Positions 1 to 64,000 of a stretch of DNA of 64,000 nucleotides are shown here, piece after piece (position 1 is the first letter of the stretch; each line of letters starts with the position of its first letter). Source of the stretch: Nakamurella aerolata (lineage in GTDB: Bacteria; Actinomycetota; Actinomycetes; Mycobacteriales; Nakamurellaceae); assembly GCF_013002705.1 (NCBI RefSeq), contig NZ_JABEND010000011.1, positions 62,001-126,000 on the forward strand. The letters are read 5' to 3'. The notes under the pieces were generated by a model, which ran no database searches, had not been told where the DNA came from, and saw nothing but the letters and a program-made list of their open reading frames with translations. The position numbers and the translations under genes are program-made.

Positions 1-496
1 CAGCAGTGACCAGGGCCCCGCCACTATTTGCCCCGCTGAATCTCTTGCGCCGCAATCGGATCAAGCTGAGCCAGGTGCGCCTGACCAGAACGATGACCTC
101 CCGCCGTTCTGAACACCCGCGGGACTGCCCGACCCCTACCGTGCTCGCTGGCCGTGGGAACGGTCGGCCGGTCAGCAGTCGAGAACGCTCGACCGGCCAG
201 CCATCGCAGCGGCAATCGCTGGGCCGGTCAGCAGCCGAGAGCGCTCGACCGGCCAGCCATCGCAGCGGCAAACGCTGGGCCGGTCAGCAAGCTCAATTGG
301 AACGCCGGGCAGGTCAGCAGCGGGAACGCCTGGCCTGCAATGGGAACGCCGGGCCCGTCAGCAGCGAGGCACGGTGGACCGGTCGACAGTGGAAACGACT
401 GGCCTGCAATGGGAACGCCGGGTCGGTCAGCAGCGAGGAGACGGCCGGCTGGCCGGCAGTGGAAACGTCTGGCCTGCAGCGGGAACGCCGGGCCGG
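1..496. repeat. GC-rich degenerate tandem repeat region
   Basis: No convincing gene is present. Two near-identical 56-bp units lie at 168-223 and 224-279, each starting with CCGGTCAGCAG. They are followed by three copies of a unit of about 69 bp whose shared word TGGCCTGCA begins near 331, 400 and 470. The shorter word GGGAACGCCGGGCCGGTCAG recurs throughout. Several frames stay open only because of base composition, and none gives a recognisable protein. The region sits just downstream, on the minus strand, of a truncated gene remnant. The tandem arrays look like local amplification by slippage or recombination. Confidence 0.6.
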
Positions 497-697
497 TCAG
501 CAGCGGGGGACGCCCGGCGCGAACCCTGGCGCACCGGTTTGCAGGTAGGCGTCCGACACCCAGAGGCCGTCGGCCGTGCGATCCCAAATGTCGGTGCCGT
601 ACGCGGCCGGCCCTTTCTGCTGGCACACCACCGGCACCATGTCGCCCTTGGCGTACGCCAGTGTGTTCAGCTGCTCAGCCTGCAGACGAAGCCATCT
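497..697 (-). pseudogene. Remnant of a C-terminal SH3-like cell-wall domain
   Basis: On the minus strand an open frame of about 66 codons runs from just after an in-frame TAG (698-700) to a TGA at 497-499, with no credible start or ribosome binding site. The translation includes GDMVPVVCQQ and, further on, WDRTADGLWVSDAYLQT. That matches the C-terminal SH3-like repeat found in actinobacterial secreted amidases and lysozyme-like proteins, where a Cys is followed by Trp-Asp-x-x-x-Asp-Gly-x-x-Val-Ser-Asp. Only this tail survives and the catalytic part is absent. It appears to be the end of a gene whose front was deleted or replaced by the neighbouring DUF2268 gene. Confidence 0.5.
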
Positions 698-719
698 CTA
701 GTGCGTCAACCCCAGCCGC

Positions 720-1682
720 TCAGCCAGCCGGCAGCCGAAGGCGTTGCCGCGCAACGTCGATGATGTCCTGTGCGGGAGTGCGCACCTGCGCGGCAGCGGT
801 ACCCGACACCGCGCCCTGCTGGTCAAGATTGCTCTGCTGGTCAAGATAGCCCTGCTGGTCAAGATAAGCGCGCACCAGCCGAGCGCCGGCCGCGTAACCG
901 GCTCCGGTGGGCAACCCCACCGGCTCGGCCCCGAACAGCCTGGCACTCGCATCACCATGCACCCACGCGGTGAAGTTCTGCATGCCGGTCACGTCGAGCC
1001 CACGTGCCACCGTCTGCAGCACAGCGTCGTCGACACGGGTCTCCGGAGCCACGAAGTGGGTGTAGCCGGTGTCCCCGTACAACTCTGCAGCGAACTCGTC
1101 GGCGAGCCCCTCGGAGATCACCTGCTCGCCGACCGTCACGGTCGCGGGATTCCACACCACACCGCCGGGGCTGTACCGCACGTTGTGATGCAACTCGTGG
1201 GCTGCGATGGCCTCCAGTCGCCCCAACACAGTCTCGTTGGGCCACACCGTGATGGCGATGTAGCCGCTGATCCCGCCGAACGCCGACAAGCCCTGCACTT
1301 CGCGGGTGAAGTGATCGTTGCCAGGGTCGCCGACCACCAACAGCACCGTCAGATCGGGGATCGCCGCTTCCGGATCGGCAGCGTGCAGCGCGTCGATGCC
1401 GCGCTCTAGACCCGCCCGGATCCGTTGCCAGGCATCAGCATCGGTCAGCAACCGCACCGCTGTACGGTTCCGCGCAGAGTCGTCGTCGGAGTCGCGGTCG
1501 ATCGGAAAGCCGAAACTCTGCAGGTGCGCCTGCACCAGGTCGGTCTGCCCTGGGAAGTACCGATACATCCCGGCCATCGGCTGCCACAGCTCGCGCAATA
1601 GCTCGGGCCGTTCGGCGGCGGGTGCGTCGAGGATGTTCAGCATGGCGGGGCCGGAGTCGATCACGGTGAGGTTCATGGACAT
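720..1682 (-). CDS. DUF2268-type putative zinc protease
   Basis: This 320-residue protein carries the zinc-protease signature HELHH at residues 162-166 (AIAAHELHHN), followed about 20 residues later by EGLADEFAAE, which probably supplies the third metal ligand. This arrangement is typical of the DUF2268 family of predicted Zn-dependent proteases, whose substrates are unknown. There is no signal peptide, so it is probably cytoplasmic. I chose the ATG at 1682; a second ATG lies two codons on, and the open frame upstream of 1682 is low-complexity and unlike the family. Near the C-terminus the residues YLDQQ are repeated (YLDQQGYLDQQSNLDQQG), encoded by a small tandem DNA repeat around 823-870. 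Confidence 0.72.
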   Translation of the reverse strand: MSMNLTVIDSGPAMLNILDAPAAERPELLRELWQPMAGMYRYFPGQTDLVQAHLQSFGFPIDRDSDDDSARNRTAVRLLTDADAWQRIRAGLERGIDALHAADPEAAIPDLTVLLVVGDPGNDHFTREVQGLSAFGGISGYIAITVWPNETVLGRLEAIAAHELHHNVRYSPGGVVWNPATVTVGEQVISEGLADEFAAELYGDTGYTHFVAPETRVDDAVLQTVARGLDVTGMQNFTAWVHGDASARLFGAEPVGLPTGAGYAAGARLVRAYLDQQGYLDQQSNLDQQGAVSGTAAAQVRTPAQDIIDVARQRLRLPAG

Positions 1683-1884
1683 GGACGGTAGGCACTCACG
1701 TGGAGGAAGGGTCAACCCAGCCGGCCGCTCCACCGGCGAAGGCCGCCAGCGTGCACCAGGCGCCATCGGCGGCGCAGTCGGCGGCCGACGCCGGGCTGAT
1801 CGTCCCCGGGTCGCCGCACGGCAGCGCGGCGACCCGGGAACCATCAAACTGGCCCGCGGATTACTGTGCCGTCACCGTCGCCCC

Positions 1885-3612
1885 TCACTGACCGGCCTCG
1901 CCCCTGGCGGTGTCATTCTTGCGCACCACCAACGTCTTCCAGGCGATGGCTGCGACCAGGTAGCAGCCAGCATCGACCAGGATCGCCGCGACCGACCACA
2001 GTTGCGACAACACCCCGGCGAGGGCTCCGCCGGCCATCGAACTGGCGGCCGCCAGCGCGCCGACGAGCCCAACAGTGGTACCAAGCGCCTTCGGCCGCGC
2101 CCGCTGCTGCAGCACGGTGCTCTGCGCGGCAGCCACCACCGCGAACGGCACCCCGGCAACCGCGCTCAGCACCAGCACCGACCAAGCGGCCGGCCACACC
2201 AGCGGCACTCCGAGCAACGGAACCAAGACCACCGCCGCAGCCGTCAACCCACGGCCCAGCAACGAGTCCGCCCCGGTTCGGGGCCGCCGCGCCCCGAGCC
2301 ACAGGGCAGTCAGGACACCACCGACCGCCTGGGCGGCGAGCATGGCGCCCAGCAGTGCACTGCTGCCGAAAACCGTTGCAACGTAAGGAGCCAGCAGCGC
2401 AGAAACCACACCCTCGCCGATGCCGGTAGCGACGACAACACCAACAACCGGCCGCAGCCGCGGATCAGCGACAATCGTCCGCCACCCCACCGGACGTGCG
2501 CTGTCGCTCGGTGCCGGACCGGACCCGGCCAGGCGCGCGACTCGGCGACCCCAGCCGTTGCGTGCGGAACTCGTCCGTCCCAGGGGCGAACCAGTCGGGT
2601 GCCGGCGCCGGACGAGCGAGTCGGCTGGACCCGGCCCCCCGGGCAGCGAACCGGGCCGCACGCGCTGGCCGAGCGAGCTGGGCCGCATGCGCCAACCGAG
2701 CGAGCCGGGCCGCACGCGCCAGCCGAGCGAACCGGACGGGCGCAGACGCCAGGCGAGCATGGCGGCAACCAGGTACAGCGCCGCGTTCGCGAGCAGCACC
2801 GTCGTCATGCCACCCACCGCCAGCACCAGACCGCCGGCCATCGGGCCGACCAGCCGCGCGCTGGACACCGCGGTGCCGAGCAAGCCGTTGGCCCGAATGA
2901 GTTGCCGCGGCTCGACAATCGACACCACCAGCACCGATTCGGTCGGCTGAATCAACTGGCTCACCGCCGACTGCGCCAGGCCCAGCGGCAGCAGCAGCCA
3001 CCACCTCCACTGGTAGCTCACCATGGCCACGCACACCCCAGCCAACAGCAGGTTGGCGCAGCACAGCAGCAGTCGCGGGTTGCCGCGGTCCACCAACGCG
3101 CCTGCGAAGGGGGCGACGGCAATCCCCGGCGCCGCCATCGCGATCGCCAGTGCCGCTGTTGCGCCGGTGGATCCGGTCGCCGCGAACACGTAGTACGCCA
3201 ACGCAATCCACTGCACCTGGGTCGCCGTCAGGCCGACCACACCGGCGGACCAAGCGAGCCGAAAGTCGCGATGCCGCCAGGGCGAGGCGTCACCGGTGGG
3301 TGGGCTGCGGTGGCCGTCGGCGGGGCCATCACCTGTGGGTGGACTGCCGTGGCCGTCGGCGGGGGCGTCAGCTGTGAGTGGACTTCCGTGGGTGTCGGCG
3401 GGGGCATCAGCTGTGAGTGGGCTGCCGTGGTCGTCGGTGGGGCCGTCAGCTGTCGGTGGACTGCCGTGGTCGTCGGTGGAGTCACCCGTGGGTGAGCTGC
3501 CGTGGCCGTCGGCGGGGCCGGCACCTGTGAGTGGACTGCCGTGGCGATCGAGGGGGTCGGCAATGGAGTCGAAGCCGGTGTCGTCGTCGGTGCCGTCGCC
3601 GGGATGCGTCAT
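1885..3612 (-). CDS. MFS transporter with repetitive N-terminal extension
   Basis: A 575-residue member of the major facilitator superfamily, probably an exporter in the inner membrane. From about residue 112 (WRHRDFRLAW) onward there are roughly twelve hydrophobic segments, with the loop motif DRGNPR after the second or third helix, as in MFS_3-type efflux proteins. The first 110 residues are unusual: about seven copies of a 12-14 residue unit of the form HGSPPTADGPADD. The central cytoplasmic loop (residues 290-335) is also repetitive (RPGSLGWRMRPSSLG). The start at 3612 is 30 bp from the divergent regulator gene, which implies shared control. A later start that skips the repeats cannot be excluded. 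The substrate is unknown. Confidence 0.75.
   Translation of the reverse strand: MTHPGDGTDDDTGFDSIADPLDRHGSPLTGAGPADGHGSSPTGDSTDDHGSPPTADGPTDDHGSPLTADAPADTHGSPLTADAPADGHGSPPTGDGPADGHRSPPTGDASPWRHRDFRLAWSAGVVGLTATQVQWIALAYYVFAATGSTGATAALAIAMAAPGIAVAPFAGALVDRGNPRLLLCCANLLLAGVCVAMVSYQWRWWLLLPLGLAQSAVSQLIQPTESVLVVSIVEPRQLIRANGLLGTAVSSARLVGPMAGGLVLAVGGMTTVLLANAALYLVAAMLAWRLRPSGSLGWRVRPGSLGWRMRPSSLGQRVRPGSLPGGPGPADSLVRRRHPTGSPLGRTSSARNGWGRRVARLAGSGPAPSDSARPVGWRTIVADPRLRPVVGVVVATGIGEGVVSALLAPYVATVFGSSALLGAMLAAQAVGGVLTALWLGARRPRTGADSLLGRGLTAAAVVLVPLLGVPLVWPAAWSVLVLSAVAGVPFAVVAAAQSTVLQQRARPKALGTTVGLVGALAAASSMAGGALAGVLSQLWSVAAILVDAGCYLVAAIAWKTLVVRKNDTARGEAGQ
3286..3552 (-). repeat. In-frame tandem repeats in the MFS gene
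   Basis: About seven direct repeats of 36-42 bp encode the N-terminal HGSPxTxDxPADG units of the MFS transporter, residues 21-109. Unit length varies in steps of three bases, so the frame is kept. On the plus strand the repeated word is GTGGGTGGACTGCCGTGG-like. The array looks like a recently expanded coding minisatellite. Confidence 0.7.
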
Positions 3613-3642
3613 CTCGGCAGCGTGCGAACTAAGCTACTTCAA

Positions 3643-4341
3643 ATGGAACAGTCGGATTCACCTAGCCCCAGGCGTCGGGTCGAGAATGCCGCTGCCGCAG
3701 CAACTTCCGGTTATCGGGTCACCGACCCGGCCCAGGCTCGGCTGCTCACCGATCCGGTCGCTCGCGACTTCCTCGGGCCGTTTCTCGGGCGCACCGCCAG
3801 CGTGGCCGAGGCCGCTGCTGAGCTCGATGCCGCCCAGAACACCACGCTGTACCGAGTGCGCACCCTGCTGCGCGCCGGGCTGCTCCGGCAGGTCGGAGAG
3901 CGGCGCCGGGCCGGCAGGCCGATCAAGCTCTACCGATCGAGTCACGACCATTACTTCGTGCCGTTCGCGGCTACCGGGTACGACACGTTGGAAGATCGCC
4001 TGCGGGCGCAGGGCCGGCCGATCTGGGACGGCCTCATCGATGCGTATGCCGCTGCGCTGCACGGGCATCGGCGTTACGGGCACCACGTGTTCCGCTCCGG
4101 CGGCGCCGTGATGACCTCAGATCTGCTGCCTGAGCAGTCGCCGTCCGGACGCCCGCTGTTCTGGTCGGACACCACGGTCACGCTGACCGATGCCGACGCG
4201 GACGAGCTGGCCGCGCGGCTGCGGGAGTGGTACGCCGAGCTGGTGCGCCGGAGCCCGCCGAGCACCGGGGGCGGCAGCCGCGAGAAGGGCCGGAGATATC
4301 TGGCGCTGGCCGCGCTGTTGCCGGTTCCGCCGCAACGCTGA
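3643..4341 (+). CDS. ArsR-like winged-helix regulator
   Basis: A 232-residue protein with a winged-helix DNA-binding domain in its first half. The stretch LTDPVARDFLGPFLGRTASV followed by AEAAAELDAAQNTTLYRVRT fits the recognition helices of ArsR/HTH_20-type repressors. It is followed by an RRRAGRPIKLYRSSHDHYFV wing and an uncharacterised C-terminal effector region. The ATG at 3643 is chosen because the upstream open frame is only the complement of the MFS repeat. It lies 30 bp from the divergent MFS gene, so it most likely controls that exporter and itself. The TAAGCT and TTCAAATGG bases just before the start leave little room for a leader, suggesting a very short or absent 5' UTR. Confidence 0.68.
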   Translation: MEQSDSPSPRRRVENAAAAATSGYRVTDPAQARLLTDPVARDFLGPFLGRTASVAEAAAELDAAQNTTLYRVRTLLRAGLLRQVGERRRAGRPIKLYRSSHDHYFVPFAATGYDTLEDRLRAQGRPIWDGLIDAYAAALHGHRRYGHHVFRSGGAVMTSDLLPEQSPSGRPLFWSDTTVTLTDADADELAARLREWYAELVRRSPPSTGGGSREKGRRYLALAALLPVPPQR

Positions 4342-4420
4342 ATCTGCCCCGGCTCCGGGTCCATCGAGCACCGGCCGCCGGTGAGCCGCCGCGCACTCGG
4401 GGCGTCGGCTCGCAGTGGCT

Positions 4421-4610
4421 CCAGCTCTCCCGACGTCCCGCACCTCAGGCTCGCCCCACGGGCTCGCGTCTCAGGGTCGCCCTACGGGCTCGCCCCTCGG
4501 TCTCGCGCCTCCGTCTCGCGCCTCGGGCTCATGCGTCCCGCGCCTCGGTCTCGCGCCACCGGGCCGGTGCCATGGGCACGCCACGGGCTGGTGCCACAAG
4601 CTCGAGCCGC
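4421..4610. repeat. Intergenic degenerate short tandem repeats
   Basis: The gap between two convergent genes (4342-4626) consists mainly of a drifting 10-14 bp unit built from CTCGCGCCTCGGGCTC and CTCGCCCCACGGG. About a dozen imperfect copies can be followed. No gene is visible. Because it separates convergent stop codons it may also act as a transcription boundary, but there is no clear hairpin plus T-run terminator. Confidence 0.5.
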
Positions 4611-4626
4611 ACCGGCTCCCACCTGC

Positions 4627-4899
4627 TCAGCCGAAGTGCGTGACCCGTCCGCCGGTGGCCTCGGCCACGGCGACGTGCACGGCGGCCTGGGCGCGGCGCT
4701 GCAGTCCCAACTTGGACAGGATCACGGTGACGGTGTTCTTCACCGTCTTCTCCGCGATGCCCAGCCGGGCGCCGATCTCCTTGTTGGTCAGCCCCTGTCC
4801 GATCTCGTGCAGCACTTGGCACTCGCGCGGGGTGAGCGCTGAGTACAGGGCGGCAGCGGTGCCCGCCGGCAGGTCGATCCGTGATGCGGTGGTGGTCAT
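4627..4899 (-). CDS. Stand-alone LuxR/GerE-type DNA-binding protein
   Basis: Only 90 residues long and almost entirely a LuxR C-terminal helix-turn-helix: LTPRECQVLHEIGQGLTNKE, then IGARLGIAEKTVKNTVTVIL, then SKLGLQRRAQ. These are the classic family positions. The usual receiver or autoinducer domain is absent, so it is either a constitutive regulator or one that works with a partner. It is transcribed away from the BlaI/M56 pair across a 122-bp gap that contains clear palindromic boxes, so it is probably repressed by the BlaI-type protein. Its targets are unknown. Confidence 0.8.
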   Translation of the reverse strand: MTTTASRIDLPAGTAAALYSALTPRECQVLHEIGQGLTNKEIGARLGIAEKTVKNTVTVILSKLGLQRRAQAAVHVAVAEATGGRVTHFG

Positions 4900-4923
4900 G
4901 CCTCCACTCTAGTTCGACAAGTT

Positions 4924-4958
4924 GTAGAACTTCTACTCAACTTCTACAAATGGTAGAA
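4924..4958. promoter_or_regulatory. Double GTAGAA/TTCTAC operator, probably BlaI-type
   Basis: Two palindromes share the same hexamer boxes. GTAGAA-C-TTCTAC spans 4924-4936 and TTCTAC-AAATG-GTAGAA spans 4942-4958. They are AT-rich islands in very GC-rich DNA and lie between the divergent LuxR-type and BlaI-type starts. The second palindrome contains a TAGAAT -10-like hexamer (4954-4959), with TTCTAC at 4931-4936 placed 17 bp upstream, so repressor binding would block the blaI promoter. BlaI/MecI repressors bind TACA/TGTA-type palindromes, which supports the assignment. Confidence 0.65.
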
Positions 4959-5021
4959 TTTTCTTGGGCGGAGCGCACAAGGCCCTCCGCCGGTCCCGTC
5001 ACAGGCAGGAGGCGAGCCACG

Positions 5022-5369
5022 ATGACACAGCGCGGCGAGCTGGAACGCGCTGTGATGCAGGCATTGTGGGCCGCCGACGGTTCGCTCACCGCTCGCGACG
5101 TTGCCGAGCATCTGGCAGACCGGGATCTGGCGATGACCACCGTGTTGACGGTGCTCGGTCGGTTGGAGAGCAAGGGCCTTGTGGTCCGCAGCCGGGCCGG
5201 CCGGGCCCACACCTACGCACCGGCTGCTGATCGGGCCGAACACACCGCTGAGCTGATGCGGCAGGCGCTCGATTCCGGCGGCGACCGGCGGGACGCGCTT
5301 GTCCGTTTCGTCGATGCGGTTTCCGACGACGACCTCGCTGCCTTGCGCCGCGCCCTCGACGAGCGCTGA
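5022..5369 (+). CDS. BlaI/MecI-family transcriptional repressor
   Basis: This 115-residue protein matches the BlaI/MecI winged-helix family (Pfam Penicillinase_R): RGELERAVMQALWAADGSLT, then ARDVAEHLADRDLAMTTVLT, then VLGRLESKGLVVRSRAGRAH. The C-terminal part resembles the dimerisation region that is cut by an M56 sensor protease. An AGGAGG at 5007-5012 sits nine bases before the ATG and settles the start. The M56 gene follows after 33 bp, forming the usual repressor-protease pair. In actinobacteria such pairs respond to cell-wall or respiratory stress. No beta-lactamase gene is adjacent here. Confidence 0.88.
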   Translation: MTQRGELERAVMQALWAADGSLTARDVAEHLADRDLAMTTVLTVLGRLESKGLVVRSRAGRAHTYAPAADRAEHTAELMRQALDSGGDRRDALVRFVDAVSDDDLAALRRALDER

Positions 5370-5402
5370 ACTTCCCACCCGCTCCTGCTAGCTTCCAGCA
5401 GG

Positions 5403-6392
5403 GTGAGCGGCCTGTCGGTAACGGTGATCGCGATGGCGCTTGCCATCGTCGGGTCAGCGTGCGCCGGGCCGGTCAGCATGCGATTGGCGTCGGCGCGCTG
5501 GCCCGAGCGCGCCCCGACGGCGGCGCTGGTGCTCTGGCAGGCGGTGTGCCTGTGCGCCGGCCTGTCGCTGACCGGGGCGGCGCTGGTCGCCGGCATCGCA
5601 CCGCTCGGTGAGCACCTACCCAGCGCACTACTGACGTTCTGGCGCAACGCTTTTCGGGGCCGGCCGTTCGACGGGCTCTCCGGCTGGCGAGTGCTGCTGT
5701 TGCTGCTGGCCGCGGTGATAGCCGGGGCGCTGCTGGTGGTGTTGGTGCGCTGCTTCGTCCTGACGGTGCTGCGCCGGCGGGCCCATCGACAGTTGCTCGA
5801 TCTGCTCTCCACCGGCGCTCCCGTCGACCACGAGTCGGCCGCAGCGGATGCCGAGCCGCCGACGCGCAACGTGCGGGTGCTCGACCACGACGCCCCGTTG
5901 GCCTATGCGGTGCCGGGCTGGCACACCCGGTTGGTGTTGACGCAAGGTATCCGGCAGTTGCTGGATCCGGCTCAACTCGCCGCCGTCATCGCGCACGAGC
6001 GGGCCCACCTGAACTTCCGTCATGCGTTGCTGCTACTGCCTTTTCATGCCTGGTCGGTGGCGCTCGGTTGGGTCCCCGGGGTGCGCTCGGCGCGGCAATC
6101 CGTTGCGGCGCTGGCCGAGATGCAGGCCGACGACGCCGCGGTGCGGACCGCCGGTGCGGAAGCGGTGGCGTCCGCAATCTCTGCCGTTGCGCTCTCCGGC
6201 GGCGGGACGGCCGCGACGGCCCGCTCGAAGGAACTGCCGCAGGTCGGCAGCACCGCGGTGGTGCGCAGAGTGCGCCGGCTGCAGCAGATCAAGCCGTTGC
6301 CCCGGTGGGCACTGGCCGGCGTCTATGCGTTGGCCGCCGCACTGCTGCTGGTGCCCACCGCCGTGTTGTTCTTGGGTTGGCGTCCGGTCTGA
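5403..6392 (+). CDS. M56-family (BlaR1-like) membrane zinc protease
   Basis: A 329-residue integral membrane protease with a GTG start. Hydrophobic helices occur near residues 3-25, 35-60, 95-120 and 300-325. The zinc motif HERAH (residues 198-202, in AAVIAHERAHLNFRH) lies on the cytoplasmic side between them. It has no penicillin-binding sensor domain, so it is the short M56 form common in actinobacteria rather than true BlaR1. Its expected role is cleavage of the BlaI-type repressor encoded 33 bp upstream. The inducing signal cannot be told from sequence. Confidence 0.85.
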   Translation: MSGLSVTVIAMALAIVGSACAGPVSMRLASARWPERAPTAALVLWQAVCLCAGLSLTGAALVAGIAPLGEHLPSALLTFWRNAFRGRPFDGLSGWRVLLLLLAAVIAGALLVVLVRCFVLTVLRRRAHRQLLDLLSTGAPVDHESAAADAEPPTRNVRVLDHDAPLAYAVPGWHTRLVLTQGIRQLLDPAQLAAVIAHERAHLNFRHALLLLPFHAWSVALGWVPGVRSARQSVAALAEMQADDAAVRTAGAEAVASAISAVALSGGGTAATARSKELPQVGSTAVVRRVRRLQQIKPLPRWALAGVYALAAALLLVPTAVLFLGWRPV

Positions 6393-6419
6393 CGCACGTC
6401 CGGTCCTGCAGGAGCGAAC

Positions 6420-6466
6420 AGGTTCCCCTTGGCACGGCGGGCAGGTTCCCCTTGGGCACCGCGGGC
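6420..6466. repeat. Two 23-24 bp direct repeats before the riboswitch
   Basis: AGGTTCCCCTTGGCACGGC at 6420 and AGGTTCCCCTTGGGCACCGC at 6443 form two near-identical adjacent units. They lie upstream of a TACAGT -10-like hexamer (6485-6490) that would start transcription about where the riboswitch begins. They could be activator sites or another local tandem expansion. Confidence 0.4.
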
Positions 6467-6496
6467 GGGTTGCGCCGGCAGCGGTACAGTCTGCGA

Positions 6497-6742
6497 TGCC
6501 GATGGTCTGCCTGCGCGACCGGTCCAGCTGCCAACGGGGCAGCCCGGACTGGACCGCCATGGCAGGACAACAGGGAACCCGGTGCGAATCCGGGACTGCC
6601 CCGCAGCGGTGACCGGGAACGACAACCGTCACACAGCACTGGGCCGCGCCAGCCACACTGGGCCGCGGCCTGGGAAGCGACGGTCGGTAGGCCGGCGGCA
6701 GCACGCCGCAACGCCCGGGAGTCCGAAGACCTGCCGTCGGAG
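6497..6742 (+). promoter_or_regulatory. Cobalamin (AdoCbl) riboswitch
   Basis: The RNA contains the hallmark B12-box elements: GGGAACCCGGTGCGAATCC (6573 onward), CTGCCCCGCAGCGGTGA just after, and CGGGAGTCCGAAGACCTGCC near 6716-6735. A closing P1 helix can be drawn between CCGATGG (6499-6505) and CCGTCGG (6734-6740). The element lies about 120 nt upstream of a B12-type binding-protein gene and its ABC partners, the expected targets of repression by cobalamin. Between it and the start codon, ACCGCCGGTGGGTG can form a small hairpin that may sequester the translation start region. Confidence 0.92.
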
Positions 6743-6864
6743 CGCCCACCGCCGGTGGGTGCTCGTTCCGGGGCCGCGAGGGACGGCCGTGGGCGACCGG
6801 CTGATGCTCTGCTCGGGCCGGGGCCTGCAGGATCCGGACCCGCCGCATCGCCGATGGGATCCAC

Positions 6865-8430
6865 ATGACCACACGTTTCACCACCCGCCGGTCCGCCCGG
6901 CAGCTGCCCGATTCTCCTGACGTCAACGGCGTTCCGCGCGCCGCGGCTCCGGTTCGTGCCCGCCGGGCCGGGCTGACCGCCGCCGTGCTGGTGCCGGCCC
7001 TGTTGCTGGCCGCCTGCGGCAGCAGCGGCGACGACGGAGCCGCTGCATCCAGCACCACCACCTCGAGTTCCAGCGCCGGCGCCACCGGCACCGCCGATTC
7101 CGGGGCGGCGGGCGCTACCGGTTCCGGTGCGGGCGCTGCCGCCGGGTCGTCGGGCGCGGACGCTTCCGCCGGGTCCGGCGCCGGGTCGTCCGCCAGCTCG
7201 TCCGGTACCGGACCGTCCAGCGCGGTTGCGTCCGCCACCGGCAGCGGTGCGCCGGGCAGTGGCGCAGTTGGCGGCAGCGCGGCGAACAGCGGGGCGGCGG
7301 GTACCAGCGGTGCCGCCACCCCGGCCGGGCTCGACGCCAAGGGCTGCATCACCGACTTCGACCCGGCGACCGACTACTACCCGGTCAAGCAGAAGGTCAT
7401 CGACGCCAAGCAGTTCTCGATCAGTTACCACAAGTCGTATCAGGTGGTGACGGTGAAGCAGGAAGGCGGCCCCGACCTGAACTACGTGCTGCAGCGCTGC
7501 GGCGCACCGGCGCCAGAGCTCAGCGGAGCCCTGGCCAAGGCACCGGTGGTCACCACCCCGGTCACCTCGCTGTACTCGGGCTCCACCACGCATCTTCCGG
7601 CGCTGGTCGAACTCGGCAAACTCGATGTGCTGAAGGGAGTGTCGTCCACCGCGTTCGTCTCCGAACCCGAGGTGCTCGACTACATCAAGAAGCAACCCAA
7701 GTCCGACCCGGTGGTCAGCTACGCGCCCAGCGGCACTGTCGACGCCGAAGTGGTGATCAAGAACAAGCCACAGGTGGTGATCGGTGGCGGCTTCCCCGAC
7801 GCCGCTGACGCCAAGATCACCGCCGCTGGGATCCCGGTGCTGCAGGACGTCGACTCGTCAGAGCCGAACCCGCTGGGCCAGGCCGAGTGGGTCAAGTTCT
7901 TCGGTGCCCTCACTGGCACCGAGGCCAAGGCCACCGAGACCTACGACAAGATCGCGAACAGCTACCGCAAGACCGCCAAGTTGGTCTCCGGCGAAGATCC
8001 CGTGCAGGTGCTGCCGAACACCCCGTACCAGGGCGCGTGGTACATCCCAGGGGGAAAAACCTTGAAGGGCAGGCTGATCGCCGACGCCGGCGGCACAACG
8101 GCGTGGGCCGACGATCCGTCACCGACAGCGATCAAGACGACCATCGAGGCGGTGTACGCCAAGGCGGCGAAGGCGCCGATCTGGATTGCCGACGCCACCT
8201 GGACCTCGCTGGGCGACGCCACCAAGGTGGACAAGCGGCTGGCCAACTTCACCGCGTTCAAGGACAAGCAGGTGTGGAACGCGGTCAAGGGCACAACACC
8301 AGAGGGTGGCAACCCGATGTACGAGCTGGGCGCGGCCCGTCCCGACCTGGTGCTGGAAGATCTGGTGGCGATTCTGCACCCGAAAGCGTTGCCGGATCAC
8401 GAGTTCACCTTCTACGAGAAGCTGAAGTAG
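6865..8430 (+). CDS. btuF: Cobalamin ABC transporter substrate-binding lipoprotein (BtuF-like)
   Basis: A 521-residue secreted lipoprotein with signal segment and lipobox LLLAACGSS (lipidated Cys51). A roughly 110-residue Ser/Gly/Ala-rich linker follows. The rest is a periplasmic-binding-protein fold of the BtuF/FecB class (PVTSLYSGSTTHLPALVELG and IKNKPQVVIGGGFPD are typical first- and second-lobe segments). It would capture B12 or another corrinoid outside the membrane and deliver it to the permease encoded next. The AdoCbl riboswitch upstream favours a corrinoid over an iron-siderophore ligand. The linker is far longer than in enteric BtuF and presumably spans the cell wall. Confidence 0.85.
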   Translation: MTTRFTTRRSARQLPDSPDVNGVPRAAAPVRARRAGLTAAVLVPALLLAACGSSGDDGAAASSTTTSSSSAGATGTADSGAAGATGSGAGAAAGSSGADASAGSGAGSSASSSGTGPSSAVASATGSGAPGSGAVGGSAANSGAAGTSGAATPAGLDAKGCITDFDPATDYYPVKQKVIDAKQFSISYHKSYQVVTVKQEGGPDLNYVLQRCGAPAPELSGALAKAPVVTTPVTSLYSGSTTHLPALVELGKLDVLKGVSSTAFVSEPEVLDYIKKQPKSDPVVSYAPSGTVDAEVVIKNKPQVVIGGGFPDAADAKITAAGIPVLQDVDSSEPNPLGQAEWVKFFGALTGTEAKATETYDKIANSYRKTAKLVSGEDPVQVLPNTPYQGAWYIPGGKTLKGRLIADAGGTTAWADDPSPTAIKTTIEAVYAKAAKAPIWIADATWTSLGDATKVDKRLANFTAFKDKQVWNAVKGTTPEGGNPMYELGAARPDLVLEDLVAILHPKALPDHEFTFYEKLK

Positions 8431-8434
8431 CCGC

Positions 8435-9523
8435 TTGACCCGCGGTCGACCGACGCCGGAACCCGCGGCCGGCGTCACCACCAGAACCCCGCTGCGGCCC
8501 ACGCTGGCCGTGGCGGGGTCGGTGGTGGGGTTGCTGGCGGCATTCGGCTGGGCGTTGGCGGTCGGCTCCGAACCGGTGCCATGGCCGGTGATCTGGCAGT
8601 ACCTCACCGGCCGCTCCGCCCAGGCCGATCCAGGCACCCTGGTGCTGCTCACCGACTTTCACCTGCCCCGAGCGCTCACCGCGGTGGCCGCCGGGGCCGG
8701 GCTCGCGGTGGCGGGACTGCTGATGCAAACCCTGTTCGCCAATCCATTGGCCGACCCGTACATCCTGGGAGTGTCGTCCGGCGCCAGCCTCGGGGTCGCG
8801 GTGTCCGTGCTCGGAACCGGAAGTGCCGCAGCCACTTTCGCGGCGTCGGTGGGGTGGTTGGGGCAATGGGGCACCACCACCGCAGCCATGCTCGGGGCAC
8901 TGGCGGTACTGGCGCTGGTGCTGCTGGCCGGTCGTTGGGTGCGCAGCGTCGTCTCGCTGCTGGTGGTCGGCGTGATGATCGGTGCGGTTGTCGGCGCCAT
9001 GGTGTCGGTGCTGCTGGCCTTCGCGGCGCCGGCCCAGATCCAGCGGTACGTGATGTGGAGCCTCGGCTCACTCGACGGCACCTCGGGTGCCGACATGTGG
9101 GTGCTGCTTCCGGTGACGGCCGCGGGAATCCTGCTGGCCCAAGCGGTCTCGCCGTCGCTGAACGTGATGCTGATGGGGGAGCGGTACGCCGCCTCGATGG
9201 GAGTGCCGGTGCGCTGGGTGCGGACCGCGGCGATGGTCGCCACCGCGGCCATCTCAGGGGTGGTGACGGCGTACTGCGGGCCGATCGCGTTTCTCGGCAT
9301 CGCGGTGCCGCACCTGGCCAGGGTCGTCGCCGGCCGCTCCGACCTGCGGCTGCTGGTGCCGCTGAGCGCGTTGTTGGGCGCCGCCGTCTGCCTGGTCTGC
9401 GGGGTGGTGGCGACCCTGCCCGGCACCGACGGGGTGCTCCCGCTGAACGTGGTGACCGCGGTGCTCGGCGCCCCGGTGGTGATCGCGCTGCTGATCCGCA
9501 GCCGGACGCTGGTCGGCTCGTGA
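8435..9523 (+). CDS. btuC: Cobalamin ABC transporter permease (BtuC/FecCD family)
   Basis: A 362-residue FecCD-type permease with about ten membrane helices. Family landmarks are DFHLPRALTAVAAGAGLAVA and GLLMQTLFANPLADPYILGV near the N-terminus and YCGPIAFLGIAVPHLARVVA late in the protein. The likely start is a TTG at 8435, four bases after the btuF stop, so the two are probably translationally linked. Its stop overlaps the start of the ATPase gene as GTGA. It would form the membrane channel of a BtuCDF importer. Confidence 0.87.
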   Translation: MTRGRPTPEPAAGVTTRTPLRPTLAVAGSVVGLLAAFGWALAVGSEPVPWPVIWQYLTGRSAQADPGTLVLLTDFHLPRALTAVAAGAGLAVAGLLMQTLFANPLADPYILGVSSGASLGVAVSVLGTGSAAATFAASVGWLGQWGTTTAAMLGALAVLALVLLAGRWVRSVVSLLVVGVMIGAVVGAMVSVLLAFAAPAQIQRYVMWSLGSLDGTSGADMWVLLPVTAAGILLAQAVSPSLNVMLMGERYAASMGVPVRWVRTAAMVATAAISGVVTAYCGPIAFLGIAVPHLARVVAGRSDLRLLVPLSALLGAAVCLVCGVVATLPGTDGVLPLNVVTAVLGAPVVIALLIRSRTLVGS

Positions 9524-10347
9524 GCCTTTCGCTCGATGCTCTTGGGGTCGGCTACCAACGGTCGCCGATTCTGCCGCCGGTGACGGCCACCGCAGCGGCC
9601 GGCCGGCTCACGGTGTTGTTGGGGCCCAACGGATCCGGCAAGTCGACCCTGCTGCGGACGGTGGCCGGGCTGCAGCCGGCGCTGGGTGGCGCGGTGCGGC
9701 TGTCGACGGCCGGTGCGGAGCCGGTCGACGTGCTCGGCATGGGGGTGCGGGACCGCGCCCGGCGGGTGGCCGTGGTGCTCACCGACCGGTTCGACGGCGC
9801 CCTGCTGACCGGGGGTGACCTGGTGGCGCTGGGCCGGCACCCGCACCTGCGGGTCGGTGGCCGGCTACGCGATGCCGATCGGACCGCGATCCGGTCGGCG
9901 CTGTCGGCGATGCACGCCGACGAGCTGGCGGACCGCAAGCTGGTCGAGATGAGCGACGGCCAGCGACAGCGGGTGCTGGTGGCACGGGCGCTGGCCCAGG
10001 AACCGGCCCTGCTGCTGCTGGACGAGCCCAGCGCCTTTTTGGACGCGCCCAGCCGGATCGACCTGCTGGCCGTCCTCGCCGACGTCGCCGCCGAGCGGCA
10101 GATCCCGGTGCTGGTCTCCACTCACGACGTGGAGGCCGCCATCCGTACCGGCCAGGACGGCTGGCTCATCGACCCCGCCGCCGGTGAGCTCGGGGAGTTG
10201 GTTACCGGCACGGTCGCGGAGCTCTCCCGCGCAGCGATCGGGCGGGCCTTCGACACCGATCGAGTGCGCTTCGACCCCGGCGACGTGAGCTTTCGGCTAC
10301 GCAGTTCACCGTTGGACGGCCGGTCATCGCCCGAACGCCACGGTTAG
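9520..10347 (+). CDS. btuD: Cobalamin ABC transporter ATPase (BtuD-like)
   Basis: This 275-residue ATP-binding subunit begins with GTG at 9520, overlapping the permease stop. It has a Walker A box (GPNGSGKST), a Walker B (ALLLLDEPSAF) and the H-loop STHDVEA. The ABC signature is MSDGQRQRVLVARAL, with Met-Ser-Asp-Gly in place of the usual Leu-Ser-Gly-Gly. That variation is moderate and also occurs in FecE-type ATPases. It closes the btuFCD operon. No cobalamin biosynthesis genes are in the window. Confidence 0.87.
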   Translation: MSLSLDALGVGYQRSPILPPVTATAAAGRLTVLLGPNGSGKSTLLRTVAGLQPALGGAVRLSTAGAEPVDVLGMGVRDRARRVAVVLTDRFDGALLTGGDLVALGRHPHLRVGGRLRDADRTAIRSALSAMHADELADRKLVEMSDGQRQRVLVARALAQEPALLLLDEPSAFLDAPSRIDLLAVLADVAAERQIPVLVSTHDVEAAIRTGQDGWLIDPAAGELGELVTGTVAELSRAAIGRAFDTDRVRFDPGDVSFRLRSSPLDGRSSPERHG

Positions 10348-10365
10348 CTGCCCTGCTCGACCGGG

Positions 10366-10968
10366 TCAGTCCACCGCGACACCGGCGGCGCGCATCTCGT
10401 CGATGGCGCGGTCGGTGTCGCCAGGGTTCAGCTCGACGAACGCGGTGAGCGCCAGCGGCACCCGCACCGCGAAGTCCTGCTCGGCGGCGTCCACGGCGGT
10501 GGCCTTCACACACCAGTCGCCGGCGAGGCCGACCACCGTCAGCTCGCTGACGCCGTCCAGCAGCCCGGCCAGCTCGGTGGCGTGCACCGCGCCGGTGTCG
10601 AGATTGCGCACCGAGAACCCGGAGTACCCGTCCTCGGGGCCGGAGCCCTTGCGCACCACCGGTTCCGGCGCGCCGGCCGGGTCCAGACCGGGAACGAACT
10701 CGGCGCCAGGCGTGCCCATCACACAATGCACCGGCCACAGGCCGCCGTCGGTGGCGAAGTGCGGGGTGTGCTCCGGATGCCAGTCCTGGGTGAACACCAC
10801 CCGCGCTCCCGCCGCCCTGGCGGCGGCGATCTCGGCGGCGATCGGTTCGGCCAGCTGGTCACCACCGCGGACGTACAGCGAGCCGTCCGGGTCGGCGAAG
10901 TCGTGCTGCATGTCCACCACCACAAGCGCTGCTCCGGAGTGGTAGCGCTGTTCGGTCGGCTCGCTCAT
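10366..10968 (-). CDS. pncA: Nicotinamidase (isochorismatase family)
   Basis: A 200-residue cysteine hydrolase converting nicotinamide to nicotinate. The catalytic triad is visible as Asp19 (VVVDMQHDF), Lys107 (VRKGSG) and Cys153 (GDWCVKATA). The metal site is DWHPEHTPH near residues 62-70. The ATG at 10968 follows a GAGGAGA ribosome binding site. It lies just downstream of pncB on the same strand, so product and next enzyme of the NAD salvage (Preiss-Handler) route are paired. A homologue activates pyrazinamide in mycobacteria, and the active-site residues look intact here. Confidence 0.92.
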   Translation of the reverse strand: MSEPTEQRYHSGAALVVVDMQHDFADPDGSLYVRGGDQLAEPIAAEIAAARAAGARVVFTQDWHPEHTPHFATDGGLWPVHCVMGTPGAEFVPGLDPAGAPEPVVRKGSGPEDGYSGFSVRNLDTGAVHATELAGLLDGVSELTVVGLAGDWCVKATAVDAAEQDFAVRVPLALTAFVELNPGDTDRAIDEMRAAGVAVD

Positions 10969-10984
10969 GGCTTCTCCTCGGGTT

Positions 10985-11110
10985 GGCGGGCGGGCGCCGG
11001 ACGTGCGCTGCCCCACGGGCGCTGCCGGACCTGCGCTGCGCCACCGTGCTGGCAGACGTGCGCGGCCGGACCGCGCTGCCCGACAAGCATTGCAGGACAG
11101 TACGTTGCGG
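10985..11110. repeat. Short tandem repeats between pncB and pncA
   Basis: The 166-bp gap holds several imperfect copies of a unit of about 14 bp resembling CGCTGCCxxACxxG on the plus strand (CGCTGCCCCACGGG, CGCTGCCGGACCTG, CGCTGCCCGACAAG). No gene or promoter is evident. It resembles the word-scale repeats seen elsewhere in the window. Confidence 0.4.
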
Positions 11111-11134
11111 CGGAACCACCGGCGGGGGACCGGC

Positions 11135-12451
11135 TCAGTGCCCCGGCAACAGCAGCGTCGTCGGGATGGCCGGGTCACCCTGCGACAGTTTCAAACCCTC
11201 CCACGGCAGCGTCACCAGCGCGTCCTTCAGATGCCGGCGGGAGTCGACCAGCGCCGGCAGCCCGTCAACGCGAGAACCACCACGCACCAACGGGATCGGC
11301 AGCACCACGTCCCGCTCGTCCGGCTCCGGGTGCTGGCCCTCGGCAAGGAAAACCACCTCCTCGGTGGCTGTCCCGCTCGACCGGTGCCGCCGCAGCGCGC
11401 TCTTCCGGCCCCCCAGCGATGCCTTGTTCTCGCTGCGCTTCTCCACCGGACGGCCGTCCACCTCGACCAGCTTGTAGACCATGCCGGCGGTCGGCGCGCC
11501 CGACCCGGTCACCACCGAGGTACCGACGCCGTAGCTGTCTACCGGTTCGGCGCGCAGCGCGGCGATCGCGTACTCGTCCAGATCACCGGACAGCACCACC
11601 CTGGTCTGCTTGGCGCCCAACGCATCCAGCTGGTCGCGGGCCGACCGGGCGAGCACCCCGAGGTCACCGGAATCGATACGCACCGCACCGAGGTCGGTGC
11701 CGGCCACCCGCACCGCGGTCTCGATGCCTTTGGTGATGTCGTAGGTGTCCACCAGCAGCGTGGTGCCGGTGCCCTGCGCCGCGATCTGCGCGGCGAAGGC
11801 ATCCTCCTCGGAGTCGTGCAGCAGGGTGAACGAGTGCGCAGCGGTACCACCGGTGGGAATGCCGTAGCGCCGCCCCGCCTCCAGATTGGACGTGATGTCG
11901 AAGCCGGCCAGATAGGCAGCTCTGGCGGCCGCCACAGCGGCGTCCTCGTGGGCCCGACGCGATCCCATCTCGATCAGGGTGCGATCGCCTGCGGCGCTGG
12001 ACATCCGGGCCGCCGCGGAGGCCACAGCGCAGTCGAAGTTGTAGATCGACAATGCCACCGTCTCCAGCATCACCGCGGCCGCGAAGGTACCGCGCACCGA
12101 CAGCACCGGGCTGCCGGGGAAGTACAACTCGCCCTCCGGGTAGCCGTCGATGTCGCCGTCGAAACGGTAGTCGGCCAAGAACTCCAGCGTCGGCCGGTCG
12201 ACGATCGGCTCGAGCATGGCCAACTCGGCGTCGCCGAAGCGGAAATCCTCCACCGCGTCGATGAAGCGCTGCACACCCGCGACCACGCCGTACCGGCGGC
12301 CGGCCGGCAGCCTCCTGGCGAACACCTCGAAGGTGCATTGCCGCTTGGCCGTGCCGTCGGCCAGCGCGGCCTGCAGCATCGTCATCTCGTACTGATCGGT
12401 CAGCAACGCGGTGCTGACCTGCGGTGCAGCCGCTGTCGTCTCGGCAGTCAT
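11135..12451 (-). CDS. pncB: Nicotinate phosphoribosyltransferase
   Basis: A 438-residue enzyme joining nicotinate and PRPP to give nicotinate mononucleotide. Family motifs are [13 protein letters not shown] at the N-terminus, the [10 protein letters not shown] and [20 protein letters not shown] segments in the middle, and DSGDL with DEYAIAAL in the PRPP-binding half. Length is normal. The gene is divergent from clpS with 71 bp between starts, the same arrangement as pncB1/clpS in mycobacteria. pncA lies downstream on the same strand. Confidence 0.93.
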
Positions 12452-12522
12452 CGGATCACCATAGGGCGCCGGGGTCGGCGGATCGGCGTGAACCCGCCCG
12501 TCATGCGTGTCACACTGGACGG

Positions 12523-12834
12523 GTGAGCAGTCCCGTCCCGACCGCCGAACCTGGTACCAGAGAAGCGACCGGCACGCTCACCGACGAGCAGGTGGAGCCG
12601 GACACCCCATGGGTCGCGATCGTCTGGAACGACCCGGTGAACCTGATGTCGTACGTGACGCACATCTTCGTCACCGTGCTGGGGCATCCGAAGAAGCTCG
12701 CCGAGAAGCTGATGCTCGACGTGCATCACAAGGGCAGGGCATCGGTCTCCACCGGGAGCCGCGAGAAGGTCGAGGGCGACGTGTTGAAGCTGCAGGCCGC
12801 CGGCCTGTGGGCGACCATGCAGCAGGACCGCTGA
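12523..12834 (+). CDS. clpS: ClpS adaptor of the ClpCP/ClpAP protease
   Basis: A 103-residue protein starting at GTG. The ClpS core is clear: [20 protein letters not shown], then the helical [20 protein letters not shown] and a C-terminal [19 protein letters not shown]. It recognises N-degron substrates and hands them to the Clp ATPase. The Asn-Asp-Pro-Val-Asn segment forms the N-degron pocket rim. It precedes the DUF2017 gene by three bases, the standard actinobacterial pairing. Confidence 0.92.
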
Positions 12835-12837
12835 CGC

Positions 12838-13392
12838 GTGCAACCCTTCCGCCGCAAGCGCGGTCAGTACGTCGCTGAGTTCACCGCCGACGAGGCACAG
12901 GTGGTGCGCGACCTGATCGATCAGCTCCGCATACTGCTGGATCGGCGCCGCGACGACGCGCCGGTCGATCCGCTCGCCGAGCTGACCGGGATATCCGCGG
13001 GGCCGGCGGTCGCCCCGGAAGATCCGGCGTTGGCCAGGCTGCTGCCCGACTTCCACGCGGATGACGCCGAGCTGTCCGCTGGCCTGCGGCAGCTGCGCGA
13101 GCCGGAGTTGTTGGCGCTCAAGGACAGTGCCGCCGCTGTGCTGCTCGACACCCTGCCGGTGCAGGGCGGCGAGGTGCGGTTGGACGAGCAGCAGGCCGAG
13201 CAGTGGATGCGCGCGCTGAACGACCTGCGGTTGGTGCTGGCCGAGCGCCTGCATCTCGCCGACGACCCGCACAGTGCCGAGAGCGGCGCCGAACCCGCTG
13301 TGCTGCACCAGGATCCGACCGGGCATGCCCGCGCGCTCTACCAGATCTACGGCTGGCTCTCCGCCGTGCTCGAATCGCTGGCGACCGCGTGA
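12838..13392 (+). CDS. DUF2017 family protein
   Basis: 184 residues, GTG start, three bases after clpS. It matches DUF2017, an actinobacterial family of unknown function that nearly always follows clpS. Visible landmarks are FTADEAQVVRDLIDQLRILL at the N-terminus and DEQQAEQWMRALNDLRLVLA near the C-terminus, giving a mostly helical soluble protein. Its linkage suggests a role with ClpS-dependent proteolysis, but that is inference. Its stop overlaps the start of the kinase-like gene. Confidence 0.85.
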   Translation: MQPFRRKRGQYVAEFTADEAQVVRDLIDQLRILLDRRRDDAPVDPLAELTGISAGPAVAPEDPALARLLPDFHADDAELSAGLRQLREPELLALKDSAAAVLLDTLPVQGGEVRLDEQQAEQWMRALNDLRLVLAERLHLADDPHSAESGAEPAVLHQDPTGHARALYQIYGWLSAVLESLATA

Positions 13393-14324
13393 GCGCATCG
13401 GCTGACGTCGCCGCGCTGATCCCGGACGGCTATCGGCGCAAGCTGGCCGACCGGCGGTCGGAGGGCTATCAGGACGGCCCGACCTGGCTGCGGCAACTGC
13501 CCACCGCGCTGGCCGAGGTGATCGCGAACTGGCGGCTGCAGGTGACCGGGCCGAGCCGGTACGGGCACGGTGGCATCGCCGTTCCGGTGCAGGCATCGAA
13601 CGGGCCGGCGGTGCTCAAGGTGATCTGGCCGCACCCCGAAGCCATCACCGAGCGGCTGGCGCTCAAACGTTGGGACGGTGTCGGAGCAGTGCGGCTGCTG
13701 GCCGCCGATCCGGCCCGCTGGGCGCTGCTGCTGGAACCGGCAGACGCCGAGCGTGACCTACAACGCGAACCGATCGAGGCGGCCTGCCACGCCATCGGTG
13801 AGCTGCTGCGCATCCTGGCGGTACCGGCGATGCCACAGCTGCCCACTGCGAGCGACACCCTCCGTGAGTTGCCCGGACAACTTGCGCCGTTGACCTCGAT
13901 ACCGCGCCGGTTCATCGAGCAGGGGCAGAGCCTGTGCCGCGAGCTGCTGGCTGAGTCCGGAATCGACGCCACCGTCACCCACACCGATCTGCACTACGAG
14001 AACGTGCTGGCCTCGTTGCGTCCCGAACATGCCGGCCGGACCCACTGGCTGGCCATCGATCCGCAGGCCCGCAACGCCGAACCGGGCTACAGCGTCGCTC
14101 CGGCTTTGTGGAACCGCTGGGACGAGGCGGCCGGCTCCGGCAACCTCAGGGACGAGCTGCGCCGGCGGATCGGCTGGGTGTGCGAGGCGGCCGGCATCGA
14201 CGAGGACAGGGCGCGGGCCTGGACCATCATCAGGGAACTGCAAAACGCGCTGTGGGCCACCGAGGACGCCGACGAACAGGCGCTGACCAACGCGGTCACC
14301 ATCGTCAAGGCCATGCAGGACTGA
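13389..14324 (+). CDS. Aminoglycoside/hydroxyurea-type phosphotransferase
   Basis: A 311-residue kinase of the APH(6)/hydroxyurea-resistance class. The catalytic loop [10 protein letters not shown] has Asp200 and Asn205, followed by the metal-binding Asp224 in LAIDPQA. The N-terminal lobe carries the nucleotide-holding region ([20 protein letters not shown], with Lys77). Its GTG start overlaps the DUF2017 stop as GTGA, so it is cotranscribed with clpS. True targets may be streptomycin, hydroxyurea or an unknown metabolite; such proteins are often not resistance enzymes. In mycobacteria this position holds mec-cysO-cysM instead. Confidence 0.75.
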
Positions 14325-14328
14325 CCGG

Positions 14329-14431
14329 TGTCGCGAATCCGGGTCTGGTTGGGTTCTCGGGGCCGATTCGAGGGTCGAGAACCGAACGCGACCCCGATTC
14401 GCGACATCGCCTGGCCGCGAATCAGGGTCGG
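14329..14431. repeat. Nested inverted-repeat element
   Basis: TGTCGCGAATCCGGGTC at 14329-14345 is the inverted partner, with one mismatch, of GACCCCGATTCGCGACA at 14390-14406. Inside it GGTTCTCG (14352-14359) pairs with CGAGAACC (14376-14383). A third, partial copy CGCGAATCAGGGTCGG follows at about 14416-14431. The whole could fold as a branched cruciform. It sits in the 158-bp gap before the rhomboid gene and has no T-run, so it looks like a small palindromic (REP or MITE-like) element rather than an ordinary terminator. Confidence 0.6.
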
Positions 14432-14482
14432 CTCAGGGTTCTTTCCCGCCTGCGCACGCCGGTTCGCCCGTACTCTTGAAGC

Positions 14483-15217
14483 ATGAGCGCACCCACCCCA
14501 GGCCCCGTTGGGTCGTCCGGCGGGAATCAGTTCAACCTGCCGGCCCTGAATGTTCCGTCAGTCCCCGCTGCCACGCCGCAGGGAAACGCTCCGAAGAAAA
14601 AGAACTCGCTGCTGCCCGAGAAGGTCCGGCCGGCGCTGTTCACCATCGGCGGCCTTGCGCTGCTGATGGTGATCGCTCAGTTGGTCAACTCCTTCTCGAA
14701 CGACTGGCTGAACCGACAATTCGGCCTGGTCTCCCGGCACGTGTCCGGGCTCGACGGCGTGATCTTCGCGCCGCTGCTGCACGCCAACTGGCAGCACCTG
14801 CTGAGCAACCTGGTGCCGCTGCTGATCTTCGGGCTGCTGCTCTTCGTGGGCGGGGTGCGGCAGTTCGTTGTTGTCACCGTGCTGGTCTGGGTGCTGTCCG
14901 GATTGGGACTGTGGCTGATCGGGCCGAGCAACACGCTCACCGTCGGCGCCTCTGGGCTGATCTTCGGCTGGCTGGCATACCTGTTGGCGCGCGGCATCTT
15001 CACCCGAAACTTCGGTCAGATCGCCATCGGCCTCGTCCTGCTGGTGCTGTACGGCGGCATGTTCTTCACCGGCATCATCACCACCGCGTTCCGGGATGCC
15101 TTCGGCGCCACCAACATCTCATGGCAGGGCCACCTGCTCGGTGCGCTGGCCGGGGTGCTCGCGGCGTTCCTGGTGGCCAAGGCGGACGGCCCGCGGCGCA
15201 AGCAGGTGGCCGCCTGA
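14483..15217 (+). CDS. Rhomboid family intramembrane serine protease
   Basis: A 244-residue protein with a soluble N-terminus of about 45 residues and six membrane helices. Rhomboid residues are in place: [10 protein letters not shown] after helix 1-2, the nucleophile Ser157 in GASG, and the catalytic His217 in [12 protein letters not shown]. It cleaves membrane protein substrates within the bilayer; the substrates are unknown. It sits immediately upstream of murI, as in mycobacteria. A GTG three bases after its stop begins murI. Confidence 0.9.
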
Positions 15218-15219
15218 GC

Positions 15220-16017
15220 GTGGACGCCGGCGCACCCATCGGCGTCTTCGACTCCGGCGTCGGCGGCCTGACAACGGCGCGGGCCATCATCGACCTGCTC
15301 CCGCAGGAGTCCATCAGCTACCTGGGCGACACCGCCAACGCCCCGTACGGCCCACAGCCGGCGGACGCGATCCGCGACCATGCGCTGGCCGCCACCGATT
15401 CCCTGGTCGGCTCCGGCGTCAAGATGCTGGTGATCGCCTGCAACAGCGCGGCGGCCGCCGGCGTCACCGAGTTGGCCCGCAGGCGGTACCAGATACCGGT
15501 GCTCGAGGTGGTGACGCCGGCGGTGCGGCGCGCGCTGGCGGTCTCGCGGGCCGACCGGATCGGGGTGATCGCCACCGTCGCCACCGTGCAGTCGCAGGCC
15601 TATCCGCAGGCGTTCGAGTTGTTCAAGGATCGGCCGTTGCAGGTCTGGCAGCAGGCCTGCCCGAGCTTTGTCGATTTCGTCGAACGCGGCATCACCAGTG
15701 GCCGGCAGATCACCGGCCTGGCCCAGGCCTACCTTGATCCGTTGCAGCGCGCGGACATCGACACCCTGGTGCTGGGCTGCACCCACTACCCGCTGCTCGC
15801 CGGGGTGCTGCAGTACGTGCTTGGTGAGCGGGTGACGCTGGTGTCCTCGTCGGAGGAGACCGCGCGCGACGTGTTCAAGGTGCTGACGGAGTCGGACCTG
15901 CTGGCGCCGCCCGATCAGCAGCCGGTGCGGGACTTCGACGCCACCGGCGACGCCGACGCGTTCCGCCGGCTCGGCCGCCGCTTCCTCGGGCCGGAGGTCG
16001 CCGCCGTTCCGTGGTGA
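15220..16017 (+). CDS. murI: Glutamate racemase
   Basis: A 265-residue enzyme making D-glutamate for peptidoglycan. Both catalytic cysteines are present: Cys74 in IACNSA and Cys187 in GCTHYP (with His189). Asp11-Ser12 lies in the N-terminal FDSGVGG motif. The GTG at 15220 is two bases after the rhomboid stop, so the two are likely coupled. Length and motifs are normal. Part of the conserved murI-rph-rdgB block. Confidence 0.95.
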
Positions 16018-16069
16018 CCGGCCGTCCCCGCCGCCGCGCCGCCGGCCACCGGAAAGTAAGTTCTCAGCC

Positions 16070-16942
16070 ATGAACAGCCAGCACAGCAGCGACAGCAGCC
16101 AGGGGCCGGATGCCGCGGAAAAGTCAGGTCCGGCGCCGGCCGACGGCGCGGCGGTCGACTCGGCCGCGGACCGGGCGGACTCGTCGACGGCGGGGGAGCG
16201 GCGCGCCGACGGACGGGCTGACGACGAACTCCGCCCGATCACCTTCACCCGCGGGTTCCAGGCCCATCCGGCCGGTTCGGTGCTGGTCGAATTCGGCGGG
16301 ACCAAGGTGCTGTGCGCCGCCTCCGTCACCCAGGGGGTGCCGCGCTGGCGCAAGGGTTCTGGGCTCGGCTGGCTCACCGCCGAGTACGCCATGCTGCCGT
16401 CGGCCACCCACGACCGCAGCGACCGGGAATCGGTGAAGGGCCGCGTCGGCGGGCGCACCCACGAGATCTCCCGGTTGATCGGCCGGTCGCTGCGGGCCTG
16501 CATCGACCTGAGTGCGTTGGGGGAGAACACCATTGCCCTCGACTGCGACGTGTTGCAGGCCGACGGCGGAACCCGCACCGCCGCCATCTCCGGCGCGTAC
16601 GTTGCGCTCGCCGACGCGGTGCACTATCTGCGGGAGACCGGAGCGCTGGCCGATCCGCAACCGCTCAGCTGCCAGATCGCGGCGGTATCGGTCGGGGTGG
16701 TGGGCGGCAAGGTGCGGCTGGACCTGCCGTACGCCGAAGACGCCGGCGCCGAGGTCGACATGAACGTGGTGGCCACCGACGCGGGCATGCTGGTCGAGAT
16801 CCAGGGCACCGCCGAGAACGCCACCTTCCCGCGGCGCACCCTCGATGCCATGTTGGACTCCGCGCTCGCCGGAATCCACACCATCACCCAGCTGCAGTCG
16901 CAGGCGCTCGCGGCGCCCTACCCGAAGGAGATCGTCAAGTGA
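16070..16942 (+). CDS. rph: Ribonuclease PH
   Basis: 290 residues. From about residue 47 ([20 protein letters not shown]) onward it is a standard RNase PH, with [20 protein letters not shown] and the phosphate-binding [14 protein letters not shown]-like region ([20 protein letters not shown]). It trims tRNA 3' ends by phosphorolysis. The first 46 residues are a Ser/Asp/Ala-rich extension not present in most homologues; I kept the ATG at 16070 because no better start lies before the core. Its stop overlaps the rdgB start. Confidence 0.93.
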
Positions 16943-17550
16943 CGGCGCGCGTCCTGCTTGCCACTCGCAATCGCGGCAAACTCGCTGACCTGCAACGGAT
17001 TCTCGCCGGCACCGCCGAGGTGATCGGACTGGCCGACGTGCCCGAGTTCCCGGAACTACCGGAGACCGGGGCCACCTTCGCCGAGAACGCCACGGCGAAG
17101 GCGGAGCAGGCGGCAGCCGAGACCGGCGAGATCTCGCTGGCCGACGACTCCGGGCTGGCGGTGGCCGCGCTGAACGGCATGCCGGGGGTGCTGTCGGCGC
17201 GCTGGTCGGGGCAACACGGCGACGACACCGCGAACAACGCCCTGCTGCTCGCCCAACTCGCCGATGTGCCGGACGAGCGCAGGCAGGCGGAGTTCGTCTG
17301 CGCGCTGGCGCTGGCCGTTCCCGGCCGACCGACCGTTGTGGAACACGGCAGGTGGCCCGGCCGGATCGGCCGGGAAGCGGTGGGCGACAACGGCTTCGGC
17401 TATGACCCGCTGTTCCACCCTGACGGCGGCTGGGGCACCAGCGCCGAGCTCAGCCCGGAAGACAAGAACGCCCAGTCGCACCGGGCCAGGGCCTTCGCGG
17501 CCATCCTGCCTGCCCTGCAGGCGGCGCTGCGCGAGGCCCCCGGCCGGTAA
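16939..17550 (+). CDS. rdgB: RdgB/HAM1 non-canonical purine NTP pyrophosphatase
   Basis: 203 residues, starting at a GTG that overlaps the rph stop. Family motifs are [17 protein letters not shown] (N-terminal), [20 protein letters not shown] with [15 protein letters not shown], and a closing [11 protein letters not shown]. It hydrolyses ITP, dITP and XTP to keep them out of DNA and RNA. Complete and unremarkable. It ends the clpS to rdgB block. Confidence 0.94.
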
Positions 17551-17564
17551 CCGTCAGCGCCGGA

Positions 17565-18677
17565 TCAGGCCTGCGGCTTGATCCGCTCGATGGTGGCGTT
17601 CTCGCCGGCACGACGGGCGATGTGCCCGGCGATCCCGGCGAACAGCAGCGCAACGCCGACCCCGAAGCCGACGGTGCTGAAGAACTGCACGGGGTCGGCC
17701 CTGTCGAAGAGCCGATTCGACCAGTCGGCCGCCGTTCTGGCCACCTGGTCGACGAAGATCACCGCGATTCCGGCGGCGGTCAACAGCACACCGGCGAACC
17801 ACGCCGCGGCGGCCGACCAACCGATCAGCAAGCCCGGAAGAGCGGCCAGCACCACCGACACCACCAGCCCGAACTTGTCGCCGAACCCCACGCCGTTGTC
17901 CGGCCGCACCAGCAGCGCGTACACCAGCGCGCCCAACGCGACGAAAACCACTCCGACAATCGCGCCGAGCAGGTTCGGCCCGAACCGCTTGCGCCGCGGC
18001 GCGAGTTCCACCCGCGGCGGCAACTGCTGGCCGGGCCCCGCGAAGAATCCGGATGACTCGACGCCGGCGTACTCCCGCTGATCGGAACCGGCCGGTGCGT
18101 AACTGGGCGAGCCGCCCGCCGACTCCGCCGACGACGAAGCCGGGAACGGCGCAGGCGGGGCGTCGTGCAGCCCGAGCCCGCCGGGGGCGTCGGACCCGGT
18201 GCCCGAGGCCGGCAACACGGTGGTCGGCGTTGCGCGTTCCACGTCAACGGGATCGTCCTGCACCGGCCGGGAGTACAACGAGCCGCCGGTGTAGTCGGAC
18301 TGCGGATCGTATGCGGCAGTGGAGGGTTGCTCCGCCGCGCCGCTCGACCCGGTCCGGCCGCTCGACCCGGTCCCGCTGGTGTCCGCCCCGCCGGAGCTAC
18401 CGGACCCGGCCCTGGCAGCCGCATCGCTGGAAGCGGTGCGGTCGGACTCGCTCGCGCCGACAGCGGAACCACCCTGGTGCTCGCCGCGTGGGCTTGCCGG
18501 AATGGCGGTGGTCGCTGCGTCAGCGCCGCCCGCCTGGTCGGCCGGCTGCCGGTACGGAGCGGCCGGCGAGGCACCGAGGTTTGCGTTCGAGCCCGACGCG
18601 GAGGCGGAATCGTCCGCCGGACCTGTTGCGCCGGCCGGCGTGTTGGGTGCGGAAGAGCGATCGTCGGGGGTCGTCAT
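17565..18677 (-). CDS. Membrane protein with long disordered N-terminus, unknown function
   Basis: 370 residues. The first 225 are Ser/Gly/Ala/Pro-rich and look disordered. The remainder has four likely membrane helices: LLGAIVGVVFVALGALVYAL, then VVSVVLAALPGLLIGWSAAA, then WFAGVLLTAAGIAVIFVDQV, then a final pair-like segment VGFGVGVALLFAGIAGHIA. A basic APRRKRFG precedes the first helix. I recognise no family with confidence. It converges on rdgB with 14 bp between stops. The N-terminal region could be a cytoplasmic interaction tail. Confidence 0.6.
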   Translation of the reverse strand: MTTPDDRSSAPNTPAGATGPADDSASASGSNANLGASPAAPYRQPADQAGGADAATTAIPASPRGEHQGGSAVGASESDRTASSDAAARAGSGSSGGADTSGTGSSGRTGSSGAAEQPSTAAYDPQSDYTGGSLYSRPVQDDPVDVERATPTTVLPASGTGSDAPGGLGLHDAPPAPFPASSSAESAGGSPSYAPAGSDQREYAGVESSGFFAGPGQQLPPRVELAPRRKRFGPNLLGAIVGVVFVALGALVYALLVRPDNGVGFGDKFGLVVSVVLAALPGLLIGWSAAAAWFAGVLLTAAGIAVIFVDQVARTAADWSNRLFDRADPVQFFSTVGFGVGVALLFAGIAGHIARRAGENATIERIKPQA

Positions 18678-18934
18678 GGCAGCTCACCTCATTGCGTCGG
18701 GACTGGCCGCCGAGCACCGCCAACGGTTGTCAGTGGTCGGGCGATTCCGCCGGCCATCGGTAATCTCGACGCTACGTGCTCGGTGCTGTTGGCGCCCGTC
18801 TTTCCGGCGGAGTGTCCAGTCCGCTGCGGTGGACATCGCCGGTGCCACCGCACTTTTCAGGTGCATTCCGGACGAATCGATCTCAGGGACCGGCGTGCGA
18901 TCGGCCCGAGCGCGGCCGGCCCTAGACTGCTGGC

Positions 18935-19011
18935 GGGGCCGTAGCCCAATTGGCAGAGGCACACGGTTTAGGTCCGTGCCAGTGCGGGTTCGACTCCCGT
19001 CGGCCCCACCA
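18935..19011 (+). tRNA. tRNA-Leu (anticodon TAG)
   Basis: The acceptor arms GGGGCCG (18935-18941) and CGGCCCC (19001-19007) pair perfectly. The anticodon arm is CACGG-TTTAGGT-CCGTG, giving anticodon TAG. The T arm is GCGGG-TTCGACT-CCCGT, and CCA is encoded (19009-19011). The variable region is only about five bases, which is unusual for a leucine tRNA. A TAGACT -10-like hexamer lies at 18923-18928. A bcp gene lies downstream on the opposite strand. Confidence 0.93.
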
Positions 19012-19102
19012 TTCACCATTCATCGTGTCCGCCCCTTTGCGGGCGCCTACCATCCAGACGACGCAGGCCGCGCAGACACCGGCGGCTGCTGCTCGCTGGT
19101 GG

Positions 19103-19591
19103 CTACTGGATCCCGAGCGAGGCGAGCACCCGGCCCACGTGCCCGGTGGCTTTGACGTTGCGCATGGCCTGCTCGATGCGGCCGTCCGCGCCGATGACGA
19201 ACGTCGAGCGGATCACCCCGAGCACGGTCTTGCCGTAGTTCTTCTTCTCGCCGTAGGCGCCGTAGGCCGACAGCACCGTGCGGTCAGGGTCCGAGAGCAG
19301 GATCAGGTCGAGGTCGGAGTCGGCGGCGAACCTCGCGAGCTTGTCAGGGCTGTCCGGGGACAGCCCGATCACCGTGTACTCGGCGCCGTCCAGTGCCGGG
19401 CGCGCTGCGGTGAACTCGCGGGCCTCGGTGGTGCAGCCGGGAGTGCCGGCAGCCGGGTAGGCGAACAAGATCACCTTCCGACCGGCGAAGTCCGATAGCG
19501 ACACCTGCTTTCCCTCGGCGTCCGGCAGGGTGAAATCGGGGGCCTTGTCGCCGACGGCAGGGCCGGATGGTGCGGTGGAGTTGTCAGCCAT
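19103..19591 (-). CDS. bcp: Peroxiredoxin, BCP/AhpC-TSA family
   Basis: A 162-residue thiol peroxidase. The peroxidatic Cys53 lies in AGTPGCTTEA, preceded by the thioredoxin-fold strand KVILFAYP. No second cysteine occurs anywhere in the protein, so it is a 1-Cys type that needs an external thiol such as mycothiol or mycoredoxin for recycling (inference). It reduces hydrogen peroxide and organic hydroperoxides in the cytoplasm. Length is normal. The DUF3618 gene is divergent. Confidence 0.9.
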   Translation of the reverse strand: MADNSTAPSGPAVGDKAPDFTLPDAEGKQVSLSDFAGRKVILFAYPAAGTPGCTTEAREFTAARPALDGAEYTVIGLSPDSPDKLARFAADSDLDLILLSDPDRTVLSAYGAYGEKKNYGKTVLGVIRSTFVIGADGRIEQAMRNVKATGHVGRVLASLGIQ

Positions 19592-19697
19592 ACCGTTAGG
19601 CTAATGAGCCGGGCCGGCAGCCGATGCCGCCTGGTCCGGGTGAGAGCATCACCCCAACCCGCGGATCCAGCGAGACCCAACAGCACCAGGAGGCGAC

Positions 19698-19919
19698 GTG
19701 GCGCGCGACGTCGAAACGATCCAGGCCGAGATAGATCGGGCGCGGAACGCGCTCGCGGTCGCCGTCGACGAGATCAGCGACCGGGCGAACCCGAAGGCGT
19801 TGGCCGAGCGTGGCAAGCAGACCGCCGTTGCGACGCTGAACGATCCCAAGGTGAAGTTCCCGTTGATCGGCGTCGGGGTGTTGATCCTGCTGCTGATCAT
19901 CCGCAAGATCTTCCGCTGA
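19698..19919 (+). CDS. DUF3618 small membrane-anchored protein
   Basis: 73 residues with a GTG start behind an AGGAGGCG ribosome binding site. The N-terminal half (RDVETIQAEIDRARNALAVA, then VDEISDRANPKALAERGK) is a charged helix typical of DUF3618. The C-terminus is one membrane helix (IGVGVLILLLIIRKIFR) with a basic end. Function is unknown. Mycobacteria keep a DUF3618 gene beside bcp, as here. Confidence 0.85.
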   Translation: MARDVETIQAEIDRARNALAVAVDEISDRANPKALAERGKQTAVATLNDPKVKFPLIGVGVLILLLIIRKIFR

Positions 19920-20076
19920 ACTGCGGTCGGCGCCCCGGCGGACCGCCGGCTCGTCCGCAGCTCATTGGGCCGCCGCTGCGCGCGTGACGCTGCCGTCGGC
20001 AGCGGCCGGGCCGGCTCGGATTTCCCACGTACTCTCGGAGCGTTATGCCAAGCGCTCGTCTCACCGAGAGGTTCTC

Positions 20077-21558
20077 ATGCGGGGTTCGCGTCGTGGGTTC
20101 TGCACTGTTACGGCTGCTGCGGTGACGGCGCTGGCGGTGTTGGCGGCAGGTTGCAGTTCCAGCTCCGGCAACGCCGATCCGGCGCCGGTGACGGCGACTG
20201 CGCCGGTCACTACCGGCCCCACCGCCCCGACCGGTCCGGCCGCCGGCAGCGACAACACCGGGACGATCGGCGCGACCAGTGTCGCCGGCCGGGTCGTCGT
20301 GTCGGACGAACCCACGTCTGCGCCGGCCGGATCCTCCGGTCAGCACCCGGCGCCCAGCAACGGCTCCGGCGCCGCCGCGCCGAGTTCGGCAGCTGTCAGC
20401 TCGGCACCGTCGAGCTCGGCTCCGTCGAGTTCGGCACTGTCGAGTTCGGCCCAGGCCAAGCCGAAACCTGTCGCGACCATCAGCTCGACACCGGCGCTCG
20501 GCAGCACAAACATCTCGCCGGTCACCCCCATCACCGTCACGGTCGGCAAGGGCACCATCACCACGATCGATCTGGTGAATCCCAGCGGGTATCACGTCAA
20601 GGGCAAGCTCTCCGGCGACAAGAAGAGTTGGACAACCGCCGAGGTGCTCGGCTACGGCAAGAAGTACACGCTGACCGGCAGCGCCACCGGCGCCGACGGC
20701 AAGGCGGTCCCGATCAAGGGCAGCTACACGGTCGTCACCCCCAAGAACGAGGTGCGCACCACTGTGTATCCGTCGGACGGCATGCAGGTCGGCGTGGCGA
20801 TGCCGATCATCGTCAAATTCCCGTTCGAACCCGAGGACAAGGCGCTGATCGAGAAGAACGTCTCGGTCACCACCACGCCCAAGGTCGAGGGCTCGTGGGG
20901 CTGGGTCAAGCATGACGCCGACGCCAAGGGAAACCCGGTGTGGGGACTGGACTTCCGCCCGAGAACGTACTGGCCGGAAGGCACCAAGGTGCACGTCAGC
21001 GCGCAGCTGTACGGACTCAGGTTCGGCGCCGGCGCATACGGCAAGACGGACATCACCAGCGACTTCACCATTGGGCGCAACCAGGTGGTGAAGGCCGACG
21101 CCCGTACCCACAAGATCGTTGTGGAGCGGGACGGTCGGCCGGTCGCCACCTACAACGCCTCGTACGGGCAAGAGACCGACACCGTTGCCGGCCACGATCC
21201 CAAAGACCGGCAAACCAAATCGGGTGTGCACGTGGTGAACGACATGAAGGAAGACACCGTGATGCGCAGTCCATTGTTCAACTATGCGGAGAAGGAGAAG
21301 TGGGCGGTCCGCATCTCGAACAACGGTGAGTTCATCCATGCCAACCCCAACACCATCAACGAGCAGGGTAAGGCGAACGTCAGCCACGGTTGCATCAACC
21401 TCTCGCTGGCCGACGCCGAGGCCTACTTCAAGACCGCGATGATCGGCGACCCGGTCGAGGTGACCGGCACCGACGTCACGCTCGGGCCGGCCGACGGCGA
21501 CATCTTCGACTGGACGTACAGCTACTCCCAGTGGAAAGACTTCTCGGCGGCCAACTGA
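20077..21558 (+). CDS. L,D-transpeptidase (LdtMt2-like lipoprotein)
   Basis: A 493-residue exported enzyme. Lipobox LAAGCSSS (Cys26) anchors it outside the membrane, and a Ser/Ala/Pro-rich linker to about residue 150 follows. Then come Ig-like domains (Big_10 type, ISPVTPITVTVGKGTI onward) and a YkuD catalytic domain with the active-site segment VSHGCINLS (nucleophile Cys439). A C-terminal WTYSYSQWKDF tail resembles mycobacterial LdtMt2. It forms 3-3 peptidoglycan cross-links. The ATG at 20077 is chosen because it gives a proper signal peptide. Tandem codons (SSAPSSSAPSSSALSSS) occur in the linker. Confidence 0.92.
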   Translation: MRGSRRGFCTVTAAAVTALAVLAAGCSSSSGNADPAPVTATAPVTTGPTAPTGPAAGSDNTGTIGATSVAGRVVVSDEPTSAPAGSSGQHPAPSNGSGAAAPSSAAVSSAPSSSAPSSSALSSSAQAKPKPVATISSTPALGSTNISPVTPITVTVGKGTITTIDLVNPSGYHVKGKLSGDKKSWTTAEVLGYGKKYTLTGSATGADGKAVPIKGSYTVVTPKNEVRTTVYPSDGMQVGVAMPIIVKFPFEPEDKALIEKNVSVTTTPKVEGSWGWVKHDADAKGNPVWGLDFRPRTYWPEGTKVHVSAQLYGLRFGAGAYGKTDITSDFTIGRNQVVKADARTHKIVVERDGRPVATYNASYGQETDTVAGHDPKDRQTKSGVHVVNDMKEDTVMRSPLFNYAEKEKWAVRISNNGEFIHANPNTINEQGKANVSHGCINLSLADAEAYFKTAMIGDPVEVTGTDVTLGPADGDIFDWTYSYSQWKDFSAAN

Positions 21559-21616
21559 TCCGCGGGGGATCGCTGCTGCCTTCGGGTTGCGGCGCTCGGC
21601 GCTCCGTGGCGCAAGC

Positions 21617-22804
21617 TCAGGCCGAGGCCGTCCACCAATCCGCCTGCGGCGCAGGGGTTCCGGCGACGAAGCGTTCGCCAGGAGCGGGCAGCAGCAGCGC
21701 GTCACTGCCGGTGCCACCGCCGGTGCCGGTCTCAGTGTCGGCACCGGTGGCCGCCGCTGCGATGAGGCGCTGCACCGGTTCGGCCCAGTCATGCAGCGCC
21801 AGATTGAAGGTGGCCCAGTGGATCGGCAGCAACAGCTTGCCGCCAAGGTCACCGTGCGCCTGCCAGGCCTGCTCGGGATCCATGTGAATATCCGGCCAGT
21901 ACCGGCTGTACGCGCCGATCGGCAGCACCGTCAGGTCGAAGCCCGAGAAGCGGGCACCGATCTCGGCAAAACCGCTGTGATAGCCGGTGTCTCCGCCGAA
22001 GAACACCCGGTGCCCCGGGCCGGCGATCACCCACGACGACCACAGCGTGTCGTTGCGCCGCAGGCTGCGGCCGGAAAAGTGCCTGGCCTCGACGCAGCTG
22101 ACGGTCAGGTCGCCGACGCGGTGATCGGCACCCCAATCGAGCTCGACGATGCGACCTTCCGCCACGCCCCAGCGCCGCAGGTGCGCTCCGACCCCCACCG
22201 GTACCAGGAACGGGGCGCGCTGGGTGCGCACCAGGTGGTCAACGGTGGCCAGGTCGAGATGGTCGTAGTGATCGTGCGAGATCACCACGGCGGAGAGCTC
22301 AGGCAGTGCCTGCGGATCAATCGGCAATGGATGTAACCGGCGCGGTCCGGTCACTTGGGTGGGGGACACCCGCTCGCTCCATACCGGATCGCACAGCACC
22401 CGCTGGCCGTCAATCTCCAGCAGAACGCTGGCGTGGCCGAGCCAGGTAGCGGCAAGGGCCGCGGGCGGATCCGGGAATGCCGGCGCCATCAAACCTACTG
22501 GCGCGGAAGGCTTCCCATGATCGCCGCGACTGGCCATCAGCCGAATCACCTGCGTCGGCGTCAGCGCATCGGCCAGCACGCTTGCCGGGGTGCGGTTGAC
22601 GAAAGCCCCGTTCCGGTACTGCGGATTGCCGTCGGCGGCGCCGGCCAGTTCCCGCCGGGAGGCGCCCATGGCGTAGCGCAGTTTCCAGCCGAACCGAGCC
22701 GCGGCCGCCAGCGCGGCGCCGCCTGCGGCGAGCCCGATCGCCGCGCCGACAGCACGGCGATGTGAGCTACCACTGGCCCCGGCTGTGGATCTCTTGCTGC
22801 TCAT
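21617..22804 (-). CDS. MBL-fold metal-dependent hydrolase (NAPE-PLD/UlaG-like)
   Basis: 395 residues. An N-terminal hydrophobic segment (AVGAAIGLAAGGAALAAAA) suggests membrane anchoring or export. The metallo-beta-lactamase fold has the metal motif SHDHYDHLD, an upstream TWLGHASVLLEI strand, a later FFGGDTGYHSGF and a final LPIHWATFNLALHDW. This pattern fits the N-acylphosphatidylethanolamine phospholipase D-like group, although bacterial members often have unknown lipid substrates. The ATG at 22804 is used; the longer open frame upstream overlaps the divergent riboswitch leader. Confidence 0.82.
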   Translation of the reverse strand: MSSKRSTAGASGSSHRRAVGAAIGLAAGGAALAAAARFGWKLRYAMGASRRELAGAADGNPQYRNGAFVNRTPASVLADALTPTQVIRLMASRGDHGKPSAPVGLMAPAFPDPPAALAATWLGHASVLLEIDGQRVLCDPVWSERVSPTQVTGPRRLHPLPIDPQALPELSAVVISHDHYDHLDLATVDHLVRTQRAPFLVPVGVGAHLRRWGVAEGRIVELDWGADHRVGDLTVSCVEARHFSGRSLRRNDTLWSSWVIAGPGHRVFFGGDTGYHSGFAEIGARFSGFDLTVLPIGAYSRYWPDIHMDPEQAWQAHGDLGGKLLLPIHWATFNLALHDWAEPVQRLIAAAATGADTETGTGGGTGSDALLLPAPGERFVAGTPAPQADWWTASA

Positions 22805-22903
22805 CGCACCAGTCTGCCTGCTGCCGGGTGGTGTGGTCGCCGTCACTGGAATCCCTCGGCGATGACCGGTTGACGATGGCCCGGCGGCTGTGGCAGCCTC
22901 AAG

Positions 22904-22987
22904 CCAGGTCATGAGTTCCAGCGCACAGCCCCGGCTAGCTGGACGGCAACCCTCCCTCGCGGCGGGGTGCTCCGGGTGAAGACCTGG
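22904..22987 (+). promoter_or_regulatory. SAM-IV riboswitch
   Basis: The closing helix P1 is perfect: CCAGGTC (22904-22910) with GACCTGG (22981-22987). Inside are P2 (CCAGC with GCTGG), the conserved ACGGCAACCCTCC run, GGCGGGGTGCTCCGGGTGA and a possible pseudoknot between CCCGG in the P2 loop and CCGGG near the 3' side. This order is characteristic of the actinobacterial SAM-IV class. It lies far upstream (about 665 nt) of an amino-acid ABC and monooxygenase operon. A leader ORF and a hairpin lie in between, so SAM would be the first of several signals. Confidence 0.85.
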
Positions 22988-23153
22988 CATCGCGGTCGAA
23001 CGACACGATGCAAGCGCGAGCTCGCACGGTAGCGGGCCCTCACCGACGGGAACAATCGCAGTGACCACCGCTCCAGCCTCACCAGCAACCGACAGCGTTC
23101 GCGCCGCACAGCGGCCGCTGCAGCTGTGCCGAGCAAAGCTGTTGCGCCCCACC

Positions 23154-23213
23154 ATGTGCTCTCGCCGTCACATCGATCTGCTACGGGTCTCGTCGGCGCT
23201 CTGTTGCCACTGA
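23154..23213 (+). CDS. Cys-rich leader peptide of the sulfur-salvage operon
   Basis: The frame reads MCSRRHIDLLRVSSALCCH then TGA. The core RRHIDLLRVSSALC matches the family of very short actinobacterial 'putative leader peptides' found before sulfur-assimilation genes. In frame, TTG at 23142 and GTG at 23061 are alternative starts, and no strong ribosome binding site decides between them. Tandem Cys codons just before the stop would stall ribosomes when Cys-tRNA is low, consistent with attenuation at the downstream hairpin. Too short for ordinary gene finding; the motif match is my main evidence. Confidence 0.62.
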   Translation: MCSRRHIDLLRVSSALCCH

Positions 23214-23283
23214 TCAGGCACCGGTAACGCCTCGACGCTGTCGGCAGCGAAGCTGACCGCGCGGCGCCGCTGTCGGCGCCACG

Positions 23284-23338
23284 CCCGGCAGCCGGTGGCG
23301 CCGCTGCCCATGCCTGTGCTGGTGCACCGGCTGCCGGG
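23284..23338 (+). terminator. Strong hairpin, candidate attenuator
   Basis: CCCGGCAGCCGGTG (23284-23297) and CACCGGCTGCCGGG (23325-23338) form a perfect 14-bp stem around a 27-nt loop. There is no U-run, but GC-rich actinobacterial terminators often lack one. It lies 70 nt after the leader-peptide stop and 314 nt before the first structural gene, the place expected for leader-controlled termination. The role is inferred from position. Confidence 0.5.
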
Positions 23339-23370
23339 TCTGCCTCGGATATCCCGACCCGGCGGGCCTT

Positions 23371-23439
23371 CCGGCAGCTCATCCTGCAGTTCCAACCGGC
23401 AGCTCATCTGCAGTTCCACCCTGCAGTTCCATCCTGCAG
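23371..23439. repeat. CTGCAGTTCC repeats in the leader
   Basis: The words CCGGCAGCTCATCCTGCAGT and CTGCAGTTCCAACC are repeated: CCGGCAGCTCAT occurs twice and CTGCAGTTCC three times within 69 bp. There is no coding function visible. They could re-pair in alternative RNA folds of the long leader, or simply be slippage products. Confidence 0.5.
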
Positions 23440-23569
23440 ACCAGACGCCATTGCCCTCTGTTTGCCCTGCTCGTCAGATGCTCGTCAGATCCATCGTCCC
23501 GTCCCGCGACCGACTCGGCCGGCGGCCAGCAGCACACCGCATTCGGCCGGTGCCGCGGCGGTAGCCGGA

Positions 23570-23629
23570 ACCGTGACGAAATAAACCGTGACGAAATAAA
23601 CCGTGACGAAACGAACCGTGACGAAAGAT
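23570..23629 (+). repeat. Four 15-bp tandem repeats just before the ABC operon
   Basis: Four head-to-tail units of ACCGTGACGAAATAA occupy 23570-23629. The first two are identical and the last two diverge at the end. The array is AT-richer than its surroundings and ends 22 bp before the permease start. Each of the first two units contains a complete mini-frame GTG-ACG-AAA-TAA. It may be a set of protein-binding sites (iterons) or a stalling or translation-buffering device. Confidence 0.75.
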
Positions 23630-23651
23630 CGTTGACCTCAAGGACACCTTC

Positions 23652-24791
23652 GTGACAGCCACTCCAGTTACTGCCACCTCAACCCGGTCGACGCCGCACC
23701 CCGCGGCGCCTACGACCGCAACGCAAGCCATCCCAGCGCCAACAACCGCAGCGCCAACAACTGCACCGCCAACAACTGCGGCGCCAACAACTGCACCGCC
23801 AATCACCGCAGCGGATGCCGAATCACCGCCGGCGACTGAGCCGGCGGCGGCACCGAACGCGGCATCGCCACCGCCGGTCGAGCGCCTTCCGGTGGTCGGG
23901 GTGCGGCACCCGTGGCGCTGGGTCGGCATCGCTGCGGTACTGGTGCTGTTGGCTCAGCTGGTGCACGGTTTCGTCACCAACCCGGGTTGGGACTGGCCGA
24001 CGTTCGGCGCCTACTTCGTGTCGGCCACCGTGCTGAAGGCACTATGGGTGACGGTGCAGCTCACCCTGCTCGGAACGGCCCTGGGGTTTGTCCTCGGCAC
24101 GGTACTGGCAGCAATGCGCTTGTCGCGCAGCAGTTTTCTGCGTGTCGTGTCGTGGAGCTATGTATGGGCGTTTCGTTCCATCCCGTTGATCGTCCAGCTG
24201 CTGTTCTGGTTCAACATCGGCTATCTGTACCAAACCCTGCAGGTCGGCGTGCCGTTCGGGCCTGGGCTGTTCTCGGTGCAGACCAACTCGTTGTTCGGGC
24301 CGATGGGCGCGGCGGTGATGGGGCTGGCGCTGCACCAGGCGGCCTATGCCGCCGAGATCATCAGGGGCGGCATCGTGTCGGTGGACGCCGGCCAGCTCGA
24401 GGCTGCCGCGGCACTGGGCTTGCCCCGCCGCCGTCAGTTCTTCAAAATCGTTCTGCCGCAAGCAATGCGCAGCATCCTGCCGAACGGGGCCAACGAGGTC
24501 ATCTCGCTGTTCAAGGGCACATCCATCGTGTCGGTGATGGCGATTCCCGAGTTGTTCTACCAGGTTCAGGTGATCTACGGACGCAACGGCAGAGTGGTGC
24601 CGCTGTTGATGGTGGCGACGGTGTGGTACATCGTCCTCACCACCGCGCTGTCGATTCTGCAGCACTACTTGGAGCGCCGATTCGGCCGCGGCAGCGAGCG
24701 TCATCGAGGCCAATCGGCGGTGCACCGGCTGCGTTCGGGCCTCGCCGCGATCAAGGCCAAGGCGACGGAGTCGGCGGTGACCGGCCGATGA
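23652..24791 (+). CDS. Amino-acid ABC transporter permease
   Basis: 379 residues, GTG start with AGGACACC upstream. The first 80 residues are low-complexity (APTTAPPTT repeats). The rest is a polar amino-acid permease of the HisMQ/TcyL class. The helix WVTVQLTLLGTALGFVLGTV precedes the EAA loop AGQLEAAAALGLPRRRQFFK, and the C-terminal half ends with the VSVMAIPELFYQVQ segment. It is the channel for the ATPase and binding protein encoded next; the ATPase start overlaps its stop. The operon context suggests a sulfur amino acid such as cystine or an S-alkylcysteine as substrate. Confidence 0.82.
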   Translation: MTATPVTATSTRSTPHPAAPTTATQAIPAPTTAAPTTAPPTTAAPTTAPPITAADAESPPATEPAAAPNAASPPPVERLPVVGVRHPWRWVGIAAVLVLLAQLVHGFVTNPGWDWPTFGAYFVSATVLKALWVTVQLTLLGTALGFVLGTVLAAMRLSRSSFLRVVSWSYVWAFRSIPLIVQLLFWFNIGYLYQTLQVGVPFGPGLFSVQTNSLFGPMGAAVMGLALHQAAYAAEIIRGGIVSVDAGQLEAAAALGLPRRRQFFKIVLPQAMRSILPNGANEVISLFKGTSIVSVMAIPELFYQVQVIYGRNGRVVPLLMVATVWYIVLTTALSILQHYLERRFGRGSERHRGQSAVHRLRSGLAAIKAKATESAVTGR

Positions 24792-25570
24792 GCGCCGCAT
24801 CGACCAGTCAGGCGCCGATGATCGAGATCCGCGGCGTGCACAAGTCTTTCGGAGAGCTCACCGTGCTGCGCGGCATCGACCTGCGGATCGACCCAGGAAC
24901 GGTGACGGCCATCATCGGCCCCAGCGGATCAGGCAAGTCGACCCTGCTGCGCACCATCAATCACCTGGAGCAGGCTGACGCCGGCACTGTCACCGTTGCC
25001 GGCACGCTGATCGGCTATCGCCGCCGCGGCGATCGGCTGCATCAGCTGGCCGAGCGGGACCTCCTGCGACAACGCTCGACCATCGGGTTCGTCTTTCAGG
25101 ATTTCAACCTGTTCGGGCACCTGACGGTGCTGCAGAACGTGATCGAAGCCCCGCTGTCCGCACAACGCCGCAAACGGCGCGAGGTGGAACCACTGGCGCG
25201 TGACCTGCTCGCCAGGGTCGGCCTGGCGGACAAGGCCGACGAGTACCCGCGGCGGCTGTCCGGTGGGCAACAGCAGCGGGTCGCCATCGCCAGGGCCCTT
25301 GCCCTGCAGCCAGCGGTGATCCTGTTCGACGAGCCGACCAGCGCCCTTGATCCCGAACTGGTCGGCGAGGTGCTCGAGGTGATCGCCGAGCTGGCCCGCT
25401 CCGGCGCCACCCTCGTCATCGTCACACACGAGATCGGCTTCGCCCGGCGCATTGCAGACACGGTGGCCTTCATGGACGGCGGCCAGATCGTCGAATCCGG
25501 GCCGCCGAACTCAGTTCTCGACCATCCGCAGCACGAGCGCACTCGTGCCTTCCTGTCAAAGGTGTTGTGA
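24788..25570 (+). CDS. Amino-acid ABC transporter ATPase
   Basis: 260 residues beginning at an ATGA overlap with the permease. It has Walker [10 protein letters not shown], the Q-loop VFQDFNLF, signature [15 protein letters not shown], Walker B VILFDEPTSALDPEL and the H-loop VTHEIGF. The FNLF/H-loop wording is typical of polar amino-acid (GlnQ/TcyN) ATPases. It energises uptake with the adjacent permease and lipoprotein. Its stop overlaps the next start by one base. Confidence 0.9.
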   Translation: MSAASTSQAPMIEIRGVHKSFGELTVLRGIDLRIDPGTVTAIIGPSGSGKSTLLRTINHLEQADAGTVTVAGTLIGYRRRGDRLHQLAERDLLRQRSTIGFVFQDFNLFGHLTVLQNVIEAPLSAQRRKRREVEPLARDLLARVGLADKADEYPRRLSGGQQQRVAIARALALQPAVILFDEPTSALDPELVGEVLEVIAELARSGATLVIVTHEIGFARRIADTVAFMDGGQIVESGPPNSVLDHPQHERTRAFLSKVL

Positions 25571-26673
25571 TGCCACACTTCTCCGGTTTCGCTGGACAGT
25601 CAGAATCGAGCCCCAGCCCGACGACGATCGCCATGTCCGGATCGGCCAAGACTTTCCGTTCGCGTCGGTCGCTGCTGCGCTGGGCCGCGGTATCGGTCGT
25701 GGGTTTTTTCGGGTTGACCGCCTGCGCCACCCCGGACGACGCGGCGCCGACGGTACGGGTCGCGGCGCAGCCGGCCGCCGCCGGGCAGAGCGCCGGGCCG
25801 GGCGAAACCGGCGCGAGTAGCGCCGGCGTCAACCTCAGCCCGCAACAGAACCGGATCACCACCCCCAAGGTGGACAGCATTGCCGCGCTGGTACCCGCCG
25901 ACATCCGCAAGCGGGGGACCCTGGTGGTGACCGGATCCGCCGGCAGCGCGCCGCCGCTGCGTTTCTACGCCGATGACGACAAGACGGTGATCGGCGCCGA
26001 GACCGACCTCGCCTACTTGTTCGCCGACGTGCTCGGTCTGAAGGTGGAGCTACGGGCAGCGGACTGGGCACAGAACTTCGTCCAGATCGACTCCGGCAAG
26101 GCGGATGCCTTCATCTCCAATGTGACGGTCACCGAGCAGCGCAAGCAGAAGTACGACTTCGCCACCTACCGCAAGGACGACGTGGCATTCGAGGTGGGAA
26201 AGAACGTCAGCGGCGCCATCACCCGGCCGAAAGACGCTGCCGGACTGAAGATTGCCGTCAGCTCCGGCACCAACCAGGAGCAGCTGCTGCTGGACTGGAA
26301 CAAGCAGAACCAGGCCGCCGGGTTGCAGCCGATCGAGATCTCCTACTACCAGAACGCCACCGATTACTACCTTGCCCTGGGTTCCGGCCGCATCGACGCC
26401 TACCTCGGGCCGAATCCCAGTGCCGCTTACCACGTCGCCGTCACCGGGCAGACCCGGATCGCGGGTGTGGTGTCCGGTGCCGGGGACGCGCTGCAGGGCG
26501 AGATCGCCGTGCTCACCAAGAAGGGCAACGGGTTGGCGCCGGCGTACGCGGCCGCGATCAACGAGACCATCGCCAACGGCAGCTACGCGAAGGTGCTGGG
26601 GCGATGGAACCTGAGCTCGGAGGCCGTCAGCAGATCCGCCGTCAACCCACCCGGTCTGCCGGCTGAGGGGTGA
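25570..26673 (+). CDS. Amino-acid ABC transporter substrate-binding lipoprotein
   Basis: 367 residues. The signal peptide ends in GLTACATP, giving lipid-modified Cys52, with twin Arg (RSRRSLLRW) before the hydrophobic stretch. The bacterial extracellular binding-protein family 3 fold follows (IRKRGTLVVTGSAGSAPPLR, then VIGAETDLAYLFADVLGLKV, then DAFISNVTVTEQRKQKYDFA). The ATG at 25570 overlaps the ATPase stop and has AAAGG upstream; an internal ATG at 25633 is possible. It selects the ligand for this importer, probably a sulfur amino acid by context. Confidence 0.85.
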   Translation: MPHFSGFAGQSESSPSPTTIAMSGSAKTFRSRRSLLRWAAVSVVGFFGLTACATPDDAAPTVRVAAQPAAAGQSAGPGETGASSAGVNLSPQQNRITTPKVDSIAALVPADIRKRGTLVVTGSAGSAPPLRFYADDDKTVIGAETDLAYLFADVLGLKVELRAADWAQNFVQIDSGKADAFISNVTVTEQRKQKYDFATYRKDDVAFEVGKNVSGAITRPKDAAGLKIAVSSGTNQEQLLLDWNKQNQAAGLQPIEISYYQNATDYYLALGSGRIDAYLGPNPSAAYHVAVTGQTRIAGVVSGAGDALQGEIAVLTKKGNGLAPAYAAAINETIANGSYAKVLGRWNLSSEAVSRSAVNPPGLPAEG

Positions 26674-26767
26674 TCTGAGAAAAGCCCGTAGCGGCAGCCT
26701 TTTCGGTGCTTGCCGCCGACCATTGCCCATCAGCGTGATTGATTCGCCCTTCAGGAGATTCACGACC

Positions 26768-28000
26768 ATGTCAGTTGTTCTCTCGCTTTCCGGAAGTCCA
26801 TCGGCAAGCTCCCGCACCAACGCGGTGCTCGCTCACATCGGCCGCCGACTTCAGGTGGCCGGCCACCAGGTGCAGCAGCTGTCGCTGCGTGACCTGCCGG
26901 CTGCGGCGTTGTTGGCCGGCGACCGGACCGATCCGCAGGTCGCCGCCGCGGTCCAGCGCGTGGTCGAGGCCGATGCGCTGGTGCTCGGGTCACCGGTGTA
27001 CCAGGCGGCGTACTCCGGCCTGTTGAAAACCTTCCTCGACCTGTTGCCGCAGAACGCCTTCCGCGGCAAGGCCGTACTTCCGGTGGTCACCGGCGGCTCA
27101 CCGGCGCACGTGCTGGCAGTGGACTATGCGCTACGGCCGGTGCTGCACAGCCTCGGTGCCGACCACGTCGGTCCCGGCTGGTTCGTGCTGGCCAGGCACG
27201 TCCGGCTGTACCCGGACGGCGGTGCGGTGCTGGATCCGGAGGCGGCCACCCCACTGGCCGAGGTCACCGGCGGATTCCTGCGTCAGCTCGACGCCCGCGC
27301 GCTGTTGACCCAGCCGACGACACCGGCACCATCGGCCCAGCCCACCGGTACCGCCGACCCGGCCTCAGTCGCCGGGTCGGCCGCCGTTGCCGGATCGGCC
27401 GCGGTCGCCGGACCGGCGGCAGTTGCTCGATCGGATGCGGCCGGGCCGGTGGTGCGGGTGCGGGTCGTCCGCGACGGTGACCCGGCGCTCGCCCCGCTGC
27501 TCGCCGAACTCAAGGTGGAGTACGGCACCAGGTACGGCCGGGTGAATCCCAACACCGAGCTCACCGAGGTCGACGCCGACGAGTTCCACGAGCCGAATGG
27601 GGTCTTCCTGGTGCTGGAACGGGACGGTCACACCATCGCCGGCGGTGCGCTGCGCCGCAAAGCCGCTGACACCGCTGAAGTCAAACGCGTCTGGACCGAT
27701 CACCGCGAGCGTCGGCAGGGCCTCGGCCGCAGGGTGCTCGACGAGCTGGAGCGGGCCGCGGTGCGGCTGGGCTACCGCCGCCTGTACCTGACCACCGGGC
27801 CACGGCAGCCGGAGGCGGTCGCGCTGTACCGGGCGGCGGGCTACCGGCCCCAGTTCGACGTCGCCGCCGACCCGGAAACCATTGGTCCGCTTGCCTTTGT
27901 GAAGGAGCTGACCGCGGCTATCCCGGCGGACCCGACCGGTACCGAGCCGACGGCGGCGGCACCGGCGTTGCGGCCGGCCCTGGCGGGAGCGGATCGATGA
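26768..28000 (+). CDS. Fused NADPH-dependent FMN reductase and GNAT acetyltransferase
   Basis: 410 residues with an AGGAGA ribosome binding site at 26752-26757. Residues 1-170 are an SsuE/MsuE-like FMN reductase (SLSGSPSASSRTN flavin loop, ADALVLGSPVYQAAYSGLLK). Residues 185-225 are an Ala/Ser-rich linker with repeats of VAGSAA. Residues 230-375 are a GNAT acyltransferase with the acetyl-CoA site HRERRQGLGRRVLDELE. The reductase would supply FMNH2 to the two luciferase-like monooxygenases downstream. The acetyltransferase would acylate the imported amino acid, as YtmI and YxeL are thought to do in Bacillus. The fusion joins two steps usually encoded apart. Confidence 0.85.
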   Translation: MSVVLSLSGSPSASSRTNAVLAHIGRRLQVAGHQVQQLSLRDLPAAALLAGDRTDPQVAAAVQRVVEADALVLGSPVYQAAYSGLLKTFLDLLPQNAFRGKAVLPVVTGGSPAHVLAVDYALRPVLHSLGADHVGPGWFVLARHVRLYPDGGAVLDPEAATPLAEVTGGFLRQLDARALLTQPTTPAPSAQPTGTADPASVAGSAAVAGSAAVAGPAAVARSDAAGPVVRVRVVRDGDPALAPLLAELKVEYGTRYGRVNPNTELTEVDADEFHEPNGVFLVLERDGHTIAGGALRRKAADTAEVKRVWTDHRERRQGLGRRVLDELERAAVRLGYRRLYLTTGPRQPEAVALYRAAGYRPQFDVAADPETIGPLAFVKELTAAIPADPTGTEPTAAAPALRPALAGADR

Positions 28001-28977
28001 GCGGCTATGTGGTGGGACTGGAGCTGGCCACCGACACCGCCAACCCCGGCTACTACCGGCGGGTGGTCACCGCGGCGGAAGCAGCCGGCGTGACGCTGGT
28101 GACGTTGTCGGACTCGCTCGGCGCCCCCACCGCAAGGCTGCAACTCGACGCCGTTGGCGTTGCCGGCCTGCTCGCGCCGATCACCCACCGGATCGGGCTG
28201 GTCCCGACGGTCACCACCACCCACACCGAGCCGTTTCACCTGCAGGCCCAGATCGCCAGCATCGACTTTGCCTCGCAGGGCCGCGCCGGGTGGCAGGTGG
28301 CGGTGTCGTCGACGCAGCAGGAAGCCGACCAGGTGGGTCGCCGGCAGCCGGCCGCACCGGCCGAGCTGTGGCGCGAGGCCGGCGAGGTGATCGAGGTGAG
28401 CCGGCTGCTCTGGGATTCCTGGGAGGACGATGCGGAGATCCGGGACGAGCTCACCGGCCGATTCATCGACAGGGACAAGCTGCACTACGTCGACTACATC
28501 GGCCGGAGCTTCAGCGTGAAGGGTCCGTCCATTGTGCCGAGGCCGCCGCAGGGCCAGCCGGTGATCGTGCTCGAACTCGCCGAGCAGGCGGCCGCTGCGG
28601 TTGCCGGGTCGGCCGATGTGCTGATCGTGCAGGGAGCGGTGCAGCGCCCCGAGCAGCGCCCAGCACAGCGGGTACTGGCCGATCTCGGTGCGGCCCAGCA
28701 GGTATCACCCGATGCCGCTATCGATCTGCACCGCGCCGGCTGGGACGGCATCAGGGTCGCCGTCCGTGACGCGGCTGACCTCACCGCGCTGCTCGACCGG
28801 CTGTTGCCGCCACTGCGCGCCGAGCAACTGGTGAACCCTCGCGGCGGCACCGGCCGGACCCTGCGCAATGCGCTGGGGCTGCCGCGACCGAACAATCGCT
28901 TCGCGGCACCCGGCGCGACAGCGGCCGGCCCGGCGGACGGTGCCGCCGCGCGCCGCGTGGAAGGAGCCTTGCAGTGA
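27997..28977 (+). CDS. LLM-class flavin-dependent oxidoreductase (small type)
   Basis: 326 residues, start overlapping the previous stop (ATGA). A luciferase-like fold is seen in GVTLVTLSDSLGAPTARLQL, in ITHRIGLVPTVTTTHTEPFH and in SQGRAGWQVAVSSTQQEADQ. It resembles the YtmO-like member of sulfur-salvage operons. It would use FMNH2 from the upstream reductase and O2 to oxidise an organosulfur intermediate. The last 35 residues are Ala-rich. The exact reaction is not known. Confidence 0.78.
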   Translation: MSGYVVGLELATDTANPGYYRRVVTAAEAAGVTLVTLSDSLGAPTARLQLDAVGVAGLLAPITHRIGLVPTVTTTHTEPFHLQAQIASIDFASQGRAGWQVAVSSTQQEADQVGRRQPAAPAELWREAGEVIEVSRLLWDSWEDDAEIRDELTGRFIDRDKLHYVDYIGRSFSVKGPSIVPRPPQGQPVIVLELAEQAAAAVAGSADVLIVQGAVQRPEQRPAQRVLADLGAAQQVSPDAAIDLHRAGWDGIRVAVRDAADLTALLDRLLPPLRAEQLVNPRGGTGRTLRNALGLPRPNNRFAAPGATAAGPADGAAARRVEGALQ

Positions 28978-30302
28978 CATCACCGTCCAACCGCCGCGGT
29001 GCCGGCAAGCAACAGCTGCACCTGGCGGCGCACTTCCCCGGCGTCAACAACACCACCGTCTGGAGCGACCCGGAATCCCGTTCGCAGATCGAGTTCCGAT
29101 CGTTCGCGGAGCTGGCCGCCACCGCAGAGCGTGGCCTTTTCGACTTTTTCTTTCTGGCCGAGGGGCTGCGGCTGCGCGAGGTCAACGGCCGCATCCACGA
29201 TCTCGACGTTGTCGGTCGCCCGGAATCCCTCACCGTGCTGAGCGCGCTGGCCGGCGTCACCGAACGGCTCGGCCTGGCCGCGACCGTCAACGCCACCTTC
29301 AACGAGCCGTACGAGCTGGCCAAGCGGTTCGGCACCCTCGACCTGCTGTCCGGCGGCCGGGCCGCGTGGAACGTGGTGACCAGCTCCGACGCTTTCACCG
29401 GCGAGAACTTCCGCCGCGGCGGGTACTTGGATCACGCCGACCGCTACACCAGAGCCGCCGAAGCGGTGCGGGCCGCCAGGGCGCTGTGGGACTCGCCCGC
29501 CGACGATGGTCAGTTCCGTTTCACCGGAAAGCATTTCGACATCTCCGGGCGGTTCACGCTGCCAGAGTTGCCGCAGGGGCATCCGGTCGTCATCCAGGCA
29601 GGCGACTCTGCGCAGGGCCGCGACTTCGCCGCCGCCGAGGCGGATGTGGTGTTCACCCGGCACGGGTCACTGGCCGCGGGGCAGGAGTTCTACCGCGACC
29701 TGAAATCGCGCCTGCCGGGGCACGGGCGCAGCGCCGAGTCGCTGAAGATCATGCCGGGCGTCAGCGTTGTGGTCGGCGACACCGACGCGGAGGCGGAGGA
29801 GAAGGCCGCCCACATCCGACGTCAACAAGTATCCGGCGCAACAGCTCTCGGCCTGGCGCAGCTGCTGTGGGGAATTGACCTGTCGGATCGCGATCCCGAC
29901 GGCCCGCTGCCCGCGGAAGATCCGGTGCTCGACTCGGCCGTGGTGCAGGGCCGGGTGCGGCCAACCGATCCGGTGGGCACGGTGGCGAGGTGGCGCGCGG
30001 CGGCGGCCGAGAATGGGTGGACGCTGCGCGAAACCGTGATAGCGCAACAGAACCGGCAGTCGTTCATCGGATCGCCGGAGACGGTGGCGACCGCGATGGA
30101 TGAGTTCGTGCAGCAGCGAGCCGCCGACGGTTACATTCTGGTGCCGCATCTGACCCCTGGAGGACTCGACGATGTGGTCGAGCGAGTGGTGCCGGTGTTG
30201 CAGGAGCGCGGGGTGTTCCGCACCGAGTACGTCGGCAGCACGCTGCGCGAACACCTGGGATTGCCGCGGCCGAAGGGCGCCCGATCGTCAGGTGCAGCCT
30301 GA
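28974..30302 (+). CDS. NtaA/SnaA/SoxA-type flavin monooxygenase
   Basis: 442 residues, GTG start in a GTGA overlap, with AAGGAGCC upstream. It is a large LLM monooxygenase of the NtaA/SnaA/DszA group: LDLLSGGRAAWNVVTSSDAF and ENFRRGGYLDHADRYTRAAE are diagnostic, with FDISGRFTLPELPQGHPVVI following. Bacillus relatives YtnJ and YxeK cleave C-S bonds of N-acetylated S-substituted cysteines. The upstream FMN reductase and acetyltransferase fit that pathway. It is the probable C-S cleaving enzyme of the operon. Confidence 0.85.
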   Translation: MTSPSNRRGAGKQQLHLAAHFPGVNNTTVWSDPESRSQIEFRSFAELAATAERGLFDFFFLAEGLRLREVNGRIHDLDVVGRPESLTVLSALAGVTERLGLAATVNATFNEPYELAKRFGTLDLLSGGRAAWNVVTSSDAFTGENFRRGGYLDHADRYTRAAEAVRAARALWDSPADDGQFRFTGKHFDISGRFTLPELPQGHPVVIQAGDSAQGRDFAAAEADVVFTRHGSLAAGQEFYRDLKSRLPGHGRSAESLKIMPGVSVVVGDTDAEAEEKAAHIRRQQVSGATALGLAQLLWGIDLSDRDPDGPLPAEDPVLDSAVVQGRVRPTDPVGTVARWRAAAAENGWTLRETVIAQQNRQSFIGSPETVATAMDEFVQQRAADGYILVPHLTPGGLDDVVERVVPVLQERGVFRTEYVGSTLREHLGLPRPKGARSSGAA

Positions 30303-30303
30303 G

Positions 30304-32178
30304 ATGCCTGACGCCGCTGCGCCGGTGGTGGTCTTCGTCGGCGGGGGACCGCGGGTCACCAGCCTGCTGGAACGGTTGTCCGCCAACGCCTCTGCCGCCG
30401 GCAGCGGGCCGATGAAAGTTCATGTCGTCGATCCACACCCGCCCGGCGCCGGCCGGATCTGGCGGCAGCGGCAGTCGCGGTTGCTCTGGATGAACTCGGT
30501 GGCCGGCGACGTCACCCTGTTCACCGACGAATCGGTCACCATCGAGGGGCCGCACCGGCCCGGCCCAACCTTGGCCGAGTGGATTGCCGGAGCCGGCCGG
30601 ACCTTGCTGGCCGCGCACGGTATCGATCCGTCGACTACAGCGCTGGGCGGCAACGACTTTGTGCCGCGCGAGGTTGCCGGGCACTACCTGGCGTGGGCAT
30701 TCGACCGGGCCGCCGCTGCGCTGCCGCCGGGTAGCAGGGTGTACCGGCATACCGACTCCGCGGTCGCGGTGACCGACGATGTCGAAGGGCGGCAACGGAT
30801 TCGGCTCGCCGGCGGCGCGTGCCTGGCAGCGGATCTGGTGGTGCTGGCCCAGGGATATCTGGACAGGACACCCGAACCGGCTGAGCAGGTACTCGCCGAT
30901 CACGCGGTGCGAGTCGGTGCGCGCAATGTGCCGCCCGGTTACACCGCCGATCTCGACCTGAGCGGGCTGGGCGCGGGGCAACCGGTGCTGGTGCGCGGCT
31001 TCGGACTGGCCTTCATCGACCTGATGGTGTTGCTCACCCAGGGGCGGGGCGGCAGGTTCGATACCCGCTCCGACGGCACTCTGGCGTACCGACGAAGCGG
31101 CGCGGAGCCGCGGCTGATCGTCGGCTCCCGCCGCGGAGTGCCGTACCACGCCAAGCTCGGATACCAGTTGCCCGCGACGGGACCGAGCCTGCCGGAGTAT
31201 CTGCCGAGCCCAGGATCATTTGCTCCGGACGGGTACGACTATCGGCGCGACATCGCCCCGCTGGTCGCCGCGGAACTCCGGGCCGCGCACTACCGGCGGT
31301 TGTTCGACGCGCATCCGGAGCGTTGCTCGGGCCGGTGGTCGGAACTGCGCGCCGCCCTCGAAGCCGGCGCCGCAGGCAGCGCCGATCAACTCCGACGTCA
31401 GGTGCCCGACCCGCGCGACCGGTTCGACCTCGACCGGCTGAATCGGCCGCTGGCCGGCCGCCGCTGGGCTGGTGCGGGAGTGGAACAGGCTGTGCGGCAG
31501 CACATTAGGGCAGACCTGGCGCGCCGGGCCGATCCGCGCTTCTCGCCAGATCGAGCGGTCTTCGACCGGCTGCTCACCGTGCACGGCACCCTCGCTGCCA
31601 TGGCGGCGGCAGGCGCGTTGACCGCGGACGACCGGGTCAGGCACGTCGAGGGTGAGTTCCACAGCCTGTTCTCGTTCCTGGCCAGCGGACCACCGCCGCG
31701 GCGACTGTCCGAGCTGCTGGCGCTGAACGAAGCCGGGGTGGTGCGGTTCGCCGGACCGGATCTGCAGATCACCCCGGTGGATGCAGGTTTCAGAGCCGAC
31801 AGCCCAGCCAGCCCGACCAGCTGGACCGCCGCCACCCTGGTGGACGCCCGACTGCCGCGCACCGAGGCCTCCGCCGTCACCGACCCGCTGCTGCGCGGGC
31901 TGCTCGCCGACGGAGAACTGGCGCACGGCAACGGAAAACTGCTCGCGGACGTCAGGGCAAGGGCCGTCCGGGCGGACGGCACCGCGCACCCCCGTCGGTA
32001 CCTGCTCGGTCCGTCGGTTGCCGGCTCGGCCGGGTCGGCCGGCTTCGCCCGGCCGGGATTCAATGCGCCGTCGCTGCGGCAGAACGATGCGGTGGCAAGG
32101 GATCTGCTTTCGCAGCTGCGGGAGATCACCGATCGGCGGGCACGCCCGCGCGCCGTTGCGCTGGCCGGATCTCGCTGA
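30304..32178 (+). CDS. FAD/NAD(P)-binding protein of the monooxygenase operon
   Basis: 624 residues. The N-terminal dinucleotide fold PVVVFVGGGPRVTSLLERL and the segment SRLLWMNSVAGDVTLFTDES place it in the FAD-NAD(P)-binding (PF13454-like) group. RGFGLAFIDLMVLLTQGRGG is a second flavoprotein landmark. The ATG at 30304 begins two bases after the previous stop. Such proteins commonly accompany LLM monooxygenases in actinobacteria, but their reaction is not established. It stands where related operons keep an M20 deacetylase, so it may process the oxidised product, though it is not homologous. Confidence 0.78.
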   Translation: MPDAAAPVVVFVGGGPRVTSLLERLSANASAAGSGPMKVHVVDPHPPGAGRIWRQRQSRLLWMNSVAGDVTLFTDESVTIEGPHRPGPTLAEWIAGAGRTLLAAHGIDPSTTALGGNDFVPREVAGHYLAWAFDRAAAALPPGSRVYRHTDSAVAVTDDVEGRQRIRLAGGACLAADLVVLAQGYLDRTPEPAEQVLADHAVRVGARNVPPGYTADLDLSGLGAGQPVLVRGFGLAFIDLMVLLTQGRGGRFDTRSDGTLAYRRSGAEPRLIVGSRRGVPYHAKLGYQLPATGPSLPEYLPSPGSFAPDGYDYRRDIAPLVAAELRAAHYRRLFDAHPERCSGRWSELRAALEAGAAGSADQLRRQVPDPRDRFDLDRLNRPLAGRRWAGAGVEQAVRQHIRADLARRADPRFSPDRAVFDRLLTVHGTLAAMAAAGALTADDRVRHVEGEFHSLFSFLASGPPPRRLSELLALNEAGVVRFAGPDLQITPVDAGFRADSPASPTSWTAATLVDARLPRTEASAVTDPLLRGLLADGELAHGNGKLLADVRARAVRADGTAHPRRYLLGPSVAGSAGSAGFARPGFNAPSLRQNDAVARDLLSQLREITDRRARPRAVALAGSR

Positions 32179-32187
32179 GCGGGCCGG

Positions 32188-33150
32188 TCAGGGCACAGCA
32201 GCGGTGAGCCGCCGCGCCAACTCGGCCACCGTCTGTTGGAGTTCGGTGCCGCCGAGCACGGTGAAGTCGCCCGGCGTGGCGGCGAGTTGCTCGGCGTACC
32301 AGTACGGGTTGCTGGTGGTGCCGGTCAGCCGGGTGCGGTCGGCGCCCAGCGGCTCCAAGGTGCCGAGCGCGCCCGGAAGGCACCGCCGGGCCTGCGCCAA
32401 CGGCACCTGCAGGATGACCTCGGTGGCGTACTCCCAACCCCGGGAGAGGTGCCGCTCAAGGAACGCGACCGGGTCGAAAGCCGCTGGCGGCGTGAAGGTT
32501 TCGGCGCTGACGGTGACGGTGCTGACCCGATCGACCCGGTAGGCGCGGGTGGCTCGCGGGCGGTGCGCATAGTTCAGCAGGTACCAGCGTCCGTGCCGCA
32601 CCACCACACCCCACGGATCAACGTCGGACTGCCATTGCCGCCCGGATTCGGACCGGTAGTCGAGGGTCACCCTGCGGTGCTCGGAACACGCCGCCACCAG
32701 GGTGGCCGTGACGGCCGGGTCCGGACGCGCCGCAGCCGGATCGGGCGCCGCGGCGGCCGTGCGCCTGACCGCCTCCGCCTGGGCCGCGACCGGAGCCGGC
32801 AGCGCCCGAATGATCTTGCCGAGCGCAACCCCGACCGGGTCGTCCGGGTCGCTGGCGGCATGGTGCCCGTCCAGCACCGCCATCACAAGGCCAAGCGCCT
32901 CGGCGGAGCCGAACACCAACGGCGGCAGGCGAAGTCCGCGCCCCAGCCGGTACCCGCCGTAGCGTCCCCTGACGGTTTCCACCGCGATGTCGGCCTCGCG
33001 CAGCACCTGAACGTAGCGCCGGGCGGCTCGTTCGGAAACTGCCAGCTCCCTGGCCAGACCGCCGGCGGTGATGCCCGGCTGCTCCTGCAGCAGTTGCAGG
33101 GTGCGCAACGCCCGAACGGTCGGGTTGACCGCAAGGTCGGCGGCAGCCAT
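32188..33150 (-). CDS. HTH/WYL-domain transcriptional regulator
   Basis: 320 residues. The N-terminal HTH (TLQLLQEQPGITAGGLAREL, then AVSERAARRYVQVLREADIA) is followed by the wing RGRYGGYRLGRGLRLPPLVF. A C-terminal WYL ligand domain (VDPWGVVVRHGRWYLLNYAH, RAYRVDRVSTV) completes the family pattern. The ATG at 33150 precedes the HTH directly. It is divergent from the DinB gene with 62 bp between, and its stop lies nine bases from that of the sulfur operon. It probably controls the divergent gene. Confidence 0.88.
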   Translation of the reverse strand: MAAADLAVNPTVRALRTLQLLQEQPGITAGGLARELAVSERAARRYVQVLREADIAVETVRGRYGGYRLGRGLRLPPLVFGSAEALGLVMAVLDGHHAASDPDDPVGVALGKIIRALPAPVAAQAEAVRRTAAAAPDPAAARPDPAVTATLVAACSEHRRVTLDYRSESGRQWQSDVDPWGVVVRHGRWYLLNYAHRPRATRAYRVDRVSTVTVSAETFTPPAAFDPVAFLERHLSRGWEYATEVILQVPLAQARRCLPGALGTLEPLGADRTRLTGTTSNPYWYAEQLAATPGDFTVLGGTELQQTVAELARRLTAAVP

Positions 33151-33212
33151 CTCAACATTCTTGCACTTAACCGGACGGGATTCTGCCGGTATCCGATCTA
33201 GCGTCCCTCGGC

Positions 33213-33968
33213 ATGACCAACGACAATGCTGCTCCCTCCGGCCCGACCGGGCCGGCCGCGTCAATCGGGCCGGCCGGGCCGGCCGCGTCAACCGCGCCGG
33301 ATGCGTCGGCCGCGCCGGACGACGGCGGTCAACACATCGACCAGACCGCCGCCGAGGCCGGCGGGGATTCCGCATGGGTGCCGGCGCCGTGGGAACCGCC
33401 GGTGGCCGGTACCGAACTTGAGCATCTGCTCGGTGCGCTGGACAGGCAGCGGGCCACGTTCCGCTGGAAGGCTGATGGACTCGACCGGACGGCGCTGAAC
33501 GTGACGATCGGCGCGTCCGCACTCACCCTCGGCGGCTTGCTCAAACACCTCGCGATGGTGGAGGACGAGAAGGTCACCGTGTGGCTCACGGGCGAGCCGC
33601 TGGGGGAGCCGTGGACGTCGCTCGGCGGACCACCGGAAGGCGCCGACGCCGACGGCTGGATCTTCGGCTCGGCCGCCGCCGACAGCCCGGAGCAGCTGTA
33701 CGAGCTGTACGACGGTGCGGTGCGGCGGGCCCGCGCGAAGCTCGCGGCCGCGGCGGCCGACGGCGGGCTGGACCAGCCGATCAGCCTGAGCTTCGGCAGT
33801 GACGGACATCTCAGCTTGCGCCGGATGCTGTTCGACCTGCTCGAGGAGTACGGGCGGCATACCGGGCATGCCGACCTGTTGCGTGAGGCCATCGACGGTC
33901 GGGTCGGTGAAGACCCGCCGTCCGACTGGCGGCCGCCAGGTCTGCGCGAGGGCGACGAGGCGTCATGA
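33213..33968 (+). CDS. DinB-superfamily (DUF664) protein
   Basis: 251 residues. The first 55 are Pro/Ala-rich (ASIGPAGPAASTAPDAS). The DUF664/DinB helical bundle follows: LEHLLGALDRQRATFRWKAD, then SALTLGGLLKHLAMVEDEKV and RRMLFDLLEEYGRHTGHADL, with His residues that would bind a metal. Such proteins often conjugate or transfer low-molecular-weight thiols. It is divergent from the WYL regulator and overlaps the GNAT gene by four bases. Confidence 0.8.
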   Translation: MTNDNAAPSGPTGPAASIGPAGPAASTAPDASAAPDDGGQHIDQTAAEAGGDSAWVPAPWEPPVAGTELEHLLGALDRQRATFRWKADGLDRTALNVTIGASALTLGGLLKHLAMVEDEKVTVWLTGEPLGEPWTSLGGPPEGADADGWIFGSAAADSPEQLYELYDGAVRRARAKLAAAAADGGLDQPISLSFGSDGHLSLRRMLFDLLEEYGRHTGHADLLREAIDGRVGEDPPSDWRPPGLREGDEAS

Positions 33969-34606
33969 CATCCCGACGCCCACCGGCGGAACCCGCTGCG
34001 ACGTTTCCGGTTCACGCGCTCTCGGCGGACACCTGGCCGGCGTTCGAGGCACTTGCCTTGCGGCACAACGGCGTCTGGAACGGCTGTTGGTGCACCTGGT
34101 TCCACTCCCGCGAGCTGTTGCGGCCGGGTGAGTCGGGGCGGGAGTTCAAGCAGCGTCTGGTGAAGGAGAGAAAGGCCCATGCTGCGCTGGTATTCGACGG
34201 TGAGGGCCCGGATGCCGAGGCCATCGGTTGGGCCGAGTACGGACCTCCGGACGAGCTGCCGCGGATCTACCACCGTAAAGAGATCGAGGCGCGCGACGAG
34301 CCGGCGCCGGACTACCGCATCACCTGCTTTTTCGTCGACCGGCGTTATCGGCGCAAGGGAGTGGCCGCGGTGGCGCTGGACGGCGTGGTGCGGCTGGTGG
34401 CCGAGGCCGGCGGGCGAGTGCTGGAGAGCTATCCGCGAGACACCAACGGCGCCAGGATGTCTGCGTCGTTCCTGTACAACGCCACCCGCAGCATGTTCGA
34501 GCGAGCCGGGTTCAGCTACATCGCGCCGAAAGGTCAGTTCAACTGCATCATGCGGCTGACCGTGCCCGGCGCTCGGCGAGCCCGATCGAGAGGCTCGAAT
34601 AGGTGA
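33965..34606 (+). CDS. GNAT-family N-acetyltransferase
   Basis: 213 residues starting in an ATGA overlap. The substrate side has WNGCWCTWFHSRELLRPGES, and the acetyl-CoA site is ITCFFVDRRYRRKGVAAVAL. A later SFLYNATRSMFERAGFSYIA is typical of this subgroup. The Cys-x-Cys-Thr-Trp-Phe pattern is found in a widely distributed uncharacterised GNAT family. Cotranscribed with the DinB protein. Substrate unknown. Confidence 0.82.
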   Translation: MTSRRPPAEPAATFPVHALSADTWPAFEALALRHNGVWNGCWCTWFHSRELLRPGESGREFKQRLVKERKAHAALVFDGEGPDAEAIGWAEYGPPDELPRIYHRKEIEARDEPAPDYRITCFFVDRRYRRKGVAAVALDGVVRLVAEAGGRVLESYPRDTNGARMSASFLYNATRSMFERAGFSYIAPKGQFNCIMRLTVPGARRARSRGSNR

Positions 34607-35239
34607 TCAGGGATGGTCGCCGGAGCCCGAACCGGGGCGCTGGTGGGCAGCAGCGTCGTCCGCCGGGGGCAGCGTGACGTGCTCGGTGGGATACAGCCCG
34701 GCCACCAGGGCGTAGCTGCGCTCGCCGGTACGGGGCAGCGCGGAGAACTCGGCGAACAGAGCGATCATCTTGCGCCAGAACGGTTCTGCCTGATCTTCGG
34801 GAATATGCGCGTAGCGCAGCAGCGCCCGCAGCTGGTCGTTGCGGTGGGCCGCGACAGATTCCGCCGCTGCCGTCGGCAGGTAGTTGGGCACCAGCGGCAA
34901 CTGCTCGGCGCTGATCTTGCCGACATAGAACGTTCTGGCGACCCGGCCGTACCAGCGTTCGTCGATGGCGCGCACCTTGCGCGTCCGCACCACCTTGATC
35001 AGCCCGGCGTCCAGCAGCTTGGCCACGTGGTAGGCCACGGTGCTGGGTGGCCGGCCCACCGCGTCGGCCAGTTCGGCGACCGTGGCCGCGCGTTCCAGCA
35101 GCAGGTCAACCAGCTCCTCGCGCAGGGGATGGAACAGCGCTTTCAGCTCAGCGGTCGAGCTGATGATCCGGACGTCCTCCAGCTGGTAGTCGGGTCGGTC
35201 GACCGGTGTCGGATCGGTCTCCGGGTTAATGCTCGACAT
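34607..35239 (-). CDS. ArsR/HTH_20-type transcriptional regulator
   Basis: 210 residues. The winged helix reads STAELKALFHPLREELVDLL, LERAATVAELADAVGRPPST and VAYHVAKLLDAGLIKVVRTR, a clear ArsR/HTH_20 match. The C-terminal half is an uncharacterised helical effector region. I use the ATG at 35239, though an ATG at 35266 is possible. It is divergent from an alpha/beta hydrolase gene across 62 bp that holds two direct TCTGGATCAT repeats, so it likely controls itself and the hydrolase operon. Confidence 0.8.
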   Translation of the reverse strand: MSSINPETDPTPVDRPDYQLEDVRIISSTAELKALFHPLREELVDLLLERAATVAELADAVGRPPSTVAYHVAKLLDAGLIKVVRTRKVRAIDERWYGRVARTFYVGKISAEQLPLVPNYLPTAAAESVAAHRNDQLRALLRYAHIPEDQAEPFWRKMIALFAEFSALPRTGERSYALVAGLYPTEHVTLPPADDAAAHQRPGSGSGDHP

Positions 35240-35240
35240 T

Positions 35241-35287
35241 TCTGGATCATTCCTGTTAGGTTTCATCGATCGACAAATCTGGATCAT
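35241..35287. promoter_or_regulatory. Direct repeats TCTGGATCAT, candidate operator
   Basis: TCTGGATCAT occurs exactly at 35241-35250 and again at 35278-35287, 37 bp apart. They lie in the short space between the divergent ArsR-type regulator and hydrolase starts. The second copy abuts the GGAGG ribosome binding site (35291-35295) of the hydrolase. The match and position suggest regulator binding. Confidence 0.5.
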
Positions 35288-35301
35288 AACGGAGGCATGG
35301 C

Positions 35302-36048
35302 ATGGCACATCTCGTTCTCGTTCCCGGGCTCTGGCTGGACGGCAGCAGTTGGGACGCCGTAGTCCCTGCGTTGCGGGGCGCGGGGCACGGCGTCTCGCCG
35401 CTCACGCTGCCCGGTCTCGAGGCCAAGGACGCTGACCGCAGCAAGGTCGGCCTGCAAGATCAGGTGGATGCCATCGTCGCCGCGATCGACGCCGCACCAG
35501 CTGGCGAAAGCGTTGTGGTGGTGGGGCATTCCATGGGAGCGGGGCTTGCGCATCTCGCTGTCGACGCCCGTCCCGATCGGGTGGCAAGGGTGGTGCACAT
35601 CGGCGGCTTCCCGGCCGCTTCCGGAGCGCCGCTGGCGGAAGGTTTTGCGGTGGACGGGCCCGACCTGCCGCTGCCGGACCTGAGCACCTTCGACGACCGT
35701 GACATCGCCGACTTGGACGAGCAGGCGCGCTCCGCCTTCGTGGCCAGGGCGATCGCCTCGCCGGCGTCGCTCACCACCGATCCGGTGCGGCTGACCGACG
35801 AACGTCGCTACACGGTCCCTGCGGTGATGGTGTGCCCTGAGTACTCGGTGGACGAGCTGCAGAGCTGGGTCGCCGGCGGGGACCTGCCTGAGGTCGCGGC
35901 GATCGCCGACGTCAGCTACGTCGACATCGATTCGGGGCATTGGCCCCAGTTCACCCGGCCGACCGAGCTCGCCGGCATCCTCAACGAGCAGGCCAGCATC
36001 GCCGATACCGCGCAGCGTCCCGGCCCAAGTGATCAGGGCGAGCGATGA
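35302..36048 (+). CDS. Alpha/beta-fold hydrolase
   Basis: 248 residues. The nucleophile elbow GHSMGAG carries Ser77, and the N-terminal LVLVPGLWLDGSSWD supplies the oxyanion region. A late DIDSGHWPQFTRPTEL gives the catalytic His. The ATG at 35302 has GGAGG six bases upstream; another ATG at 35297 is out of frame. It resembles esterase-like hydrolases that are common beside ArsR regulators. The substrate is unknown. The next gene overlaps by four bases. Confidence 0.85.
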   Translation: MAHLVLVPGLWLDGSSWDAVVPALRGAGHGVSPLTLPGLEAKDADRSKVGLQDQVDAIVAAIDAAPAGESVVVVGHSMGAGLAHLAVDARPDRVARVVHIGGFPAASGAPLAEGFAVDGPDLPLPDLSTFDDRDIADLDEQARSAFVARAIASPASLTTDPVRLTDERRYTVPAVMVCPEYSVDELQSWVAGGDLPEVAAIADVSYVDIDSGHWPQFTRPTELAGILNEQASIADTAQRPGPSDQGER

Positions 36049-36689
36049 CATCCATTACCCCGCAACAGTTTCATGACAGTGACGGGACCGCCGACTGGCG
36101 GTTCCTGTTCAGCGGCGTGACCGCGTGCTTCCGGGTGGATTCGCTGGGCCAGGCGATTGAGTTCGCCGGACGGATCGGCTCGGCCGTCACCGGCCTCGGC
36201 CGGGTTCCGGACCTGGATCTGCGCGCCGACAGCGTCACCGTCAGGGTGTTTCCAGGGGTGGACGGTCCGGTGGCGGACGACATCGAACTGGCCCACCGGG
36301 TCTCCGCTGCCGCGGCCGACCTTGGGCTCGCCGCCGATCCGCAGTCCGTGCAGCACATCCAGCTCGCCATCGATGCCACCGACTATGCCGCGATTCGCGA
36401 GTTCTGGGCAGCGGTGCTCGGCTACCGGTTGCTCGGCGAAGAGGACGCCGTCGACCCGAAGCGGATTGGGCCGCCGATCTGGTTCCAGGAAAGCCCGGAG
36501 CTGCGTACCGGGCGCAATCGGATTCATGTCGATGTGTCGGTGCCGCACGACGTCGCCGAGTCGCGGATTGCGGCGGCACTGGCGGCCGGCGGGCGGATGG
36601 TTGATGACAGGTTCGCTCCGGCCGGCTGGACCCTCGCTGACCCGGAAGGCAACGAGGTCGACATCGCCACCTGGCAGGGCAGAGCCTGA
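36045..36689 (+). CDS. Pterin-dehydratase-like domain fused to a VOC domain
   Basis: 214 residues, ATGA overlap with the hydrolase. Residues 1-95 resemble 4a-hydroxytetrahydrobiopterin dehydratase (TACFRVDSLGQAIEFAGRIG, ADSVTVRVFPG), but the usual active-site His-His pair is not obvious. Residues 100-212 are a vicinal-oxygen-chelate glyoxalase-like fold (VQHIQLAIDATDYAAIREFW, with DPEGNEVDIATW). This two-domain form is known in actinobacteria and has no firm function. Confidence 0.72.
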   Translation: MTSITPQQFHDSDGTADWRFLFSGVTACFRVDSLGQAIEFAGRIGSAVTGLGRVPDLDLRADSVTVRVFPGVDGPVADDIELAHRVSAAAADLGLAADPQSVQHIQLAIDATDYAAIREFWAAVLGYRLLGEEDAVDPKRIGPPIWFQESPELRTGRNRIHVDVSVPHDVAESRIAAALAAGGRMVDDRFAPAGWTLADPEGNEVDIATWQGRA

Positions 36690-36762
36690 CGGTTCCCGCT
36701 GAGCGTGGCTGAGCGGCGGATTTCACCCCACGCGGGGTGCCGGTGTAGGCTCATTCCCGCAC

Positions 36763-36835
<73 letters not shown>

Positions 36836-36855
36836 CAGCGGAGCACGACGAAGGA

Positions 36856-36898
36856 AGCGGTTCTCGAGCCAGGGTTCGGGAGCCGCTTCTTTCTGTTT
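36856..36898 (+). terminator. Terminator after tRNA-Lys
   Basis: AGCGGTTCTCGA pairs with TCGGGAGCCGCT (two wobble pairs) around an eight-base loop and is followed by TCTTTCTGTTT. This is a normal intrinsic terminator for the tRNA transcript. The rest of the gap to 37066 shows no other feature except the ribosome binding site of the next gene. Confidence 0.75.
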
Positions 36899-37066
36899 GC
36901 CCAGGTTGCACCCATCGACGGCACCCGCCTCGCGGCCGTGCCGAACAAAATTGAAACGCTGTGTCAGTAGCTGTCGATGGCGTGGCTAAGCTACGGGTTG
37001 ACGCCCGGAGCCGTGCCACGGCTGCATGGACGTCGATGCAACCAGACTTCTCCAGGAGATTCGACG

Positions 37067-38356
37067 ATGTCGCAGCCCGCAGCTCCGTCCACCGAAACCG
37101 TGTTCACCTATGGCGCGCCGCAGCTGAAGTTCGGCCCGGGCAGCAGCGCTGAGGTCGGGTACGACCTCGGCCAGCTGGGGGTGAGCCGGGTGCTGGTGAT
37201 CACCGACCCCGGGGTGGCAGCCACCGGAGCACCGCAGCAGGTGGTGGAGCAGATCCGCGCCGCCGGGCTCGAGGCCGAACTGTACGACGGTGTCAGCATC
37301 GAACCCACCGACAAGAGCATGCAGCAGGCCGTCGACCACGCCAGGGAGCACGGCCCGTGGGACGGCTTCGTCGCGGTCGGCGGGGGATCGAGCATCGACA
37401 CCGCCAAGGCGGTGAACCTGTTGCTCACCAACGACGGTGCGGTGATCGACTACGTGAACGCGCCGGTCGGTGGCGGCCGCGCTCCCCGCAATCCGCTGCA
37501 TCCGTTCGTGGCACTGCCCACCACCACCGGCACCGGAGCCGAGTCGACAACGGTGTGCGTTCTCGATGTGCTCGATCAGCACGTCAAGAGTGGGATCAGC
37601 CACCCGCGGCTGCGTCCGGTCATGGCGGTGATCGACCCCGATCTGACCCGCAGCCAACCCGCTATGGTGACGGCATCGTCCGGCATGGACATTCTCTGCC
37701 ACGCGTTGGAGAGCTATACGGCCAAGCCCTACACCAGCTTTGCCCGCAAGCAGCCGGAGCAGCGGGTGCCGTACTGCGGTGCCAACCCCATCGCCGACAT
37801 GTTCTCCGAGAAGGCGATGTCGCTGCTGGCACAGTCTTTCCGGGCTGCCGTGCACGAGCCGGAGAACATCGAGGCGCGCAACGCGATGGCAATGGCCGCG
37901 ACCTTCGCCGGGATGGGATTCGGCAACGCCGGGGTGCACATCCCGCACGCCAACGCCTACCCGATCGCCGGTCAGGTGCGCGACTTCCAGCCGGCCGACT
38001 ACCCGCAGGGGCATGCCATGGTGCCGCACGGCATGGCGGTCTCGCTGACCGCGCCGGCGGCATTCGCGTGGACCTTCCAGTTCGATCCTGAGCGGCACCT
38101 GCGCGCCGCCGACCTGCTCGACCCCAGCGCCGAACGCGCCGCCGACCCCTCCGATCAGCTGCCCAACGTGCTGAAGAAACTGATGCGGGACATCGGCATT
38201 CCGGCCGGCATCGGGGCCGTCGGCTTCACCGAGGCCGACATCGACGCTCTGGTGCCCGGCACCCTGAAGCAGCAGCGCCTGCTGGCCATCGCGCCCGGGG
38301 ACCCGACCCCGGAGGATCTTGCTGGCATCCTGCGGAACTCGTTGCAGCTGTGGTGA
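37067..38356 (+). CDS. Iron-type alcohol dehydrogenase, hydroxyacid-oxoacid transhydrogenase-like
   Basis: 429 residues with AGGAGA at 37053-37058. It belongs to Fe-ADH group III and closely resembles hydroxyacid-oxoacid transhydrogenase (ADHFE1/HOT): FGPGSSAEVGYDLGQLGVSR, the nucleotide loop VGGGSSIDTAKAVNLLLTND, ALPTTTGTGAESTTVCVLD, and the metal site SGMDILCHALES with GNAGVHIPHANAYPIAG. HOT interconverts gamma-hydroxybutyrate and succinic semialdehyde using 2-ketoglutarate. The bacterial substrate may differ. It stands alone, facing a MmyB-type regulator. Confidence 0.85.
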   Translation: MSQPAAPSTETVFTYGAPQLKFGPGSSAEVGYDLGQLGVSRVLVITDPGVAATGAPQQVVEQIRAAGLEAELYDGVSIEPTDKSMQQAVDHAREHGPWDGFVAVGGGSSIDTAKAVNLLLTNDGAVIDYVNAPVGGGRAPRNPLHPFVALPTTTGTGAESTTVCVLDVLDQHVKSGISHPRLRPVMAVIDPDLTRSQPAMVTASSGMDILCHALESYTAKPYTSFARKQPEQRVPYCGANPIADMFSEKAMSLLAQSFRAAVHEPENIEARNAMAMAATFAGMGFGNAGVHIPHANAYPIAGQVRDFQPADYPQGHAMVPHGMAVSLTAPAAFAWTFQFDPERHLRAADLLDPSAERAADPSDQLPNVLKKLMRDIGIPAGIGAVGFTEADIDALVPGTLKQQRLLAIAPGDPTPEDLAGILRNSLQLW

Positions 38357-38374
38357 TCTGGGACTGCTGAATCG

Positions 38375-39295
38375 TCAGTCGGCAGCGGTGGCAGTGAGCA
38401 GTCGCAGCGCCGATTCGGCCGGGCTGTCCGGCGCGGCGGTGTACATCAAGATGCGCTGACCGTCGCCCTCCGGCAGGTGCAGCACCTCGTAGTCGAGGGC
38501 GAACGTGCCCAGTTCGGGATGCTGAAACACCTTGCTACCGCTGGTGCACAGCCGCACCGTGTGTCCCGCCCACAGGCCGGCAAACTCGGTGCTCCGCACA
38601 CTGAGTTCACCGACCAGGTCGGAGATGCGGCGATCACTCGGGAACAGACCGGCGACGTAACGCAACGACGCCACCGCCAGCGCCGCCTCGGCGGACCAGT
38701 CGCGGTACAGCTCGATGGTGTGCGGATCCAGAAACAACATCCGGATGTGATTGGGCCGGTCGGCCGGTCGCGATGGAGCGGCGACATCGAGGTGCCCTGC
38801 GAGCAGCCGGTGCCCAGGACGGTTCCACGCGAGAAAATCCAGATGCCGACCGAGCAGAATGGCCGGGACGTCACGGACCGCGTTCAACAGTTGCACCGCA
38901 CCGGGTTTCGCGGTCTCCGGCCGCGCAGACCTGGCGCGCCGCCGCGGGGTCGGACGGGCCAGCGCAAACAGGTGGTCGCGCTCGTGCGGATCCAACCGCA
39001 ACGCCCGCGCCAACGCATCGATGACCGCGTCCGAAGCGTTGCTGGACTGGCCCTGCTCCAACCGGGTCAGGTAGGTGGCCGACACACCGGCCAGCTGCGC
39101 CAGCTCCTCTCGCCGCAGGCCAGGGACTCGGCGGCGCCCGTAGCTCCGCAACCCCACAACGTCAGGGGTAAGGCGGTCGCGCCGGGACCGCAAAAACTCA
39201 CCGAGTTCGGTCGACGCCGGTGCGCTACCGGAGATGGTGTCGGCCCGGTGTGCCGCCGCGAGGCGCGGAAGATCGTCTTGGTCGGCTGGTGCCAT
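38375..39295 (-). CDS. XRE-type regulator with MmyB ligand domain
   Basis: 306 residues. The helix-turn-helix is preceded by LGEFLRSRRDRLTPDVVGL and followed by RVPGLRREELAQLAGVSATY with LTRLEQGQSSNAS. The C-terminal half is the MmyB/PAS-like ligand domain (DVPAILLGRHLDFLAWNRPG, HTIELYRDWSAEAALAVASL). The ATG at 39295 gives the usual length. It is divergent from a DHA2 exporter with about 100 bp between, and so is the likely local regulator of that exporter. Confidence 0.87.
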   Translation of the reverse strand: MAPADQDDLPRLAAAHRADTISGSAPASTELGEFLRSRRDRLTPDVVGLRSYGRRRVPGLRREELAQLAGVSATYLTRLEQGQSSNASDAVIDALARALRLDPHERDHLFALARPTPRRRARSARPETAKPGAVQLLNAVRDVPAILLGRHLDFLAWNRPGHRLLAGHLDVAAPSRPADRPNHIRMLFLDPHTIELYRDWSAEAALAVASLRYVAGLFPSDRRISDLVGELSVRSTEFAGLWAGHTVRLCTSGSKVFQHPELGTFALDYEVLHLPEGDGQRILMYTAAPDSPAESALRLLTATAAD

Positions 39296-39347
39296 CGGTC
39301 CATGATGACGCACATCGTCCCGGGCCAGCCTGACCCCACCAGTGCTA

Positions 39348-39369
39348 GGCAACGCCGGGACTGGTTGCC
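39348..39369. promoter_or_regulatory. GGCAAC-N10-GTTGCC palindrome, candidate operator
   Basis: GGCAAC (39348-39353) and GTTGCC (39364-39369) form an inverted repeat with ten bases between. It lies in the intergenic space of the divergent MmyB-type regulator and DHA2 exporter, 27 bp before the exporter start. A regulator site is the simplest explanation. Confidence 0.45.
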
Positions 39370-39396
39370 ATGCATGCCGATCGCAACGCTGATGGC

Positions 39397-40914
39397 ATGA
39401 CACCCACCTCCTCACAGTCACCGATGTCACCGCCACCCATGTCACAGCCGCCGACCCGGTCTCCGGCCACACCTTCGGCAGCGGCCCGGAAGCCGACCAC
39501 CGGGCACCCGGCGGGACCGCGACAACCCGCCGATGCGATCGTGCCGACCGCGCGCAGCCGCGCCGCGGTGGCGCTGTTGCTGACCGGCAATTTCACCCTC
39601 GCGGTCGACTTCTCGATCTTGAACGTCGCGCTCCCGCATATCGGCACCGAACTCGGCTTCTCGGCCGGCGGGCTGCAGTGGATCGTCACGGCATTCGCGT
39701 TGTGCGCCGCCGGTTTCACCTTGTTCTTCGGCCGCGTCGCCGATCTCTTCGGCCGCAAACGCTTGTTCCTGGCCGGAATGGCATTGCTGGGCGCGGCATC
39801 GCTGCTCGGTGGGCTGGCCGGCACGCCGGCCCTGCTGCTCATCGCGCGGGCGGCCCAAGGCGTTGCGACCGCAATGGTGACCCCCGCGGCATTATCGTTG
39901 CTGACCACCATGTTCGCCGAAGGACCCGCGCGAGCTCGGGTGCTCGGGCTGAACGGCGCTTTGATGGCCGCGGGCTTCACCAGCGGAGCGGTGCTCGGTG
40001 GCGTGCTCACCGGGGTGATCAACTGGCGGTGGGCGTTCTACATCAACGTGCTGGTCGCCGCCGTCGTGCTGCTGGCCGCTCCCACGATTCTCCGCGAACC
40101 CCACCGATCCGACCGGCCCAGGCTCGACCTGCCAGGTGCCGTCACCATCACGGCGGCGCTGCTCGCCCTGGTGCTGGGCATCACCCACGCGGGCGAACAC
40201 GGCTGGGCGGTGCTGGGAACGTGGCTCCCGATCGCGGTGGCGGTGGTGCTCGGAGCGGTGTTCGTCGTCGTCGAGACCAGGGTGGCGCAGCCGCTGATCG
40301 CGGTGGAGCTGTTGCGCCGCAACACCATCACCGTCGGGAATCTCGCAGGCCTGCTGGCCTTTGCCACCGAGACGTCGCTGGCCTTTCTGCTCACTCTCTA
40401 CCTCCAGGAGACGCTGGGCTACTCCGCGGTGGCCGCCGGCCTCATTCTGGCCTTTCTCGGGATCGGGACGGTGCTGGGCGGCCTGCTGGCACCGAAACTG
40501 ATCGGCAGGGTCGGACCACGGCGAGCTCTGATCGCCGGCTTCGGCGTGCAGGCCGCCGTGACACTGCCGCTGGCGTTCATCGGCGCCGATCGGGCCTGGT
40601 TGATCCCGTTGCTGGCGTTGACCTTCATCGGGGGAGTGGCGAACCTTGTCGCCATTGTCGGCTACGTTGTGACGTCAACGACGGGCGTCCCTGCCGATCA
40701 GCAGGGTCTGGCGACGGGCCTGGTGACCATGAGCCAACAGGTCGGTATCGCCCTTGGCACACCAGTGATGTCGGCGTTGGTGGTGAGCCAGGCCGCGGCG
40801 GGATTGCTCAGCGGCATCCGGTTCGCCGTCGCCGTGAACGCCGGCCTTGCCCTGCTCACCTGTTTCGTGGTGGCCGCGCTGCTGCGCCCGCCGATGGGTG
40901 GACGAACTCAATAG
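39397..40914 (+). CDS. DHA2-family multidrug MFS exporter
   Basis: 505 residues. A Pro/Ser-rich tail of about 50 residues precedes 14 membrane helices. Motif A is GRVADLFGRKRLFLAG, motif D1 is LDFSILNVALP-like (AVDFSILNVALPHIGTELGF), and motif C is NGALMAAGFTSGAVLGGVLT. These place it with EmrB/QacA-type drug-proton antiporters. The ATG at 39397 is likely, and 39370 is an alternative. Its last seven bases overlap the end of the convergent TadA gene. Confidence 0.88.
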   Translation: MTPTSSQSPMSPPPMSQPPTRSPATPSAAARKPTTGHPAGPRQPADAIVPTARSRAAVALLLTGNFTLAVDFSILNVALPHIGTELGFSAGGLQWIVTAFALCAAGFTLFFGRVADLFGRKRLFLAGMALLGAASLLGGLAGTPALLLIARAAQGVATAMVTPAALSLLTTMFAEGPARARVLGLNGALMAAGFTSGAVLGGVLTGVINWRWAFYINVLVAAVVLLAAPTILREPHRSDRPRLDLPGAVTITAALLALVLGITHAGEHGWAVLGTWLPIAVAVVLGAVFVVVETRVAQPLIAVELLRRNTITVGNLAGLLAFATETSLAFLLTLYLQETLGYSAVAAGLILAFLGIGTVLGGLLAPKLIGRVGPRRALIAGFGVQAAVTLPLAFIGADRAWLIPLLALTFIGGVANLVAIVGYVVTSTTGVPADQQGLATGLVTMSQQVGIALGTPVMSALVVSQAAAGLLSGIRFAVAVNAGLALLTCFVVAALLRPPMGGRTQ

Positions 40915-42212
40915 GAATGCCGGCCGGACGCGCCGTAACCGGCCGGGTCGTCGGCGTTGTTGTCGGCGCCGAGGTCCGAGCCCCGGCCCAGCAGCAACGC
41001 CGGCAGATCGTAGCCGTGCCGGGCGAATCGATCGTCGTGCGGCGGGAAACCCTGGGCGCGAACGAGTTTGCCGTCGCGAGTGGTGAAGATGTCGGCGGTC
41101 TCCACCACCCCGGACTCGACTCGCCCTGGCAGCGCCACGATTTCGCGGACCCGCCGGCCACCGCCGGGCTCCAGCCCGAGTTGCACCACCAGATCGATCG
41201 AGCTGGCCACCGTCGGCACCACAAAGTTGTCGGTGACGTTCTCGCCGGCCAGCAGCGGCAGGGTGCACAGCTTGATGACGGCTTCCCGTGCGGAGTTGGC
41301 GTGCACGCTGCACATGCCGGGCAGGCCGGAGTTCAGCGCGATCAACAGATCCAGCGATTCTTCCTGCCGCACCTCACCGACGATGATCCGGCTCGGCCGC
41401 ATCCGCAGTGCCTCCTTGACCAACCGGCGCAGCTGAATCTCGCCGTGGCCCTCGAGGTTCGGCTGCCTTGTCTGCATGGCGACAACGTCGGGAAGGTTGG
41501 GGCGCAGCTCGAACACTTCCTCGCAGGTGATCACCCGCTCGCTCGGCGGGATCGAGTTGACCAGGGTGTTCAGCATGGTCGTCTTCCCGGCCTGGGTGCC
41601 GCCGGCGACGATGATGTTGAGCCCGGAGACCACCGCGGCCTCGAGGAAACGGGCGGCGTGCGGGGTGATCGTCTCGCGCGCGACCAGATCTTCAAGGCCG
41701 TTGGCGGCGACCACAAACTTGCGAATGTTCAGCGACAGGTGCTCGCGGGTGATGTCGGGGATCACCGCGTGCAGCCGGCTGCCGTCGGGCAACAGCGCGT
41801 CGACGAACGGAGACGACAGGTCGAGTCGGCGGCCGGACGGTTTCAGCATCCGCTCCACCAGGTCGCGCACCTCGCCGGGGGTGAGCACGGTGGTGGTCAG
41901 CTCGTGGCGGCCATCGCGGGCGACAAACACCTTGCCAGGCTGGTTGATCCAGATCTCCTCGACCTCGGGGTCGTCCAGAAACCGTTGCAGCGGACCGTAT
42001 CCGGCCAATGTGTCGTACACATAGCGAGTGACACCGTCCCGATCCAGCAGCGGCGGCAGCGACGAGGTCGCCACCCGCTCCTCGTAGTGGCTGACCACTT
42101 CGTCGATGAGTTGCCTGGCGGCCCGCCGGTCGACCACCGGGTCGAGTCCGCGGCGGCGGATCAGCTCGCGCACCTCGTCGTGAATGTGCTCGGTCGCCGT
42201 CACGGTAGCCAT
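40908..42212 (-). CDS. tadA: TadA/CpaF-type secretion ATPase
   Basis: 434 residues of the type II/IV secretion ATPase family. It has Walker A (VAGGTQAGKTTML), an Asp/Glu box (TCEEVFELRPNLPDVVAMQT), Walker B (SRIIVGEVRQEESLDLLIAL) and a His box (GMCSVHANSAREAVIKLC). The N-terminal domain (LPPLLDRDGVTRYVYDTLAG) matches CpaF. The ATG at 42212 follows AGGGGGCGAG. No tadB, tadC or pilin gene lies nearby, so it is an orphan here; its partners may be elsewhere. Confidence 0.87.
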   Translation of the reverse strand: MATVTATEHIHDEVRELIRRRGLDPVVDRRAARQLIDEVVSHYEERVATSSLPPLLDRDGVTRYVYDTLAGYGPLQRFLDDPEVEEIWINQPGKVFVARDGRHELTTTVLTPGEVRDLVERMLKPSGRRLDLSSPFVDALLPDGSRLHAVIPDITREHLSLNIRKFVVAANGLEDLVARETITPHAARFLEAAVVSGLNIIVAGGTQAGKTTMLNTLVNSIPPSERVITCEEVFELRPNLPDVVAMQTRQPNLEGHGEIQLRRLVKEALRMRPSRIIVGEVRQEESLDLLIALNSGLPGMCSVHANSAREAVIKLCTLPLLAGENVTDNFVVPTVASSIDLVVQLGLEPGGGRRVREIVALPGRVESGVVETADIFTTRDGKLVRAQGFPPHDDRFARHGYDLPALLLGRGSDLGADNNADDPAGYGASGRHSY

Positions 42213-42419
42213 CGCTCGCCCCCTGCCTGGTGCGGAGCGCGGCTCGCCGCCGCGTGTCCGCTTTCGGATCGCTTGGGCGAACCCTAACCGCAACCGGGCA
42301 CCCGCGCCCTGTGCTGTCCACAGCCGTTGCGCCGAGTGCCAGTACCGGCGAGGTGCACGCACCCGGCGCCTGTGCTCGCCGGGCCGACGCAGCTGGTGCC
42401 TGCGACAACTGACGCCGTA

Positions 42420-43148
42420 CTACAGCTGGTAGCCCCGGAAGAGCACCGCGTAGTCGGTGCCGGCCGCTTCGCCGCCCTTGCGCAGCTCTTCGGGGATGAA
42501 CACTTCCGGGTCCGGATGGTCGGGCAGGTGCCGCAGGTAGGCCTGATGGCACTGCAGCGACGTCACCGCGGCGTCGACGGCGCGCTGGTCGACAGGCTGC
42601 GCGAGGTTGGGGTTCTCGTCGCCGGTCACCAGCAGCAGCGTGGCCTGCCAGGGACCGAGGTGCTCGGTCTCGGCGAGGTCTCGGAACACCCACCGGTTGG
42701 CCGCGTCCCTGGTGGCGTCGATGACGGCGATGCCGGTCACCCGATGGTCGGCCTGGTTCAGGCCGCCGTACGCCTCGACGTGAAAGTTGGCGGTCAGCAC
42801 CACATCGGGACGGAACATGCGGATCTGCCTGGCGATGTCCTTGCGGAGTTCGAGGCCGGGCTGCAGCATGCCGTCCGGGTGGCGCAGGATGGTCAGGTCG
42901 GTGACGCCGACGGTGGCGCAGGCGCGGCGCTGCTCTTCAGCGCGGACGGTCCGCACCTGCTCGGGGTCTTCCGCCATGCCGGCCTCGCCGCCGGTCAGCA
43001 ACAGATACCCGACCTGCTTGCCCGCGCGAGTCCAGGTGGCCACGGCGGCGGACGCGCCGTACTCCATGTCGTCAGGATGGGCAACGACGCACAGCACCCT
43101 GGTGAAGTCGTTGTCGTCCAGCGGTGTCAGCTCTCCCCGGTCTGCCAT
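42420..43148 (-). CDS. PIG-L family (LmbE-like) deacetylase
   Basis: 242 residues. Zinc and base motif AHPDDMEYG (His24, Asp26, Asp27) and a later NQADHRVTG supply the metal site of the PIG-L family. Members deacetylate N-acetyl-glucosaminyl compounds, including MshB and Mca of the mycothiol route. No mycothiol genes are adjacent and the sequence does not settle the substrate. Probably cytoplasmic. It has no obvious operon partner; the next gene downstream (tadA) lies about 200 bp away on the same strand. Confidence 0.85.
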   Translation of the reverse strand: MADRGELTPLDDNDFTRVLCVVAHPDDMEYGASAAVATWTRAGKQVGYLLLTGGEAGMAEDPEQVRTVRAEEQRRACATVGVTDLTILRHPDGMLQPGLELRKDIARQIRMFRPDVVLTANFHVEAYGGLNQADHRVTGIAVIDATRDAANRWVFRDLAETEHLGPWQATLLLVTGDENPNLAQPVDQRAVDAAVTSLQCHQAYLRHLPDHPDPEVFIPEELRKGGEAAGTDYAVLFRGYQL

Positions 43149-43236
43149 GGACCGAGCGTATCGACCGGGTTCGGCGGCTGAACAGGGCCGGTCGGCCAGG
43201 GACGGATAGTCGGGGCCGGTCGGTCAGGGCCGGCGG

Positions 43237-45306
43237 TTAGGGCCGGCGGGCCAGGGTTGCGGCGAGTTGGTCTGGCTCGGTGACGGGCGCCTGACAAACG
43301 AAGCCCCTGCACACATACGCCGCCGCCCTGCCGTGCACCAGGCTGCGTTCGGCCAGCAAGGGAACACCGGGCTCGTCCGGTCGGCCGGCGACGGCGACCA
43401 ATCCAGGAGACGTGTTGTGCCGCGCGACTTTCAGCAGTGCTGCCGCAGCCTGTGACTCGGCGCCGACGACGGCGACCTGCAGCGGACCGGCCAGCATGGC
43501 CTCGGCCACCGACAGGAAGTGCCCGGCAAATCGCGGCTCCCTTGCGGCCAGCGTCGCTGCGCCACGGACGATGGCCTCGGCGGCGGTTCTGGCGTCGGTG
43601 TCGCCGGTCAGTGCCGACCAGGTGAGCAACGCACCGGCCAGCGCGGAAGCGCCGCAGGGTTCGGCGTTGTCGGCGTCGGTCGATGGGCGCCACAGCAACG
43701 GCGGTGAATCGGCAGCCGTGTCGTGCACCGTCATCTGATCCGGCCGATCGGGGTCGGTGCTGACGAACAGCTCCCGCGCCGTCTCGAGCAGCTCACCGGC
43801 GGTGTCGAGATAGTGGCGCTCACCGGTGATTTGGAACAACGTCACCAGTCCATCGGCCAGGTTGCCGTAGTCCTCCGCCACGCCAGCGGCCGAGCCGGCA
43901 GCGCCGTCCAAAGACACCCGTCGCAGCCGGCCGCCGGAATACTGGGTGGCGAGCAGCGCGTCGGCGCATTCCTTCGCTGCCGCAAGGTATTCCGGGCGCT
44001 CCAGCAGGGTTCCGGCCTCGGCCAGCGCGGCGATCGCCAATCCGTTCCACGCCGTCACCACCTTGTCATCACGGGCCGGTTGCGGCCGCTGCCGACGCGC
44101 GCTCAGCAGTTGCCGCCGCACCCACCCCCACCAGGCCTCGTCGGCCGGATCGGCGCGCCGCTGCAGCGTGGATAGCCCGTGCTCGAAGGTGCCGGACTCG
44201 GTGACGGACAACAGTTCCGCTGCCCTGGCGCCGTCCCGCTCGCCCAGAATCTCCACCAGCTGGGCGGGGGAGAAGACGTAACTGGCGCCTTCGACGCCGT
44301 CGGTGTCGGCGTCCAGCGACGCGGCGAACATGCCTTGCGCGGTGCGCAGGTCGGCGAGCAGAAAATCTGCGGTCTGCTCGGCGACCCGGCGCGCCAGCGG
44401 TGCTCCGCTCGCCCGCCACCAATGCAGGTAGCCGCGCAGCAGCAAAGCGTTGTCGTACAACATCTTTTCGAAGTGCGGCACCACCCACTGCCGGTCAACG
44501 CTGTAGCGCGCGAAACCACCGGCCAGCTGATCGAACATGCCGCCGCGGGCCATCGCCGCGAACGTCGTCTCGGCCATGGTGATGGCTGCCGCGTTTGCGG
44601 TGCGGGCGTGCTGGCGCAAAAGAAACTCCAGCACCATCGACGGCGGAAACTTCGGTGCGGTACCGAACCCGCCCTCGTCAGGGTCGAACTGCCGCCGCAG
44701 CGTGTCCACCGCGGCGGCGGTGTCCTGAGCCGTCATCGGGGCCGCGCCGGCGGCGATGTCGAATGCCGGGCGCTGGCCGGACGAATCGGGCGCTGCGTCG
44801 CCGCTGGCATGTCGACGCAGCGCCTCGGCGATCTGGAAACCCTGCTGCCGCACCGCATCCGCGTTGTCCCGCCACAGCTCGCGGACCTGGCCGAGCAGAT
44901 TCAACAGCGCCGGCTTCGGCAGGTAGGTGTCGGTCCACACCGGCTCGCCGGACGGCAGCAGCACACACGTCATCGGCCAGCCGCCGTGCCCGTTCATCGC
45001 GGTGGTCGCCGTCATGTACACCGCGTCGATGTCCGGCCGCTCCTCCCTGTCCACCTTGATCGGCACGAACGTCTCGTTGATCGCGGCCGCAACCTCGTCG
45101 TCCTCGAACGATTCGTGCGCCATCACGTGGCACCAGTGGCACGCGGCGTACCCGACCGACAACAGGATCGGCCGGTCGCTCTCGCGCGCCAGCGCCAGCG
45201 CATCGTCGTCCCATTCCCGCCAGTCGACCGGGTTGTCGGCGTGCTGGCGCAGGTACGGGCTCAGTGAATGCTGCAGGCGATTAACCATGGTGGCGGCACT
45301 GGGCAT
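43237..45306 (-). CDS. DUF255 thioredoxin-domain protein (YyaL/spermatogenesis-associated 20-like)
   Basis: 689 residues. The N-terminal thioredoxin-like domain starts LSPYLRQHADNPVDWREWDD and has the CHWCHVM motif (Cys56, Cys59), then FEDDEVAAAINETFVPIKVD. The remainder is an (alpha/alpha)6 barrel resembling glycan epimerases. This architecture is conserved from bacteria to animals, and function is not settled. Start at 45306 or the ATG at 45288; neither has a good ribosome binding site. The N-terminal coding sequence is partly repeated beyond the HEPN/MNT pair. Confidence 0.88.
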   Translation of the reverse strand: MPSAATMVNRLQHSLSPYLRQHADNPVDWREWDDDALALARESDRPILLSVGYAACHWCHVMAHESFEDDEVAAAINETFVPIKVDREERPDIDAVYMTATTAMNGHGGWPMTCVLLPSGEPVWTDTYLPKPALLNLLGQVRELWRDNADAVRQQGFQIAEALRRHASGDAAPDSSGQRPAFDIAAGAAPMTAQDTAAAVDTLRRQFDPDEGGFGTAPKFPPSMVLEFLLRQHARTANAAAITMAETTFAAMARGGMFDQLAGGFARYSVDRQWVVPHFEKMLYDNALLLRGYLHWWRASGAPLARRVAEQTADFLLADLRTAQGMFAASLDADTDGVEGASYVFSPAQLVEILGERDGARAAELLSVTESGTFEHGLSTLQRRADPADEAWWGWVRRQLLSARRQRPQPARDDKVVTAWNGLAIAALAEAGTLLERPEYLAAAKECADALLATQYSGGRLRRVSLDGAAGSAAGVAEDYGNLADGLVTLFQITGERHYLDTAGELLETARELFVSTDPDRPDQMTVHDTAADSPPLLWRPSTDADNAEPCGASALAGALLTWSALTGDTDARTAAEAIVRGAATLAAREPRFAGHFLSVAEAMLAGPLQVAVVGAESQAAAALLKVARHNTSPGLVAVAGRPDEPGVPLLAERSLVHGRAAAYVCRGFVCQAPVTEPDQLAATLARRP
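45234..45258. repeat. 25-bp repeat, copy inside the DUF255 gene
   Basis: TGTCGGCGTGCTGGCGCAGG and the next five bases encode part of the YLRQHADN segment. A copy with two mismatches lies at 46091-46115 in the same orientation. The pair flanks the HEPN/MNT genes and may mark their insertion or a segment duplication. Confidence 0.6.
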
Positions 45307-45330
45307 TCGCCGGTGATGACGCCCAGCGAG

Positions 45331-45696
45331 TCACTCTTCGGCCCCCTGAGGATAGGCAGCGCTGGCGAGGAGTCGATCGAGCGTCTCGATGAGGCCCTCC
45401 GGCCTCGTCGTGGCGGTGTTCCAGACGCGGTGATTCTGCACCTCTGCGTAGCCATGTACCAGGATGTTGCGGAATCCGACGATCTGTCTCAGATCCGGGA
45501 CGCGCGCGGCCACCTCTGGATCGGCTCTTTCAAGCCTGTTCAGGGCCTCCCCGACTGTGATGAACTGCCGCTCCACGGCTGATCTCAGCAGCGCATCCTG
45601 GCGATAGTCATCCAGCGTCTTGCCCTGGATGAAGATGCTGATCTGGGTCGCGGCCTCGCGGGCATCCCACAGATGGGCGGGCGAGTCAGGCCGCAT
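45331..45696 (-). CDS. hepT: HepT-like HEPN toxin
   Basis: 121 residues. The HEPN RNase motif R-x4-H-x-Y is intact as RNILVHGY (Arg76, His81, Tyr83), in the family context FITVGEALNRLERADPEVAA. HepT homologues cleave tRNA and are neutralised when their MntA partner AMPylates the conserved tyrosine. The ATG at 45696 lies inside the end of mntA (11-bp overlap), so the two are translationally linked. Its stop is 25 bp from the start of the DUF255 gene. Confidence 0.85.
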   Translation of the reverse strand: MRPDSPAHLWDAREAATQISIFIQGKTLDDYRQDALLRSAVERQFITVGEALNRLERADPEVAARVPDLRQIVGFRNILVHGYAEVQNHRVWNTATTRPEGLIETLDRLLASAAYPQGAEE

Positions 45697-46015
45697 ACAG
45701 GTCTTCCTTGCTGGCCTCGATGGACTCGATGATGAAAGGATTGCGAAGGGCACCTGCCTCGACCAGGTCCACCGAGCGATCGACGAGAGCCTCCAGCGCG
45801 CCTTTGAATCGGAAGTAGTGACTCAATGTCTGCGGGGCGCTGTCGGCGAACTCCACGAGGAAGTCCACGTCACTGCGCTCGGGATTGAACCGCTCCGTCA
45901 CCGCCGAGCCGAATACAGCGAGCCGACGTACACCAAATTCGCGACACAGCTGGGCGATCGCGTCGCGATCCAGGCTCAGCACGGCGGACCTCCTCGCTCC
46001 AGTGCTCTGCTCCAT
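45686..46015 (-). CDS. mntA: MntA-like nucleotidyltransferase antitoxin
   Basis: 109 residues. The minimal nucleotidyltransferase motif is GS (36-37) then DVD (Asp49, Asp51), with FGVRRLAVFGSAVTERFNPE before it. The spacing is GS-x11-D-x-D, one residue longer than the common x10 form. It would AMPylate the HepT tyrosine. Start at 46015; a GTG at 45982 is an alternative. The pair forms a MNT/HEPN (type VII) toxin-antitoxin module. Confidence 0.83.
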   Translation of the reverse strand: MEQSTGARRSAVLSLDRDAIAQLCREFGVRRLAVFGSAVTERFNPERSDVDFLVEFADSAPQTLSHYFRFKGALEALVDRSVDLVEAGALRNPFIIESIEASKEDLYAA

Positions 46016-46090
46016 GTTCCCACAGAGGTTCCCACACAGCTCCGCGCATCGACAGATATCTGCTACCTGCTATCGGCCTGCCCGGCGGGA

Positions 46091-46115
46091 TGTCGGCATG
46101 TTGGCGCAGGTACGG
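46091..46115. repeat. 25-bp repeat, upstream copy flanking the HEPN/MNT pair
   Basis: TGTCGGCATGTTGGCGCAGG plus five bases repeats 45234-45258 with two mismatches. Read on the minus strand it still encodes PYLRQHAD, like the DUF255 N-terminus, but no gene surrounds it. The rest of the gap 46016-46216 shows only two GAGCACC[AG]TTCAACCGA words (near 46132 and 46140) and no clear promoter. Confidence 0.6.
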
Positions 46116-46216
46116 CCCGGAGCACCATTCAACCGAGGAGCACCGTTCAACCGAACCGCAGGGTTCACCGTTCGCGCTCGGTGTCTTCGCCCCTACCGGA
46201 TGTCTTCCGATAACGG

Positions 46217-47155
46217 TCACCGGCTGCTGTAGATCTCGGCGTCCAGCCGGTGCGGGTTGACGTCGAGCAGCTTGCGGTCCCAGTTGCCGAGATCCGCTGC
46301 CAGACCATAGGTTTCGTTCAAGAATCTCAGCAGGGTGCGCTGCGGATTGTCGCTGGTGCGCACGTCGCGGTACGGCAGCACGAACTCACCGAGCTTGTCG
46401 TCGTAATAGCCTGCCGACAGTTTCCCTTCGGCGTAGCCGTCGGGAGCCGGGTACGCGTAGGCGTAGAAAGTGCCCTCCTCCGAACCGCCGGCCCAGAAAC
46501 CTGAGCTGGCGTTCTCGCGGGCCTCGGCCTCGACCATCACCCAGTGCGGGCACGAAGGCGGACCCGAGCCCTCGTACGGCGGGGCGTTGCGCCCGGAGTA
46601 CCGGGCGCAGGCCAGGTCCATCGAACCCCAGAACAGTTGCACCGGACTGTCTTTGCCCGCGAAGCCGGCGCGGTAGGCCCAGAACACCCGGTTGACGGCC
46701 AGCAGCTGCCGCCAGAAGGTGTTGACCGCGTCGGCGTCGTAGGACTTGTGCTGGGTATCTTCCGCGAACGGAATCGCGGGGGAGACCTCGTTGGGGCTCG
46801 GCACGATCACGCAGTTCAGGCTCAGCGACTGCAGCGTGTCCATGGTGGCGGCGTAAAAGTCGGCGACCGTACGGGGTTTCAGCTCGACGGTGCGAACGGC
46901 ACCGCTGCTGCTGCGCAGCACCAACTGGTGGTCGACGAAGTCGAATTCGGCGTCGAACTCCTCGCCGTTCTGGCGCATCAGCCAGGTGCGCAACCCGCGC
47001 GCGCTGACCTCGTAGGTGACGTTCCACCAGTGGTTGATCAGCGGGGTCGAGACCTCCTCGATCTTGCCGACGATCTGCAGCCACATGTGCAGCGTCTCGC
47101 GGGTATCCGTCCAGCTGTCGACCAGCAACTCCGGCCACTCGCTGTTGTCGCTCAT
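46217..47155 (-). CDS. DUF5996 family protein
   Basis: 312 residues. The sequence WPELLVDSWTDTRETLHMWL, QIVGKIEEVSTPLINHWWNV and the later QLFWGSMDLACARYSGRNAP match DUF5996, an uncharacterised soluble family found in many bacteria. No catalytic motif is apparent. The ATG at 47155 is divergent from the vapBC pair. Nothing in the context reveals its role. Confidence 0.8.
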   Translation of the reverse strand: MSDNSEWPELLVDSWTDTRETLHMWLQIVGKIEEVSTPLINHWWNVTYEVSARGLRTWLMRQNGEEFDAEFDFVDHQLVLRSSSGAVRTVELKPRTVADFYAATMDTLQSLSLNCVIVPSPNEVSPAIPFAEDTQHKSYDADAVNTFWRQLLAVNRVFWAYRAGFAGKDSPVQLFWGSMDLACARYSGRNAPPYEGSGPPSCPHWVMVEAEARENASSGFWAGGSEEGTFYAYAYPAPDGYAEGKLSAGYYDDKLGEFVLPYRDVRTSDNPQRTLLRFLNETYGLAADLGNWDRKLLDVNPHRLDAEIYSSR

Positions 47156-47283
47156 CTACGTTCTCCCTCGCCTCGGTGCCGCTGCCTGCTGGACTGGCAC
47201 CAAGTGTGCCCCGCCCGACCGTTCCGCGGTCGGACGAGCTTGGACCAGGTATGGCAGCTCTACTGCATCACTACTGATGTCGA

Positions 47284-47289
47284 TATGAT
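47284..47289 (+). promoter_or_regulatory. TATGAT -10 box of vapBC
   Basis: TATGAT is one base from the consensus -10 and lies seven bases before the vapB ATG at 47296, so transcription would begin at or next to the start codon. The surrounding CTACTGCATCACTACTGATG and GATGTAG words (47260-47293) form partial palindromes that could be the antitoxin operator. Confidence 0.5.
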
Positions 47290-47295
47290 GTAGCG

Positions 47296-47526
47296 ATGCG
47301 TACCACGGTGGATCTCCCGACCGCTGTGCATCAACGAGCGGTGGCTTTGGCGCGGTCGCGCGGAGTTTCGCTCTCCGCGGTGGTCGCCGAGCTGGCGATC
47401 CGGGGCCTGGAGCAGCTGGACGAGCCGCTGTCGATCAGTACCGACCCCACGTCCGGTTTCCCGGTGGTCAGCATGGGACGCCGCATCACCTCCAGCGAGG
47501 TCGCCGAGGCGCTGGATGACGAGTGA
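47296..47526 (+). CDS. vapB: VapB-type ribbon-helix-helix antitoxin
   Basis: 76 residues. The N-terminal MRTTVDLPTAVHQRAVALAR and GVSLSAVVAELAIRGL form a ribbon-helix-helix DNA-binding unit; the C-terminal part would block the VapC active site. No ribosome binding site precedes the ATG, and a -10 hexamer sits immediately upstream, consistent with a leaderless message. The toxin gene starts six bases after its stop. Confidence 0.82.
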   Translation: MRTTVDLPTAVHQRAVALARSRGVSLSAVVAELAIRGLEQLDEPLSISTDPTSGFPVVSMGRRITSSEVAEALDDE

Positions 47527-47532
47527 TCGCTG

Positions 47533-47928
47533 GTGAGTCGGTACCTGCTCGATGCCAACGTGCTGATCGCACTGACGGTTGCCGAGCACGAACACCACCG
47601 GCGCGCAACGGCGTGGCTGGCGACAGTTGACGGCTTTGCCGTGTGCCCCGTCGTCGAGGGCGCTCTCGTTCGGTTCCTGGCACGGTTGGGTGAGCGGCCT
47701 GCGGTAGCCGTCGAGATTTTTCGTGCCGTCGGGACGCACCCACGCGGCCAGTTCTGGCCGGACTCCTTGTCGTACGCCGATGTCGAGTTGGCGCGCGTGC
47801 GGGGTCACCGCCAGGTGACAGACGCCTACCTTGCCGGTCTCGCGGTCGCCAACGGCGGCCGCCTCGCCACGCTGGATGCCGCGTTGGCGCAGACGCTGCC
47901 GGATGCCGTCGTGCTGATCGATGATTAG
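47533..47928 (+). CDS. vapC: VapC-type PIN-domain toxin
   Basis: 131 residues, GTG start. The PIN-domain acidic residues are Asp7 (YLLDANVLI), Glu42 ([10 protein letters not shown]), Asp97 ([10 protein letters not shown]) and Asp115 (LATLDAAL). VapC toxins are RNases acting on tRNA or rRNA. It forms a pair with the RHH antitoxin just upstream. The active site looks intact. Confidence 0.87.
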
Positions 47929-48068
47929 CTGCACCGGTTCCTGGTGACACGGCTTCTCGAGACACGTTCTTAGTGAAACGGCATCCCAGCGACGCGGCCG
48001 TGGCGCCGGCGACCTACACCGCCACCGTGCCGGGCGCCCAGCGCCGGCAGGTACGAAATACTGAAAGC

Positions 48069-48905
48069 GTGAGCACCGAACCGAACGGCAACGCCTTCGA
48101 CGACGACCTCCGGCTGGCCCTGCAGCTGGCCGACGCCGCCGACGCGATCAGCTTGCCGCGCTTCGGGTCTGCCGATCTGGAGGTGCGGAGCAAGCCGGAC
48201 ATGACGCCGGTGTCCGACGCCGATCTCGCCGTCGAGACCGCCCTGCGGGAACTGCTGCAACAGCACCGGCCGGACGACAGTGTGCTCGGCGAGGAGTTCG
48301 GCGACAGCCGGCCGGGGGCGCGCCGGCGCTGGGTGATCGATCCGATCGACGGCACCAAGAACTTCGTCAGGGGCGTGCCGGTGTGGGCCACCCTGATCGC
48401 GCTGGTCGACGGCACCGGGCGCGACGCCCGCGTCGTCGTCGGGGTGGTGAGCGCACCGGCGCTGTCCCGCCGGTGGTGGGCCGCGCTGGGCGGCGGCAGC
48501 CACGCCAGCTTCGCCGGCGGGTCGTCGCGGCCGTTGCGGGTGTCCGGCGTCAGCGAGCTCGGCGATGCCTCACTGTGCTATTCGGATCTGCAGGAATGGG
48601 ACAGGTTCCAGCTCGGCGCGGCGTTCCGCCAGCTGGCCGACGCCTGCTGGCGGAGCCGCGGGTACGGCGATTTCTGGTCGTACCTGCTGGTGGCTGAGGG
48701 CGCTGCCGACCTGGCCGCGGAGCCTGAGCTGAGCCTGTGGGACGTGGCTGCGCTGGCACCGATCGTCACCGAAGCCGGCGGTCGCTTCACCACCAGGGAC
48801 GGCGAGCCGGTCGACCAGCTGACCGCCCCGCACGTCAACGGCGCGTTGGCCTCCAACGGGTTGCTGCACGACCAGCTCCTCGGTGCCCTCGGCGCCGCCC
48901 GCTGA
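48069..48905 (+). CDS. hisN: Histidinol-phosphatase (inositol-monophosphatase family)
   Basis: 278 residues, GTG start. The metal motif GEEFGD with [20 protein letters not shown] (the DPIDGT loop) and the late [20 protein letters not shown] (the WDxAA motif) define the inositol monophosphatase family. The subgroup matches actinobacterial HisN, which dephosphorylates histidinol phosphate; inositol phosphatase activity is the alternative. An open frame extends upstream to 47973 but lacks family similarity. It lies upstream of ftsEX. Confidence 0.8.
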
Positions 48906-49028
48906 GGTCCCGCCGTACTCCAGCGGCACTCCCGCTGCATTCCCGCGAGGCCTGGCCGTGGCAGCCGGACGCCGGGCACCCGGCGAGGTAACACTGACAT
49001 AACGGAATCGCCGGTACAGTGTGCTTTC

Positions 49029-49718
49029 GTGATTCATCTTTCCCACGTCTCCAAGAGCTACAAGACCTCGACGAGGCCGGCTCTGGAGGACGTCACCGTG
49101 GACGTCGGAAAGGGCGAGTTCGCCTTTCTGATCGGTCCCTCCGGGTCGGGCAAATCGACGTTCCTGCGGCTGCTGCTGCGCGAGGAGGCCCCCGACCGCG
49201 GCGACATGACCGTCGCCGGGAGTGATCTCACCAAGATCCGGCGCTCCAAGGTGCCGGTGCATCGCCGCCGCATCGGCTGTGTTTTCCAGGACTTTCGGCT
49301 GCTGTCGAACAAGACCGTCTCGCAGAACGTCGGGTTCGCCCTCGAGGTGCTTGGCCGCAACCGCAACGTGGTGCGCCGGGTGGTGCCCGAGGTGCTGGAG
49401 CTGGTCGGGCTGGAGGGCAAGGCCAATCGGCTGCCGCACGAGCTGTCCGGCGGCGAGCAGCAGCGCGTCGCCATCGCCAGGGCCTTCGTCAACCGGCCGC
49501 TGCTGCTGCTGGCCGACGAGCCCACCGGCAACCTCGACCCGGACACCAGCGCGGACATCATGCTGCTGCTGGAGCGGATCAACCGCACCGGCACCACGGT
49601 GCTGATGGCCACCCACGACAACGCCATCGTGGACTCCATGCGCCGCCGGGTCATCGAGCTGCAGCTCGGCAAGGTCGTCCGCGACGAAGACCGCGGCGTG
49701 TACGGCGTCGGCCGGTAA
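49029..49718 (+). CDS. ftsE: Cell-division ABC ATPase FtsE
   Basis: 229 residues, GTG start. Walker A is GPSGSGKST, the signature [14 protein letters not shown], Walker [17 protein letters not shown] and the H-loop [10 protein letters not shown]. The N-terminal [20 protein letters not shown] is typical of FtsE. With FtsX it controls peptidoglycan hydrolases at the septum. TACAGT at 49015-49020 could be a -10 box close to the start. There is a 155-bp gap before ftsX. Confidence 0.93.
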
Positions 49719-49873
49719 CCACCAAGCTCCACCGACGGAGCGGAACGGGCCCCGCGCGCGTCGCCACCAACTTCGTCGTCGTCACCTGAATAGTCACCAT
49801 CGGAACAAGCGCCATCAGAAGGTGCACTGCCGACCCGCGGGAGACTGCGGGCCGATCCGTGTGAAAGGAACCC

Positions 49874-50773
49874 ATGCGAGCGGGATACGTGTTCAGCGAG
49901 GTCGCCACCGGCCTGCGGCGGAACATCACCATGACGATCGCCATGATCATCACAACGGCGATCTCGCTGGGGTTGCTTGGCGGCGGTCTGCTGGTGGCGC
50001 GGATGACCTCCCACGCCGAGCAGCTGTACGGCGACCGGGTGCAGGTCGACGTCTTCCTCACCACCGAGGTGTCCAAGAACGACCCGAACTGCCGCAACGC
50101 CTGCCTGACGCTGCTCGACGAGATGAAGGCGAACCCCGACATCGAGGCGGTGGAGTACCACAGCCAGGAGGACGCCTACCAGCAGTACCTCGAGCAGTAC
50201 CGCGGGCAGCCGGCGATGACGGAGATCGTCGACAAAGACACCCTGCCAGCGTTCCTGCGGGTGCGGCTGAAGGACCCGGCGAAGCTGGCCATCGTGGCCG
50301 AGCAGTACGGGCGCTCGCCCGGCGTGCAGCAGGTCACCGACCAGCGAGAAGTGATCAACCGGGTGTTCGACGTGTTCACCGCGGTCCGCAACATCACCCT
50401 GGCCATCGCGGTGATCCAGGCCATCGCGGCGCTGCTGCTGATCTCCAACATGGTGCAGATAGCCGCGTTCACCCGGCGGACGGAGACGTCCATCATGCGG
50501 TTGGTCGGCGCCAGTCGATGGCGCACCCAGCTACCGTTCATGATCGAGGCGATCGTCGCCGGCGTCGTCGGGTCGATCCTTGCCGTGCTGGGACTGTGGG
50601 CGGCCAAGGCCTGGTTCATCGACAAGAAGCTGTCCGGGCTGTTCAACTCGGGCGTGCTACCGCAGATCACCTTCGGCGACTTCGTTTTCGTGACGCCGAT
50701 CCTGCTCGGCGCCGGGGTGCTGCTCGCCGCGCTGAGCGCCTACGTCACGCTGCGCGCGTACGTCCGCACCTAA
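49874..50773 (+). CDS. ftsX: Cell-division permease-like protein FtsX
   Basis: 299 residues. The first helix MTIAMIITTAISLGLLGGG is followed by an extracellular domain to about residue 165 and three more helices (AIAVIQAIAALLLISNMVQI, EAIVAGVVGSILAVLGLWAA, VTPILLGAGVLLAALSAYVT). The cytoplasmic RRTETSIMRLVGASRWRTQL is diagnostic of FtsX. It links FtsE to extracellular peptidoglycan hydrolases. GAAAGGAA lies before the ATG. Confidence 0.93.
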   Translation: MRAGYVFSEVATGLRRNITMTIAMIITTAISLGLLGGGLLVARMTSHAEQLYGDRVQVDVFLTTEVSKNDPNCRNACLTLLDEMKANPDIEAVEYHSQEDAYQQYLEQYRGQPAMTEIVDKDTLPAFLRVRLKDPAKLAIVAEQYGRSPGVQQVTDQREVINRVFDVFTAVRNITLAIAVIQAIAALLLISNMVQIAAFTRRTETSIMRLVGASRWRTQLPFMIEAIVAGVVGSILAVLGLWAAKAWFIDKKLSGLFNSGVLPQITFGDFVFVTPILLGAGVLLAALSAYVTLRAYVRT

Positions 50774-50892
50774 CGTCCTGCGGCCCGTCACCTGCCCGAT
50801 CTGGCAGTAGCGCGTGCCCGGGAGGCCGGGGAGTGCCGGGAGCCCGGCGAGCCGGCAAAGTCGCTGGCGCGCGCCGGTAACCTGGACCGGTT

Positions 50893-51444
50893 ATGTCCAA
50901 GTCATCCGCAGCCCGCCCGGTGGCCGCCGCCGGCAAGTCCGCCAAGTCCGCCAAGGCGGCCAAAGCCGCCGGCGGCCGCTCGCTGATCGCCTCGAACAAG
51001 AAGGCGCGGCACGACTACGAGGTGCTCGACCGCTACGAGGCGGGCGTCTCGTTGACCGGCACCGAGGTGAAATCGCTGCGGGCGGGTCGGGCCTCGCTGG
51101 TGGACGGCTACGCCACCATCTCCGACGACGAGATCTGGCTGCGCGGCGTGCATATCGCCGAGTACGCAGAGGGCACCTGGACCAACCACGCCCCGCGCCG
51201 GGCCCGCAAACTGCTGCTGCACCGGGCCGAAATCGACAAGCTGGCAGCGCGGATGCGCAGCGCCGGCGGCGGCCTGGCATTGATTCCGTTGTCGATGTAC
51301 TTCCTCGACGGCAAGGTGAAGGTGGAGCTGGCGCTCGGCCGCGGCAAACGCGAGTACGACAAGCGGCAGACCATCGCAGCGCGCGACGCCGACCGCGAGA
51401 TCGAGCGCTACGCCGGCCGTCGGGCCAAGGGCATGACGCGCTGA
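50893..51444 (+). CDS. smpB: SsrA-binding protein SmpB
   Basis: 183 residues. An Ala/Lys-rich N-terminus of about 28 residues ([12 protein letters not shown]) precedes the SmpB core: [40 protein letters not shown], and the C-terminal [20 protein letters not shown] that enters the ribosome's mRNA channel. It delivers tmRNA to stalled ribosomes; the ssrA gene is 2.8 kb downstream in the same region. The order ftsE-ftsX-smpB is conserved in actinobacteria. Confidence 0.94.
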
Positions 51445-51535
51445 GCCGCTCCGGCTCGGTGGCCCGCCCGCCGCACCGTTTCGGCGGCTTCGGCGAGGCC
51501 GGCCGGCCGCGCCGAGGTTCGCGGTCAGCGCAACA

Positions 51536-54097
51536 ATGGGCCGCATGACCGAGCTGCTTGACATTCCCGCCCTGCTGGCCGAGCTCACCACCGGTGAGAA
51601 GGCCGCGCTGTGCCTCGGGTCCGGCTTCTGGTTCACTGCGCCGGTGCCGCGCCTTGGCATCGAGCGGGTGATGGTGTCCGACGGCCCGCACGGCCTACGG
51701 GTGCAGCCGGAATCAGGCGACCACGTCGGCATCTCGGACAGCCTGCCGGCCACCTGCTTTCCGCCCGCTGTCGCGCTGGGATCGTCGTGGGACCCTGAGT
51801 TGGCGCAGCGGGTCGGCGCCGCGATCGGCGACGAGGCGCAGGCGGTCGGGCTCGGCGTCGTGCTCGGGCCGGGCGTCAACATCAAGCGGTCGCCGTTGTG
51901 TGGCCGCAACTTCGAGTACTTCTCCGAAGACCCGCTGGTGGCCGGGACGATGGGCGGCGCGGTGGTGCGCGGCGTCCAGTCGGCCGGGGTGGGTACCTCG
52001 GTGAAGCATTTCGCGGCGAACAACCAAGAGACCGACAGGGTGCGGGTGTCCGCCGACGTGTCGGAGCGGGCCCTGCGGGAGATCTACTTCCCAGCGTTCG
52101 AGCACATCGTGCGGGCCGAGCAACCGTGGACGGTGATGTGCTCGTACAACCGGGTCAACGGCGTGCACGCCAGCCAAAACCGTTGGCTGCTCACCGATGT
52201 GCTGCGCGAGCAGTGGGGCTTCGACGGTCTGGTGATGTCGGACTGGGGCGCGGTGCACGATCGGGTGGCGGCACTGACCGCCGGCCTCGACCTTGAGATG
52301 CCTCCGAACCTCGGCCGGTCCGACGAGGCCATCGTGCGTGCGGTCGCCGACGGCAGTCTCCCGGTGCCGGTGCTCGACACCGCGGTGGCGCGGGTGCTGC
52401 AGCTGGTCAATCGGGTGCGCGCCGGCCGGCGTGAGCAGGTCGACCCTGCGCACGAGCGGCACCACGCGTTGGCCCGCGAGGTGGCGGCCGATTGCATCGT
52501 GCTGTTGAAGAACGAGGGTGGTGTGCTACCGCTGAAACCCGTTGCCGGGCAACGGATCGCGGTGATCGGTGAGTTCGCGCGGACGCCGCGGTATCAGGGT
52601 GCCGGATCGTCACAGGTGAACGCCACCAGGGTGCTGAACGCGCTGGATGAGCTGCGGGCAGCAATAGGTGGCGATGGTGACCGTAATAGCGGCGGTGGCG
52701 ATACCGCCGGTGGTGGCGATACCGCCGGTGGTGGGGATACCGCCGGTGTCGCGGTGGATTTCGCCGCTGGGTTCACCCTGGCCGCCGCCGCACCTTCCGA
52801 TACCGCTGCACCTTCCGATACCGCTGCACCTTCCGATACCGCCGTACCTTCCGATACCGCCGTACCTTCCGATACCGCCGTACCTTCAGATACCGCTGCA
52901 CCGGCGGACTCGGCGGCGCTGGCCGACGAGGCGGTCGCGGTGGCCACCGGCGCCGACGTCGTGCTGATGTTCTTGGGCCTGCCGCCGCAGTGGGAGAGCG
53001 AGGGCTACGACCGCACCAGCATCGACCTGCCGGCGGAGCAGATCGCTGTGCTGGAGCGGGTTTTTCAGGTCAACCCGAACGTGGTGGTGGTGCTGAGCAA
53101 CGGGTCGGCGGTGGAGATCGCGTCCTGGTCGGGACGGGCCCGAGCCATCGTCGAGGGCTGGTTGGGTGGCCAGGCCGGTGCTGGTGCGACGGTGGATGTG
53201 TTGCTGGGCAAGGTCAATCCGTCCGGCCGGCTGACCGAGACCATTCCGCTGGCGCTGGCCGACACCCCGTCCTATCTGATGTTCCCGGGAGCTGACGGGC
53301 ATGTGGTGTACGGCGAGGGTGTGTTCGTCGGGTATCGCGGTTTCGACGCCATGGACCGAAAGGTGGCCTACCCGTTCGGGTTCGGCCTGTCGTACACCAG
53401 CTTCGACTACCGCGATCTGGCCGTCGCGGCGAGTGGAACGGGCGAGGCGGGTGATCTGCAGGTGACGGTGACGGCGACCGTTACCAACACCGGCGAGCGG
53501 GCCGGTAAGGAGGTGGCGCAGCTCTACGTCGGGTTCGACCGCGCCGGTTTCGGCGACCCTGCGGTGCCGATGCCGCCGTGGCAGCTGCGCGGTTTCAGGA
53601 AGGTGGCGCTGCAGCCGGGGGAGGCCGTGACGGTGCGGTTCGCTCTGGACGCGCGGGCACTGTCGTATTGGTCCGATTCCGGGTGGCAGCTGGCCGGCTC
53701 GCTCGTCCGTGTTGGGGTGGGACGCTCGTACCGCGACCTGCCGCTGGTGGAAACGCTGCGGCTGCCGTTGCCGCCCCGCCGGTTCCCGCTGAACCGGATG
53801 ACGACGGTGCAGGAGTGGCTGGCCGATCCGGTCGGCGGTCCGGCGCTGCGCGCCGCGTTCACCGGCGCGGACGGCGCGGCGCCCGGCATCGTCGCCCATC
53901 CGGAGGAGCTGGCGCTGGTCGGCAACTTTCCGCTGTCTTCCCTGGCGGCGATGCCAGGGCTGGGCCTGGACAACGCCGCGTTCGACAGGCTGCTGGCCTC
54001 GGTATCCGGTCCGGAAGCGACGGGTGATGGGCAGCAGCACGGGCCAGGCGCAGGCGCGACCGGGAAATGGTATGAGGCGGCGGGGAACAATCGGTAG
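51536..54097 (+). CDS. GH3 family beta-glucosidase-like enzyme
   Basis: 853 residues. The GH3 N-terminal barrel has VSDGPHGLR, KHFAANNQETDR and the nucleophile Asp236 in VMSDWGAVHDR. The GH3 C-terminal domain starts near residue 320 (REVAADCIVLLKNEGGVLPL), and a fibronectin-III-like domain (AGKEVAQLYVGF to LRGFRKVALQPGE) follows. No signal peptide is seen, so it is probably cytoplasmic and acts on imported oligosaccharides. The C-terminal domain is interrupted by two runs of hexapeptide repeats at residues 387-404 and 420-455. The ATG at 51545 is an alternative start. It lies between smpB and ssrA. Confidence 0.86.
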   Translation: MGRMTELLDIPALLAELTTGEKAALCLGSGFWFTAPVPRLGIERVMVSDGPHGLRVQPESGDHVGISDSLPATCFPPAVALGSSWDPELAQRVGAAIGDEAQAVGLGVVLGPGVNIKRSPLCGRNFEYFSEDPLVAGTMGGAVVRGVQSAGVGTSVKHFAANNQETDRVRVSADVSERALREIYFPAFEHIVRAEQPWTVMCSYNRVNGVHASQNRWLLTDVLREQWGFDGLVMSDWGAVHDRVAALTAGLDLEMPPNLGRSDEAIVRAVADGSLPVPVLDTAVARVLQLVNRVRAGRREQVDPAHERHHALAREVAADCIVLLKNEGGVLPLKPVAGQRIAVIGEFARTPRYQGAGSSQVNATRVLNALDELRAAIGGDGDRNSGGGDTAGGGDTAGGGDTAGVAVDFAAGFTLAAAAPSDTAAPSDTAAPSDTAVPSDTAVPSDTAVPSDTAAPADSAALADEAVAVATGADVVLMFLGLPPQWESEGYDRTSIDLPAEQIAVLERVFQVNPNVVVVLSNGSAVEIASWSGRARAIVEGWLGGQAGAGATVDVLLGKVNPSGRLTETIPLALADTPSYLMFPGADGHVVYGEGVFVGYRGFDAMDRKVAYPFGFGLSYTSFDYRDLAVAASGTGEAGDLQVTVTATVTNTGERAGKEVAQLYVGFDRAGFGDPAVPMPPWQLRGFRKVALQPGEAVTVRFALDARALSYWSDSGWQLAGSLVRVGVGRSYRDLPLVETLRLPLPPRRFPLNRMTTVQEWLADPVGGPALRAAFTGADGAAPGIVAHPEELALVGNFPLSSLAAMPGLGLDNAAFDRLLASVSGPEATGDGQQHGPGAGATGKWYEAAGNNR
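52694..52900 (+). repeat. Two in-frame 18-bp minisatellites inside the GH3 gene
   Basis: Three units of GGTGGCGATACCGCCGGT occupy 52694-52747, and six units of CCTTCCGATACCGCTGCA occupy 52793-52900. They encode Gly-Gly-Asp-Thr-Ala-Gly and Pro-Ser-Asp-Thr-Ala-Ala/Val repeats. The two units share GATACCGC. Length is a multiple of 18, so copy-number change leaves the frame intact. Confidence 0.9.
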
Positions 54098-54205
54098 ACT
54101 GTTCGGGTTGCACCAGTAGCAGCACCGACAACTACACAGCGCTCCAGAATCGAAGTTTCTCTTCCGCGTTGCCGGCCCGTTGCGGCGGCGAGCGCGGACC
54201 CCCAC

Positions 54206-54575
54206 GGGGGTGATTGGTCTCGACAGCGGATGTCGAGTGAGGAGAAGCGGGCCGAGGAAGGCAACGATGATCTCGTTAACCACCCGTTGCAAAAAAATCA
54301 AGCGCCGACTCCAGTCAGCGCGAGTTCGCCCTCGCCGCCTGAGCGAGCCCGAACTCCGTCAGCCCGGGTAAGTTCCCGTCCCGGATGCTGGCGTCGACAA
54401 GGGGACTCACCTGCGGTGCCGGCCACGGGCACCGCGGGGACACCTCACAGTGGCTGGGCCTGTCACACCAGCTTGTTCGCGTGACTGGTGAGGCCGAGTA
54501 GAGACCTAGCGAACTGCGCCCGGAGAAGGACTCACAACACACCGTTGGACGCGGGTTCGATTCCCGCCACCTCCA
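54206..54575 (+). ncRNA. ssrA: Transfer-messenger RNA (tmRNA)
   Basis: The 5' end GGGGGTG (54206-54212) pairs with CACCTCC (54568-54574), and TGATTGGTCTCGACAG follows as in other tmRNAs. The 3' end carries the tRNA-like TTCGATTCCCG T loop. The tag frame runs from GCA at 54289 to TGA at 54342 and encodes AKKSSADSSQREFALAA, whose ALAA end is recognised by Clp proteases. CCA is not encoded. A strong terminator follows directly. Confidence 0.93.
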
Positions 54576-54576
54576 C

Positions 54577-54627
54577 AAACGCCAGCAGCACCCGACGTGC
54601 TTTTTGTCGGGTGCTGCTGGCGTTTTT
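54577..54627 (+). terminator. Intrinsic terminator of ssrA
   Basis: A 20-bp perfect stem is formed by AAACGCCAGCAGCACCCGAC (54577-54596) and its complement at 54606-54625, with a nine-base loop and a T-run (54623-54627). It is the clearest intrinsic terminator in the window. Confidence 0.95.
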
Positions 54628-54753
54628 GCGGTGCCAGCATCGGACCCGCGAGCCGGGAGCGTAGCGAGTGGCGTACGCGGTGGGCCCCCGCTGTGAGCGG
54701 AGCGAGCAGTAGGGGGTTCTGGGCCCCCGGTTGAGCGGCAGCGAGACTGGGGC

Positions 54754-54771
54754 TTCCCGCCACCTCCGCAA
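54754..54771 (+). repeat. Duplicated ssrA 3' end, candidate att site
   Basis: TTCCCGCCACCTCCGCAA repeats the end of ssrA (54561-54578, one mismatch) in the same orientation, 193 bp away. tmRNA 3' ends are common integration sites of islands and phages, and integration leaves such a direct repeat. The intervening 54628-54753 has no integrase or gene and may be a deletion scar. The stretch up to 54890 shows no other feature. Confidence 0.55.
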
Positions 54772-54890
54772 CGTGGGCTCGTCGGAAAACTCGCGGCTCG
54801 AATCGCGTTTGCGCAGGTCAGCTTTGGCAACAGAGCGTCGAGACGCCGAAATGTCCCCTGAGCAACGCCCGGAGCGCCGCCGGGGTGGCT

Positions 54891-55087
54891 CTACTCAAGT
54901 TTGAGAGCGCTCGATGGCCTCGAAGCGGGCCGGGATGGCTGCAAACCGCGTTCGAGCGTTGTGAAACTTGAGTAACACCGCCAATGGCGGGCAGTCGGTC
55001 CAGCGGACACGATCACGCTCTGCCGAGGAGGGGTTGTGCCTGAGCGGGCTTGGCTGCAAACGCTCCTTGAGCGTTGTGAAACTTGAG
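54891..55087. repeat. Palindromic element with a repeated right arm
   Basis: The arm CTCAAGTTT-N5-CGCTCGA at 54894-54914 is the inverse of the end of the unit at 54937-54972. That unit (GGCTGCAAA, eight variable bases, GAGCGTTGTGAAACTTGAG) is repeated at 55052-55087. No gene is visible in between. The form recalls a small non-autonomous mobile or palindromic repeat. Confidence 0.5.
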
Positions 55088-55129
55088 GACCGGGCGGGCG
55101 CGGTCGGCTGGCCCGACAGGGCGCGCCGA

Positions 55130-55260
55130 GCTAGCGTTCGGCCTGCGGCAAGCCCACGCGGCGAGCCCTGCGGAACGCCGTACGGCGAGCCCGTGCGGAA
55201 TGCCGTGCGGCAAGCCAGTGCGGGAGCTCCAATGCGGGATGCCCGGGCAGGAAGCCCAGC
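55130..55260. repeat. Short tandem repeats upstream of the pentapeptide-DinB gene
   Basis: A 12-13 bp word of the form GTGCGGAATGCC, GTGCGGCAAGCC or CTGCGGAACGCC is repeated about nine times. Open frames through it have no family match. Like the repeats at 1-496 and 4421-4610, it appears to be local GC-rich expansion; the gene start is at 55292. Confidence 0.45.
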
Positions 55261-55291
55261 GCACGGTGCCGCCCGGCGGAAGGGAGCAGCG

Positions 55292-56074
55292 ATGGACGCG
55301 TTCTTCAAGTGCGATCTGCAGGGGGTCAGCTTCACCGACGTCAACCTGGCGAAGGCGCGGTTCACCGGCGTCAAGATGGCCGAGGCGCGGCTCACCCGCA
55401 GCAGTCTGGCGGGTGCGGTGCTGCGCGGGGTCGACGTGCAGGACGCCGAGATCGATGCGCCGTGGCTGCTGGAGGGCGACGGCGTGCTGACCATCAACGG
55501 CGTGAACGTCGCGCCGCTGGTAGACGCCGAACTGAATCGTCGGTTTCCTGGCAGACAGCTGCGCCTGGCTACCGACCCTGAGGGTCTGCAAGCGGCCTGG
55601 GAGGCGTTGCAGCGCAGCTGGAACGGCACGCTGGAACGCGTCGCCGCGATGCCGGAGGGCACGGTGGACGTCTCGGTGGCGGGGGAGTGGTCGTTCGCGC
55701 AGACGCTGCGGCACCTGGTGATGGCCACCGATACCTGGCTGCGCGGCGCGATCCTGCGGATCGACCGGCCGTACCACCCGATCGGCCAGCCGAACGCCGA
55801 GTACGCGGAAGACGGTTACGACCCTGCTGTGTTCGATGCCACGACTCCCTCCTACAGCCAGGTACTCGAGGTGCGCGCCGAGCGGGTCGCCATGGTTCGC
55901 GACTATCTCGCCACGGCGACCGCCGAGCTGCTGGCCGAGACCAGGCAAAACCCTTGGGCCCCTGCGTATCCGGAAACGGTGTTGAGCTGCCTGCACACCA
56001 TTGTCGGCGAGGAGTGGGAGCACCTCAGGTACGCCGTCCGCGACCTGGACAGCCTCGCCGCAGCCGGTCGCTGA
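55292..56074 (+). CDS. Pentapeptide-repeat and DinB fusion protein
   Basis: 260 residues with GGAAGGGAGC before the ATG. Residues 1-50 hold pentapeptide repeats (CDLQG, ANLxx-like VNLAK, ARFTG, ARLTR), forming a short right-handed beta-helix. Residues 85-255 are a DinB_2 helical bundle (SWNGTLERVAAMPEGTVDVS, EWSFAQTLRHLVMATDTWLR, IVGEEWEHLRYAVRDLD) with three His for a metal. The fusion is uncommon in my reading. A thiol-transferase or DNA-mimic role would be guesswork. Confidence 0.75.
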   Translation: MDAFFKCDLQGVSFTDVNLAKARFTGVKMAEARLTRSSLAGAVLRGVDVQDAEIDAPWLLEGDGVLTINGVNVAPLVDAELNRRFPGRQLRLATDPEGLQAAWEALQRSWNGTLERVAAMPEGTVDVSVAGEWSFAQTLRHLVMATDTWLRGAILRIDRPYHPIGQPNAEYAEDGYDPAVFDATTPSYSQVLEVRAERVAMVRDYLATATAELLAETRQNPWAPAYPETVLSCLHTIVGEEWEHLRYAVRDLDSLAAAGR

Positions 56075-56224
56075 GCCCGACCGGCCGCCCGCTGAACCCG
56101 ACCGGCAGATCGGCGGAAACCGGCGGTACCGATCGCCGGGAACCGGTGGGACCGATCGCCGGGAACCGGTGGCATCGGCCACCGGACGCCTGCTCAACCT
56201 TGACCAACTGCCTCTCCGTCGCTA

Positions 56225-56251
56225 CCTTAAGTAAATCCGCGTTACTAAAGG
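56225..56251. promoter_or_regulatory. Palindromic operator of the ROK regulator
   Basis: CCTTAAGTAA (56225-56234) and TTACTAAAGG (56242-56251) are inverted copies with one mismatch, separated by seven bases. The AT-rich palindrome is 20 bp upstream of the ROK gene, the only such island in the region. Autoregulation by the ROK protein, possibly relieved by a sugar, is the likely use. Upstream, ACCGATCGCCGGGAACCGGT occurs twice in tandem (56126-56170). Confidence 0.6.
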
Positions 56252-56271
56252 CGGCTAACGAAGGGGTTGGA

Positions 56272-57462
56272 GTGGCCGAGCGCACCGATGGTGTCAGCGA
56301 CCTCGCGGTGCTGACCCCGGACGAGCTGGACCGGATCAGCCGGCCCGCGCACACGCCGCGCAAGTCCGGCACCCAGGACAACCGCACCCGCAATCGAGCG
56401 TTGGTGCTGCGGCTGCTGTACCGCGAGGGCCCGCTCAGTCGATCCGAGCTGGTGCGTCGCTCGGGATTGACGGCGCCCACCATCTCGGCCCTGGTCGCCG
56501 ACCTGCAGCAGTCGGGCCTGGTCCGTGACGCCGGGCTGCCGCCGCAGGCCCGCATCGGCAAACCCGCCCCGCTGGTCGAGCTGAACGCCTCCGGAAACGC
56601 CGTCGTCGTCCTGGATATCGCCCCGCACGAGGCATTTTCGGCTGCCCTGGTCGACCTCAGCGGTACCGTGCTGCAGCGCACGCAGCGCGCTGTGGACGGC
56701 GCCACCGGCGCCGAGGCGCTGCAGAACGTCCTCGACCTCGCCGAGCAGATGTGCCGCACCGCAACGGTTCCGGTGCTGGGCGTCGGCATTGCCGCACCTG
56801 GTCTGGTGGATCAGGCCGGGCACATCCGGTTCGCCGCGCACCTGGATTGGCACGACGTCGATCTGGCCGGCGCGGTGCGGGCGCGCACCGGGCTACCGAC
56901 CGTCGTGGGTAACGACACCAACCTGGCCGCCTTGGGCGTCAGGCGCTTTCGCGACCCGAACGATGACGATCTCATCGTGGTGTCCATCGAGCACGGCGTC
57001 GGTGCCGGGGTGCTGATCAACGGCGCCGTGGTGGAGGGCGAGCAGTTCGCTGCGGGGGAGCTCGGGCACGTGACGGCCGACCCCGACGGCGGGCTGTGCA
57101 GCTGCGGGCGCCGTGGTTGCCTCGACCTGGTCGCCAGCGCCCCCCATCTGCGCCGGCTGCTGAAGCGGGCGAGCGCTGCTCGCAGGACCGCGACGTTGGA
57201 AGCCGCGGGCGCGGCGCTGGGTCGCACACTCGCCCCGGTGCTCGCCGTTTTGAACATCAACACGGTGGTGCTGCTCGGACCCGCCGACCTGATCGACGGG
57301 CCACTGCTCGCCGCCGCCGAACGCACCGCAAAGCAGTGCGTGCTGCCGGCGCTGGCGCCGAGCCTGACCGTCCGGTCACGAGCCGGCGACGACGACCTCG
57401 GTCTGCTCGGCGCCGCCGCCCTCGTCCTCACCAGCCAACTCGGCCTCGGATCGCCGCGGTAG
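56272..57462 (+). CDS. ROK-family transcriptional repressor (NagC/XylR-like)
   Basis: 396 residues, GTG start. The N-terminal HTH is NRALVLRLLYREGPLSRSEL with VRRSGLTAPTISALVADLQQ. The sugar-kinase-like fold follows (VVVLDIAPHEAFSAALVDLS, VGNDTNLAALGVRR, VEHGVGAGVLINGAV-like region). The zinc motif is CSCGRRGCLD. Sugar-importer and hexosaminidase genes follow, so it probably regulates amino-sugar uptake, with a GlcNAc-type effector inferred. The next gene begins nine bases after its stop. Confidence 0.87.
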   Translation: MAERTDGVSDLAVLTPDELDRISRPAHTPRKSGTQDNRTRNRALVLRLLYREGPLSRSELVRRSGLTAPTISALVADLQQSGLVRDAGLPPQARIGKPAPLVELNASGNAVVVLDIAPHEAFSAALVDLSGTVLQRTQRAVDGATGAEALQNVLDLAEQMCRTATVPVLGVGIAAPGLVDQAGHIRFAAHLDWHDVDLAGAVRARTGLPTVVGNDTNLAALGVRRFRDPNDDDLIVVSIEHGVGAGVLINGAVVEGEQFAAGELGHVTADPDGGLCSCGRRGCLDLVASAPHLRRLLKRASAARRTATLEAAGAALGRTLAPVLAVLNINTVVLLGPADLIDGPLLAAAERTAKQCVLPALAPSLTVRSRAGDDDLGLLGAAALVLTSQLGLGSPR

Positions 57463-57471
57463 GGAGTCATC

Positions 57472-58782
57472 GTGCGGATCAACACCTTTCGGCGCACCCG
57501 CCGCCTTGGCGCGGCAGCGGCACTGGCGCTCAGCGGCCTGCTTGTTCTGGCCGGCTGCTCGGGAGCGGCCGGCAGCGCCGGAGCGGGCGGCCGCGAGATC
57601 ACCGTCTGGGTGATGGACGGCGACTACACGATGGACACCATCAACGCCATCAACGCCGAGTTCAGCAAGCAGACCGGCGCCACCGCTAGGGTGGAGCGGC
57701 AGAGTTGGGACGGCATCACCACCAAGCTGACCACCGCGTTGAGCACCGCAGCACCACCGGACGTCCTCGACCTCGGCAACACCCAGGTGGCCAGTCTCGG
57801 CGCGAGCGGTGGGCTGCTGGATCTGACCGACGACAGGGAAGAGTTTGCGCAGGGACAGACCTGGTTGGAGGGTCTGGAGGCGCCGGCCACCATCGACGGA
57901 AGACTCTATGCCGTACCGGGTTTCGCCGGAGCGCGCGCGGTGATCTACAACAAGACGGTGTGGGCCGAAGCCGGCGTCACCGAGCCGCCGACCACCTTCG
58001 CCGAGTTCACCGCGGCGCTGGACACGGTGCGCAGCGTCAGCAACGCGCCCGACTTCTCGCCGATCTACCTGCCAGGGCAGTACTGGTACGTCGGGCTGCA
58101 GTTCGTCTGGGACGCAGGGGGTTCCATCGCCTCGTCGGAGGGCGGTCGGTGGACCGGCAACCTGGAATCACCGGCGGCGCTGCAGGGCCTGCAGAACTTC
58201 AAGAACTTCCAGAACACCTACTCCACACCGGCATCGCGCACCCTGGACACCGACCGGCCGGAACAGCAGCAGGTTCTCGCCGACGGTAAGACCACCGCCA
58301 TCGTCGCCACCAACGTGTACCTGGGCAAGGTGCTGGACGCCAATCCCGACCTCGGAGAATCCGATCTCGGGACCTTCCCGCTGCCCGGCGCCGACGGCCC
58401 ACAGCCGGTGCTGCTGGGCGGGTCGGACTGGGGGATCGCGGCCAAGACCCGCAATGCCGAGCTCGCCAAGGCCTGGGTGAAGATCGCCGCCAGCCCGAAG
58501 ATCCAGCAGGACTGGGTGTTCGCCACCGGCGGCTGGATCCCGAACAGCGTCGAAGCCACCGAGGCCGCACGGGCCAGCGTCCCTGAGGTGCAACGCGCCT
58601 TCTTCACCGCGGCGCTGAACTCGAAGGCGCCGCCCGCCAGCGAGTACTGGGTGGACATGGAGTCGACGAGGGCCGTCAACGACCTGTTCTCCCAGGTCGC
58701 TTCCGGCAGCCGCACCGTGCCGCAGGCCGCCGCCACCTTTGACGCCAGAATTGCCGAAACACTGAACCAGAACACCTTCTGA
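57472..58782 (+). CDS. Sugar ABC transporter substrate-binding lipoprotein
   Basis: 436 residues, GTG start with AGGGAG at 57461. Signal peptide and lipobox VLAGCSG (Cys29), then a family 1 extracellular binding fold: ITVWVMDGDYTMDTINAINA, PPDVLDLGNTQVASLGASGG, YAVPGFAGARAVIYNKTVWA, and LLGGSDWGIAAKTRNAELAK. It captures an oligosaccharide, probably chitobiose or GlcNAc by context, for the two permeases downstream. Confidence 0.88.
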   Translation: MRINTFRRTRRLGAAAALALSGLLVLAGCSGAAGSAGAGGREITVWVMDGDYTMDTINAINAEFSKQTGATARVERQSWDGITTKLTTALSTAAPPDVLDLGNTQVASLGASGGLLDLTDDREEFAQGQTWLEGLEAPATIDGRLYAVPGFAGARAVIYNKTVWAEAGVTEPPTTFAEFTAALDTVRSVSNAPDFSPIYLPGQYWYVGLQFVWDAGGSIASSEGGRWTGNLESPAALQGLQNFKNFQNTYSTPASRTLDTDRPEQQQVLADGKTTAIVATNVYLGKVLDANPDLGESDLGTFPLPGADGPQPVLLGGSDWGIAAKTRNAELAKAWVKIAASPKIQQDWVFATGGWIPNSVEATEAARASVPEVQRAFFTAALNSKAPPASEYWVDMESTRAVNDLFSQVASGSRTVPQAAATFDARIAETLNQNTF

Positions 58783-58833
58783 GGCAACGGTTTCCGCTGC
58801 CGCCCACAGTGCCCGCAGACCGACAGGACCATC

Positions 58834-59790
58834 GTGACCACCACCCTGCAAGCGCCACCGCCGAAGACGGCAGGTGCCGCCGAAGCGCCCGCGGCGCCGC
58901 GGCGACCGGAACGCACGCACTGGCTGCTGCTGAGTCCTGGCCTGCTCATCATCACCGCGCTGACGGTGGTGCCGATCGTGGTGTTGGTGCTCAGCTCGTT
59001 CACCGACTACAACCGGCGCAGCCTGTTCACCGGCCGGTTCGAGCTGGTCGGTGTTGGTCAGTATCAGCGGCTGCTCGGCAACGAGGAGTTCTGGTGGTCG
59101 TTGCTGCGCACGCTCGGCTTCACTGCGGCGCTGGTGGTGGGCAGTATCGCGATCGGTCTGGCCCTGACGGTGCTGCTGACCCGGCTCGGGGTGGCGTTGC
59201 GGATGCCGGTGACGGTGGCGCTGATCTGCGCCTGGGCGATGCCGACGGTGGCGTCGTCGGTGGTGTGGAACTGGTTGTTCCAGCCGGGTTATGGCGTGGT
59301 GAACTGGTTGCTCACCCAGCTCGGCATCTTCGGCGACATGGCCAACACCGACTGGAGCAATGACGCTGTTCTTGCCTACGTCTCGATCTGGCTGTTGATC
59401 GTCTGGCAGGCCGTGCCGTTCATCGCGCTCACCCTCTACGCGGCCGTGATGCAGGTGCCGCTGGAGCGGCAGGAGGCCGCCCGGATGGATGGTGCCTCGG
59501 AATGGCGGGTGTGGCGATCGGTGGTGATCCCGGCGCTGCGCCCGACGCTCGGGTTGGTGACGATCCTGTCGATCATCTGGGACTTCAACGTGTTCAACCA
59601 AATCTGGCTGGTCTCCGGTGGCGGCCCGGACTCGGCCACCACCACGCTCGGCGTGTTCGCCTTCACGACGGCATTTGTTGGATTCCAGATCGGCACCGGG
59701 TCGGCGCTGTCGGTGATCACCACACTGATTCTGTTGGCGCTGACGGCGTTGTACATCCGTCGGCTGCTGCGAGCCGGGGAGGACCTGTGA
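58834..59790 (+). CDS. Sugar ABC transporter permease (MalF-type)
   Basis: 318 residues, GTG start. Six membrane helices: LLLSPGLLIITALTVVPIVV opens the series, and the EAA loop is RQEAARMDGASEWRVWRSVV, with IPALRPTLGLVTILSIIWDF after it. It forms one half of a MalFG-type channel with the next gene. GTGA overlap couples them. Confidence 0.9.
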   Translation: MTTTLQAPPPKTAGAAEAPAAPRRPERTHWLLLSPGLLIITALTVVPIVVLVLSSFTDYNRRSLFTGRFELVGVGQYQRLLGNEEFWWSLLRTLGFTAALVVGSIAIGLALTVLLTRLGVALRMPVTVALICAWAMPTVASSVVWNWLFQPGYGVVNWLLTQLGIFGDMANTDWSNDAVLAYVSIWLLIVWQAVPFIALTLYAAVMQVPLERQEAARMDGASEWRVWRSVVIPALRPTLGLVTILSIIWDFNVFNQIWLVSGGGPDSATTTLGVFAFTTAFVGFQIGTGSALSVITTLILLALTALYIRRLLRAGEDL

Positions 59791-60641
59791 CCGCTCTCGC
59801 CCCCACCCGCCGGTTTTTCACCAGGCGGCGTCCGCTGTCGAAATTGCTGGCCATCGGCGTCAGCCTGATCTGGCTGTTCCCGGTGTACTGGATGCTCAAC
59901 ACCGCATTCAAGCCCCGCTCGGAGGTGAGCACCGCGACGCCGTTGTTCTGGCCGCGCGCCGCGACGCTGGACAACTTCCGGGTCGCTATCGGTCAGACCA
60001 GCTTCCTCACCAACCTGCGCAACAGCGTGATCGTGGTGGGCGGGACGTTGCTGCTGGCCATCGCCGTCGGCTTCTTGGCGGCCGCGGCACTGACCAGGTT
60101 CCGCTTCCGCGGGCGCCGCGCCATCATGGTGGGAATCCTTGCGGTGCAGATGCTTCCGGCTACCGCGCTGCTGATCCCGATGTTCCAGGTGTTCGAGCGG
60201 CTCGGCCTGCTCGGCACCTACATCGGGCTCATCCTGGCCTACGTTGGCCTGGTACTGCCGTTCTCGGTGTGGGTGATACGCGGCTTCTTCCTCACCATCC
60301 CGGCAGAGATCGAGGAGGCGGCCAGGATCGACGGCGCCAGCACCTGGACGATCCTCACAAGGATCCTGTTCCCGCTGGTGGCTCCCGGAGTGATTGCCAC
60401 CAGCATCTTTTCGTTCATCACCGCGTGGAACGACTATCTGATCGCCTACACGTTCATGCAGAGTGAGCAGAACTACACCCTGCCGGTGTGGCTGGCCTCG
60501 TTCAAAACTCCGCTCACCGGAACGGATTTCGGCGGACAGATGGCCGCGTCGGTGCTGTTCTCGCTCCCCGTCGTTGTGTTCTTCCTCGCCATCCAACGCA
60601 AGCTGGTGACCGGCATGTCGGCCGGCGCCGTGAAAGGTTGA
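59787..60641 (+). CDS. Sugar ABC transporter permease (MalG-type)
   Basis: 284 residues, GTG start overlapping the previous stop and GGGGAGGA upstream. The EAA loop is EIEEAARIDGASTWTILTRI, and the C-terminus is typical of MalG permeases (GGQMAASVLFSLPVVVFFLA). Together with the MalF-type partner it makes the channel. No ATP-binding gene accompanies the pair, so an MsiK-like shared ATPase encoded elsewhere is expected. Confidence 0.9.
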   Translation: MTALAPTRRFFTRRRPLSKLLAIGVSLIWLFPVYWMLNTAFKPRSEVSTATPLFWPRAATLDNFRVAIGQTSFLTNLRNSVIVVGGTLLLAIAVGFLAAAALTRFRFRGRRAIMVGILAVQMLPATALLIPMFQVFERLGLLGTYIGLILAYVGLVLPFSVWVIRGFFLTIPAEIEEAARIDGASTWTILTRILFPLVAPGVIATSIFSFITAWNDYLIAYTFMQSEQNYTLPVWLASFKTPLTGTDFGGQMAASVLFSLPVVVFFLAIQRKLVTGMSAGAVKG

Positions 60642-60651
60642 TCCGGACCCG

Positions 60652-62313
60652 ATGAATACTCCCGACGTGCCGTCGTTGCTGCCGCGACCGGTTCACCTGC
60701 AGCTGGGAACCGGGTCGGTGACGCTCGATGCCGGCTCTCGGATTCTCGCGGCTGCTGGCACCGAACCGGCCGCCTACCTGCTCCGCGAGCAGCTTGCGGG
60801 CACCGGGCTGGCCCTGCCGGTGCTGCCCAGATCGACGCCGATGCTCGCCTACGCCGAGCCCGCCACCAGCGTCGCGCTGACGCTGGACCCGGCGCTGGGC
60901 TCCGAGGCGTTCGTGCTGAACGCCCACGACGACCAGATCAGCATCATCGGCGGAGATCGGGCCGGGCTCGGCTACGGCGGGCAGGCGCTGCGACAGTTGC
61001 TGTCTCCCGGGGTGTACCGGCGGGCCGCAACGCGGGGCGGTCCGTGGACGCTGCCGTCGGTGAGCATCGCCGACCGACCCCGCTTCCGGTGGCGGGGCGT
61101 GATGCTCGACGTGGTGCGGCATTTCATGCCGAAGCACGATCTGCTGCGCTTCGTCGACCTGCTCGCCGTGCACCGGTTCAACCGGCTGCAGTTGCACCTC
61201 ACCGACGACCAGGGCTGGCGGGTGCAGATTCGCCGCTACCCGCGGTTGACCGAGATCGGTGGCTGGCGCACCGAGAGCCAGCTGGGCTCGGGTCCGGCGG
61301 CGCACGGCGACGGCCGCCCGCACGGCGGCTACTACACCCAGGACGACATCCGCGAGATCGTCGACTACGCCGCCGCGCGTGGCATCACCGTCATCCCGGA
61401 AGTGGAGCTGCCCGGGCACGTGCAGGCGGCCATCGCGGCCTATCCGGAGCTCGGCGTCACCGGCGCGCAGTTGCCGGTGTGGACCCGCTGGGGCGTCAAC
61501 GTGAACGTGCTGAACGCCGAAGACAGCACCGTGCAGTTCTTCCGGAACGTGCTGGACGAGATCATCCACCTGTTTCCCAGCGAGGTGATCGGCATCGGCG
61601 GGGACGAATGCCCGCGCGAGCAGTGGCGCGCCGACCCGCGCACCCAGCAGCTGATGGCCGAACGCGGGCTGACCACCGAGTCGCAGGTGCAGAGTTGGTT
61701 CCTGGCAGAGATTTCCGAGCACCTGGCCACCCGCGGCCGCCGGGTGCTGGCGTGGGACGAGATGCTCGCCGGCGAGGTGCCGGCCGATGCGACGATCTTG
61801 GGCTGGCGCGGCTCGGCGGGTATCGGCGCCGCGACCGATCGTGGGCTTGCCGTGGTCAGTTGTCCGGATCACTCGGCTTACCTCGACTACCGACAGTCCG
61901 ACGGCCCGGACGAACCCATCCCGGTGTCGATGGTGCTGACCCTGGAAGATGTCTACCGATTCGACCCGGTCGCGCCGGTTCTGAGCCCCGCTCAGGCGGC
62001 CCTGATCCAGGGCGGCCAGGCCAACATCTGGGCCGAACACATGGATTCGGCCAGGGTGGTCGACTTCTACGCGTTCCCGCGGTTGTGCGCCATGGCCGAA
62101 GTGTTGTGGAGCGACGAAACCCGTGATCTGCCAGCGTTTATGGACCGGCTGCGGCACCACCTGCGGAGGCTGGATGCGCTCGGCGTCGAGTACCGGCCAC
62201 TGGCCGGGCCGCTGCCGTGGCAGCGCCGCCCCGGCGTCCCAGGGCGCCCGCTCACCAGGCAGCAGCGCGCCGACGAGGTCACCCAGCTGGTCGCCGAGAT
62301 CGGCGTCGGCTGA
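60652..62313 (+). CDS. GH20 beta-N-acetylhexosaminidase
   Basis: 553 residues. The GH20 catalytic pair Asp318-Glu319 lies in GIGGDECPREQW. The barrel starts at RFRWRGVMLDVVRHFMPKHD, with FNRLQLHLTDDQGWRVQI, and the N-terminal GH20b domain precedes it. No signal peptide is seen, so it likely cleaves imported chito-oligosaccharides inside the cell. It sits directly after the importer genes, ten bases beyond the permease stop. Confidence 0.92.
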   Translation: MNTPDVPSLLPRPVHLQLGTGSVTLDAGSRILAAAGTEPAAYLLREQLAGTGLALPVLPRSTPMLAYAEPATSVALTLDPALGSEAFVLNAHDDQISIIGGDRAGLGYGGQALRQLLSPGVYRRAATRGGPWTLPSVSIADRPRFRWRGVMLDVVRHFMPKHDLLRFVDLLAVHRFNRLQLHLTDDQGWRVQIRRYPRLTEIGGWRTESQLGSGPAAHGDGRPHGGYYTQDDIREIVDYAAARGITVIPEVELPGHVQAAIAAYPELGVTGAQLPVWTRWGVNVNVLNAEDSTVQFFRNVLDEIIHLFPSEVIGIGGDECPREQWRADPRTQQLMAERGLTTESQVQSWFLAEISEHLATRGRRVLAWDEMLAGEVPADATILGWRGSAGIGAATDRGLAVVSCPDHSAYLDYRQSDGPDEPIPVSMVLTLEDVYRFDPVAPVLSPAQAALIQGGQANIWAEHMDSARVVDFYAFPRLCAMAEVLWSDETRDLPAFMDRLRHHLRRLDALGVEYRPLAGPLPWQRRPGVPGRPLTRQQRADEVTQLVAEIGVG

Positions 62314-62358
62314 ACCGAAACCGCTGCCGACAGTCCCGTCAGGTACGACGATGAGGGC

Positions 62359-63255
62359 ATGAACAGGTTCAGGGGCGCCCTGGTGACGCTGCTGGCGGCC
62401 GGAACTCTTGCCGGCTGCGCCAGCACCGTTTCCGGTCAGGCACAGCCGGCCGGCGCGGCCGTTGAACAAAGCGGCGGCAGCACAGGCAGCCTCGGGGGCG
62501 CGACCGAGGATGCCGAAAGGTCGGGCGGTAACGCGCCGAATGCAGCGCCCGGCACCGGCGTTGCCACCGACGGCGCCTCGCTGATCGCCAAGCTGGACGC
62601 CGGCATGCGGGATGTCACCTCACTGAAGGGCGAGCTGACGATGCAGGTGGCCGGGCAGTCCATCAACGCCACGATGGAGGAGACCGTCGAGAACGCCAAG
62701 GTCAAAGACGCCAAGATGACCATGGACTTCTCCGGCATGAACATGGAACTGCTGCTGGTCGACGGCAAGACCTACCTTGGCGGTGATCCGTCGTTGCTGT
62801 CGGGGATGGGCGTCAAGCAAACCGGCAAGAAATATGCGCTGGTGTCGGAAGATTCCGCCAACCCGCAACTCGCCGCGATGGCGACCCAGCTGAAGAGATC
62901 GCTGCAGCAGTCCGGCCCTGACGGCTACAAGGCGTTCGCCGCATCAACCACGTCGGTCAAGGCCGGCGCTGGACAGACCGTGAACGGGGTACCGACCACC
63001 GGGTACGACCTTGTCATCGACGTCGCCAAGCTCGCCGAGCAGATGCCGAACAGCGAGCTGAGCAGCGCCGGCGCGATCGGCCTCGACACCATCCCGGTGA
63101 GCCTGTGGCTGGACGAGCAGAACCGCCCGGTCAAGATGGTCGAAAAGGTTGAGGCCGGCGGCATGTCGGCGAGTGTCGAGTTCACCGTTGGCGGCTACAA
63201 CGAGCCGGTGCGGATCACGGCTCCGGATCCGTCCGAGGTGGCCACCGGCGGGTGA
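62359..63255 (+). CDS. LppX/LprG-like lipoprotein
   Basis: 298 residues. Signal peptide and lipobox TLAGCAST (Cys20), a Ser/Gly-rich linker to about residue 70, then a fold resembling LppX/LprAFG lipoproteins: LDAGMRDVTSLKGELTMQVA, MNMELLLVDGKTYLGGDPSL and IPVSLWLDEQNRPVKMVEKV. Mycobacterial relatives carry lipids across the wall. Probably cell-surface. Its link to the preceding sugar genes is not established. Confidence 0.72.
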   Translation: MNRFRGALVTLLAAGTLAGCASTVSGQAQPAGAAVEQSGGSTGSLGGATEDAERSGGNAPNAAPGTGVATDGASLIAKLDAGMRDVTSLKGELTMQVAGQSINATMEETVENAKVKDAKMTMDFSGMNMELLLVDGKTYLGGDPSLLSGMGVKQTGKKYALVSEDSANPQLAAMATQLKRSLQQSGPDGYKAFAASTTSVKAGAGQTVNGVPTTGYDLVIDVAKLAEQMPNSELSSAGAIGLDTIPVSLWLDEQNRPVKMVEKVEAGGMSASVEFTVGGYNEPVRITAPDPSEVATGG

Positions 63256-63520
63256 ACCCAGCCGCGGCGGCTGATGGTCGACAGGACGGTGCTGCGGGTG
63301 CGGGAAAGCTGGCGGCGCAAGAGGTTTCGGTTCGCCGACCTGAAAGACCAGCGATGGATCGTGCGGGGCGACGGCCATCCGTCAAGCGGGTGCCCGCCCA
63401 CAGCATTGAACCCCTGGCGCCGGGTCGGCGTCCGTTGACGCCGGCCGCGACCCAACTCAGCGACCATCTGGCACGAGCCGCCGCCGCTCGCGGCCGATCG
63501 CACCGGATCTTGCCGTCCCC
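63256..63520. other. Intergenic region with a hairpin
   Basis: No convincing gene is present. GGTCGGCGTC (63423-63432) and GACGCCGGCC (63437-63446) form a stem with one wobble pair and a four-base loop, with no T-run. It may end transcription after the lipoprotein gene. A 54-codon frame at 63274-63438 has no ribosome binding site. Confidence 0.45.
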
Positions 63521-63567
63521 TTGGTGCACTATTAGTTGGTGTGGCAACGATTGGTGTACTCTTGAGT
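63521..63567. promoter_or_regulatory. Direct repeats before the OhrR-type gene
   Basis: TTGGTGCACTATTAGT (63521-63536) and TTGGTGTACTCTTGAGT (63551-63567) are near-identical, spaced 30 bp (about three helical turns). The pair covers the region where a promoter is expected and ends two bases before the start codon. An OhrR-type repressor site is likely. Confidence 0.5.
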
Positions 63568-63569
63568 GC

Positions 63570-64000
63570 ATGAAGCCAGCCGAGTCTGCGAACACCGTCA
63601 AGGGCGGCAACCGTGCATCGACCGATCCGCTGTCGCTGGACGAACAGGTCTGTTTCGCGCTGGTGGTGGCGACCCGGGGCCTGCTGAACGTCTATCGCCC
63701 GATCCTGCGGCCGCTGGGGCTGACCCATCCGCAGTACCTGGTGATGCTGGTGTTGTGGGATGCCGCCAGCAGCGGCGAGATCGCCGTCACCGGAAGGCAT
63801 TTGGTGCGCACCCTCGGGCTGGACGCCGGAACCCTCTCGCCGCTGTTGAAGCGGTTGGAGTCGGCCGGCCTGATCCGTCGCTCGCGCGACGCCAACGACG
63901 AGCGGCAGCTCGCCATCAGCCTCACCCGGGAGGGCCTGGCGCTGCGCGAGCGGGCCTTGGCGGTGCCGCCCGCGGTGGTCGAAGAGCTGGGCATGAGCGA
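63570..64000 (+). CDS. MarR-family regulator, OhrR-type (partial)
   Basis: The gene runs off the window after 143 codons. A redox-type N-terminal Cys28 lies in LDEQVCFALVVATRG, as in OhrR. The winged helix includes GRHLVRTLGLDAGTLSPLLK and RLESAGLIRRSRDANDERQL. OhrR senses organic hydroperoxides by oxidation of this Cys and derepresses ohr. No ohr gene is seen on the left, so it may lie beyond the edge. Confidence 0.85.
   Translation, partial: MKPAESANTVKGGNRASTDPLSLDEQVCFALVVATRGLLNVYRPILRPLGLTHPQYLVMLVLWDAASSGEIAVTGRHLVRTLGLDAGTLSPLLKRLESAGLIRRSRDANDERQLAISLTREGLALRERALAVPPAVVEELGMS

Follow-up and report, generated by a model that had tools for sequence, protein, structure and literature searches.

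In the Salmonella mgtA leader, a Mg2+ sensor and a proline leader peptide are joined in one 5' UTR, and Cys-rich leader peptides of mycobacteria were reportedly described by Canestrari in 2020. Furthermore, the parts of the reports considered here describe the Mbox-uORF (pe20) and B12 riboswitch-uORF (ppe2) arrangements of Mycobacterium tuberculosis, in which the riboswitch directly controls a small uORF located before the main gene; the main gene is then regulated by Rho-dependent termination in the Mbox case and by translation coupling in the B12 case (PMC12810186, PMC11260477). A SAM-IV riboswitch with premature transcripts was reported for S. clavuligerus (PMC8269248).

Within the window, i.e., the whole 64,000-nt stretch of Nakamurella aerolata DNA analyzed, an intact SAM-IV aptamer, one of four in the source genome, was found upstream of a leader ORF and seven genes (Table 1). 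Its full-length RF00634 match far exceeds the gathering score of 38 and bears out the riboswitch named in an earlier note on this DNA. The leader ORF begins 38 nt 3' of the aptamer (22907-23022 to 23061), and its frame remains open from the GTG to the stop codon at 23211-23213. The 50-codon peptide ends in ...SRRHIDLLRVSSALCCH, so that Cys codons are located at the 3' end of the ORF (SALCCH), as in mycobacterial cysteine attenuators. The Cys leader proposed in the same note was confirmed by the family NF042934 ('putative leader peptide', cut-off 27 bits), against which the C-terminal 24 aa scored 33.8 bits and the 50-aa form 30.9 bits. In the 4.35 Mb genome, only the window leader exceeded this cut-off. 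By the author's arithmetic, a chance location this close behind one of four SAM-IVs (same strand, up to 250 nt downstream) has odds of about 1 in 10,000.

Table 1. Features of the SAM-IV/leader locus and the downstream operon (window coordinates).
Feature	Position	Strand	Evidence and remarks
SAM-IV riboswitch aptamer	22907..23022	+	RF00634, 103.6 bits, full length (positions 1-116 of 116)
Leader ORF, GTG start, 50 aa	23061..23213	+	NF042934; ends ...MCSRRHIDLLRVSSALCCH*; start position common to relatives
Strong hairpin 3' of leader, no U-tract	23273-23297 and 23325-23349 (arms)	+	Repeat/fold analysis
C-rich, G-poor stretch, candidate Rho-loading zone	23334..23516	+	Sliding windows
Direct repeats, 15-nt spacing, just before first gene	23569..23641	+	Family D1, four copies, last only 61% alike
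ABC permease, amino-acid type	23652..24791	+	Pfam; top NCBIfam match cystine permease, under cut-off
ABC ATPase	24788..25570	+	Pfam; top NCBIfam match TcyN, under cut-off
Substrate-binding lipoprotein, SBP_bac_3	25570..26673	+	Pfam; Arg191 kept, Pro281 where AncQR has Asp
SsuE-type FMN reductase-GNAT acetyltransferase fusion	26768..28000	+	TIGR03567, 195.5 bits (cut-off 164.05); PF00583
LLM1, short-type luciferase-like monooxygenase	27997..28977	+	PF00296; matches 3sdo, 7e36_A
LLM2, luciferase-like monooxygenase, NtaA/DmoA/YtnJ family	28974..30302	+	TIGR03860, 372.5 bits (cut-off 279.7); 7e36_B, YtnJ
FAD/NAD(P)-binding protein, NAD_binding_9, no assigned function	30304..32178	+	PF13454

In order to evaluate how widely this arrangement occurs, a DNA pattern that did not require the Cys was scanned and returned at least 119 loci. 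Among the 119 listed, 117 carry the SAM-IV core together with the leader, and a Cys follows the leader DL in 117 as well. The covariance model matched SAM-IV in all 78 tandem loci tested, 67 of which are titled Streptomyces, and in one comparison the core pattern was absent in four loci. Leader types, start distances, codon counts and composition counts refer to 78 leaders among 80 listed loci, while in the other 39 scan loci only the presence of the motif was checked; the samples overlap (L288 with L174, L303 with L146). L245 and L246 were rejected as leaders, both being ordinary genes. Moreover, 12 of 18 model matches were read base by base (left out: L109, L110, L116, L117, L118 and the second SAM-IV of L102), and the order SAM-IV then leader was observed in ten of these 12, in or near sulfur monooxygenase operons. 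Near such operons, the SAM-IVs of L150 and L163 drive a gene directly, without a leader. Among 83 SAM-IVs taken irrespective of their genes, the only leader motif was the window's own. Leaders of type A head the same operon elsewhere: 37 of 39 have a permease no more than 1.5 kb away, and LLM2 is present in all ten loci with enough DNA. The arrangement is no isolated case and represents a recurrent cassette of many Streptomyces and some relatives. A SAM-IV followed by a conserved Cys leader, the layout expected for double sensing, is well supported by these comparisons in several genera.

Within the leader core, pN/pS values of 0.048/0.318 (type A), 0.051/0.378 (type B) and 0.217/0.447 (type C) were obtained after leaving out pairs with pS of at least 0.75 (3 of 91 for type C, 13 of 1891 overall), and the pattern was reversed in shifted frames. 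The leader codons hence look selected for the peptide. Its motif is a conserved RRHxDLLRV-type segment, and the first Cys follows the conserved Asp after nine residues in 60, seven in 15 and five in three of the 78 leaders. Some leaders deviate: those of L141 and L144 end in SSAY and lack a Cys after the motif (this peptide scores 31.8 on NF042934), whereas those of L247, L290 and L352 have an early Cys and a different end. Seven of ten typed tandem leaders pass the NF042934 cut-off and three fail; two type A leaders tested fall below it (18.3 vs 27).

The chosen leader starts carry a Shine-Dalgarno (SD)-like stretch and lie close behind the aptamer, as in riboswitch-gated uORFs (the median distance from the aptamer mark is 37 nt for 78 loci, and the window has 43 nt). 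When SAM-IVs were taken irrespective of their genes, 31 of 70 first genes began 35-49 nt past this mark, and 41 of 83 SAM-IVs had a long ORF with its start at 22-62 nt. The leader thus appears to occupy the slot where many other SAM-IVs place the gene start. Since 30 of 70 first genes start at least 100 nt away, the 37-nt slot represents one mode and not a rule. No shared platform hairpin was recovered in a consensus fold of 30 loci, and the window platform folded no better than shuffles (z 0.58).

Parts, order, recurrence and the coding constraint on the leader are established, and we infer the ligand effects and their direction, the action of Rho and the substrate. A nested two-signal switch, in which a leader that senses cysteine is itself gated by the SAM-IV, forming an AND gate that is perhaps Rho-ended, is considered the probable arrangement, though held with some reserve. 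The SAM-IV would control translation initiation of the short leader ORF. With SAM bound, the leader would remain untranslated, leaving the C-rich RNA bare and causing an early transcription stop, probably by Rho. At low SAM, the leader would be translated and the ribosome would read the cysteine supply at the Cys codons, located at a fixed distance past the RRHxDLLRV-type motif. Scarce cysteine would make the ribosome pause at these codons, allowing operon expression, whereas with plentiful cysteine it would finish the leader and the operon would stay low. Given the recurrent pairing of SAM-IV and Cys leader, these bacteria may switch on such operons only when SAM and cysteine are both low. 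The operon would then import a sulfur-modified cysteine-like compound, whose sulfur would be freed by FMNH2-dependent monooxygenases.

All seven genes listed in the earlier note were recovered by Pfam, and NCBIfam backs the reductase and the large monooxygenase. Their description as joined by overlaps holds for four junctions, the other two being gaps of 94 nt and 1 nt (in order: -4, -1, +94, -4, -4, +1 nt). The fused reductase-GNAT protein found no relative when scanned against the genome contigs, and in a search of its class (E up to 1e-30) only the window's own protein spans both halves among the matches listed. The proposed S-alkylcysteine pathway of Bacillus type was sustained in part. 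As in CmoO/CmoJ-type systems, a YtnJ-family FMNH2 monooxygenase, an FMN reductase (TIGR03860 and TIGR03567, both over cut-off) and a GNAT (PF00583) are present next to an importer; on the other hand, no M20 N-acetylcysteine deacetylase was found among the seven operon genes, and the binding protein lacks the expected Asp. On contigs other than the window's, TIGR01891 gave four matches that exceed its cut-off. None of 26 aligned binding proteins has an Asp at the amine-holding position (281), while all 26 retain Arg191. A blocked amine fits the missing Asp better than a free S-alkylcysteine, and a sulfur-modified cysteine, perhaps with an acylated amine, is the probable substrate.

Alternatively, the operon might serve another sulfur source, namely sulfonates, sulfoxides or mercapturic acids, the last being N-acetyl-S-conjugates that arise in mycothiol detoxification, and not free S-alkylcysteines. 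This is a tentative option which we lean against. It would agree with the SsuE-type reductase over cut-off, with Arg191 kept and Asp lacking at position 281 of the binding protein, the pattern expected for a blocked amine, and with the resemblance of LLM1-LLM2 to the NtfO1-NtfO2 heterodimer. LLM2 is equally close to NtfO2 (7E36), a homologue of a polyketide hydroxylase subunit, and to YtnJ, which also leaves the match to the Bacillus pathway incomplete. However, acetylation of an imported free amine would fit the GNAT, which forms a fusion with the reductase here and follows the binding protein in L102 and, judged by eye, also in L286. Moreover, permease and ATPase are most like cystine transporters and the second-best NCBIfam match of the binding protein is a cystine family, all under cut-off.

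Concerning the leader itself, it could act as an arrest peptide, the nascent RRHxDLLRV in the exit tunnel and the Cys at a fixed distance sensing free cysteine or a related thiol. This reading, which could be combined with the nested switch, is rather unlikely. Conservation of the peptide far past the Cys codons, with synonymous codon changes, the nearly fixed distance from D to Cys and retention of the motif in Cys-less variants would be expected from it. Against it stands the Cys found behind DL in 117 of the 119 listed scan loci, the other two not being leaders, and cysteine-dependent elongation is the model published for mycobacterial leaders in the parts of that literature considered.

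It is less plausible still that two independent controls operate, the SAM-IV acting alone on transcription and the leader being translated from a separate transcript that is perhaps leaderless, as described for mycobacterial Cys leaders in the parts of the sources considered (PMC4633059, PMC9031893). Leader-family matches (E up to 0.01) occur in 183 of 246 genomes, and leaders are found without a nearby SAM-IV; L101, L104, L106, L113 and L114 have a leader and no SAM-IV match. In the window, a leaderless version of 19 aa could begin at the internal ATG at 23154; it is retained merely as a rival because the longer ORF starts near the position shared by relatives. Against independent controls, the aptamer precedes the window ORF, the start position behind it is common to relatives, tandem leaders show the SD-like stretch at the median distance given above, and the N-terminal parts common to leaders of types A and B would be cut off by a short leaderless start.

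Finally, intrinsic terminator-antiterminator attenuation is disfavored because no intrinsic terminator was found in 22700-23800 of the window or, by a simple rule, in any of 58 post-leader gaps.

The hairpin reported earlier is present at the arms listed in Table 1 and was not seen as a terminator; for 23280-23345, a stretch chosen by eye, the folding energy is -44.2 kcal/mol (z -3.7). Over the whole 638-nt stretch, the fold is only slightly more stable than that of shuffles (z -1.56). The window gap after the leader is long (438 nt), and its most C-rich 100 nt begin at 23417 (C minus G = 22), whereas the first 100 nt past the leader are barely C-rich (C minus G = 5). The 58 gaps, scored for composition and terminators only, represent those of the 78 loci with at least 1200 nt behind the leader, a recognizable first gene and a gap of at least 40 nt. 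C exceeds G in 57 of them, and C minus G amounts to 22 per 100 nt compared to 8 upstream of other genes. The C-rich zone and the missing intrinsic terminators are compatible with Rho acting in the nested switch, the signal in the window itself being weak.

More broadly, actinobacterial SAM-IVs might often license a sensing uORF and not a gene, comprising a cysteine class (arrest-type RRHxDLLRVSSALC, AND gate) and a CGA-AUG mini-ORF class, with the window as one case of a general layered logic. This generalization appears doubtful; the mini-ORF was observed at 24 of 83 SAM-IVs, in front of genes resembling methionine or cysteine-desulfurase genes. If the nested switch is true, it would represent a natural RNA gate with two inputs, found again in many soil Streptomyces, whose riboswitch determines if a second sensor based on translation is on, with SAM sensed first and cysteine second. 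Furthermore, it would provide a regulatory handle on poorly known organic-sulfur scavenging operons and possibly a two-input part for synthetic biology.

Compared to known systems, the locus resembles Salmonella mgtA in that one 5' UTR combines an RNA sensor with a leader peptide of the amino-acid type, whereas aptamer, ligand, genes and lineage are unrelated. Bacillus S-alkylcysteine operons possess an amino-acid importer, as does the window. According to the parts of the reports considered, the CmoO/CmoJ (ytm/ytn) and scm (yxe) salvage systems of Bacillus subtilis also have the GNAT and the YtnJ-family FMNH2 monooxygenase in common with it (PMC10863075, PMC12757645), whereas the operon here is without a deacetylase gene and features a reductase-GNAT fusion, an extra FAD/NAD(P) protein and different RNA control. 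Likewise, the mycobacterial Cys-rich leaders, as far as described in the part of the source considered (PMC4633059), and NF042934 show the same C-terminal motif as the window leader, with Cys codons ahead of sulfur genes; those leaders are leaderless, whereas the window leader is located behind a SAM-IV aptamer. The arrangement may best be regarded as a variant of the riboswitch-gated uORFs of M. tuberculosis: ligands there are Mg2+ and B12, with no amino-acid sensing described in the parts of those reports considered, whereas the window uORF is of the Cys type and would receive two metabolite inputs.

In the window, a full-length SAM-IV aptamer is followed by a leader ORF and by seven same-strand genes encoding, in order, a permease, an ATPase, an SBP_bac_3 lipoprotein, a reductase-GNAT fusion, a short luciferase-like monooxygenase (LLM1), a luciferase-like monooxygenase of the NtaA/DmoA/YtnJ family (LLM2) and a NAD_binding_9 protein. 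The C-terminal end of the leader matched the NCBIfam model NF042934 'putative leader peptide' with 33.8 bits (cut-off 27) and represents the sole match over cut-off in the whole 4.35 Mb genome, in which four SAM-IVs were found. The succession of riboswitch, leader and importer/reductase-GNAT/monooxygenase operon described in an earlier note was thus recovered. Its statement that the genes are joined by overlaps holds for four of the junctions (-4, -1, +94, -4, -4 and +1 nt in order) but not for those of +94 and +1 nt. Among the matches listed in the class search, both halves of the fusion were covered only by the window's own protein. Another SAM-IV of the same genome (L118) precedes genes for a metQ-like NlpA lipoprotein and an ABC ATPase; there, a 49-codon ORF ending in RRCRACPQP begins 43 nt past the aptamer mark AAGCGC. 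The window also carries a cobalamin riboswitch.

Features of the window and of compared loci (L-handles denote DNA stretches from other genomes or contigs; L118 is from the window's own genome)
Feature	Location	Strand	Remark
SAM-IV aptamer, full length	22907-23022		103.6 bits, gathering score 38
Leader ORF, GTG start	23061-23213	+	encodes VTTAPASPATDSVRAAQRPLQLCRAKLLRPTMCSRRHIDLLRVSSALCCH
SsuE-type FMN reductase-GNAT fusion	26768-28000		fourth gene of operon
Cobalamin riboswitch	6559-6737	+	58.2 bits
Further SAM-IV of own genome	L118:2187-2700		C16
Divergent SAM-IVs	L102:1956-2291		two, about 100 nt apart
Leader without Cys after motif	L141:12670-12917	+	ends in SSAY
Leader without Cys after motif	L144:9817-10062	+	ends in SSAY
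Second leader ORF in type A operon	L286:4046-4414	+	end SRPHIDLQRVASALCCS
SAM-IV and leader, Terrabacter	L301:2101-3024	-	ahead of cysteine-dioxygenase-like gene
SAM-IVs with CGAATG			L040, L042, L045, L048, L051, L054, L055, L059, L064, L065, L067, L068, L186, L189, L199, L200, L212, L214, L217, L224, L237, L239, L241, L242

Among 246 genomes of the class, 150 contain a SAM-IV and 48 contain LLM2 relatives (61 matches at E up to 1e-110). The DNA around all 61 was taken (up to 20 kb each, shorter at contig ends), and the SAM-IV model yielded 18 matches on 80 sources, some of which belonged to other leads. Twelve of these were inspected base by base; ten come from LLM2 regions, and the remaining two are the window and L100, a related operon of the sulfonate type. 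An ORF ending in the leader motif directly follows the SAM-IV in the window, L100, L102, L138, L146, L174, L176, L179, L141 and L144; in L150 and L163 no leader was present and a gene start follows directly. The leaders of L141 and L144 keep RRLHIDLLRVSSA and point away from the LLM2 operon on the opposite strand, and the cassette of L174 sits behind LLM2. The clearest cousin of the window is L102, comprising SAM-IV, leader, three luciferase-like genes, importer and GNAT. It has two divergent SAM-IVs, and the leader motif was detected only behind the one that faces the monooxygenase operon.

Furthermore, one genome per species from 84,980 species (genome_contigs) was scanned with a DNA pattern that joined the SAM-IV core to AAGCGC and to a degenerate codon string for [VI]DLxR, with no Cys demanded. 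At least 119 stretches matched, the true number being higher. A leader is encoded in 117 of the 119 loci, the other two being ordinary genes; [VI]DLxRxxx[AC]xC was present in 114, and three others combine IDLLRVC with a different end. SAM-IV model R1, built without these loci, matched all 78 leader loci tested from the 80 scan loci listed, two of them truncated at a contig end. Streptomyces accounts for 67 of the 78; the other 11 include Kitasatospora, Streptacidiphilus, Peterkaempfera, Actinacidiphila, Terrabacter, a Pseudonocardia MAG and unplaced actinobacteria. The pairing of SAM-IV and leader thus recurs in other actinobacteria, where the note had proposed to look for the same gene order.

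The 78 leaders were sorted by script into 49 of type A (DRAVDLLRVNSALC), 15 of type B (RRRHIDLKRSTSCLC) and 14 of type C, with L308 counted as type C by the sorting rule, though A-like in appearance. Type A leaders head the window's kind of operon: where enough DNA was available, 37 of 39 loci have a permease relative within 1.5 kb, 26 of 27 have an ATPase relative, and all ten have LLM1 and LLM2 relatives. In one such operon (L286), a second leader ORF stands directly before LLM1. For type C, LLM2 occurs within 2.5 kb in four loci (L263, L287, L302, L312) and a permease in three of ten. Type B loci showed neither LLM2 nor permease relatives (0/13 and 0/5); in L255, the one type B locus run against Pfam, SBP_bac_5 comes first, followed by a permease and oligopeptide-type ATPases. 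The cysteine-dioxygenase-like gene behind the Terrabacter tandem (L301) is unexpected for a cysteine-starvation signal.

Coding constraint was evident in the 12-codon leader core, with pN/pS of 0.048/0.318 for type A (34 distinct sequences), 0.051/0.378 for type B (14) and 0.217/0.447 for type C (14), figures that are indicative, as some codons are restricted by the scan pattern itself and each type comprises related sequences. Both shifted frames gave the reverse order of pN and pS. The distance from Asp to the first Cys is nine residues in 60 of the 78 listed leaders, seven in 15 and five in three. Leader starts, picked by a script favouring an SD, lie at a median of 37 nt past AAGCGC (10th-90th percentile 33-43; 43 nt in the window).

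For comparison, the four SAM-IVs of the own genome and 90 of the best-scoring among the matches listed were used, giving 83 distinct sequences with the core pattern. A long ORF begins 22-62 nt past AAGCGC in 41 of them; by a cruder rule, a first gene was assigned in 70, starting at 35-49 nt in 31 and at 100 nt or more in 30 (median 53). Directly controlled genes therefore often, but not always, start in the slot that the leader occupies. The leader motif was detected solely behind the window's own SAM-IV (1/83), and the pairing is therefore a property of particular operons rather than of SAM-IV in general. Moreover, CGAATG occurs within 110 nt past the aptamer mark (at 26-74 nt) in 24 of the 83, compared with 17 of 1800 random windows, mostly within a mini-ORF such as GTG AGC AAG CGA ATG CGN stop (peptides e.g., VSKRMR followed by stop, MCIRRMCCR, MRSCRMHTR), which suggests that short uORFs behind SAM-IVs may be commoner than so far noted. 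Judged by eye, the downstream proteins resemble methionine-synthesis or cysteine-desulfurase enzymes.

Behind the leader, 58 tandem loci have a gap of 40 nt or more before an identifiable first gene; C outnumbers G in 57 of these gaps, and a simple rule found no intrinsic terminator in any of the 58. C minus G over the first 100 nt averages 22 (75 loci). The values for comparison are 8 (161 stretches ahead of other genes in these loci) and 4.5 (390 random windows), the significance being overstated because the loci are related. A Rho-type end behind the leader would be compatible with this pattern, which is weaker in the window, with 5 over the first 100 nt and 22 over the best 100 nt (from 23417, within the 438-nt gap). 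RNAalifold on 30 loci recovered the aptamer pairs and no platform hairpin common to the loci.

Regarding function, LLM2 is about equally near 7e36_B (248 bits) and YtnJ (246 bits), which corresponds to CmoJ. CmoJ is described as a C-S monooxygenase of S-alkylcysteine salvage in PMC10863075, and 7E36 as the NtfO1-NtfO2 heterodimer, homologous to a polyketide hydroxylase pair, in PMC8027225. LLM1 matched 3sdo best and 7e36_A next; since the two proteins match 7e36_A and 7e36_B, they may form a heterodimer of the NtfO1-NtfO2 kind. The seven operon genes include no deacetylase; four M20 relatives over cut-off are located on other contigs of the genome, and deacetylases of Bacillus are redundant according to PMC12757645. 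The S-alkylcysteine salvage proposed earlier thus retains the likeness to YtnJ, the GNAT, the FMN reductase and the importer in its favour, whereas the equal nearness of 7e36_B and the lack of a deacetylase in the operon leave the match incomplete.

In 26 aligned binding-protein rows, Arg191 is kept throughout and position 281, which aligns with an AncQR Asp, is Pro in 23 and Ala in three, with no Asp at positions 280-284. As in GlnH or HisJ, the Asp presumably contacts the alpha-ammonium group, and its absence therefore points to a putatively N-blocked ligand, e.g., a mercapturate. Actinobacteria make mercapturates from mycothiol conjugates. Free and N-acylated S-modified cysteines, taken together, are slightly favoured as substrate.

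For regulation, the SAM-IV most likely sets translation initiation of the leader ORF, so that the leader would be translated when SAM is low; its ribosome would then probe cysteine at codons nearly fixed in distance behind the conserved peptide. The leader may alternatively act as an arrest peptide, since it is conserved past the Cys codons and two leaders lack Cys. Nesting of the leader under the SAM-IV was not reported in the open-licence literature found, including PMC8079986, PMC3766115 and PMC12452182, an absence that is weak evidence; PMC8079986 places a SAM-IV before a cysteine desulfurase and lists leader peptides elsewhere, separately. SAM-IV and Cys leader are each of a known kind; what appears undescribed is how they are nested, how widely this occurs, and the leaders of type A. 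Two type A leaders compared with NF042934 both scored under its cut-off. A cysteine response was reported for mycobacterial Cys-rich leader ORFs (Canestrari 2020, as cited in PMC9031893 and PMC13236596) and suggested earlier in PMC4633059. In S. clavuligerus, an aminotransferase class V-fold gene is preceded by a SAM-IV leader that yields premature transcripts (PMC8269248). In M. tuberculosis, a Mg2+ and a B12 riboswitch govern small uORFs, and the main gene responds in a Rho-dependent or coupled manner (PMC12810186, PMC11260477).
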